Made by a program: the position numbers and the translations under genes. Shown in pieces: positions 1 through 33,701 of a stretch of DNA of 33,701 nucleotides; the stretch's first letter is position 1; each line of letters starts with the position of its first letter. Source of the stretch: an uncultured Methylococcaceae bacterium (GTDB lineage Bacteria > Pseudomonadota > Gammaproteobacteria > Methylococcales > Methylomonadaceae); contig CAIXAE010000028.1 of assembly GCA_903917345.1 (NCBI GenBank), positions 1 to 33,701 on the forward strand, given 5' to 3'. The notes under the pieces were generated by a model, which saw nothing but the letters and a program-made list of their open reading frames with translations, was not told the DNA's origin and did not search any database.

Positions 1-2
1 AT

Positions 3-134
3 TTTACGACCATTGAAAACCATGAAATTGAAACAGCTATGAGGAAGTTAAATAACAGGCCAAGAAAAAGACTTAGCTTTAAAACTCCTCATGAAGTATT
101 TTATGAAATAAAGGGCATTGCACTTCATGTTTGA
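3..134 (+). mobile_element. IS30-family transposase, C-terminal 43 residues (cut by window edge)
   Basis: The frame is open from the first bases and ends at TGA 132-134. The piece contains LNNRPRKRLSFKTPHEVFYE, the conserved end of IS30-type DDE transposases, which cut and join DNA at the element's terminal repeats. Only the tail after the catalytic core is present, so nothing can be said about activity here. The final residues (IALHV) overlap one arm of an inverted repeat at 115-169, as is usual for IS30 ends. A window that begins inside a transposase gene is typical of a contig broken at a repeated element. The family is called with good confidence from this motif alone; the exact element is not known. 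Confidence 0.8.
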
Positions 135-169
135 AACCAAGATCCACGCTTCAAATATGAATGTAATGC
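115..169. repeat. Imperfect inverted repeat at the IS30 end
   Basis: The arm at 115-135 (GCATTGCACTTCATGTTTGA...) pairs with 150-169 (TTCAAATATGAATGTAATGC), with about 17 of 21 positions complementary. They are separated by about 14 bases. The left arm runs over the transposase stop codon. It may be the right terminal repeat facing a second, inverted remnant, or a terminator-like hairpin that protects against read-through. The boundary of the element is not fixed by the sequence. Confidence 0.45.
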
Positions 170-258
170 ACATTAGGGTTTGTAAACTATTACGGCCGTA
201 CGGCGGATTCGGAGCGATAAACTAACCCTCACCTGGATGCTACCTCGCGAGGATTTTT

Positions 259-549
259 TTGTTCGATGGTTTTCAAGCTTGCGATGTTTCTATTGATGAG
301 GAAAAAGTGGGTGATCTTGTTGGGATTAGCGTGTATAAATTTCGGATGGTCAATCAGTTGTTGCTGCTCTCTTATCGGGTACTTGATGCAAGCAGTATCA
401 AGCTTCTGACTGTTGGAGCCCATGAAAATTTCTACCGTAATTTGATGCGTTTGTGTAATGACTCAGCCCAGACCGTCACAAGACGGTCGCGTTTTTTTAT
501 GTCAGTAGGTTATGGTAGGAGATTTTATGTAATTTCGCGGCTTATATAG
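259..549 (+). pseudogene. RelE/ParE-like toxin remnant
   Basis: The frame is open from 226 and the first usable start is TTG at 259; there is no good ribosome binding site. The middle part, VYKFRMVNQLLLLSYRVLDA followed by IKLLTVGAHENFYRNL, looks like the C-terminal sheet and final HENFYR motif of RelE/ParE-superfamily toxins, which cleave mRNA on the ribosome or poison gyrase. The usual N-terminal helices (about 40 residues) are missing. After NLMR the frame runs on through a clear transcription terminator (471-499), so its last ~28 residues are unlikely to be native. No antitoxin gene is seen next to it. It lies just beyond an IS30 end, which fits truncation by insertion or deletion. The family call is a recognition by eye and is tentative. 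Confidence 0.4.
471..499 (+). terminator. Rho-independent terminator
   Basis: GACCGT (471-476) and ACGGTC (483-488) form a 6-bp stem around CACAAG, followed by GCG and a run of seven T from 492. It lies inside the open frame of the toxin remnant. This suggests the original gene stopped before it. Confidence 0.7.
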
Positions 550-654
550 AGGTATTTTTGACAGGGTGTTGAGTGGGAATGCACAAAATTTGGAGCAAAA
601 ATAGGGGTTAATGCTTTAAAATAAAAATTTTACTTTAATATTGATTATGCTTTT

Positions 655-1724
655 ATGATCCTACAAAACGCTACTGATCCTGTTGTTGTTATTAATACTA
701 ATTATGGTGCTGTGTTTGTTGAGCTTTTTCAGGGGCAAGCGCCGATTACCGTTGCCAATTTTTTATCTTATGTGAATCAAGGGTTTTACAGGCAAAGTCC
801 ACCTCGGCACCTATTGCCTTAGAAAATACAGATTATAAAAACATTCAGGGCACTATTGGGATGGCGCGTACTGTTGATCTTAATTCGGTTACCTCTCAGT
901 TTTATTTTAATCTAACTGATAATCCTGGCTTTGATGGTAACGGTAGTACTACAGGTTATACGGTATTTGGCTCTGTTGTGGGTGGCTGGAATGTGGTGCA
1001 TTCAATTTCACAGGTGATGACTTACTCGTCAATTTACCCCGCGTTCTACCAAACATTGCCTTATACACTGGTCGATATTCTGGCTTCGTTCTTAGTTGCC
1101 AATCCTAATGCTATGACTACGGCAACCCCTTATCAGATAAAACAGATTTCTGATCTGGGCAATACACCGGTTGTGGTGCTAACAGGTCAGCGCGCTGACT
1201 TTAGTATTGTGGCTAATCAGAATAATAGCTTAGATATTCAAAATATAACGGGTAGTTATGCCTCTGTTCATATTAGTAATGCAGATCGAGTGGTGTTTTA
1301 TAATTTTGCATCAGATACTTACACGAATTGGTTAGCCTATGACACTCAAGCAGATGTGGGATTTGTGGCTGAATTAATCGGTACGGGTTTGGGTAGAGAT
1401 TATATTGGTGTGTCTAAATATGTGCAATTTGGTTTAAGCTATCTTGAGCAAAGTAAAATGTCCCACCTTCAACTCTGTGATTTGGTCGTCAGTACGAAAT
1501 TGTTTCAACAATTGGCAGGGGGCACTAATAATACGGCGTTTGTGAATTTTGTTTATAAGAATGTGATGGGGCAGACACCGGATGCTAATACTTTGCTTAA
1601 TTTTAAAGGTTTGTTAGATAGTCATGTCAATACTCAGGGAGAATTGTTAGAAATGGCAACACAGCATTCAGATTCCATGATCGATTTAGTGGGCTTAAGC
1701 CATACAGGTATTCTGTTTGGCTAG
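655..1724 (+). pseudogene. Cyclophilin-type peptidyl-prolyl isomerase with DUF4214 tail, disrupted
   Basis: ATG 655 opens a cyclophilin start (VVVINTNYGAVFVELFQGQA, then TVANFLSYVNQGFY). This frame dies at TAG 820-822 after 55 codons. The rest of the domain continues in another frame from about 788: KSTSAPIALENTDYKNIQGT, then GMARTVDLNSVTSQFYFNL and YTVFGSVVGGWNVV. The block that should lie between them, with the catalytic Arg/His-Arg and the FMIQGGG-type strand (about 20-25 residues), is absent, so a short deletion with a frame change has occurred. Downstream (about 1460-1715) is a DUF4214-like region (FVNFVYKNVMGQTPDANTLL). An ATG at 861 could give a 287-residue protein without the active site. 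Intact relatives fold prolines or sit in large surface proteins; this copy should not be an active isomerase. An assembly error is possible. Confidence 0.75.
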
Positions 1725-1727
1725 GCT

Positions 1728-2276
1728 TTAAGCTATTAGATAGAGTGCGCTTGCTATGAGGGTGATTAATAGCCAAAAGGTGATATTGTAAACGAGGTAA
1801 AGTTTCCAAATACTTAATCCGACTTGTGAAGATGAGTGGAATAGTGTGTCGTGTGACCGGCGTTTAAAGTCGTATAGTTTGCGTTGATCGCTATTTGATA
1901 AAATTTGATAAGCTTGTTTAATGGCCTCTAGACGTTGTGTGTTAGCAGGGTGAGTGAGACTGTATTTTTTGATTAAAGCTTGATACGCAGCTAGAATTAA
2001 TGAGGTGTCTGCATTATTTAGTACGCCTAGTGTATGGTAAAGATCAGAACCGGCCGCTGAATACGGGTAGTGTTTATCATATCGCGCTTTTAATGTGGGA
2101 TCGGATAAGCATTGATAAGCTTCATTGATCTCCATCATTTTTAAGGTGGCTTGCTCTGGATTGTTGGGGTATTTGTCAGGATGATAATGATGTGCTTTTA
2201 ATTTAAAGGCGCTTCGAATCACTACATCTTCTGCAAAAAAAGTGAGTCCTAAGCTACGATAATAATCTTTATTCAT
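1728..2276 (-). CDS. Double J-domain protein with C-terminal membrane anchor
   Basis: 182 residues. Residues 3-68 form a J domain with the HPD signature at 32-34 (HHYHPDKYPN), the element that stimulates the ATPase of DnaK-type Hsp70. A second J-like fold follows at about 78-137 (YHTLGVLNNADTSLILAAYQ ... AYQILSNSDQRKLYD), but its HPD position reads SLTHPAN, so it should not activate Hsp70. Residues about 157-181 are a hydrophobic helix ending the protein, which would anchor it to the membrane with the J domains in the cytoplasm. There is no Gly/Phe linker or zinc-finger domain, so it is not DnaJ itself. It converges on the broken cyclophilin gene with 3 bases between stops. Its client is unknown. 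Confidence 0.8.
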   Translation of the reverse strand: MNKDYYRSLGLTFFAEDVVIRSAFKLKAHHYHPDKYPNNPEQATLKMMEINEAYQCLSDPTLKARYDKHYPYSAAGSDLYHTLGVLNNADTSLILAAYQALIKKYSLTHPANTQRLEAIKQAYQILSNSDQRKLYDFKRRSHDTLFHSSSQVGLSIWKLYLVYNITFWLLITLIASALYLIA

Positions 2277-2331
2277 GACGCTGCTGGTGTGCGGTGATTA
2301 ACTTAATGGGTGGGGCTTATTATAGAGTTAA

Positions 2332-2360
2332 TTTAGATTATCCTAGTTATTTGTTATACT
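2332..2360 (+). promoter_or_regulatory. Predicted sigma-70 promoter of the DUF6447 gene
   Basis: TTTAGA (2332-2337) and TATACT (2355-2360) are spaced by 17 bases, with TGT just before the -10. This puts the transcript start near 2367 and leaves a leader of about 68 bases. Confidence 0.55.
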
Positions 2361-2372
2361 ACCCTAATAGCG

Positions 2373-2409
2373 GATGCTTATGGATTTGTTAAGCATCACT
2401 ATCCTTTTT
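2373..2409 (+). promoter_or_regulatory. Leader hairpin followed by a T run
   Basis: GATGCTTA (2373-2380) pairs with TAAGCATC (2390-2397) around a 9-base loop. It is followed by ACTATCC and a run of six to seven T up to 2409. It lies between the promoter and the start of the DUF6447 gene. It looks like a weak terminator or attenuator, or a stabilising 5' hairpin. Confidence 0.4.
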
Positions 2410-2434
2410 TATTTAAAATTATCAGGAAAAAACA

Positions 2435-2635
2435 ATGGCCGTTATTAAAATTGATGACAAAGATTACGATACAGAAACCTTATCAGATGAAGCGAAAGCT
2501 CAGTTACAAAGTCTACAATTTGTTGATCAAGAGTTAGCAAGATTAAATGCGCAAGCAGCCGTGTTACAAACAGCGCGTATTGCTTATGCTAAGGCTTTGA
2601 ATGATGCTTTAGGGTCTGAGTTGGTATTTAACTAA
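2435..2635 (+). CDS. DUF6447 family small protein
   Basis: 66 residues, beginning MAVIKIDDKDYDTETLSDEA. It has a short beta-strand start, then a long predicted amphipathic helix rich in Ala, Gln and Leu (AQLQSLQFVDQELARLNAQA), probably a coiled coil. This is the pattern of DUF6447, a family of about this length without known function. The start is supported by AGGAAA seven to eight bases upstream. It is a single-gene unit with its own promoter (2332-2360) and a strong terminator (2654-2692). It has no signal peptide or membrane segment, so it should be cytoplasmic. Confidence 0.8.
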   Translation: MAVIKIDDKDYDTETLSDEAKAQLQSLQFVDQELARLNAQAAVLQTARIAYAKALNDALGSELVFN

Positions 2636-2653
2636 TTTGCCTTGTCGCATAAT

Positions 2654-2692
2654 AAAAAACCCTTAGCCGTGTTATCTGCTAAGGGTTTTTTT
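2654..2692. terminator. Bidirectional rho-independent terminator
   Basis: CCCTTAGC (2660-2667) pairs with GCTAAGGG (2678-2685), flanked by A6 on the left and T7 on the right. It can stop the DUF6447 gene on the + strand and the glycosyltransferase gene on the - strand. Confidence 0.9.
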
Positions 2693-2710
2693 GTCGGCTA
2701 TTTTGTAGAA

Positions 2711-3751
2711 TTAGAGTTTTATATGCTTCACTTCTGCTTGATTCCAAATAGCATCAATGAAATCAGCATCCATGGATGGCATGCCGTCTTTAATCCATTG
2801 CACTAATATTTTAGCGATATTAGGATAGCTGATACGAATCGCTTGGTCCGCTTGTAAAAACTGTTCAATCACCGACACTTCTAGATTATCCATGGTGAGT
2901 CCGTAGTCTAATTCTTTTAATGCCGCCGCATTAGAGATTTGCTCCATTTGAGCATGTAGCGGTTTAGCTAAAATTTTCTTACCGAGTTGTAAGGATTCGC
3001 TTGCTAGTTCAAACCCCGCATTACTGATAATACCTGCGCAGTCATATAAGTCTTTTTGAAACTGATCCCGAGATAAAGGATTACAAATAATATGTGAGTA
3101 AGGTGAAGGCGATACTTCGGGTGAATATAAGAAAAAATCATATTCCTTATAAGGCGCTAAAAGCTGAATGACTGTTCTTTGATCTTCAAAAGGTAAATAA
3201 ACAATAATTTTATTTTTGATAATTTTTTCTGGAACTTCAGGTGTTTCAATAATAGGTGGCAAAATAGGTTGGCCAAAATGATGCCAATGTAAACCTACTC
3301 CCGTATTAGCCGGTGCAAAATACTTCATCACTTGGTTTGCAACAGGATCAGAACCTTTTCTAGGAATTTTGTGATTAAACGCATATTGATGACCTATACC
3401 TAAAACGTGTTTTTTTTGTTGTCTTGCCGCCCATGCTGTTACGGGTTCAAAATCACTAATTACTTGGTCATAACCACTTAAATCGAGTGTTTTAATATCC
3501 CGTAATAAAGTACGTGGTTTGGCATCTAAAGCAGTTTTTAAATAACTCACTTCACCTTTATTGGTATTAAAAGTAAGGCCAGAGCGAATTTGATAGTCAT
3601 TAAAGATTTCCATATCAAAGTATTTATCGGCAGGTCTGCCCGTGAATTGAAACTTAACCTCAATACCCGCTTCATAGAGTTCTTTCGCCATCACTCTTGC
3701 GCGCGTGATATGACCGTTACCCGTTCCTTGTACACCGTAAAAAATTTTCAT
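2711..3751 (-). CDS. MJ1255/VC2487-family glycosyltransferase
   Basis: 346 residues starting MKIFYGVQGTGNGHITRARV, the glycine-rich start of the GT-B Rossmann fold in family-28-like transferases. The reading frame is open 41 codons further upstream, but that part overlaps the phosphatase gene in another frame, and the MKIFYGVQGTGNGH start is the family's usual one. A C-terminal nucleotide-sugar half contains CAGIISNAGFELASESLQLG, matching the donor-binding segment of MurG-like enzymes. The acceptor is not known. The ATG overlaps the stop of the upstream PAP2 gene (ATGA at 3751-3748), so the two should be translationally coupled. The pairing suggests lipid-linked sugar chemistry at the inner membrane, with the phosphatase acting on a polyprenyl or phosphatidic substrate. 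That link is inference. Confidence 0.85.
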   Translation of the reverse strand: MKIFYGVQGTGNGHITRARVMAKELYEAGIEVKFQFTGRPADKYFDMEIFNDYQIRSGLTFNTNKGEVSYLKTALDAKPRTLLRDIKTLDLSGYDQVISDFEPVTAWAARQQKKHVLGIGHQYAFNHKIPRKGSDPVANQVMKYFAPANTGVGLHWHHFGQPILPPIIETPEVPEKIIKNKIIVYLPFEDQRTVIQLLAPYKEYDFFLYSPEVSPSPYSHIICNPLSRDQFQKDLYDCAGIISNAGFELASESLQLGKKILAKPLHAQMEQISNAAALKELDYGLTMDNLEVSVIEQFLQADQAIRISYPNIAKILVQWIKDGMPSMDADFIDAIWNQAEVKHIKL

Positions 3752-4275
3752 ATTTGACCTATATATCCTAAACAAAAAATGGCAGTACTCATTCCTAAAA
3801 TAGAACCGACTAAGGTATCCGTAGGAAAGTGCACGCCTAGCACAATACGAGAACAACCCACTAAAGTTGCCCATATATAAAAGGGAATAATTAACGTAGG
3901 AAAATAATGACTGAGTAGTGTTGCCATCATAAAGGCGGCAGAAGTGTGTCCAGAGGGGAAGCTAAATTTATCTGATGGTTTAATAATACTACGGAAGTTT
4001 TGGAGTGCAGCTTCAGGACGATTACGTTTTAAGCCATTTTTTAGGATGAAATAAATAGGTCTTTCTATTAAGAAGGCGAGTAAAACAACATGTAAAAAAG
4101 GGCTTTCAATCCCTTCATGTAAAAGTAAGGCTCCAGCAATTAAAACATACAGGGCACCATCACCTGTTTTTGAAAGATAGCGGCTTGTTAGTGTCAAGGC
4201 GCTATGAATGCGAGTATTAATTAACCAAGTAAACATAAATACATCGTATTTATGGATAGAATAGAGTAGTTTCAT
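3748..4275 (-). CDS. PAP2-family membrane phosphatase
   Basis: 175 residues with four to five hydrophobic helices. All three acid-phosphatase signature blocks are present: KNGLKRNRP (motif 1), SFPSGHTSAA (motif 2) and SRIVLGVHFPTD (motif 3, with the catalytic His and Asp). Such enzymes remove phosphate from phosphatidic acid, phosphatidylglycerol phosphate or undecaprenyl pyrophosphate on the outer face of the inner membrane. Which lipid is used cannot be read from the sequence. The start is backed by GAGGA nine bases upstream. It forms an ATGA overlap with the following glycosyltransferase gene, so the two are one operon. About 240 bases of non-coding DNA separate it from the divergent TVP38-like gene. 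Confidence 0.88.
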   Translation of the reverse strand: MKLLYSIHKYDVFMFTWLINTRIHSALTLTSRYLSKTGDGALYVLIAGALLLHEGIESPFLHVVLLAFLIERPIYFILKNGLKRNRPEAALQNFRSIIKPSDKFSFPSGHTSAAFMMATLLSHYFPTLIIPFYIWATLVGCSRIVLGVHFPTDTLVGSILGMSTAIFCLGYIGQI

Positions 4276-4422
4276 AGCACATCCTCGTAACTTAAAGAAT
4301 CAAAGTGTGCTTTCGATTACCCAATGATCACACGCTTTTTTACATTTTCATGACAAAGATTAAAGCTCTTCTGTGACAACTTGGTTAAGGTTTCTTTAAG
4401 ATTGTGTTACATGTGTGTTTAA

Positions 4423-4455
4423 AAGCTAAGTGAGATAAATTATCCTTCTTAGCTT
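4423..4455. repeat. Inverted repeat in a divergent promoter region
   Basis: AAGCTAAG (4423-4430) and CTTAGCTT (4448-4455) are exact inverted copies 17 bases apart. They lie in the 240-base gap between the PAP2 and TVP38-like genes. The repeat may be a hairpin or a two-site operator; no T run follows it. Confidence 0.4.
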
Positions 4456-4514
4456 ACCTATTAACGCTATGTTTTCGTATGTTAAAATACGCCTTGATTA
4501 GATTTTGGTGTTGA

Positions 4515-5186
4515 ATGATTAGCAAAAAGAAGATTTTTAATAGGCTGCCTATTGTACTTTTGATTGTATTAATGGCAGTCAGTGGTTTTATAATTTATGC
4601 TGGGCCTTTTAAAGAATTGCTTAGTCAAAGTCATCATATTAAAAATGGCTTAGCTGAAACAGGAAATGCGGCATCTATTATCTTTTTATTGGGTGCGGCA
4701 TTTTTAACAAGTATCGGTGTTCCACGTTTGATACTGTGTAGTTTGGCAGGTGCTGTCTTTGACTTTAAATTAGGCATTTTATTAAGTCATCTAGCTACCA
4801 TAATGGGAGCTTATCTATCTTTCGTTGTTGCGCGTTGGCTAGGCCGTGCGTCTATTCAGAAAAGATTTCCAAAAATTATTTCGCTTACTCAATATTCCCA
4901 GATCTCCGGTTGGTATTCTGTGTTCTTGATGCGGCAATTGCCTATTAGTGGTTTATATAACAGTATTTTATTGGGGCTTAGTACGGTTAATCATCTAAAC
5001 TTTTTGGTAGGTACTTTTATTGGATTTTTACCGTTGGGTGTTACGGCAACATTAGTGGGGGCGGGTGTTATACAAGCAGATTTAGCCACTATTGCAAGAT
5101 ACCTTGCAATAGCCGCCTTTACTTTCTATTTATTGCCTTTGTTCTTAAAATATATACTGGCTCAGTGGCGCATTAAAAATCTCTAA
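4515..5186 (+). CDS. TVP38/TMEM64 (VTT-domain) membrane protein
   Basis: 223 residues with a first membrane helix at about 12-30 (IVLLIVLMAVSGFIIYAG) and at least four more. The VTT (DedA-like) core runs over about 60-175: FLTSIGVPRLILCSLAGAVF, the GAYLSFVVARWLGR segment and FLMRQLPISGLYNSILLGLS. The Arg and Gly-rich re-entrant segments fit the DedA/TVP38 superfamily, thought to move lipids across the inner membrane. It has no other catalytic domain. It runs toward pepN with only 13 bases between the stops and no clear terminator. Possible -10 sequences occur upstream (near 4485-4492), but none is convincing. Confidence 0.85.
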   Translation: MISKKKIFNRLPIVLLIVLMAVSGFIIYAGPFKELLSQSHHIKNGLAETGNAASIIFLLGAAFLTSIGVPRLILCSLAGAVFDFKLGILLSHLATIMGAYLSFVVARWLGRASIQKRFPKIISLTQYSQISGWYSVFLMRQLPISGLYNSILLGLSTVNHLNFLVGTFIGFLPLGVTATLVGAGVIQADLATIARYLAIAAFTFYLLPLFLKYILAQWRIKNL

Positions 5187-5199
5187 GTTAGCACTTGAG

Positions 5200-7854
5200 T
5201 TATACAGTTAAACTTTTACTCGCTACTTCATAAACATCTTTAGACACGTTTTCTGTAGCAATAATACGTTCTAATTGCGCCTTCATCAAAGCTTGTCTGT
5301 TGGCGTCATAGCGTCTCCACACTGTTAAGGCATTTAGCATACGCGAAGCCACTTGCGGGTTCAGGGTGTTTAAAGCAATGATTTGATCCCCTAAGAATTC
5401 ATAACCTTGGCCATTCGACGCATGAAAATGTAAAGGATTGGCTTGGCTAAATGCACCAATTAAAGATCTGACCCGGTTCGGGTTTCTTAGATCAAACGCA
5501 GGATGTTTTAATAAAGCTTGTACGATAGTAAAAGTATCAGCGTTTGGACTAGAGGCCTGTAGAGAGAACCATTTATCAATTACTAGTACTTCATCTTGCC
5601 ATTGCTCATAAAAATGCGCTAAACAGGTCTTTTTAGTGGGATGATCATGATGGACAATGATGGATAGAGCCGCCATTTGATCCGTCATATTTTTAGTGGT
5701 GTTAAATTGTTTCTCTGCCCATTCGTAAATGCTGGCTTGTTCTAATCGACCTAAATAAGCGAGACACACATTTTTAATACGTCTTCGACCAGTGGCCCCC
5801 GTATCAAATTGACCTGATTCTTCACGATGATTCTCTAGATAAAGGGTTTTAAATGGGGTGATAAGGTGTTCTGCTAAGGCTTTTAAAACAAACTCTCGTG
5901 CGGTATGAATTGCATCAACATCAACGATTAGCATTTGTTCACCGATATATGTCTCGGAGGGGAGTGTGAGTAGTAATGAAAAATAAGATAAATCGTCCCA
6001 ATTTTGATCAAGCAATTGCTTAAATGCTTTAATGATAATGGGGTTGATTTGTAAGGTACGACCATTTTGTACATCAACAATAAGATCAGTAATAATTTGC
6101 CCCGCAAGTTGTTGACCGGCTTCCCAACGATTAAAAGTATCGGTATCGTAGCTTAATAAAAAGGCTAACTCTTCAAGACTACGTTCCATTGTTAATTTAA
6201 CAGGAGCAGAAAAGCCTCTTAGCAAGGAAACCACAGGTTGTGTATTTAGGTTTTCAAACACAAAAGATTGCTCTGTTTCAGTTAATTGCAAGATCACTTG
6301 CTCATTGACTGTGTCACAACTTGATAGTTTACAATTAATTTTGTTGCCATGATTGTCGATTAAGCCAACAGCAATAGGGATGTGTAAAGGGGCTTTATGA
6401 TCTTGGCCAGGAGTAGGTGGGCAGTATTGTTTAATGTTTAAAGTGAGTGTTTGACTTTTAAGGTCGTAAGTTTGTTGTACGGTAATGACGGGTGTACCTG
6501 CTTGTTCATACCATCGACGAAACTGCCTTAGATCAATATCATTGGCTGCCTCCATCGCATTAACAAAGTCATTACAGGTGACTGCTTGGCCGTCATGGCG
6601 AGCAAAGTATAAATCGCAGCCTTTTCTAAAACCTTCTGCTCCTAATAGGGTATGAATCATACGTACTACTTCTGCACCTTTCTCGTATACGGTTAAGGTA
6701 TAGAAGTTATTAATTTCTATATAGGTATCAGGGCGAATCGGGTGGGCCATTGGGCCAGCATCTTCTGCAAATTGGCGAGTTCTCAAATTAATGACATCTT
6801 CGATGCGCTTAACAGCTTTAGATGTACGGTCACCAGTAAATTCTTGATCACGAAATACGGTAAAGCCTTCTTTTAAACTGAGTTGAAACCAGTCTCGACA
6901 GGTCACACGGTTTCCAGTCCAGTTATGAAAGTACTCATGACCAATTACACCTTCAATATGCTCATAATCAAAGTCGGTTGCCGTATCAGGTCGGGCTAAG
7001 ACGAATTTAGTATTAAAAACATTGAGGCCTTTGTTTTCCATAGCTCCCATATTAAAGTGGCCTACCGCCACAATCATGTATAAGTCCAAGTCATACTCTA
7101 AGCCATAGACTTCTTCATCCCATTGCATCGCATTTTTAAGTGATTGCATTGCATGGTCGCATTTATCTAAATCATGTTTTTCGACAAAGATTTGTAAACT
7201 AATCATGCGACCTGATTGCGTCACAAAGTGATCTTCAATGCATTCAAGTTCACCAGCGACTAAGGCAAATAAATAACAGGGTTTATTAAAAGGGTCTTCC
7301 CATGTCACCCAATGTTGATTGTTTGGTAAATTTCCTTGAGCGATTTTATTACCATTTGATAAGAGTACCGGATAACGGGTTTTATCTGCCGTTAAAGTGG
7401 TAGTGAACTTTGTCATCACATCCGGCCTATCCAAAAAGTAAGTAATCTTTCTGAAACCTTCTGCTTCGCATTGTGTGCATAACATGCCGTTGGAAAGGTA
7501 TAGGCCTTCTAATGCTGTATTGGCTTTTGAATTGATGGTATTTTCGATCGTTAAAACAAATTCACGTTGGTGTGGCACTGTGTGAATGGTTAGAGATTCG
7601 GCGGTTAGTAGGTAGTCTTGCTCATTTATTTCGGTGTCATCATTAAGAATAATGCGCACTAAGTTTAGATTTTCACCTAATAATACCAGCGGTGCATCAC
7701 CTGTTTGACTGTCTGGATTTTTATATAAGACCAATTTTGAGACAACTTGCGTATGATCTTCGTCTAAATAAAAGTTTAAATCAACATGTTTAATTAAATA
7801 ATCAGGAACCGTGTAATCTTTTAAATATATAGTTTGTGGATTAGCGTCGCGCAT
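5200..7854 (-). CDS. pepN: Aminopeptidase N (alanyl aminopeptidase, M1 family)
   Basis: 884 residues when started at MRDANPQTIYLKDY, the start that aligns with E. coli PepN; 12 more codons are open upstream but overlap the DUF423 gene. It cleaves N-terminal residues from peptides in the cytoplasm, using zinc. The substrate-anchoring GAMEN motif is at about 270-274. The zinc site HEYFH is at 306-310 with the third ligand Glu at 329 (HEXXH-X18-E). The long helical C-terminal domain is complete. SD-like AGGT lies a few bases before the start. The first 14 bases overlap the end of the DUF423 gene, so it is the last gene of the HtrA-MoaB-DUF423-PepN run. Confidence 0.95.
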   Translation of the reverse strand: MRDANPQTIYLKDYTVPDYLIKHVDLNFYLDEDHTQVVSKLVLYKNPDSQTGDAPLVLLGENLNLVRIILNDDTEINEQDYLLTAESLTIHTVPHQREFVLTIENTINSKANTALEGLYLSNGMLCTQCEAEGFRKITYFLDRPDVMTKFTTTLTADKTRYPVLLSNGNKIAQGNLPNNQHWVTWEDPFNKPCYLFALVAGELECIEDHFVTQSGRMISLQIFVEKHDLDKCDHAMQSLKNAMQWDEEVYGLEYDLDLYMIVAVGHFNMGAMENKGLNVFNTKFVLARPDTATDFDYEHIEGVIGHEYFHNWTGNRVTCRDWFQLSLKEGFTVFRDQEFTGDRTSKAVKRIEDVINLRTRQFAEDAGPMAHPIRPDTYIEINNFYTLTVYEKGAEVVRMIHTLLGAEGFRKGCDLYFARHDGQAVTCNDFVNAMEAANDIDLRQFRRWYEQAGTPVITVQQTYDLKSQTLTLNIKQYCPPTPGQDHKAPLHIPIAVGLIDNHGNKINCKLSSCDTVNEQVILQLTETEQSFVFENLNTQPVVSLLRGFSAPVKLTMERSLEELAFLLSYDTDTFNRWEAGQQLAGQIITDLIVDVQNGRTLQINPIIIKAFKQLLDQNWDDLSYFSLLLTLPSETYIGEQMLIVDVDAIHTAREFVLKALAEHLITPFKTLYLENHREESGQFDTGATGRRRIKNVCLAYLGRLEQASIYEWAEKQFNTTKNMTDQMAALSIIVHHDHPTKKTCLAHFYEQWQDEVLVIDKWFSLQASSPNADTFTIVQALLKHPAFDLRNPNRVRSLIGAFSQANPLHFHASNGQGYEFLGDQIIALNTLNPQVASRMLNALTVWRRYDANRQALMKAQLERIIATENVSKDVYEVASKSLTV

Positions 7855-8245
7855 GGTTATACCTACTGTGATGTTGTTTTTGTGCAGCATAAATAGCGAG
7901 TAATGCCCACGCTACGATAAAGCTAACACCCCCTAAGGGGGTTAGCATGCCCAATTCTTTAATGTTTAAAAACACTAACAAGTAAAGACTACCCGAAAAT
8001 ATTAAAATGCCAAAAAACATGAATCTAGCAGACCATGCAATGAGTTTGGATTCTTGATCTTGTTGATGTACAAAGCTAATGCCGATTAACCCTAAGGCAT
8101 GCCACATTTGATAGTTAACAGCGGTTTGATAAGTCACCATATGTTCTGGGCTTAAAATGTCCTTTAGGCCATGTGCACCAAAGGCCCCCAGCGCAACGGC
8201 TAACAGGGCGCTCATGGCCCCAAGAAATAAAAATATAGATCTCAT
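7841..8245 (-). CDS. DUF423 (YgdD-like) inner-membrane protein
   Basis: 134 residues, four predicted membrane helices and the family signature LGAFGAHGLK near residue 20. MWHALGLI and LTPLGGVSFIVAWALLA are also typical. YgdD-like proteins have no proven role. The start lies one base beyond the moaB stop (TAAGATG), and its end overlaps the start of pepN, so it is co-translated in the same transcript. The last dozen residues are charged and should face the cytoplasm. Confidence 0.88.
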   Translation of the reverse strand: MRSIFLFLGAMSALLAVALGAFGAHGLKDILSPEHMVTYQTAVNYQMWHALGLIGISFVHQQDQESKLIAWSARFMFFGILIFSGSLYLLVFLNIKELGMLTPLGGVSFIVAWALLAIYAAQKQHHSRYNHARR

Positions 8246-8246
8246 C

Positions 8247-8774
8247 TTATTTTTCTAAGAGTCTAGGCATTAATTGCACAAGGTTACAAGGTTTAGTTCT
8301 ATGATCCAGTTGTTCTCTTATTAAGAGATCCCATGCTGTTTTACACGCTCCAGAAGAGCCCGGTAAACAAAATACATAAGTCCCATTAGCAACTCCGGCC
8401 ACCGCTCTGGATTGGATGGTAGAGGTTTTAATCTCTTGATAAGACAGCATTCTAAATGTTTCACCAAAGCCATCTAATACTTTATCCAGCAGAGGGGTTA
8501 CCGCTTCTGGTGTACCATCCCTGCCAGTAACACCCGTCCCCCCCGTACTAATAATCACGTTAACGGCATCGCTAGCAATCCAGTTTGAGACATACGCTCT
8601 AATTTGGTACATGTTGTCTGGTACGATTAGTTTTTCTATGACTAAGTGGCCAGTCTCGGTGATTCTATCAACTAATAATTTGCCAGACGTATCATTGACT
8701 TCAGTCCGGGTATCAGAAACCACTAATACAGCAATATTTAAAGGGATAAATTGTCTTTCTGTAGGTATATTCAT
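8247..8774 (-). CDS. moaB: Molybdenum cofactor biosynthesis protein B
   Basis: 175 residues, the standard length for MoaB, a cytoplasmic protein of the molybdopterin adenylation family (MogA/MoaB fold). It carries the nucleotide-binding loop IISTGGTGVTGRDGTPEA and the second conserved loop FCLPGSSGACKTAWD. In E. coli the adenylating enzyme is MogA and the role of MoaB is unclear; in organisms without MogA, MoaB can do the step. No other molybdenum cofactor genes are nearby. A MOSC-domain gene about 7 kb away may be linked only by chance. It starts 4 bases after the stop of the HtrA-type protease gene, in the same operon. Confidence 0.9.
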   Translation of the reverse strand: MNIPTERQFIPLNIAVLVVSDTRTEVNDTSGKLLVDRITETGHLVIEKLIVPDNMYQIRAYVSNWIASDAVNVIISTGGTGVTGRDGTPEAVTPLLDKVLDGFGETFRMLSYQEIKTSTIQSRAVAGVANGTYVFCLPGSSGACKTAWDLLIREQLDHRTKPCNLVQLMPRLLEK

Positions 8775-8778
8775 AATC

Positions 8779-10143
8779 TTATCTTAACACAACAAAGAAA
8801 CCATCTTGGCCACGCTGAATGTTAATGACTAATGGCGTATTGGGATCAACCACCTTTTGTAATTCTTCCAGATTATGGACGCGATAGCGATTAGCAGAAA
8901 TGATAATGTCGCCGGGTCTTAGACCGATTTTCCAAGCGTAAGATGATGCCTCAATTTTACTAATATTAACGCCTTCTATCTGATCTTTAGGTGTCGCAGT
9001 CAAGACAGTATCTTTTAATAAGTGGTGTAATTTTTCACCGGCAATATGAGGTATTTCTTGTTTACCAATGGTTGCAACCACTGACCGTTTTTCATTACCG
9101 CGATAATAGTCAATAGTGACGCTATCGCCCACTTGTAATAAGCCTACAATATTTCGAATATCTTGGCTGTTTTTTACCGGCTTTTCATTTGCGGCAACAA
9201 TAATATCTCCTGGCTCTAAGCCAGCTTTTGCAGCAGGAGAGTTGCTTTCAATATGATTGATGGCGGCACCGTGTTTATTTTCAAGATTAAATGCGTTGAC
9301 TAATTCGGGCGTTAAGTCTTGAGTGCTCACGCCTAATAAGCCACGTTTAACTTCACCATGTTTAACGAGTGATTCTTTAATAGGCATAATCATATTGGTT
9401 GGAATTGCAAAACCTATACCTACATTACCACCGGTGGGTGCTAGAATAGCCGTATTCATACCGACCAGCTCTCCACGTAAATTAACCAAAGCTCCCCCTG
9501 AGTTCCCGGGGTTAATAGAAGCATCGGTTTGTATAAAATCTTCATAACCTTCAATGCCCAGACCAGAACGCCCTAAAGCGCTAATAATGCCAGAAGTCAC
9601 TGTTTGGCCTAAGCCAAAAGGATTGCCAATGGCGACTACAAAATCGCCGACTTTTATTTGACTGGAATCCGCTATGGATAATTGTGTTAAGTTTTCCGCT
9701 GGAATTTTAATAATGGCAATATCCGCTTCGGGGTCGGTGCCGATTAATTCGGCATTGAGTTGACGACTATCTGTCAGCGTTACCATGATCTTATCGGCTT
9801 TATCAATCACATGATTATTGGTGAGAACTAAACCCTGTTTGCTATCAATAATGACGCCAGAGCCTAGGCTATTCTTTTGTTGTTGGCGGGATTGTTTAGG
9901 TACATTAAAAAACTGCCTAAAGTAAGGGTCTTGCATTAACGGATTTTCGTTAACTTGAATATTAGTTGAAGTGGAAATATTAACGACGGCTGGCATGCTA
10001 CGTTCTAACATGGGCGCTAAAGAGGGTAAGGCTTGCCCTTCAGTAAAGGGAGGTAAACCTGCAGCAGATGAATTAAAAGAAATTATTAAACCACCCTTAA
10101 TAATCAATGTTATACACAATTTTTTAAGTAAAGATATATTCAT
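8779..10143 (-). CDS. Periplasmic HtrA/Do-type serine protease (DegP/DegQ/MucD class)
   Basis: 454 residues. A signal peptide (about 1-28, KKLCITLIIKGGLIISF then SSAAG) sends it to the periplasm, where it degrades or holds misfolded envelope proteins. The trypsin-like domain has the full triad His111 (TNNHVID), Asp141 (DIAIIK) and Ser215 (NPGNSGGAL). Two PDZ domains follow (about 255-345 and 370-450). The loop before the active site is short and Gln-rich (SRQQQKN), closer to DegQ/MucD than to E. coli DegP, so the paralogue name is left open. GAGA lies upstream of the start. TATACT at 10188-10193 on the - strand is a possible -10, but no good -35 matches it. It heads the run with moaB, the DUF423 gene and pepN. 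Confidence 0.93.
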   Translation of the reverse strand: MNISLLKKLCITLIIKGGLIISFNSSAAGLPPFTEGQALPSLAPMLERSMPAVVNISTSTNIQVNENPLMQDPYFRQFFNVPKQSRQQQKNSLGSGVIIDSKQGLVLTNNHVIDKADKIMVTLTDSRQLNAELIGTDPEADIAIIKIPAENLTQLSIADSSQIKVGDFVVAIGNPFGLGQTVTSGIISALGRSGLGIEGYEDFIQTDASINPGNSGGALVNLRGELVGMNTAILAPTGGNVGIGFAIPTNMIMPIKESLVKHGEVKRGLLGVSTQDLTPELVNAFNLENKHGAAINHIESNSPAAKAGLEPGDIIVAANEKPVKNSQDIRNIVGLLQVGDSVTIDYYRGNEKRSVVATIGKQEIPHIAGEKLHHLLKDTVLTATPKDQIEGVNISKIEASSYAWKIGLRPGDIIISANRYRVHNLEELQKVVDPNTPLVINIQRGQDGFFVVLR

Positions 10144-10226
10144 AAAAGCGTCTCAGAATTTGTTAAACAAGCACGAGTGACAATATAAGTATAAAAAGGT
10201 TTAAAACAAGTCATGTTATACACAAA
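10109..10226. repeat. Two direct 12-base repeats containing DnaA-box-like TTATACACA
   Basis: TGTTATACACAA occurs at 10109-10120 (inside the signal-peptide codons of the protease gene) and again at 10215-10226, 106 bases apart. Each holds TTATACACA, which fits the DnaA-box pattern TTATNCACA. The DNA between them is AT-rich and mostly non-coding. Confidence 0.45.
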
Positions 10227-10255
10227 CTTATTTAAAAAATGTAAATGGCGGCCAT

Positions 10256-10288
10256 AAAAAAAGGTGAGCTTATTAAGCTCACCTTTTT
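10256..10288. terminator. Bidirectional terminator downstream of leuB
   Basis: AAGGTGAGCTT (10261-10271) pairs with AAGCTCACCTT (10275-10285) around ATT. A runs on the left (10256-10262) give U on the - strand transcript of leuB, and T5 lies on the right. It ends leuB and insulates the protease promoter. Confidence 0.9.
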
Positions 10289-10313
10289 CTCCTAGCTAGA
10301 ATTATGCTAAATT

Positions 10314-11420
10314 TTAAATTTTCGGCATTTGTCTTAATTTTTCTACTACTTTATCACCAAATTCAACGGTATTAATCATAGTAACACCTGTGCCTGGTTT
10401 CGATAGATCCGCAGTTGAATAGCCATCCGCAAATACACCTTGCATGGCTGCCCACACATTTTTAGCTTCATCAGCCATATCAAAACTGTTTTCTAGCATC
10501 ATAGCCACTGACCCAATCATCGAGTAGGGATTAGCGATGTTTTTGCCTGCAATGTCAGGAGCTGAACCATGTGAAGGTTCATAATAAGCTTTTTCTGGCC
10601 CTATACATGCGGAAGGCATTAAACCTAAAGAACCTAAAATACCACCGCCTTGGTCACTTAAAATGTCACCAAACATGTTTTCCATCACCATCACATCAAA
10701 TTGTGTCGGTTTTAAGCACAGGTTAGTTGCCGCAGAATCCACTAGTTGATGGATCACTTGGACTTCTGGATATTCAACAGCCACTTCATCTAAAATTTCA
10801 TTCCACAAGACGCTAGATTTTAAAACGTTACTTTTGTGGATGTTATGTAACACTTTTTTACGTTTATTGGCTAATTTAAACGCTTGATGCATAATTTGAC
10901 GAATTTGATTTTCATCATATTCCAAGGTTTCTTTTACATAACGTAAACCTTGCTCGTTAATGCCGGCTTCTTTATTACCAAAGTACAGGCCACCCACTAA
11001 CTCACGTACCATAATAATATCAATGCCTTCACCGATAATTTCTGGTTTAAGGGGAGAAAAATGCGCTAACGCTTTAGGTAGAGAGACGGGACGGAAATTA
11101 GCATAAGTATTGTAACGACGACGCAAGGGTAATAGAGCACCACGTTCGGGTTGTTTATCGACGGGAATCTTTTTTGATTCTTCATGACTTAAACCAATCG
11201 TGCCTTTAAGGATCGCGTCCGCTTTATCACAAATATCAATAGTGGCTTGTGGGAAAGCATCACCACATTCAAAATAAGCGCACGCACCAAAGGCAGCGGG
11301 CATTAATTCAAAAGTCACATCGTTACGTTCTTCAATTACTTTAAGTACTTTAATGGCTTCTTTAGTGATTTCTGGGCCTATACCGTCACCGGCAAGTATG
11401 GCGATTTTATAATTTTTCAT
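10314..11420 (-). CDS. leuB: 3-isopropylmalate dehydrogenase, divergent type
   Basis: 368 residues of the isocitrate/isopropylmalate dehydrogenase family (ILAGDGIGPE start; YYEPSHGSAPDIAGKNIANP near the end). It should oxidise and decarboxylate 3-isopropylmalate (or erythro-methylmalate) with NAD in the cytoplasm. The substrate Arg/Tyr set is visible in LRRRYNTYANFRP and MVRELVGGLYFG, the catalytic Lys in HNIHKSNVL, and the metal Asp residues in VDSAAT and FGDILSDQGG. The sequence departs from E. coli-type LeuB: the usual DKANVL is IHKSNVL, and SDQGGGILGSLG replaces SDEAS-type text. A related decarboxylating dehydrogenase with another substrate cannot be excluded. It sits 10 bases after a lipoprotein gene, with AGGAT before its ATG, and is about 16 kb from leuCD. 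The expected substrate fits the leuCD and synthase genes of the same window. Confidence 0.8.
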   Translation of the reverse strand: MKNYKIAILAGDGIGPEITKEAIKVLKVIEERNDVTFELMPAAFGACAYFECGDAFPQATIDICDKADAILKGTIGLSHEESKKIPVDKQPERGALLPLRRRYNTYANFRPVSLPKALAHFSPLKPEIIGEGIDIIMVRELVGGLYFGNKEAGINEQGLRYVKETLEYDENQIRQIMHQAFKLANKRKKVLHNIHKSNVLKSSVLWNEILDEVAVEYPEVQVIHQLVDSAATNLCLKPTQFDVMVMENMFGDILSDQGGGILGSLGLMPSACIGPEKAYYEPSHGSAPDIAGKNIANPYSMIGSVAMMLENSFDMADEAKNVWAAMQGVFADGYSTADLSKPGTGVTMINTVEFGDKVVEKLRQMPKI

Positions 11421-11430
11421 TAGATCCTAA

Positions 11431-11766
11431 CTAATAGCAAAAAACGGTATTTGAAACTAATTGGCAATAATTCTTTTTGCCATCTATCGTTTCCATATAA
11501 ACTTTATAGAGGTTTGCTCTGGCTTTGGCTTCTGACATTTTTCCTTGAGTAAAGCTTTCTTGTATTTCGCCTAACGTAGCATAAAAAGCACCTATTTTAG
11601 CGTCGGAAAAATAATTGTTACCTTCTTTGTTGTAAGTGTTTTTTATGCACTGCGAATACTCGTTAAAAACTTGTTCTTTTTCGCATTGACGCATCACATC
11701 ATTCATCTTTAATCCACATCCACTGAGGATCAAAAGACAGCAAAAATAAAGTATAAAATTTTTCAA
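11431..11766 (-). CDS. Small lipoprotein of unknown function
   Basis: 111 residues. A lipoprotein signal is clear: KNFILYFCCLLILSGC, with lipobox LSGC and the lipidated Cys at 17. The mature part is short, helical and charged, with several Cys residues (QCEKEQ, QCIKNT, NYCQLV, FCY at the end) that could make disulfides. The start is TTG at 11766, chosen because GGAG lies eight bases upstream and only this start gives the full signal. Residue 18 is Gly, so transfer to the outer membrane is likely. It shares a transcript with leuB, 10 bases downstream, behind a good promoter. I know of no family for it and no functional reason for the pairing. Confidence 0.75.
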   Translation of the reverse strand: MKNFILYFCCLLILSGCGLKMNDVMRQCEKEQVFNEYSQCIKNTYNKEGNNYFSDAKIGAFYATLGEIQESFTQGKMSEAKARANLYKVYMETIDGKKNYCQLVSNTVFCY

Positions 11767-11823
11767 AAGGGTGACTCCGTTAGGTTGTTAATTTGAATTA
11801 ATTCAAAGCTGATTATGTTACTA

Positions 11824-11852
11824 ATTATAGTTTATTAAACCCAGAGTTGCAT
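11824..11852 (-). promoter_or_regulatory. Predicted promoter of the lipoprotein-leuB unit
   Basis: On the - strand a perfect TATAAT (11829-11824) follows a weak -35, ATGCAA (11852-11847), with 17 bases between. The start would be near 11817, about 50 bases before the TTG. Confidence 0.5.
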
Positions 11853-11898
11853 TAGTTTTAGGGTGTCTTGCTAAGTTATAGACCTCATTGATCCTTTA

Positions 11899-12765
11899 TC
11901 ACTCAATATTTTGGATCTGTTCTCGCATTTGTTCTATTAATACTTTTAGTTCGATAGAGATTTGAGTCATTTCAGTATCAGTTGATTTAGAGCCTAGTGT
12001 GTTGGCTTCTCGGTTAAGTTCTTGCATTAAAAAATCTAAGCGTCTACCGATGGGTTCTTTTGCGTTAAGAACTCTAAGTACTTCTGTAATGTGAGTCGTT
12101 AAGCGATCTAGTTCTTCTGTGATATCTAGTTTTTGAGTGAGATAAACTAACTCTTGTTCTAAACGATCAAAGTCCGGTTGGGCCACTGATTCAGTCACGC
12201 GGTCTGTTATTTTGGTGCGGATTATTTGTAAGACTTGCGGCATGCGTTGGTCAGCTTGTGTGACAAATGTTTGCATTTTATGGCAACGCTCTTCTATTAA
12301 GACTTTAAGTTGTGCGCCTTCACGTTCTCTTACTTCTAAGAATTGGTTTAGCGTTTGTTTAACTAAGTGCGCCACGCTTTCATTAAGTTGTGTTTTATCT
12401 GATTCAGCTTCCTGTTGAATACCCGGAAAAGCCAGAACATCTAATGCAGAGAAGGATAATGCCGCTTGCATCTGCTCTTCAATTTGGTTGGTTGCTGCCA
12501 GTAGGGCGGTGACTGCGTCACTATTGATGGTAAAGTGTGCGGTGTTTTTGGTATGTTTTTTATAGCTAAGTCCACATTCAATTTTGCCACGATTGATTTT
12601 TGCAGTGAGCATGGACCGAATATCAGCCTCCAGAAACCGAAAGTGTTCAGGTAATTTAAGCGTAATGTCGCAGTAGCGATGGTTGACTGAGCGTAACTCA
12701 CAGTTAAGCGTTAAGTCTCCAATACTGGCTTCAGTGCCAGCGTATGCGGTCATGCTTTTTATCAT
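11899..12765 (-). CDS. yicC: YicC-family endoribonuclease
   Basis: 288 residues from MIKSMTAYAG, the start found in nearly all YicC proteins; the frame is open 23 codons further but those codons have no support. TGGAT precedes this ATG by six bases. The N-terminal domain (ELRSVNHRYCDITLKLPEHF) and the C-terminal DUF1732-type end (EPIGRRLDFLMQELNREANT, then STDTEMTQ...ELKVLIEQMREQ) are intact. YicC proteins are cytoplasmic ribonucleases that influence small-RNA turnover. It is divergent from rph, with 121 bases between the starts. This yicC/rph layout is common in gammaproteobacteria. Confidence 0.93.
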   Translation of the reverse strand: MIKSMTAYAGTEASIGDLTLNCELRSVNHRYCDITLKLPEHFRFLEADIRSMLTAKINRGKIECGLSYKKHTKNTAHFTINSDAVTALLAATNQIEEQMQAALSFSALDVLAFPGIQQEAESDKTQLNESVAHLVKQTLNQFLEVREREGAQLKVLIEERCHKMQTFVTQADQRMPQVLQIIRTKITDRVTESVAQPDFDRLEQELVYLTQKLDITEELDRLTTHITEVLRVLNAKEPIGRRLDFLMQELNREANTLGSKSTDTEMTQISIELKVLIEQMREQIQNIE

Positions 12766-12825
12766 TATTGATCCAGGCGATAGTGTGCTTCGAAAGGCGT
12801 CCATTCTAAACCTCTCTGATGACTG

Positions 12826-12858
12826 TTGCATCATTTCAATGCTTTTTTAGGGTATACT
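12826..12858 (+). promoter_or_regulatory. Predicted promoter of rph
   Basis: TATACT at 12853-12858 is a strong -10. The possible -35 elements, TTGCAT (12826-12831, spacer 21) or TCATTT (12831-12836, spacer 16), are poor. The start would be near 12865, about 22 bases before the rph ATG. Confidence 0.4.
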
Positions 12859-12886
12859 TTCGGGTTTTATATTTATCGGAAAACAC

Positions 12887-13609
12887 ATGAGACCTAGCGG
12901 ACGTAACCCAGATCAACTCAGAGATATTAAATTCACCTGTGGCTTTACCAAACATGCTGAGGGCTCTGTTTTAGTTGAGTTTGGGGATACTCGCGTACTT
13001 TGTACCGCTAGCGTAGATAAAAGTGTGCCGCGATTTCTTAAGGGTAAAGGAGAGGGTTGGGTTACGGCTGAATATGGTATGTTGCCGCGCTCCACACACA
13101 CCCGCATGAATCGTGAAGCATCTCATGGTAAACAAGGTGGGCGTACCCTAGAAATTCAACGCTTAATTGGTCGTTCTTTAAGAGCCGCTGTTGACTTAAA
13201 AGCGCTGGGTGAACATACAATAACGATCGATTGTGATGTTCTGCAAGCCGATGGGGGTACGCGTACAGCCTCAATTACTGGGGGGTTTGTAGCTTTATCT
13301 CTAGCGGTAGAAAAAATGATAGAACGTAAACTGATTAAAACGAGTCCGATTCATGGACAAGTGGCTTCAGTTTCTGTGGGTATATTTAATGGAGTACCCG
13401 TATTAGATTTGGATTACGCGGAAGACAGTAATGCAGAAACAGATATGAATGTGGTGATGAACGATGCGTCTGCGTTTATTGAAGTACAAGGCACGGCAGA
13501 AGGGCATGCGTTTAGAAAAGAAGAGTTAGATGCGATGTTGGATTTAGCCAGTGCCGGAATTAAGCAATTGTTAGAAAAACAACAAGTGGCCTTAGAAGGT
13601 GGTTTATAA
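12887..13609 (+). CDS. rph: Ribonuclease PH
   Basis: 240 residues, full length, with the canonical start [14 protein letters not shown]. It trims the 3' ends of tRNA precursors using phosphate. Seen are the phosphate-binding region [21 protein letters not shown] with its conserved Arg residues, the [20 protein letters not shown] block and the [15 protein letters not shown] block with the metal Asp residues. The E. coli K-12 type of frameshift is not present. It begins a rightward run rph-rdgB-kinase-MOSC, with 26 bases before rdgB. Confidence 0.97.
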
Positions 13610-13635
13610 GTTTCACTCTTTCTTGAGTAGCCATT

Positions 13636-14244
13636 ATGAGTTTTTTATTAGCACAGCAGATCGTTTTAGCCAGTGGAAATTTAGGTAAGATTAAAGAGAT
13701 TCAAGCCTTATTGGCAGGGCCACAAATTGTGGCTCAGTCGGCTTTTAATGTGCAAGAAGCCGACGAAACAGCCTGTACTTTTGTCGAAAATGCCTTGATT
13801 AAAGCCAGAAATGCGGCTTTACATTGCAACTTACCCGCTATAGCAGATGATTCTGGTTTGGTGGTCGATGCATTAAAGGGTTATCCCGGTGTTATTTCGG
13901 CTCGTTACGCTGGAGCTGGTGCGACTGATCAAGACAATATCAAAAAATTATTACTGGCTTTAGAGGGCGTACCAGAAGCACAGCGCACGGCACGCTTTAT
14001 TTGCGTGATGGTGTTTATGGCACATGCTCATGATCCTTGTCCGATTATTGCCCAAGGTGTTTGGGAAGGTAAGATTTTAACGAAGCCGGTTGGATCTAAT
14101 GGCTTTGGTTATGACCCAGTCTTTTGGGTACCTGACCATAAATGTGCTTCCGCTGAATTGTCGGTGGATGACAAGAACGCTATCAGTCATAGAGGGCAAG
14201 CCATTCGGTCTTTAACTCAGACGCTTACTTTAATTCAGCAATAA
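13636..14244 (+). CDS. rdgB: Inosine/xanthosine triphosphate pyrophosphatase (Ham1/RdgB)
   Basis: 202 residues. It hydrolyses ITP, dITP and XTP to keep deaminated purines out of DNA and RNA. The motifs are all in place: LASGNLGKIKEI (triphosphate loop), ADDSGLVVDAL (metal and base site), GSNGFGYDPVFWVP and KNAISHRGQA (His-Arg at the base). It follows rph directly, an order typical of gammaproteobacteria. The ribosome binding site is weak (GAG ten bases upstream), so coupling to rph translation is likely. Confidence 0.96.
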   Translation: MSFLLAQQIVLASGNLGKIKEIQALLAGPQIVAQSAFNVQEADETACTFVENALIKARNAALHCNLPAIADDSGLVVDALKGYPGVISARYAGAGATDQDNIKKLLLALEGVPEAQRTARFICVMVFMAHAHDPCPIIAQGVWEGKILTKPVGSNGFGYDPVFWVPDHKCASAELSVDDKNAISHRGQAIRSLTQTLTLIQQ

Positions 14245-14256
14245 ATTTTAGCACTG

Positions 14257-15309
14257 ATGAATCATATGAGTGTTATTGCAGAACAATTTACGGATAGCAT
14301 TAACAGTATAACTAATTTGGGCAATGGGCTGATCAATGATACTTATTGGGTCGTGTCTGATTCTTCTGACTTTGTTTTGCAACGCATCAATCATTTAGTT
14401 TTTCCTGAGCCTACGCAGATCATGGCTAATCTGCAGCAACTAACGCTACATATCAGTCAAAAGTCACCTGAGTCTATTAAATTAAAAATACCTGCGTTAT
14501 TACAGACTCGCACGCAACAAGATTTTTTTATAGATGCACAGGGCCAATATTGGCGAGCGTTGGCGTTTATAGAAAATACCCAAAGTTTAGAATGTTTAAC
14601 TTCTTTACCACAAGCGCAACAAGTGGGCTTTGCTCTGGGGCACTTTCATTGTTTGGTCAGTGATCTTAAGGCTGAGGGGTTGTATGATACTTTGCCGGGC
14701 TTTCATATTGCGCCAACGTATTTAGCGCATTATCAAACTGTTTTAAAACACTACTCAGGTCAGTTGAATGAATTAAGTGTATTTTGTCGAGATTTTATTG
14801 CTCAGCATGAAGCTTGGGTGCTCGTTTTAGAGAACGCTAAACAGCAAGGTGACTTGGCGTTAAGAGTTATTCATGGCGATCCTAAATTAAATAATTTTCT
14901 GTTCGATAACGACGGTAAATTAATAGTGAGTCTTATAGATTTAGACACGGTTAAGCCGGGCTTAGTGCATTACGATATAGGTGATTGCCTGCGCTCTTGT
15001 TGTCATCATGCGGAAATGAATGAGTTTGATTTGGAGACTTGCCAAGTTATTTTAGAAAGTTACTTAGCCGAAGCTAAAGGCTTTTTTTCTGCGGCAGATT
15101 ATGACTATTTGTTTGCGGCGATTCAGTTGATTCCCTTTGAATTAGGTATTCGTTTTTATACGGACTACTTGGAGGGTAACCGATACTTTAAAGTGACCGA
15201 GCCAGAACAAAACTTACTACGAGCGGTTGCTCAATTTCAATTATCAGCCAGTATCGCTCGTCAAGAATTAGCTATAAAAGCGATTATTGATCGTTTGCGA
15301 GGGTTATGA
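14257..15309 (+). CDS. Phosphotransferase (APH/NahK-like small-molecule kinase)
   Basis: 350 residues of the aminoglycoside-phosphotransferase fold. Brenner's motif is VIHGDPKLNNFLFD (catalytic Asp and Asn), and the metal-binding loop is SLIDLDTVKPGL, followed by YDIGDCLRS. The N-lobe shows NGLINDTYWV and VLQRINHLVF with a candidate ATP Lys/Arg. The IDLDT-KPG and IGD-LRS wording is closest to N-acetylhexosamine 1-kinase (NahK)-like proteins, so a sugar is the likely acceptor, but the substrate is not proven. It is 12 bases after rdgB, and its stop overlaps the MOSC gene start (ATGA), so they are translated together. A second ATG at 14266 is possible; neither has a good ribosome binding site. 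Confidence 0.75.
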   Translation: MNHMSVIAEQFTDSINSITNLGNGLINDTYWVVSDSSDFVLQRINHLVFPEPTQIMANLQQLTLHISQKSPESIKLKIPALLQTRTQQDFFIDAQGQYWRALAFIENTQSLECLTSLPQAQQVGFALGHFHCLVSDLKAEGLYDTLPGFHIAPTYLAHYQTVLKHYSGQLNELSVFCRDFIAQHEAWVLVLENAKQQGDLALRVIHGDPKLNNFLFDNDGKLIVSLIDLDTVKPGLVHYDIGDCLRSCCHHAEMNEFDLETCQVILESYLAEAKGFFSAADYDYLFAAIQLIPFELGIRFYTDYLEGNRYFKVTEPEQNLLRAVAQFQLSASIARQELAIKAIIDRLRGL

Positions 15310-15791
15310 GTTTATTAAGCTTAGCTGAATTATTACAGGTCTTTCCTCATTCGGGAGAGCTGATGTGGATAGGTGTTAGGCCGGGGAAGGGCGAGCCTAT
15401 GATAGTCGTAGATGAAGTTTTGGCGGATACTCGATCGGGTTTAATAGGTGATCGATATAATGGTAATAGTGGTCGTAGACAAGTGACATTATTACAATAT
15501 GAACATTTAGCGGTACTTGGGTCTATTTTACACAAATCTATTGATCCAGAAGTTTTAAGGCGAAATTTGTTAATAAAAGGCGTAAATTTAGTGGCCTTAA
15601 AAAATTGTCAATTTAAGATAGGTGATGCGGTATTTCAAATGACGGGCTTATGTCACCCTTGTTCAAAGATAGAAAGTAAATTAGGTTCTGGTGGATATAA
15701 TGCGATGCGCGGTCATGGTGGGATTAATGCACAAGTTGTGCAAGGCGGCATCATACGCGTGGGTGATAAATTAACAGTATTAAAAGATTAG
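15306..15791 (+). CDS. MOSC-domain protein
   Basis: 161 residues. MOSC domains bind molybdenum cofactor or handle sulfur on a conserved Cys. Here the domain covers most of the protein: SGLIGDRYNG, RRQVTLLQYEHL, RRNLLIKGVNLVALKNCQF and the Cys motif TGLCHPCSKIE. There is no attached ferredoxin or NifS-like domain. It overlaps the kinase gene by 4 bases (ATGA). It could belong to molybdenum enzymes or to detoxification of base analogues, as YiiM-type MOSC proteins do. Its place behind rdgB, which also clears abnormal purines, makes the second idea attractive, but this is inference. Confidence 0.8.
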   Translation: MSLLSLAELLQVFPHSGELMWIGVRPGKGEPMIVVDEVLADTRSGLIGDRYNGNSGRRQVTLLQYEHLAVLGSILHKSIDPEVLRRNLLIKGVNLVALKNCQFKIGDAVFQMTGLCHPCSKIESKLGSGGYNAMRGHGGINAQVVQGGIIRVGDKLTVLKD

Positions 15792-15870
15792 TTGTTTTTT
15801 ACTGACTGGACAAAGTGTAATAAAAGGCTTAGATTCACTCATCTTCAATTGTTATTTAGAATAGATCATT

Positions 15871-16206
15871 ATGAAAAAAATTCTCAGTATGACGCTTTTA
15901 ATATCAGCATTAGCCAGTAGTTCTATGGCTAATGCTCAAAATCAACAAGCCGTTGATCCGCTTTTCGTGTTATTAGATGTACTTCTATATAGGCCAGTAG
16001 GTGTAGTTACAACTGTTGTTGGTGCAGGGGTGTTTGCTGGTATTAGTCCATTAGTGGCTTTAGCATCAATTCCTAAACCACATGATGCGTTTAAAAAAAC
16101 GGCAGGTATTTTGGTACTAGCCCCTGCCGCTTACACTTTTGTAAGGCCTGTTGGCGATAAGGGCTTTCCTTATGATGAGCCAGTTGATCGTCATTTAAGA
16201 AATTAA
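15871..16206 (+). CDS. Exported or membrane protein of unknown function
   Basis: 111 residues with a signal peptide (about 1-22, KKILSMTLLISALASSSMAN-AQ). The mature part has two hydrophobic stretches (VVTTVVGAGVFAGISPLVAL and AGILVLAPAAYTFV) joined by a short charged loop. Two similar phrases, RPVGVVTTV and VRPVGDKGFP, precede or follow them. Proteins of this look occur in several gammaproteobacteria, sometimes under the empty label 'multidrug transporter'; no function is known. No Shine-Dalgarno sequence is visible. TAGAAT at 15857-15862 could be a -10, which would leave almost no leader. A hairpin at 16232-16251 may end it. Confidence 0.65.
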   Translation: MKKILSMTLLISALASSSMANAQNQQAVDPLFVLLDVLLYRPVGVVTTVVGAGVFAGISPLVALASIPKPHDAFKKTAGILVLAPAAYTFVRPVGDKGFPYDEPVDRHLRN

Positions 16207-16231
16207 CCCCTAGCACCGAGTCATAAGGCCG

Positions 16232-16258
16232 AATAGATTAATGAATCTATTTTCTAGT
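16232..16258 (+). terminator. Probable terminator hairpin
   Basis: AATAGATT (16232-16239) pairs with AATCTATT (16244-16251) around AATG, then TTCTAGTTTT. The stem is AT-rich and the T run is interrupted, so it is a weak call. It sits between converging genes. Confidence 0.45.
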
Positions 16259-16263
16259 TTTGC

Positions 16264-16536
16264 CTAATGTTTGGGAGGTACGTAACCTTCAGGCATTTCG
16301 TCGTTATTTTCAAAGAGAAATTTAGTTCTTTCTTCTGCTAAAAAAGCGCGGGCCTTGGGGTCGAAACTCGCTAATCTATTTTCATTAATTAACATGGTTT
16401 GTTTAGTTAGCCAATCTTTCCAAGCTTGTTTAGAAATATTGTCATAGATTTCTTGTCCTTTGGGCCCAGGAAAAGGGGGTTCATCAAAACCCTCTGCTAA
16501 TATGCCAAGTTTTACGCAGTTAACCATTCTAGTCAT
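16264..16536 (-). CDS. yggX: Fe(2+)-trafficking protein YggX
   Basis: 90 residues from MTRMVNCVKLG, the family's start; four more codons are open upstream but overlap the mutY end. YggX is a small cytoplasmic protein that protects iron-sulfur enzymes from oxidation and may hand over iron. The conserved Cys (VNCVKL), the EPPFPGPKGQEIYDNISKQA block and the ending MPEGYVPPKH are intact. It starts 8 bases after the mutY stop. This mutY-yggX pairing is standard in gammaproteobacteria and makes sense, since MutY needs its 4Fe-4S cluster. Confidence 0.96.
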   Translation of the reverse strand: MTRMVNCVKLGILAEGFDEPPFPGPKGQEIYDNISKQAWKDWLTKQTMLINENRLASFDPKARAFLAEERTKFLFENNDEMPEGYVPPKH

Positions 16537-16544
16537 TGTTGTTC

Positions 16545-17582
16545 TCAAGTGTTTTGTTGGATTAATAATTTGATCGGTGCGGGTAGGCCAAGATGGCCAA
16601 TGTCTGCCATTTTATACCAGACACTTTGATTCGCTTCCATCACAATATTTATGGGGTTTTCTGTTTGAATGATTAAGGTGCTGTAGTCTAAATGGTAATG
16701 GGAAAATGTGTGTCTTTGCGGTGCGAGTGATTGTGAATGGATAACAGGCAGTTGATTGACGTTGCACCACTCTATTGCAGAAATAATACTGTCAAATTCT
16801 GGCAAACTCCATAACCCCCCCCAAATTCCTTTAGATGGCCTTTTTATCATGACTAATTCCTGCTGATTATTTTTTAGCAATAAAAAGGTGAGTTGTTTAA
16901 TAGGTATTATTTTGGAAGGTTTGGGGGTGGGTAATAAATGTACAGTCTCTGTGGCTTTTGCTAAACAATGACTATTGAGTGGGCATTGTTCACAAGCAGG
17001 TTTGCTTCGCGTGCAAAGTGTTGCGCCTAAATCCATCATCGCTTGAGTATACTCAGCGACTCGGTTTTGGGGGGTTAGCGCAGAGCTAATGCCCCATAAT
17101 TGTTTATTTATTTGCGTATTGCCAGGCCAGCCATAGATTCCCTTAAAACGAGCTAATACTCTTCGAACATTTCCATCAAGAATGGGGTGGCTTTTTTTAA
17201 ACGCTATGCTTAAGATGGCGCCAGCCGTTGATTGACCAATGCCTGGCAAGGTGATCAAGTCTTCAAGATTGTCTGGAAAATACCCCTGCTCAACTATAAT
17301 TTGAGCGCTTTTATGTAAATTGCGCGCCCTTGCATAATAACCTAGGCCTGCCCACCGGTGTAAAACAGCATCTATGGGCGCTGCGGCTAGATCTTCAATA
17401 GTAGGGAATTGCGTTATAAAGGCATGAAAATAGGGAATAACGGTGGCAACTTGGGTTTGTTGTAACATGGTTTCAGATAGCCAGACTTTATAAGGCGTAA
17501 TATCTTGCTGCCAGGGTAGATCTTTTCGGCCATTTAAATTAAACCAATCAAGTACCTGTTGTTGAAAATCTGAGGGAGTCAT
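16545..17582 (-). CDS. mutY: Adenine DNA glycosylase
   Basis: 345 residues. It removes adenine mispaired with 8-oxoguanine. Seen in order: catalytic Glu37 in WLSETMLQQTQV, helix-hairpin-helix LPGIGQSTAGAI (112-123), catalytic Asp136 in ILDGNVRRVL and the 4Fe-4S ligands Cys190, 197, 200 and 206 (C-X6-C-X2-C-X5-C). The C-terminal NUDIX-like 8-oxoG recognition domain follows (RPSKGIWGGLWSLPEF, then HTFSHYHLDY). All key residues are kept, so it should be active. The ribosome binding site is weak. It heads the mutY-yggX operon. Confidence 0.97.
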   Translation of the reverse strand: MTPSDFQQQVLDWFNLNGRKDLPWQQDITPYKVWLSETMLQQTQVATVIPYFHAFITQFPTIEDLAAAPIDAVLHRWAGLGYYARARNLHKSAQIIVEQGYFPDNLEDLITLPGIGQSTAGAILSIAFKKSHPILDGNVRRVLARFKGIYGWPGNTQINKQLWGISSALTPQNRVAEYTQAMMDLGATLCTRSKPACEQCPLNSHCLAKATETVHLLPTPKPSKIIPIKQLTFLLLKNNQQELVMIKRPSKGIWGGLWSLPEFDSIISAIEWCNVNQLPVIHSQSLAPQRHTFSHYHLDYSTLIIQTENPINIVMEANQSVWYKMADIGHLGLPAPIKLLIQQNT

Positions 17583-17694
17583 AAATAAAAGGGGGCGTGT
17601 GTATCTGTATTATTGGGGGCGAATACCCTGTAAATATGGGGGTTTAAATAATGTTTAATCATCTGTTATTATGGAACATGATGTGATTATAGAG

Positions 17695-17710
17695 CTAGAA
17701 TAAATTCTAG
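17695..17710. promoter_or_regulatory. Palindrome, possible operator
   Basis: CTAGAAT-AA-ATTCTAG has exact 7-base arms. It lies just after a -10-like GATTAT (17685-17690) and 46 bases before the ATG of the small membrane protein gene. The position fits a repressor site; no matching regulator is recognised. Confidence 0.4.
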
Positions 17711-17756
17711 AGTTTATCTGTTATTAATAATAAAAATTATCAGAGAGGGGAAAAAG

Positions 17757-18035
17757 ATGGCGTTTATTGCAATATTATCCGCAATTGCGGTTGTCGTATG
17801 GTTTTATAAAAGTGCTATAACCGTTGGTCAAAGTGGGGTTAAGTGGTCTGCCGTAGGCGTTGTTGGCTATTGGATTGCTTGGTGGATCGTTAAGCTGACT
17901 GTGGTAAGTGGCTTATCTGGGCTGGCCGCTAAAGGTGCGTTTATAGGCTTTATTGTATTATTGTTGCCTACCGTAGCGGGTTTAGCATCAGTGTTTTTGG
18001 TAAGAAAAAAATTGTTAGCGGATTCCTCTTTATAA
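17757..18035 (+). CDS. Small inner-membrane protein of unknown function
   Basis: 92 residues, three predicted membrane helices: about 3-20 (FIAILSAIAVVVWFY), 30-52 (SAVGVVGYWIAWWIVKLTVV) and 58-82 (GAFIGFIVLLLPTVAGLASV). It ends with a basic tail (RKKLL). There is no catalytic motif, and I do not recognise the family. Translation should be strong: AGAGGGG lies seven bases before the ATG. It has its own upstream region with a palindrome at 17695-17710 and is closed by a strong terminator, so it is a stand-alone unit between mutY and the peroxiredoxin gene. Confidence 0.65.
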   Translation: MAFIAILSAIAVVVWFYKSAITVGQSGVKWSAVGVVGYWIAWWIVKLTVVSGLSGLAAKGAFIGFIVLLLPTVAGLASVFLVRKKLLADSSL

Positions 18036-18045
18036 AGAGGTGATA

Positions 18046-18078
18046 AGGCGCAAGCACTTTAGTTGCTTGCGCCTTTTT
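18046..18078. terminator. Strong bidirectional terminator
   Basis: AAGGCGCAAGCA (18046-18057) pairs perfectly with TGCTTGCGCCTT (18064-18075), with T5 at 18074-18078. It serves the small membrane protein gene (+), and possibly the peroxiredoxin gene (-), whose stop is 3 bases away. Confidence 0.9.
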
Positions 18079-18080
18079 AC

Positions 18081-18683
18081 TTATAAACTTGCTGCGTTTT
18101 GATCTAAGTATTCAGCAACGCCAGCTGGGCTTGCATTCATGCCTTTGTCGCCTTTGTTCCATCCCGCTGGACAAACCTCACCGTGTTCTGTGTGGAATTG
18201 TAAAGCGTCAACCATACGTAGTAATTCATCCATATCACGACCTAATGGAAGATCGTTAACTACTTGATGACGTACAACACCGTTAGTATCAATTAAGAAT
18301 GTTCCACGGAAAGCAACACCACCCGAAGTTTCAACATCATAATCTTTTGCAATGCTGTGTGTTAAATCAGCTGCCATTGTATAACGAACTGCGCCAATAC
18401 CACCTTTATTGATGGGGGTGTTGCGCCATGCATTGTGAGTAAAGTGAGAGTCGATAGAAACAGCAATCACTTCAACACCACGACTTTTGAACTCATCCAT
18501 ACGATGATCTAAAGCAATTAGTTCACTTGGGCAAACAAATGTAAAGTCTAATGGGTAAAAGAATACAACTGCATATTTGCCGCTAGTTGCATCAGAAAAG
18601 TTGAAAGAGTCAACTATTTCACCGTTACCTAAGACGGCAGGAACTGTAAAATCGGGGGCTTGTTTACCAACTAATACGCTCAT
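18081..18683 (-). CDS. Typical 2-Cys peroxiredoxin (AhpC/Prx1 family)
   Basis: 200 residues. It reduces hydrogen peroxide and organic peroxides in the cytoplasm. The peroxidatic site is FFYPLDFTFVCPSE (Pro44, Thr48, Cys51) with Arg126 in GVAFRGTF. The resolving Cys is Cys171 in GEVCPAGWNKG. It has the GGIG loop (94-97) but ends AEYLDQNAASL without the Tyr-Phe tail, so it should be less easily over-oxidised than eukaryotic Prx1; that is inference. No ahpF or thioredoxin reductase gene is near, so the reductant is unknown. On the - strand, TAGACA (18791-18786) and TAGAAT (18766-18761) are a possible promoter with a long 19-base spacer. No clear OxyR site was found. Confidence 0.95.
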   Translation of the reverse strand: MSVLVGKQAPDFTVPAVLGNGEIVDSFNFSDATSGKYAVVFFYPLDFTFVCPSELIALDHRMDEFKSRGVEVIAVSIDSHFTHNAWRNTPINKGGIGAVRYTMAADLTHSIAKDYDVETSGGVAFRGTFLIDTNGVVRHQVVNDLPLGRDMDELLRMVDALQFHTEHGEVCPAGWNKGDKGMNASPAGVAEYLDQNAASL

Positions 18684-18862
18684 TGATTATCTCCAAAAAT
18701 ATTGAAAAAGCAAAAGGTTATAGACTTCAGTACCAGTAACTAGTGTCGTGGTATCGTTATATTCTACACTGAAATAGTCGGTAATTGTCTAGTGTTCTTG
18801 TCTATAAACTACCGGAGTAATATTCATGATAGGAATTTAAAGGGTCAAAAGTTACAAAATTG

Positions 18863-18891
18863 TTACATTAATGTTTTGTTGAGTCTATAAT
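18863..18891 (+). promoter_or_regulatory. Predicted promoter of the AP2-like gene
   Basis: A perfect -10, TATAAT (18886-18891), has only a poor -35, TTACAT (18863-18868), 17 bases upstream. The start would be near 18898, giving a leader of about 65 bases. Confidence 0.45.
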
Positions 18892-18963
18892 GCTCCAGCC
18901 AAAGCAGGTCTGCATAGCATTGACGTTAATTTAATTGAGTTGGAATTCTTAAAGAGGTCTATT

Positions 18964-19476
18964 TTGCCAAAGAACAAGCATATTACTGAGCCAGATACAT
19001 TTGGATTTCAAGTGCGTATCGTGAGACGCGGCAAAGAAAGTAGTCGATATTTTTCTCATAAACTATGGGGAAGTAAAACTAAATCTTTGAGTGCGGCAAT
19101 TACTTGGCGAGACCAGATGTTAGCCGTGTTAAAAGGTAGTAAAACTCGATTTTTAAAGCCACCTAAAAATAAAACGTCAACGGGTGTGACCGGTGTTTCT
19201 AGAACCATTAAATATGATCACAGAAAAGATAAAAACTATCTTTGCTATACCGTTTTTTGGGTATGTAATGGTAAGTCTAGAAATAAAACGTTCCAAGTAG
19301 GTAACATTGATAAAGTAACTGCAGATGATGAGTTACATGCTTTTAGAACGGCTAAGATATTCAGAATTTGTTACGAAGTTTCAATAGATAACGATATACC
19401 CTTTTATGATGATAAATTTGCGGGTTGGAAAACCACTCGTTTATACGACAATCCAGACTTAGGCGCAGTTGAATAA
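18964..19476 (+). CDS. AP2/ERF-like DNA-binding protein
   Basis: 170 residues from TTG 18964, preferred because AAAGAGG lies six bases upstream; an earlier TTG at 18940 has no such support. The centre (about residues 70-125) resembles AP2/ERF-like DNA-binding modules found in some bacterial and phage proteins: TSTGVTGVSRTIKYDHRKDK, then YTVFWVCNGKSRNKTFQVG and HAFRTAKIFRICYE. The N-terminal part (FGFQVRIVRRGKESSRYFS) looks like a second, weaker copy of the same strand pattern. The protein is basic, with no membrane segment. In homing endonucleases this module is joined to an HNH nuclease; none is present here, so a regulator or nucleoid-type role is more likely. It is a single gene, converging on parB with 43 bases between. 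Confidence 0.6.
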   Translation: MPKNKHITEPDTFGFQVRIVRRGKESSRYFSHKLWGSKTKSLSAAITWRDQMLAVLKGSKTRFLKPPKNKTSTGVTGVSRTIKYDHRKDKNYLCYTVFWVCNGKSRNKTFQVGNIDKVTADDELHAFRTAKIFRICYEVSIDNDIPFYDDKFAGWKTTRLYDNPDLGAVE

Positions 19477-19519
19477 GTTGATTAGCTCCATTTATATTAA
19501 GTAAAGTGCGGCTTTAGCC

Positions 19520-20380
19520 TTAATCAGAAATATTAAATTGTTCGATAATTCCATCAAGTTCGTCTAGGCTAGAATAGTTAATAACTACTTTCCCTGAGCC
19601 ATTTTCTTTGTGATCAATTGTCACCTTGGCACCAATTTTTGCTGTTAGACTATTTTGTAGTCGTAAGGTGTCGTTATCAATAATCTTTACAGTAACTGTT
19701 TTGGGTTCGGCTTGGCTTTCTTTAACTAAGCGTTCAGTGGCTCTTACCGTAAGCCCCTCTTTGACTACCTTATTAGCTAAGGCGACTTGTTTGATGCCTT
19801 CTACACCCAATAAAGCGCGTGCATGTCCCATTTCTAATTGATTGTTGACTAATAGTTTTTTTACTTCGGGGTGTAAGTCTATTAATCTTAGAAGATTAGT
19901 GACAGTGGTCCGAGATTTACCAATGGCCTCTGCGATATGTTGATGTGTCATTTCAAACTCATCAATTAGACGCTTTAGGGCTTCTGCTTCTTCTAAGGAA
20001 TTAAGATCTTCTCGTTGAATATTTTCAATAAGCGCCATAGCCATGGCAGAGCGGTCATCAATGTCTTTTATAACAACAGGAACTTGAATTAAGCCTACTA
20101 CTTGGGCAGCTCGCCAGCGTCTTTCCCCTGCGATGATCTCGTATTTTTCAAAGCTAATTTTACGAACAACGATAGGTTGAATAATGCCTTGTGCTTTTAT
20201 TGAGTCCGCTAATTCTTGGAGTTTGTCAGGATTGATATCTTGGCGGGGTTGATATTTGCCGCGTTGTAGGTATTCAATCGGTAAGGTTTGTAGATGTTGT
20301 TTATCTTTATCCTCTTTAACAGAGACATCACCTAATAAGGCATCTAGCCCACGACCCAATCCGCGTTTAGTTGAAGACAT
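19520..20380 (-). CDS. parB: Chromosome partitioning protein ParB
   Basis: 286 residues. It binds parS sites, slides as a CTP-dependent clamp and activates ParA. The N-terminal ParA-contact motif RGLGRGLDALL is at 6-16. The CTP-binding domain has YQPRQ, the GERRWRAA box (85-92) and ENIQREDL (119-126). A helix-turn-helix lies at about 144-167 (HQHIAEAIGKSRTTVTNLLR), and the dimerisation tail is at about 240-286. All parts are present. It is 105 bases downstream of the mini-parB gene, with no strong ribosome binding site but an A/T-rich start region, and probably shares the mnmG-rsmG-parA transcript. No parS (TGTTTCACGTGAAACA) was seen in this window. Confidence 0.97.
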   Translation of the reverse strand: MSSTKRGLGRGLDALLGDVSVKEDKDKQHLQTLPIEYLQRGKYQPRQDINPDKLQELADSIKAQGIIQPIVVRKISFEKYEIIAGERRWRAAQVVGLIQVPVVIKDIDDRSAMAMALIENIQREDLNSLEEAEALKRLIDEFEMTHQHIAEAIGKSRTTVTNLLRLIDLHPEVKKLLVNNQLEMGHARALLGVEGIKQVALANKVVKEGLTVRATERLVKESQAEPKTVTVKIIDNDTLRLQNSLTAKIGAKVTIDHKENGSGKVVINYSSLDELDGIIEQFNISD

Positions 20381-20485
20381 TTTTTCTCTTTATTAGTAGT
20401 AATAGTTGTTATAACTAAAGTGATTTACTCACTGGGCTTTTACCGCCCCATAAATTAAGCAATCGACTTGAGTATCAAGATAATC

Positions 20486-20776
20486 TTAACGGTTTATAAG
20501 TATCTCTTCAAATTCAATTAGTAACGCTCTCAAACTTTCAGCTTCATTTAGCAAATGCAAAACGTTTGATACTTTGTCTGTTTGTTCATAGGCTAAAGTA
20601 TTAGAGGGATTTTTACTAATGTTATGTGCGCCTAATGGTCTAAACTCTTTTTCAATTGCGGTACACTCGGCTGCGTTGCTATTAAGATGTGTTTGTTCTT
20701 GGGCTTCTTTTAGATTCCCTACATTAACAAGTAATGCTTCAAGTCCACGGCCTAGGCCTCGATTTTTTATGGTCAT
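20486..20776 (-). CDS. Mini-ParB: ParA-contact motif and one ParB helix only
   Basis: 96 residues, between parA (5-base gap) and parB. Residues 6-16 are RGLGRGLEALL, identical to ParB 6-16 except Glu for Asp; this is the segment of ParB that contacts ParA and carries its stimulating Arg. The last third, EAESLRALLIEFEE, matches ParB EEAEALKRLIDEFE (about 130-143), the helix after the ENIQRE box. Between them is a polar, low-complexity linker (about 17-70). The CTP-binding box, helix-turn-helix and dimerisation tail are gone. So this is a shrunken parB copy, kept as an open frame in the parA transcript. It could tune ParA ATPase without binding parS, or be a dying duplicate. The 105 bases after it look non-coding. 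Confidence 0.7.
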   Translation of the reverse strand: MTIKNRGLGRGLEALLVNVGNLKEAQEQTHLNSNAAECTAIEKEFRPLGAHNISKNPSNTLAYEQTDKVSNVLHLLNEAESLRALLIEFEEILINR

Positions 20777-20781
20777 GCGTG

Positions 20782-21546
20782 TTATTTATTTCTGTTAATC
20801 ATTTCTTTCGCTAACGCAATATAAGCTAAAGTGCCACGCGAAGACTTATCATAATTAATGCCGGGCAAACCATGACTGGGTGCTTCTGCTAAACGAATAT
20901 TTCTTGGAATACAGGTTCTAAATACCTTATCACCGAAGTAGCGGATAAGTTGTTCAGAAACGTCTTTGGTTAAACGGTTTCTATCATCGTACATGGTACG
21001 TAAAATCCCTTCTAACTGTAGGTTAGGGTTAACAGTATTTTGAATATTCTGCAAGGTACTCATTAACGCAGAAATTCCTTCCAATGCGTAATACTCACAT
21101 TGCATAGGGATTAATAAACTATCTGCCGCCACCATGGCATTCAGCGTCAGCATATTTAAAGACGGTGGGCAGTCTATTAAAATGTAATCAAAGTCATCTT
21201 TAATTGGAATTAAAGCATCTGCTAAACGTAACTCTTTACGGTCAGCATGGATTAATTTTATTTCTGCGGCGGTAAGATCTTCATTGCCTGCAATTACAGA
21301 AAATTTGATGTTTTCTTGATAGATAATGGTAGCAGTCGCGGGAACATCTTCCATTAACAAATCATAACTGGAGTATTTGACTTCCTGTTTGTCAACGCCA
21401 CAACCCATGGCCGCATTGCCTTGTGGGTCGAGATCAATTAGTAGTACGCGTTTTTTTGCAGCCGCTAAACAGGCGCTCAAATTGACACTGGTAGTAGTTT
21501 TTCCAACGCCACCTTTTTGATTGGTTATGGCAATTATTTTACCCAC
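20782..21546 (-). CDS. parA: Chromosome partitioning ATPase ParA
   Basis: 254 residues, a typical chromosomal (short) ParA/Soj without an N-terminal DNA-binding extension. The deviant Walker A box is KGGVGKTT (11-18, Lys11 and Lys16), with LLIDLDPQGNA next and Walker B DYILIDCPPSL. ATP-bound ParA binds the nucleoid and is discharged by ParB, moving origins apart. Its first 13 bases overlap the end of rsmG. The mini-parB frame follows 5 bases after the stop, then parB. Confidence 0.97.
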   Translation of the reverse strand: MGKIIAITNQKGGVGKTTTSVNLSACLAAAKKRVLLIDLDPQGNAAMGCGVDKQEVKYSSYDLLMEDVPATATIIYQENIKFSVIAGNEDLTAAEIKLIHADRKELRLADALIPIKDDFDYILIDCPPSLNMLTLNAMVAADSLLIPMQCEYYALEGISALMSTLQNIQNTVNPNLQLEGILRTMYDDRNRLTKDVSEQLIRYFGDKVFRTCIPRNIRLAEAPSHGLPGINYDKSSRGTLAYIALAKEMINRNK

Positions 21547-22178
21547 GTCGTTTCCTCTAATTCTTTAGTTAATTGAATTTTTACCAGACATCTTTCTGCA
21601 TCAATATCGGGCACATGGATAGGGATTATTGTAGTTTGGGCATTTTCTAGCTCAGGAATATCAGCTGCTTGTCCCTTCATGGCTAATAAGATGCCTTGAT
21701 CGCTTAATAATCGAGTTGTTAGTTTTAGAATGTCGGGCAGACTGGCAAAAGCGCGAGTGATGACTGTATCAAATGTTTGCTCAGGCTCAAATTGCTCTAC
21801 TCTGGTGTGACTGACGGCTATATTTTTGAGACCTAATTCAAGAATAGCTTGCTGTACGAAGCGCGTTTTCTTGGCGTTACTGTCTAATAGGGTAAAGTGT
21901 ATATTTGGATAGTAAATGGCTAATGGAATACCCGGCAAGCCTGCCCCCGTGCCAATGTCAATAACTCTGGGGCCTTGTATGTAGGGCGCTACGGCCAAAC
22001 TATCTAACAAGTGCAAGCCAATCATGGCTTCTTTGTTTCTAATAGCCGTCAAGTTATAAGCCTTGTTCCATTTTTCTAGCAGTTTCACAAAGCCTAATAA
22101 TTGTGCGATTTTGTTTTCGTCTAATGAAATATTGAGAGTTTCAAGTCCCGCTAGTAGCGATTGTTTACAAGATTCCAT
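21534..22178 (-). CDS. rsmG: 16S rRNA (guanine-N7) methyltransferase RsmG (GidB)
   Basis: 214 residues. It methylates G527 of 16S rRNA (E. coli numbering) with S-adenosylmethionine. Seen are KWNKAYNLTAIR, the SAM-binding loop VIDIGTGAGLPGIPLA (72-87), the FTLLDSNAKKTRFVQQ segment and the ITRAFASLPDIL motif near the catalytic side. The start codon shares a base with the mnmG stop (TAATG). Its end overlaps parA by 13 bases, so all three genes are tightly coupled. Confidence 0.96.
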   Translation of the reverse strand: MESCKQSLLAGLETLNISLDENKIAQLLGFVKLLEKWNKAYNLTAIRNKEAMIGLHLLDSLAVAPYIQGPRVIDIGTGAGLPGIPLAIYYPNIHFTLLDSNAKKTRFVQQAILELGLKNIAVSHTRVEQFEPEQTFDTVITRAFASLPDILKLTTRLLSDQGILLAMKGQAADIPELENAQTTIIPIHVPDIDAERCLVKIQLTKELEETTWVK

Positions 22179-24049
22179 TAGGCACTTTTCTTTTTTAAAT
22201 AAACGAGTAATAACGATATCGCGGCGGGTGTCATGCCGGGGATGCGTGATGCTTGTCCTAAAGTTTCTGGGCGTTGGGCTTTAAGTTTTTGGCTTACTTC
22301 ATTAGATAAACCGGGTACGCCAGTGTAGTCCAAGCTATCCGGTAATTTTAACTTATCATACCTTGAAGTTTTATCTATCTCAGTTTGTTGTCTGACTATA
22401 TAGCCGGCGTATTTAGCCTGTATTTCAACTTGTTCGCCTACTTGTTCGTTGATCGCTTCACCGCCCTCTAAGAAACCTAACAAGCGTTGTACATCAACTT
22501 CGGGTCGACGTAATAATTCCATCAAATTAGCTTCTTTGAGTAAAGGCTTACCCCATATATCGGCCACTTGCGTCGCTTCTTCTGTTTCTGCTCTAATCCA
22601 TTTTTTCTTTAGATCTTCTTGTAGCGTTGAGATGGATTCACGTTTGGTCTCAAAGGCTTGCCAGCGTTCATCATCTACTAAGCCAAGTTCGCGACCTTTT
22701 TCAGTTAAACGTAAGTCGGCGTTGTCTTCACGTAATAACAAGCGATATTCGGCGCGGCTGGTAAACATACGATAAGGTTCTTGCGTGCCACAGGTAATCA
22801 AATCGTCGATCATTACACCCATGTAGGCTTGATCACGAGTAGGACACCAGCTTTCTAGTCCCAAAGATAAACGTGCAGCGTTTAGGCCAGCGATTAAGCC
22901 TTGTGCAGCGGCTTCTTCATAGCCTGTTGTACCATTGATTTGGCCGGCAAAAAATAAAGCGTCCATATGCTTGGTTTCTAATGACATTTTTAAATCACGA
23001 GGATCGAAGAAGTCGTATTCGATAGCATAACCAGGACGGACAATTTCAGCATTTTCAAAGCCTAACATGGAGCGCACAAATTCATATTGCACGTCAAAAG
23101 GTAAGCTGGTTGATATGCCGTTAGGATAGATCTCATGTGTATCTAGGCCTTCAGGCTCAACAAAGATTTGATGGGTATCACGATCAGCAAAACGGACGAT
23201 CTTGTCCTCAATAGAGGGGCAATAACGTGGGCCTATACCTTCGATGATCCCTGAATATAGAGGTGATCTATCTAAACCTGCACGAATAATGTCATGGGTT
23301 TGCGTATTAGTGCGAGTGATGTAGCACGGAATTTGTCTAGGGTGTTGCTCGCGTTTACCCATGAATGAGAACACCGGTAAAGGCGTATCACCGTGTTGTT
23401 CTTCTAGCTTACTAAAATCGATGGTTCTGCCGTCAATACGCGGCGGAGTTCCTGTTTTTAAACGATCAATTCTAAAAGGCAATTCACGTAGGCGTTCTGC
23501 TAAAGCGACAGAGGCTGGATCACCTGCTCTACCACCACTATAGTTTTCTAGGCCAATATGAATTTTGCCAGCTAAAAAAGTACCCGCAGTTAATACGACG
23601 GCTTTAGCTCTAAAATCTAAACCCATTTGGGTTTTAACGCCCACTACTTTATTGCCTTCTACGATTAAGTCAGAAACTGTTTGTTGGAATAAAGCTAAGT
23701 TAGGCTGATTTTCTAGCGTATATCTGACGGCTTGTTTGTAGAGTTTTCGGTCTGCTTGTGCGCGAGTCGCTCGCACTGCAGGGCCTTTGCTGGCATTTAA
23801 GGTCCGGAATTGAATGCCACCTAAATCAATTGCTTTCGCCATGATGCCACCTAGGGCATCAATTTCTTTAACAAGATGGCCTTTGCCTATCCCTCCGATG
23901 GCGGGGTTACAGCTCATTTGGCCTAATGTTTCAATGTTTTGCGATAATAATAAGGTCTTCGCACCACATCGCGCCGAAGCTAAGGCCGCTTCTGTGCCGG
24001 CATGACCACCACCTACTACAATCACATCAAAATCTTTTTTGAATTTCAC
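22178..24049 (-). CDS. mnmG: tRNA uridine-34 carboxymethylaminomethyl modification enzyme MnmG (GidA)
   Basis: 623 residues, full length. With MnmE it makes cmnm5U at the wobble base of tRNAs, using FAD and folate. The FAD loop is [14 protein letters not shown] (9-22). Further signatures are [20 protein letters not shown], the catalytic-Cys regions [19 protein letters not shown] and [16 protein letters not shown], and the C-terminal tRNA/MnmE-binding helices ending near [18 protein letters not shown]. It heads the mnmG-rsmG-parA-(mini-parB)-parB run. The classic neighbour mnmE is not in the window. Confidence 0.97.
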
Positions 24050-24083
24050 AAGCTTTTTACACTCTAAGTCGCTATATTATTAA

Positions 24084-24098
24084 GTGTCAACTTGACAC
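24084..24098. promoter_or_regulatory. Perfect 15-base palindrome, likely operator
   Basis: GTGTCAA-C-TTGACAC lies in the 75-base gap between mnmG (-) and the 58-codon gene (+). Each arm also reads as a consensus -35 (TTGACA), one per strand, but no -10 sits at the right distance on either side. A dimeric repressor covering this site could act on both genes. Confidence 0.55.
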
Positions 24099-24124
24099 AC
24101 TATGACTATTATAAGAGGTAAACC

Positions 24125-24301
24125 ATGAAAAAACGTAACATTCCTGAAAAAATTGAAGCTGTTCCTATTAATAATTTAGTCGCAAAGTTTGCACATCAGT
24201 TTAATAAGTCGCATGTTTTTGAAGATAAAAATAAATATCGTCGTAATGCAAAACACAGGAAGCAGGAGGCTTCTCTAATCACTTTAGTTAGAGTTATTTG
24301 A
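24125..24301 (+). CDS. Small basic protein (58 residues) of unknown function
   Basis: A short reading frame with an excellent ribosome binding site (AAGAGG, seven bases before the ATG) and its own upstream palindrome. The product is strongly basic: NNLVAKFAHQFNKSHVFEDK, then a KYRRNAKHRKQEASL stretch. The NxVAK...FNKSxVFxDKxKYRRxxKH pattern recalls small basic gammaproteobacterial proteins (DUF7230-like; ArfA/ArfT rescue factors also share the general look), many of which contact ribosomes or nucleic acids. That assignment is uncertain. A 30-base palindrome downstream (24379-24408) may end its transcript. It runs divergently from mnmG. Confidence 0.6.
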   Translation: MKKRNIPEKIEAVPINNLVAKFAHQFNKSHVFEDKNKYRRNAKHRKQEASLITLVRVI

Positions 24302-24360
24302 GAAGTTTCTTGTTGTGTATCTTAAAAAGGTATCAAAGAATTGTGTAATATCAATTTTTA

Positions 24361-24375
24361 TGTCTAGTATAGACA
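24361..24375. repeat. Small palindrome next to the terminator
   Basis: TGTCTA-GTA-TAGACA has exact 6-base arms, 3 bases before the longer palindrome at 24379-24408. It lies between converging small genes, where an operator is less expected; it may be part of the termination structure. Confidence 0.35.
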
Positions 24376-24378
24376 AAC

Positions 24379-24411
24379 AGGCTTTAATGGACATGTCCAT
24401 TAAAGCCTTTA
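24379..24411. terminator. Perfect 30-base palindrome, probable terminator
   Basis: AGGCTTTAATGGACA (24379-24393) is followed at once by its exact reverse complement (24394-24408). The T run on the right is short (TTT). It lies between the 58-codon gene (+) and the membrane protein gene (-), both of which end toward it. Confidence 0.6.
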
Positions 24412-24426
24412 ATTTATAAACATTTA

Positions 24427-24729
24427 TTATTTAGCGGGTTTTTCAGTCGCTGGAACAGGAACAGGAACTGGAACGGGTTCTGGCGCTGGAGCAATTTGCG
24501 TTGCATGTTGTTTTTCTGTTTCTGCCAGTCTCAAACGTCTTTCGCCTTCACCTTTTAAGGTCCAAGCAACCATAAATAATATGAGTGTTAGGGCAACAAT
24601 CATAAAACGGTTCGGTTCTTTTATAAAGAATAAAGGCCATTTCGGCTTGTACATTCCTAGGCTGAAAATAAGCAATGTCCATAGTAGTAAAGTAATAGAG
24701 CCTGTTAATAATCCATTCATTTCGTTCAT
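24427..24729 (-). CDS. Small membrane protein with Pro-Val tail
   Basis: 100 residues. Two membrane helices are predicted: about 7-25 (LLTGSITLLLWTLLIFSLGM) and 40-58 (RFMIVALTLILFMVAWTL). A charged stretch follows (KGEGERRLRLAETEKQ), then a tail of Ala/Pro and four Pro-Val pairs (PEPVPVPVPVPA) ending EKPAK. Pro-Val tails of this sort often span the periplasm or sit against the wall. I do not recognise a family and see no catalytic motif. The tail is coded by a 6-base tandem repeat, so its length can change between strains. Confidence 0.6.
   Translation of the reverse strand: MNEMNGLLTGSITLLLWTLLIFSLGMYKPKWPLFFIKEPNRFMIVALTLILFMVAWTLKGEGERRLRLAETEKQHATQIAPAPEPVPVPVPVPATEKPAK
24452..24481. 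repeat. Hexanucleotide tandem repeat
   Basis: Four units of GGAAC(A/A/T/G) at 24452-24475, then a decayed unit GGTTCT. It encodes Val-Pro pairs on the - strand. Slippage here would change protein length in steps of two residues without a frameshift. Confidence 0.6.
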
Positions 24730-24849
24730 TTATCTGACCTGTTTAACTGTATTTGAGGTGGGCATTATTATTAACTCAGCCATCTATTGCAAGGTTTAGC
24801 TGAATTAATGGTTATCTTTGTCTAATTTATAGCGGGATAGATAAAAAAA

Positions 24850-25047
24850 TCAAGCGTACTTGAGATCATTAATCAAATCTCTGACTGCATCTTCGCAACC
24901 ACCACACCCTGAGCAAACGCCGGATCTTTCTGCCATCGCATCAAAGTTAGTGCAGCCTTCTGCGAATAAATTTTTTATTTTGTTTTGACTCGTACCCGTG
25001 CAATGGCAAACGATGTTTTCATATTCTTCGGTATTAGCTGTATTCAT
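24850..25047 (-). CDS. Bfd-like (2Fe-2S) ferredoxin domain protein
   Basis: 65 residues of the bacterioferritin-associated ferredoxin (BFD-like 2Fe-2S) family. The cluster ligands by spacing are Cys14 and Cys16 (VCHCTG), then Cys48 and Cys51 (CSGCGGCE); Cys45 and Cys32 are extra. Bfd releases iron stored in bacterioferritin by reducing it; small BFD domains also serve other redox partners. There is no bacterioferritin gene in the window, so the partner is open. The ribosome binding site is weak. It lies 50 bases beyond metA on the same strand and may share its transcript. Confidence 0.85.
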   Translation of the reverse strand: MNTANTEEYENIVCHCTGTSQNKIKNLFAEGCTNFDAMAERSGVCSGCGGCEDAVRDLINDLKYA

Positions 25048-25097
25048 GGCGCAGGGTTTATCTATAGTAAATATTTTAATGAGTGTTATAAGAGGTG

Positions 25098-26162
25098 TTA
25101 AAGACTTAGGGGATTATTTGGATCCACTCCAGCCATGAAGGGTAGGCCTCTATTTTGGTTGGTTAATTGATATATTTTTCCTAACCAATTGTTAAAGACT
25201 GCTTTGGCGGTATCCTTCCATGTGTTATCAATGTGTTCCAAAATGTCAGCTTCAGGAAAATCATCTAAAGGCAGTTGATTGGTTTTGGCATGTCTCACAT
25301 GTACTTCATAGTTTGTTAATAACGGAAGTAAAGATTCATCGAAGTAGTGTTCAGGTAGGGGCGGATAGTCTGTTCTTTCATTTAAATAGAAACGCATAAT
25401 TTCGCGTTTGTATTCTTTAAGCAAACTAATATCATCGTACTCGGGATGGCCTTGAAAGAATACGATTCTAAAACCATCAGGACTAACAGCCAGATGCACG
25501 CCCGCTTCTTTACTAGCGGCTAATACCATAAGACCATTGCGTTCCATGTCAGCCTGGAAAACTTCATTAAAGCGAGAATGAGGCACATCAAAGCGGGTAT
25601 TAATTTCTGCGATTAAGGGATGAGTCTTATTGAGCAGTTTATGCGAAAACACTCCCCAACGTTTGCTAGGTAAGCGAGTACGTTCAATTCCGTAACAATA
25701 TTGAATAACCGCATGTGTCGCTAAGCACGAGCACATGATAGAGGTGACGTTTTCTTTTGCCCATGAAAATACTTCCATTAAAGGTTCCCAAAAATCTTCT
25801 TCGGGTAATTTATCGTGGACTACATTAGCGCCGCTAATGATTAAAGCATCTAAACCTTCACGTTGAATTTGTGAGAAAGGCTCATAGTATTTATCGATGT
25901 GTGCTTGCGCTTTAGCGCCCCGTTTTAAGCCTGGTATCGTAAAGGGGTGGACATGAAATTGCACAATTTGATTGCAAGCGCCTACTAAACGAAAGAATTG
26001 TCTTTCTGTGGCTTCTAGAGCAGCATCAGGCATCATATTAAGCAAGCCTATATGAAGCTCTCTGATATCTTGTTGACTCGCTCTTTCTGGGGCTAATATT
26101 TCTTCACCTTCATCTTGCAGGCGTTTAAAGGTAGGCAGATCAATATGAGCGACTAGAGGCAT
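25098..26162 (-). CDS. metA: Homoserine O-acyltransferase, MetA type
   Basis: 354 residues. It acylates homoserine, the first step to methionine. The nucleophile is Cys146 (SIMCSCLATHA, aligned with E. coli Cys142), with His239 and Glu241 in FFQGHPEYDD. RASQQDIRELHIGLLNMMPD and HSRFNEVF are also typical. At the position that sets acyl-CoA choice in this family (E. coli Gly111 for succinyl; Glu for acetyl), the aligned text is SGANVV with Val115, so the donor cannot be read off. The protein is about 45 residues longer than E. coli MetA, mostly from an insert before the C-terminal block NNWLGKIYQL. It is followed by the Bfd-like gene and preceded, 21 bases away, by the P-loop gene. Confidence 0.88.
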   Translation of the reverse strand: MPLVAHIDLPTFKRLQDEGEEILAPERASQQDIRELHIGLLNMMPDAALEATERQFFRLVGACNQIVQFHVHPFTIPGLKRGAKAQAHIDKYYEPFSQIQREGLDALIISGANVVHDKLPEEDFWEPLMEVFSWAKENVTSIMCSCLATHAVIQYCYGIERTRLPSKRWGVFSHKLLNKTHPLIAEINTRFDVPHSRFNEVFQADMERNGLMVLAASKEAGVHLAVSPDGFRIVFFQGHPEYDDISLLKEYKREIMRFYLNERTDYPPLPEHYFDESLLPLLTNYEVHVRHAKTNQLPLDDFPEADILEHIDNTWKDTAKAVFNNWLGKIYQLTNQNRGLPFMAGVDPNNPLSL

Positions 26163-26183
26163 AGTTTTAGTTTATTCGGGAGT

Positions 26184-27029
26184 TCAAGCGTGTTTAGCTA
26201 AAGCGTCTGTAACGAGTTTGATAAAATCATCTTCATTATTTACTTTTGCTACATCATTAGCATCTACGGTATAGCCATATTCATCAGCAATGGCTTGGTA
26301 GCGGGGAATTCTGGATTTAAATAACTCTGGAAATACCCAGGTCACAAATTCATCCGGTGGCATTACATCGGTAGATGCATAATTTTTTAAACTCATAAAT
26401 TCAGCTAATTTTTCATCCAGAAAAGCTTCTCGGTAATAGAGAGGCTTAGGGTCTGTTTTAGCACGTTCTATAATAGTTTGTTCTAATGCGGGCGGAATTT
26501 TGATGTAGATAATAAGTGTGTTATCCGCCAAGGTTTTTAAAACTTCTGGGTTATCTAATTCACAAACACTGCCACCTGCATCATTAATAAAGTGATGATA
26601 GCCATAGATGTCTTCAGCTTTATGAATAAACTCAGGCACATCATTCATTGCAGCGACTTCAGCTTGATGATGTAAATGTTGTCTACGTTTAAATTCGGTT
26701 AAAGACATACCGCCCTGTTTTGCATCACCCAATTTGCCTAAAAAAGTAGAGACAGGTGCTAAGTTATCAACCGTGATTTTATTAGAAATATAAATTGAGT
26801 CAGACATTAACAGGTCACGTAAAAAGGGTACGCTCATGGCCTGACGTTTAATGTTATCTAAAATGGGTTCTCTTAGATATTTGGTGCCTATTCGATAGTC
26901 ACCCGAATAATGAAACCATTTAGCCTTTGGTAGCTTGTTTGCTAAAGTAGTTTTACCCGCTCCTGACATGGCCAGTAAAGTGATTCTTTTTGAGGGCCAG
27001 TCTAAGAACTCCTGTGGACTCATTCTCAT
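26184..27029 (-). CDS. P-loop nucleotide-binding protein (kinase-like), unknown role
   Basis: 281 residues. A Walker A loop, LLAMSGAGKTTLANKLPKA, lies at 18-36, with Ala in place of the first Gly, as in some nucleoside and adenylate kinase-like proteins. The following WFHYSGDYRIGTKYLREPIL is a plausible substrate segment with paired Tyr/Arg residues. A second conserved-looking part is YGYHHFINDAGGSVCELDNP (about 142-161). No membrane segment is seen. AGGAAA precedes the ATG; MSPQEF two codons on is an alternative. It sits between the DUF6763 gene and metA on one strand. The neighbourhood suggests a link to amino-acid metabolism, but I do not assign a substrate. Confidence 0.7.
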   Translation of the reverse strand: MRMSPQEFLDWPSKRITLLAMSGAGKTTLANKLPKAKWFHYSGDYRIGTKYLREPILDNIKRQAMSVPFLRDLLMSDSIYISNKITVDNLAPVSTFLGKLGDAKQGGMSLTEFKRRQHLHHQAEVAAMNDVPEFIHKAEDIYGYHHFINDAGGSVCELDNPEVLKTLADNTLIIYIKIPPALEQTIIERAKTDPKPLYYREAFLDEKLAEFMSLKNYASTDVMPPDEFVTWVFPELFKSRIPRYQAIADEYGYTVDANDVAKVNNEDDFIKLVTDALAKHA

Positions 27030-27044
27030 ACAAAAATTTCCTGA

Positions 27045-27344
27045 TTAATCTAAATAATCTTCAAGGTCTACATCTTCTGGATTTGGTTTGTGTTCATCTG
27101 TATCCGAATAGCCTAAGTCATCTGATTCAACATCATCGAAGGGTGCGCTCCAATCCTCTGGGTCTTCAATGTAATCAAAAGTAGAGGCAAACCAGCTTTC
27201 ATTGTCATATTCACCAATATCACCATTAATGTATTGAACTTCAATGGCTTCATCTTTTTCATCAATAGCAACGACTTTAAATTTTAAGTTATTTTCTACA
27301 TCTTTGTACCAACTGCCAATAATGGGTTCTGCTACAGTAGTCAT
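27045..27344 (-). CDS. DUF6763 family acidic protein
   Basis: 99 residues, very acidic. It has the DUF6763 pattern: IIGSWYKDVENNLKFKVVAI, then EAIEVQYINGDIGEYDNESW, the PEDWSAPFDDVESDDLGYSD core and an Asp/Glu-rich end. The N-terminal half should be a small beta-barrel. No function is known for the family, which occurs mainly in gammaproteobacteria. It lies 15 bases upstream of the P-loop gene and starts 207 bases from the divergent leuC, so it probably leads the P-loop-metA transcript. Confidence 0.8.
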   Translation of the reverse strand: MTTVAEPIIGSWYKDVENNLKFKVVAIDEKDEAIEVQYINGDIGEYDNESWFASTFDYIEDPEDWSAPFDDVESDDLGYSDTDEHKPNPEDVDLEDYLD

Positions 27345-27428
27345 GGGTGTCGTCTCGTGAATTTATAAGTCGTTATATTAACATTTTGGTTCTTATTGTG
27401 TCTGCTACTTGCGCCAAATACGCCTTAA

Positions 27429-27458
27429 TTGCAAATTGGGCCTAAATTGAGGGATAAT
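27429..27458 (+). promoter_or_regulatory. Predicted promoter of leuC
   Basis: TTGCAA (27429-27434) and GATAAT (27453-27458) are spaced by 18 bases. The start would be near 27465, giving a leader of about 87 bases. No leucine-rich leader peptide was found in it. Confidence 0.5.
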
Positions 27459-27523
27459 ATTCTATTAAGCATTATTTTGTATGCTGTTGAATTGACTTTG
27501 TAACTCGCCATACGCTCACTACG

Positions 27524-27539
27524 AGCTTGTATGCAAGCT
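27524..27539 (+). promoter_or_regulatory. Hairpin just before the leuC ribosome binding site
   Basis: AGCTTG (27524-27529) pairs with CAAGCT (27534-27539) around TATG. It sits three bases upstream of GGAA and 12 bases before the leuC start. It could affect loading of ribosomes. Confidence 0.35.
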
Positions 27540-27551
27540 TTGGAATACGCA

Positions 27552-28949
27552 ATGAAAAAAACCATGTACGAAAAAATTTGGGACAGTCACCTCGTTGTTG
27601 ACGAGGCGGGTCAAGCTCCCTTGCTTTATGTTGATCGTCATTTGATGCATGAGGTAACCAGTCCCCAAGCTTTTGAAGGCTTAAAAATATCAGGACGAAA
27701 AGTCCGTAATCCACACAGTATTTTAGCCACAATGGATCATTGTGTACCGACTAAAAATAGAAATCTGCCGATTGCAGATCCTATCGCTAAAAAACAAATT
27801 GAAACCATGGCGGACAACTGCCGCGAAAATGGTTTAAACCTTTATGACATGCAAAATCCAAACAACGGTGTAATTCACGTTGTGGTACCTGAGCACGGTT
27901 TCGTGCATCCCGGTATGGTCGTGGTGTGTGGTGATAGTCATACAGCAACGCATGGTGCTTTTGGTGCTTTAGCATTTGGTATTGGCACATCAGAAGTTGA
28001 ACATGTCATGGCAACTCAAACGTTGCCACAAAAGAAATCTAAAACCATGCAAGTCGTGGTTAATGGTTCTTTATCTAAATATGCCTCAGCCAAAGATATC
28101 GCCTTAGCCATTACCGGTAAAATTGGTACTGCTGGTGGTACGGGTTACGTTATTGAATACACCGGTTCTGCTATTAGAGAATTATCTATGGAAGGTCGTA
28201 TGACGCTTTGTAACATGGCGATTGAAGCCGGTGCCAGAGCAGGTCTAGTAGCTCCAGATGAAAAAACCTATGAATATTTAAAAGGTCGTGAGTTTGCGCC
28301 TGCTGGAGATTATTGGGATCAAGCGGTCGCTTATTGGAAAAGTTTAACCAGTGACGAAGGCGCTGAATTTGATACCACAATTGTACTTGAAGGCGCCGAT
28401 ATCGCTCCACAAGTATCATGGGGCACTTCTCCTGAGCAAGTTGTGGGTGTTGATGGCGTAGTGCCAAGTCCTGAAAGTTTTGCTGATGAAGGTAAACGTA
28501 AAGCCTGCGAAGGTGCTTTAGCTTATATGGGCTTAACAGCGAATACCAAAATTACTGATATCCCTGTTGATTTAGTCTTCATTGGTTCTTGTACTAATGG
28601 TCGTATAGAAGATTTTAGAATTGCGGCAGAAGTCGCAAAAGGCACTAAAGTGGCGCCGGGTGTTACAGCTTTAGCAGTGCCTGGTTCTTATCATGTTAAG
28701 CAACAAGCTGAAGACGAAGGTTTAGATAAAATCTTTATTGAAGCCGGTTGGGAATGGCGTGATCCAGGTTGCTCTATGTGTTTAGCGATGAACGGTGATG
28801 AGTTAACTAAAGGACAACGCAGTGCGTCAACTTCAAATCGTAACTTTGAAGGTAGACAGGGCAAAGGTGGTCGTACGCATTTAGTATCACCTGCAATGGC
28901 GGCGGCAGCGGCAGCGGCTGGTCACTTTGTTGATATTCGCACCCTTTAA
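27552..28949 (+). CDS. leuC: 3-isopropylmalate dehydratase large subunit
   Basis: 465 residues when started at [13 protein letters not shown], which aligns with E. coli MAKTLYEK; GGAA lies six bases upstream. A further ATG at 27531 is in the hairpin and adds seven unsupported residues. With LeuD it isomerises 2- to 3-isopropylmalate (or citramalate to methylmalate) through a 4Fe-4S cluster. The cluster Cys residues are in [14 protein letters not shown] and [31 protein letters not shown] and TEVEH-like [11 protein letters not shown] are classic. It is the first gene of the leuC-leuD run, 21 bases before leuD. It can serve leucine synthesis, and isoleucine if the synthase makes citramalate. Confidence 0.97.
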
Positions 28950-28970
28950 TTAATAGGTAGAGCAAAAATT

Positions 28971-29582
28971 ATGGAACCGTACTTAAAGCATGACAGTGTT
29001 GCTGCGTTAATGGATCGTAGCAATGTAGATACCGATCAAATTATTCCTAAACAGTTTTTAAAGAAAGTAGAGCGTAGTGGATTTGGTATCCACTTATTCC
29101 ACGACTGGCGCTTTAACGATGATGGCACTGATAACGCTGAGTTTGAATTGAATAAACCTGCTTTCAAAGGCGCTAAAATTTTAGTCGCTGGTGATAACTT
29201 TGGTTGTGGTTCTTCTCGTGAACATGCGCCATGGGCGATTGCAGATTATGGCTTTAACACCATTATTTCTACTAGTTATGCCGATATCTTTTATAACAAC
29301 TGTTTTAAAAATGGCATCTTAGCTATTCGCGTGAGCCAAGAACAGTTAGATAAAGTGATGGCAGAAATCAGCGCTAACGAAGGTGTACGTTTTACGGTTG
29401 ATTTAGAAAATCAACAAGTGATTACGCCAGCGGGCAATGGCTTTAGTTTTGAAATTGATCCATTCCGTAAAGGCAACTTGTTAAGCGGCTTAGACGATAT
29501 TGGTTTAACACTGAAACATGTAGATAAAATTTCTGCTTACGAAGTGCAACACAAGCAAACTTTCCCTTGGCTTTGGGCTTAA
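28971..29582 (+). CDS. leuD: 3-isopropylmalate dehydratase small subunit
   Basis: 203 residues, the swivelling small subunit that completes the LeuCD active site. Seen are the NVDTDQIIPKQFLK start motif, GSGFGI-type RSGFGIHLFHDWRF, the NFGCGSSREHAPWA block and YADIFYNNCFKNGILAI. All are intact. A long hairpin (29593-29633) follows within 11 bases of the stop, which may separate it from the nuclease gene downstream. leuB is not in this operon but about 16 kb to the left. Confidence 0.97.
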   Translation: MEPYLKHDSVAALMDRSNVDTDQIIPKQFLKKVERSGFGIHLFHDWRFNDDGTDNAEFELNKPAFKGAKILVAGDNFGCGSSREHAPWAIADYGFNTIISTSYADIFYNNCFKNGILAIRVSQEQLDKVMAEISANEGVRFTVDLENQQVITPAGNGFSFEIDPFRKGNLLSGLDDIGLTLKHVDKISAYEVQHKQTFPWLWA

Positions 29583-29592
29583 TTTATATATT

Positions 29593-29633
29593 TTGGACTG
29601 GGTTAGATTAGTGATAGTTAACACCCAGTCCAA
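29593..29633. repeat. Long hairpin between leuD and the inserted module
   Basis: TTGGACTGGGT (29593-29603) and ACCCAGTCCAA (29623-29633) are perfect 11-base inverted arms around a 19-base loop. No T run follows on either strand, so it is not a standard terminator. It may stabilise the leuD mRNA end or mark the left border of the module. Confidence 0.6.
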
Positions 29634-29678
29634 CAAATCTATCTGCTTAATAGTTAGCTTATTAACAATACATCGATA

Positions 29679-30584
29679 ATGCCAATTTATCTTATTCAAA
29701 ATAACAAGCTAATTGAGGTCGAAGAACGAACTTTTAAGCTGGAACGTGAAATTCAGAGAGTATTTGAAGAGAACTTAACTACTCTTATGGGACTCACTTT
29801 AGTTAAAAGTGAATTTTCTATTAAAAATAAGCGTATTGATACTCTGGCATTTGACAAGCAATCGAAAGCCTTCATTATTATTGAATACAAGAGGGACAAA
29901 AGCGTAAGTGTAGTTGACCAAGGTTTTACTTACTTGAGTTTGATGTTAGAAAATAAAGCTGATTTCATTATCGAATACAATGAAACTCTAAAGCAAAATT
30001 TAAAGCGTGAAGATGTAGATTGGAGTCAAACACGCGTTGCTTTTGTTTCTACCTCCTTTACGGAAAATCAAATTCTAGCAACCAACTTTAAAGATATAGC
30101 TATTGAGTTATGGGAAATTAAGCGCTTTGAGAACAATTTATTTTCTGTCAGCGCCATTAAAAAGACTAGATCAGCAGAAAGTATTAAGCCTGTTATGCAG
30201 CAAAATAATGCCTTAATAAAAGTTATTGATGAGATTAAGGTTTATACGGAAGATGAGCATATTGACTCAACAACAGAAGAAATCGCCGAGTTATACAAAA
30301 GGTTTAGAGACGCTATACTTAATTTAACTGATGATATTGAGATTAAACCAACAAAACTTTATATAGCCTTTAAGAAAGATACCAATTTAGTTGATATTGC
30401 TATACAGAAAAAAGCTTTAAAAATTTGGATTAATGCAAGACTTGGAACCATTGATGATGCTAAATGCATTTCAAAAGATGTTTCTAATATTGGACATTTT
30501 GGTAATGGCGACTATGAAATACAAGTTAATACAGATAAAGAATTGGAATATATAATGAGCCTAATTAAACAAACACTAAAATAA
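29679..30584 (+). CDS. PD-(D/E)XK nuclease-like protein with DUF5655 tail
   Basis: 301 residues, no membrane segment. The N-terminal half carries a likely nuclease core: Asp54 in KRIDTLAFD, then Glu69-X-Lys71 in FIIIEYKRD, and Gln81 in VDQGFTYLSLML. This is the D-ExK-Q layout of RecB/NucS-like nucleases. The C-terminal ~100 residues (LYKRFRDAILNLTDDIEIKP ... LKIWINARLGTIDDAKCIS ... GHFGNGDYEIQV) match DUF5655, which is often found after such nuclease domains; no biochemical role is established here. It lies 96 bases after leuD and 45 before the MNT gene. By eye it is more AT-rich than leuCD, which fits acquisition by transfer. Earlier 'transport protein' labels for DUF5655 have no support in this sequence. 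Confidence 0.75.
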   Translation: MPIYLIQNNKLIEVEERTFKLEREIQRVFEENLTTLMGLTLVKSEFSIKNKRIDTLAFDKQSKAFIIIEYKRDKSVSVVDQGFTYLSLMLENKADFIIEYNETLKQNLKREDVDWSQTRVAFVSTSFTENQILATNFKDIAIELWEIKRFENNLFSVSAIKKTRSAESIKPVMQQNNALIKVIDEIKVYTEDEHIDSTTEEIAELYKRFRDAILNLTDDIEIKPTKLYIAFKKDTNLVDIAIQKKALKIWINARLGTIDDAKCISKDVSNIGHFGNGDYEIQVNTDKELEYIMSLIKQTLK

Positions 30585-30629
30585 TCGTCATTACCCACGT
30601 TTTTTATACCCACATAAAATCATAACGCT

Positions 30630-30914
30630 ATGAATAAACTAATTTCTGATAATCGAGTTGTTATTACAAAACTAGCCAAACAACACGGCGTTAAAACGAT
30701 TTGTTTATTTGGATCAATGGTTAAAGACGCTGTTAGCGATAACAGCGACGTGGATTTTTTGGTTGAGCTTGATCATGGATGCGATTTGTTTGATTTAGGC
30801 GAGCTGTTAATCGATTTACAAACTTTGTTACAACGTAAGGTAGATTTGGTTACTAAAACCAGCTTGCATCCCCGTCTTTCTTCGCAGATTCTTAACGAAG
30901 CCTTGCCATTATGA
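30630..30914 (+). CDS. MNT-domain nucleotidyltransferase antitoxin (MntA-like)
   Basis: 94 residues, a minimal nucleotidyltransferase. The catalytic signature is GSMVKDAVSDNSDVD: Gly28-Ser29, ten residues, then Asp40-X-Asp42, which is the GSX10DXD pattern of the MntA antitoxins that add AMP to the partner HEPN toxin. A third acidic residue, needed for metal, is likely Asp73-Leu-Val (KVDLVT). The stop overlaps the start of the HEPN gene (ATGA at 30911-30914), as is usual for these pairs. It is a cytoplasmic enzyme. The nuclease gene upstream could be a third part of the same unit. Confidence 0.88.
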   Translation: MNKLISDNRVVITKLAKQHGVKTICLFGSMVKDAVSDNSDVDFLVELDHGCDLFDLGELLIDLQTLLQRKVDLVTKTSLHPRLSSQILNEALPL

Positions 30915-31234
30915 AAGACGACAGTGTTTATCTTGAACATATCATTGATTGTATCGACAGGATAAATGAGTACACAGAATATGATCAGTTTGTATTTATG
31001 AACTCGCAAATAGTACAAGATGCGGTTATTCGAAATTTACAAACCTTAGCTGAGTCCACTCAAAAGTTATCAGATGAATTAAAAGCGAGGCATCCTGAAA
31101 TTAATTGGAAAGCGCTTTCAGGATTTAGAAATATATTGGTGCATAACTACTTGGGCTTAGATCTCCCACAAATATGGGTTGTTATTGAAAATAGACTGCC
31201 TCCGTTAAGGGAAAGTCTGGAAAAACTACTTTAA
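30911..31234 (+). CDS. HEPN-domain toxin (HepT-like ribonuclease)
   Basis: 107 residues, all helical. The RX4HXY motif is GFRNILVHNY, with Arg73, His78 and Tyr80. Arg and His make the RNase site; in studied MntA/HepT pairs the Tyr is the residue that the antitoxin AMPylates to switch the toxin off. Text around it (NWKALSGFRNIL, LGLDLPQIW) is typical of the HepT (DUF86-type) group. It overlaps the MNT gene by 4 bases and ends only 15 bases before the synthase gene. The pair looks complete and so could be active. Confidence 0.88.
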   Translation: MKDDSVYLEHIIDCIDRINEYTEYDQFVFMNSQIVQDAVIRNLQTLAESTQKLSDELKARHPEINWKALSGFRNILVHNYLGLDLPQIWVVIENRLPPLRESLEKLL

Positions 31235-31249
31235 ATACAGTCAATAATC

Positions 31250-32800
31250 ATGTCTACAAATTCCAGAACACTCCAACTGATGGACACCACCTTGCGTGAT
31301 GGTGAGCAAACGCAGGGTGTTTCCTTTACACCTACCGAAAAAGTCACCATCGCTAAGGCCTTGTTACAATCATTACGCGTTGATCGTATTGAAGTTGCTT
31401 CTGCACGGGTTTCTCAAGGTGAAAAAGAAGCCGTCAGCAATATTAATCAATGGGCTAAGCAAGAAGGTTTTGATGGCTGTGTTGAAGTTTTAGGCTTTGT
31501 TGATCATACCAAAAGTGTTGACTGGATTTTAGAAACCGGTGGTCGCGTAATTAACTTGCTCACCAAAGGTAGTGAAAAACATTGCCGTGAGCAATTAGGT
31601 AAAACCTTAGAACAACATACCGCTGATATTTTACAAACGGTTAATTACGCCTTAGAAAAAGGCTTAACCGTTAATGTGTATTTGGAAGATTGGTCTAACG
31701 GCTATCAAAATAGCCCTGAGTATGTTTATCAATTAATGGAAAACCTACGCCATGTAGGGATTCATCATTTTATGTTGCCAGATACTTTAGGGGTTTTATC
31801 ACCTGAAGAAGTCTTTAAGTACTTGAGTGACATGTGTCAGCGTTATCCAGAAGCGCACTTCGATTTTCATCCGCATAATGATTATGGCTTAGCGACAGCT
31901 AATGTCATGGCGGCTGTGCGTGCCGGTGTGAGTGCGATTCATTGTACGGTTAACTGCTTAGGCGAGCGTGCTGGCAATGCGTCTATTGCGGAAGTAGCAG
32001 TCGTGTTGCGCGATAAAATGAATATTGTTTTATCTATCAACGAAAGCCATATCGTGCGTTTAAGTAATATGGTGGAGAATTTCTCAGGTAAGCGAGTATC
32101 CGCTAATGCCCCCATTATTGGTGCCGATGTGTTTACCCAAACTGCTGGAATTCACGCAGATGGCGACCAAAAAGGGGGTTTGTATAAAACTAAGTTAGGC
32201 CCCGAGCGTTTCTCACGCACTCGCAGTTATGCGCTAGGCAAAATGAGTGGTAAAGCTTCATTAAAGAAAAACTTAGAGCAATTAGAGTTAGATCTTTCTG
32301 AAGAAAATCAAAAGAAAGTCTTAGAGCGTATTGTTAGTTTGGGTGATTCAAAACAAATTATTACCACGGATGATTTACCTTTTATCATCGCGGATGTTTT
32401 AGAAAGTAAAAATTATCAGCACATTAAATTATTAAATTGCTCGATTACCAGTGGCTTAGATTTAGAATCAACTGCTAGTATCCGCGTCAATGTAAAAGGC
32501 ACTAAGCACGTTGCTTCAGGTTCGGGCAATGGTGGTTTCGATGCGTTTATCGATGCCATTAATAAAGTGATGCAACATCATAACTACACATTACCCGCCC
32601 TGCGAGATTATGAAGTACGTATTCCTAGAGGCGGTAATACTAACGCTTTAACTGAGTGTGTGATTACTTGGGATTGTGGTGGTGAATTACGTAAAACGCT
32701 CGCGGTGCATGCTAATCAAGTATTCGCGGGCGTATTAGCCGCGCTTAAAATGATCAACATGCAACTGCATGAACAAACTACAGCTCCGCAAGAAAAATAA
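31250..32800 (+). CDS. Citramalate/2-isopropylmalate synthase, Leptospira-CimA type
   Basis: 516 residues, the length of Leptospira interrogans citramalate synthase, to which it aligns without gaps at the start. The TIM-barrel site has MDTTLRDGEQT (Arg16, Asp17), YLEDWSNG (Tyr144, Glu146) and the metal motif HPHND. Residues known to favour pyruvate in the Leptospira enzyme, Leu81, Leu104 and Tyr144, are present at the same numbers. The C-terminal domain (about 390-500) is the leucine/isoleucine-sensing regulatory fold. It would condense acetyl-CoA with pyruvate (giving citramalate) or with 2-oxoisovalerate. Many Bacteroidetes use this clade as their LeuA, so the substrate is not settled. The gene is cut off from leuCD by the nuclease/MNT/HEPN module, and its ribosome binding site is weak. 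Confidence 0.8.
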   Translation: MSTNSRTLQLMDTTLRDGEQTQGVSFTPTEKVTIAKALLQSLRVDRIEVASARVSQGEKEAVSNINQWAKQEGFDGCVEVLGFVDHTKSVDWILETGGRVINLLTKGSEKHCREQLGKTLEQHTADILQTVNYALEKGLTVNVYLEDWSNGYQNSPEYVYQLMENLRHVGIHHFMLPDTLGVLSPEEVFKYLSDMCQRYPEAHFDFHPHNDYGLATANVMAAVRAGVSAIHCTVNCLGERAGNASIAEVAVVLRDKMNIVLSINESHIVRLSNMVENFSGKRVSANAPIIGADVFTQTAGIHADGDQKGGLYKTKLGPERFSRTRSYALGKMSGKASLKKNLEQLELDLSEENQKKVLERIVSLGDSKQIITTDDLPFIIADVLESKNYQHIKLLNCSITSGLDLESTASIRVNVKGTKHVASGSGNGGFDAFIDAINKVMQHHNYTLPALRDYEVRIPRGGNTNALTECVITWDCGGELRKTLAVHANQVFAGVLAALKMINMQLHEQTTAPQEK

Positions 32801-32810
32801 TATTTAATAG

Positions 32811-33506
32811 CTAGTTGCTCACAGCAACGCTAATCACATCACTCCATTGCCCCACTTGGGCATCATGGTAATGGTAAATAGCCTTATATTTCCAAATCGC
32901 ACTCGTGCCGACAGGGGGTAAAGGTGAGCCATCAGCGGTATTAGGTTCGGTGTTCATCGTTAGTAATACAAAACCAGCTTCATCACCCCGATCAACCCAA
33001 ATTTCAATAGCCGTAGAATCCCCTTTAGTCCACACAATAGTCGGGTGACCGGCATTGTTTTGTAGGCTTAAAATGGGTTTCCAAGTCGTCGGATCAATGG
33101 GCGCATATGTTCCCACTAACCATAAGTCTTGGCCGATAGCACTGGTGTAATTTTTGTTGGATTTAATGCGCGCCACTAAACTGGATAAGCGCGGAATAAT
33201 ACCCGGCAAAACGGCCGCAGGTGTGGGTAAAACTAATAAAGGGGCCGCAGGCCAAGTAGCAGCAGTAAAGCCGAGAGCACCATCGCGTGATAGGTTTTTA
33301 TATTCGGTCCATGCTTGCCCATAAGCTTGCATATTAAACATAGATTGGAGTGTGTATCTAAAGCTTAATGCATCCGCTAAGACACTTGCGATATCGTCAG
33401 CGCTAATGGCGAGTGCGGTTTGATAATGGGTTAGATTATTGGCTAAATGATCTAATAAGTCAGCTTTGCCGCTGTCATTAGTCGGCATATAGTAAGTCGT
33501 GCTCAT
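32811..33506 (-). CDS. Protein of unknown function with FN3-like C-terminus
   Basis: 231 residues. It opens MSTTYYMPTNDSGKADLLDH and has a helical N-terminal part (about 15-85: ISADDIASVLADALSFRYTL ...). The C-terminal ~90 residues look like one fibronectin-type-III-like sandwich: PTIVWTKGDSTAIEIWVDRG, then FVLLTMNTEPNT and AIWKYKAIYHYHDAQVGQWS. Similar proteins, with a four-helix part before such a sandwich, are scattered through Bacteroidetes, Verrucomicrobia and proteobacteria, without a known function. There is no signal peptide. AAGGAAA lies six to seven bases before the ATG, so translation should be good. It converges on the synthase gene, with 10 bases between. Confidence 0.65.
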   Translation of the reverse strand: MSTTYYMPTNDSGKADLLDHLANNLTHYQTALAISADDIASVLADALSFRYTLQSMFNMQAYGQAWTEYKNLSRDGALGFTAATWPAAPLLVLPTPAAVLPGIIPRLSSLVARIKSNKNYTSAIGQDLWLVGTYAPIDPTTWKPILSLQNNAGHPTIVWTKGDSTAIEIWVDRGDEAGFVLLTMNTEPNTADGSPLPPVGTSAIWKYKAIYHYHDAQVGQWSDVISVAVSN

Positions 33507-33514
33507 GGTAATTT

Positions 33515-33593
33515 CCTTAGAAAAGGGGCGTGCTATACAGAAGTGGGCAGCTTAAAAGTTATAAACTGCAAAGGGGCGCCCATGTTTCTAAGG
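33515..33593. repeat. Paired inverted and direct repeats upstream of the right-end gene
   Basis: CCTTAGAAA (33515-33523) and TTTCTAAGG (33585-33593) are exact inverted copies. AAGGGGCG occurs twice in direct order (33523-33530 and 33571-33578). The rest of 33507-33701 shows no gene or RNA that I can support. Confidence 0.4.
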
Positions 33594-33701
33594 CCTTACG
33601 ATGCATCCAGCCGAACATCAATCGTAATAATGACTAACGACCTCACTCTAACACGTTATATAAAGTCTAGTACTAATTATAATTCCACTCTGTACTTTTA
33701 A

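Follow-up and report, generated by a model that had tools for sequence, protein, structure and literature searches.

The window analysed here, the whole 33,701-nucleotide stretch from an uncultured Methylococcaceae bacterium, carries between parA and parB a short gene, mini-ParB. It is a real, conserved gene on which selection is strongest at the two ends, an N-terminal ParA-contact motif and a C-terminal helix. We favour, with moderate confidence, the reading that it is a truncated parB copy whose ends are kept by selection and whose product would be a dimeric ligand or stimulator of ParA, independent of CTP and parS.

The parA-parB locus and its conservation

The contig of the window belongs to a 2.48-Mb genome, in which a ParB_N search at E 0.001 returned the window parB as the single match. 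The minus-strand order in the window is gidA/mnmG-like, rsmG-like (both named from sequence), parA, mini-ParB and parB, with the following features.

19520..20380, minus strand: parB, complete, with ParB_N, HTH_ParB and ParB_C; kin of the duplicated piece
20486..20776, minus strand: mini-ParB gene, 96 codons with an ATG start; 84 other genomes have a homologous open frame in this position
20492..20608, minus strand: C-terminal long helix, modelled residues 57-95, conserved core LLNEAESLRALLIEFEE; ParB alpha3-alpha4 counterpart
20555..20728, minus strand: mini-ParB linker, codons 17-74, variable, occupying the place of the ParB CTPase core; dN/dS 0.380
20729..20761, minus strand: ParA-contact motif RGLGRGLEALL, codons 6-16, invariant or nearly so in two alignments; dN/dS 0.028
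20782..21546, minus strand: parA, directly upstream, the presumed target of mini-ParB

The sequence-only reading had reported a 96-codon frame at 20486-20776 between parA and parB, and the frame, its minus strand and its length were as claimed. Mini-ParB is separated from the parA stop codon by 5 nt and from the parB start by 105 nt, and its product is laid out as MTIKNRGLGRGLEALLVNV..., a linker and LLNEAESLRALLIEFEEILINR. Judging from strand and spacing, parA and mini-ParB are presumably co-transcribed. Convergent to parB lies a 178-codon frame with a TTG start (18940-19476, plus strand), which had no Pfam match at 1e-4 and which resembles AP2-like DNA-binding repeats (GVTGVSR...). A search of the window for parS found nothing closer than a site with three mismatches, the level expected by chance. 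Two TGTTCCACGTGGAACA palindromes 38 nt apart on another contig (G000:C21:26426-26441 and 26464-26479), each with one mismatch to the consensus as typed, are likely parS.

The genus sample comprised 34 same-genus relatives and 26 other genomes, which were searched with the mini-ParB frame and with ParA. ParA was matched in 31 of the 34 relatives, the remaining three (G006, G020 and G033) being 65-79% complete. Wherever the parA-parB spot was readable, it carried the gene (32/32 genomes, the 31 relatives and the window's own), in the form of open frames of 83-148 codons, identically placed and with both ends kept. Weak matches with an internal stop in G006, G004 and G022 (E 0.14, 0.28 and 0.51, respectively) lay elsewhere in the genome and were taken as chance.

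The family sample added 90 further loci, from one to several genomes per genus, 89 of them with both parA and parB. The parA-parB gap was bimodal in these 89 loci, 51 having at least 189 nt and 38 at most 68 nt. All 51 long-gap loci carried the frame, and 50 were extracted with a start codon; in the other, L208, the ATG rule gave no start, and a profile search reports an open 97-codon frame. No mini-ParB frame was found in the 38 short-gap loci. Together with three more named loci, the full set comprised 85 mini-ParBs from 85 loci, all distinct in DNA, all starting with ATG and 63 to 160 codons long. A homologous frame in relatives, which the sequence-only reading had proposed as a check, was thus present in 31 relatives of the genus and in 53 other genomes of the order, the latter likewise with both ends. 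Outside the family, five loci had parA-parB gaps of 151-262 nt and no such frame, so a long gap alone does not imply the gene. The recurrence of the frame at one place across genera is far beyond chance.

Selection, motif signature and gene spacing

Ratios of dN/dS were calculated by the Nei-Gojobori method and pooled over 28 pairs, which drew on 56 of the 82 eligible loci, left out three named loci, used each genome once and had parA DNA identities of 0.80-0.995. The ratio was 0.028 for the 11 motif codons (bootstrap 0.017-0.039) and 0.129 for the 17 codons of the C-terminal helix core (bootstrap 0.085-0.178; this 17-codon stretch was placed by a pattern in one row per pair, which may slightly flatter the value), against 0.380 for the linker between motif and helix (bootstrap 0.314-0.443); since dS exceeded 1 in several pairs these values are rough, with a contrast that is nevertheless large, and the linker ratio is itself below 1, so that saturation could explain part of that contrast. 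The tail after the helix gave 0.348, and the neighbouring parA and parB gave 0.040 and 0.063, respectively. When simply the last 27 codons were taken, in an earlier run of 31 pairs in which three genomes occurred twice, the ratio was 0.185 compared with 0.375 for the middle. Linker length ranged from 23 to 119 residues (median 48) among the 85 mini-ParBs. The sequence-only reading had argued for selection rather than decay and had proposed, besides the search in relatives, a comparison of dN/dS between motif and linker; both came out on the side of selection, the motif being far more constrained.

The motif itself had been described as matching that of the neighbouring ParB at 10 of 11 residues, which is what we counted (RGLGRGLEALL in the window mini-ParB and RGLGRGLDALL in the window ParB). 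The difference recurs: motif position 8 is E in 83/85 mini-ParBs and D in every one of the 85 neighbouring ParBs counted, which indicates that the two copies have diverged. Similarly, position 12 is G in only four of the 85 mini-ParBs, most having V or A, and in 85/85 of the accompanying ParBs. There were 86 mini-ParB-bearing loci, and 85 ParBs were counted since that of L197 is a fragment without the motif; the loci are related, so the 85 mini-ParBs are not 85 independent events. Position 8 is looser in the other ParBs of the family (D in 26/39, a group that includes the mini-ParB-bearing L208). The ParB-type motif (L/F/I)G[K/R]G(L/F/I) was found in 83 of the 85 mini-ParBs, the first G being replaced by N or S in the remaining two, and position 5 is basic throughout (R in 83, K in 2). 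The frames had been selected by a looser form of the motif, and no long-gap locus of the family was lost for want of it.

Gene spacing is tight on the parA side. All 85 starts lie within -14 to +8 nt of the parA end, 61 overlap parA, and in 48 the overlap with the parA stop codon is 4 nt, so that translation of mini-ParB is probably coupled to that of parA, which would tie its level to that of ParA. Such overlaps, together with those of 15/85 ends with the start of parB, are what would be expected if the frame merely coupled parA-parB translation or spaced the genes, with the protein itself irrelevant. We regard this as very improbable, because selection acts on the amino acids, 70/85 mini-ParBs stop 19 to 610 nt before parB, and unlinked copies exist. 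Structured RNA was also sought in the spacer between mini-ParB and parB of the window, which folds no better than its shuffles (z -1.0).

Probable descent from parB

Eight members of the genus have long mini-ParBs of 144-148 codons, which amount to ParB as far as the helix preceding the HTH. All eight scored above the Pfam cut-off for ParB_N (E 6.5e-9 to 4e-27). All of them have altered residues in boxes I and II, without exception lacking the arginine and glutamine of box I, and the box III asparagine is gone in 7/8; the partner ParBs are intact at all of these residues (8/8). We take these residues, box names included, to be those of the ParB CTPase boxes I-III. In a quick tree from 126 columns, which has long branches, the CTPase domains of the eight long and three shorter mini-ParBs grouped together (SH-aLRT 98), nested among the ParBs of the mini-ParB-bearing group; the tree did not settle their exact sister. 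A 139-codon mini-ParB falls just below the ParB_N cut-off, and a 125-codon one no longer matches.

A profile built from 38 short mini-ParBs, with none of the eight long ones, matched Caulobacter ParB at E 2.6e-7 over the whole sequence, in the collinear pieces 1-30 and 111-150 with the CTPase core skipped; the second piece, which is weak alone (independent E 2.3), covers the alpha3-alpha4 region at the end of the N-terminal domain. Upon clamp closure, alpha3 is described as swinging out and packing with alpha4 of the opposite subunit (PMC8367383). A ParB-like C-terminal helix had also been pointed out by the sequence-only reading, and EAESLRALLIEFE compared with EAEALKRLIDEFE gave 8/13 identities counted by eye. 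The window frame had no Pfam domain up to E 1; the further statement of that reading that all clamp features are lost is slightly too strong, since this C-terminal part is retained. The 38 short mini-ParBs matched no ParB family of Pfam at E 0.01; single matches to DivIC or leucine-zipper families reflect their helices and nothing specific. ParB-family models of NCBIfam matched a minority of them (Noc 9, parB_part 3 and PRTRC_parB 1), which fits descent from ParB.

The canonical CTPase fold is absent from the short mini-ParBs and present, with altered boxes, in the eight long ones, and HTH_ParB and the ParB_C dimer domain, both found in the window's ParB, occur in no mini-ParB scanned. Mini-ParB resembles chromosomal ParB (Spo0J) in three respects, the ParA-contact motif near its N-terminal start, the place of the gene next to parA and a C-terminal helix that can be aligned with alpha3-alpha4. 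It differs in the CTPase core, HTH and dimer domain, and at two motif positions, which are D and G in the ParB next door and E and mostly V or A here. As a ParB it falls short, since HTH and dimer domain are missing and the CTPase core is absent or altered.

Since the long forms are still ParB_N with altered nucleotide boxes, the gene appears to have begun as a truncated tandem copy of parB, which probably lost first the CTP pocket and then the fold while keeping the ParA peptide and the swap helices. The short mini-ParBs of other genera would have passed through the same long stage. A decaying tandem copy, which the sequence-only reading had offered as its other interpretation, would thus be correct as to the origin and mistaken as to the fate. 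In favour of decay, the long forms are evidently truncated copies of ParB and the middle of the gene shrinks differently between lineages; against it, the frame is open in every long-gap locus read, its ends are under strong purifying selection, the motif has a copy-specific signature, and unlinked copies retain the same two ends. A functionless remnant is therefore hardly tenable.

Proposed function and distribution

The window mini-ParB was modelled with AlphaFold2 as a single chain from an alignment of nine sequences (pTM 0.31, mean pLDDT 63). The model has a short helix over the motif (residues 10-15), an uncertain linker with pLDDT below 50 at residues 37-45 and 47-56, and a single long helix (57-95) with a block of pLDDT 87-94 from residue 71 and lower values before it. 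Mean hydrophobicity along the aligned helix was most periodic, among eight angles tried, at the coiled-coil period of 102.9 degrees per residue (p 0.0018 by shuffling, uncorrected), which is suggestive of a heptad repeat. A near-invariant E lies within the stripe, which is unusual for a plain zipper.

According to PMC12462528, ParB1-20 suffices for ParA binding and stimulates ParA with DNA, and closed ParB clamps stimulate ParA over tenfold more than single peptides. The activating proteins of ParA/MinD ATPases are described as modular, with an N-terminal peptide bearing basic residues grafted on an interaction domain (PMC7993993), and mini-ParB would have the right architecture for such a protein. 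We infer that it is translated, dimerises and has a cellular role and, from the conserved motif and the published ParB-peptide experiments, that it binds ParA and stimulates the ATPase. Mini-ParB probably pairs through its long C-terminal helix into a dimer that presents two ParA-contact peptides on flexible linkers; this dimer would bind ParA-ATP dimers on the nucleoid and, with no need of CTP, stimulate or at least modulate their ATPase at a distance from parS. Such a second partner, whose synthesis coupled translation would match to that of ParA, would set the cellular turnover of ParA while ParB acts at the partition complex. With both ends guarded by evolution, the ParA motor probably has a second, DNA-independent partner. 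The wider picture, in which ParA has two partners from its operon, ParB as the CTP clamp at parS and, derived from ParB, a diffusible dimer without clamp that would discharge ParA throughout the nucleoid and set its turnover much as MinE does for MinD, is put forward tentatively, as a possibility somewhat short of even.

Two other functions were weighed against stimulation by a dimer. Mini-ParB could be an adaptor whose motif holds ParA while the helix binds another partner (the alpha3-alpha4 gate of ParB, or a pole or membrane protein), so that it recruits ParA to a place or tunes the ParB clamp instead of generally discharging ParA. The helix is indeed under a constraint of its own (dN/dS 0.129) and derives from a stretch of ParB whose helices are reported to be exchanged on gate closure (PMC8367383), and the ParB relative PadC is described as recruiting ParA to a scaffold (PMC12704722); however, no candidate partner gene stands out among the neighbours of the operon copy and the unlinked copies, and we consider the adaptor unlikely. 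Somewhat less likely again is a competitive inhibitor, a monomeric weak stimulator lodged in the ParB pocket of ParA, where it would make ParA-ParB tethers longer or shorter. Single peptides are reported to bind but to be weaker stimulators than closed clamps by a factor of more than ten (PMC12462528), and an altered ligand would depart from the motif of the neighbouring ParB, as mini-ParB does at two positions, but a monomer needs no conserved C-terminal helix, and the helix here shows a coiled-coil-like stripe.

If it is a dimeric ParA ligand, mini-ParB would share with PomX, MinE, McdB, ParG and TlpT, as these are described in PMC7993993, a short basic N-terminal peptide on an interaction region, and would differ from such activating proteins in deriving from ParB and in sharing a ParA that is already partnered by ParB. 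PadC of Myxococcus xanthus and other motif-bearing relatives of ParB are likewise second ParA-motif proteins beside ParB; PadC is described as keeping a CTP-binding ParB fold and recruiting ParA to bactofilins (PMC12704722), whereas the short mini-ParBs are without the fold. Noc is also a parB duplicate kept for a new role, but by the account in PMC12704722 it has canonical domains and no ParA motif, the reverse of mini-ParB. Searches of open-licence PMC papers, read as titles and abstract openings, yielded no report of such a protein. A survey that took the ParB CTPase fold as its starting point would presumably overlook the short mini-ParBs, which are without it. A ParA-contact peptide without a clamp in a natural protein would uncouple the stimulation of ParA from the centromere, and the lineages with the gene in the operon, elsewhere or absent form a natural experiment. 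The series shows a possible route to an ATPase activating protein, a DNA clamp pared down with intermediates still alive.

Mapped onto a quick tree of ParA+ParB from 129 loci, the trait requires five changes or more, as in a history of a single gain plus four losses. Four genomes inside or beside the clade (G105, G182, G237 and G241) are without mini-ParB though parAB is intact, and their only matches were ParB and weak ones elsewhere (E at least 0.56; one in G105, at E 0.63 and with an internal stop, was taken as chance). With at least four such lineages, the gene is dispensable. Copies outside the operon were found as follows.

L277-L283, e.g. L281:3985-4218, minus strand: unlinked mini-ParB beside metG, a 4Fe-4S protein gene and tRNA-Arg(CCG)
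L284:3005-3250, minus strand: unlinked 81-codon mini-ParB of G272, from another family of the order, beside rapZ

The first are 73 or 77 codons long and occupy one syntenic spot in seven Methylomonas-like genomes (genus code g27), whose parA-parB gap is -4 nt, with the frame absent, and whose ParA shares 92-94% identity with the Methylomonas sp. SURF-2 protein; in G272, the gap of 13 nt is empty. All eight unlinked copies carry both ends.

In a class sample of 369 genomes (at least four of the window's own order) and an overlapping phylum sample of 398 genomes, only the window's own genome matched at E 1e-9 or below; three mini-ParB-bearing genomes of the family (G068, G069 and G192) had best matches of merely 5e-9 to 3e-8, so that this strict threshold may miss divergent relatives elsewhere. 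A plasmid collection searched with one Methylomonas-like mini-ParB gave no plasmid-borne copy.

Thirteen genomes of the family (G061, G062, G063, G078, G201, G231, G232, G239, G242, G255, G257, G258 and G259), 12 of them at least 90% complete, had ParA relatives that were all distant (best E 7.7e-36 to 1.1e-39), as if the chromosomal parA had been lost, with assembly gaps possible. These genomes without an orthologous parA had no mini-ParB either, which says little, since a linked gene would vanish with the operon. Finally, the parA-parB gap of L242 (G191) measures 860 nt, of which about 600 nt lie between mini-ParB and parB; this stretch has runs rich in C and runs rich in G, seemingly complementary on inspection, and is perhaps a small mobile element.
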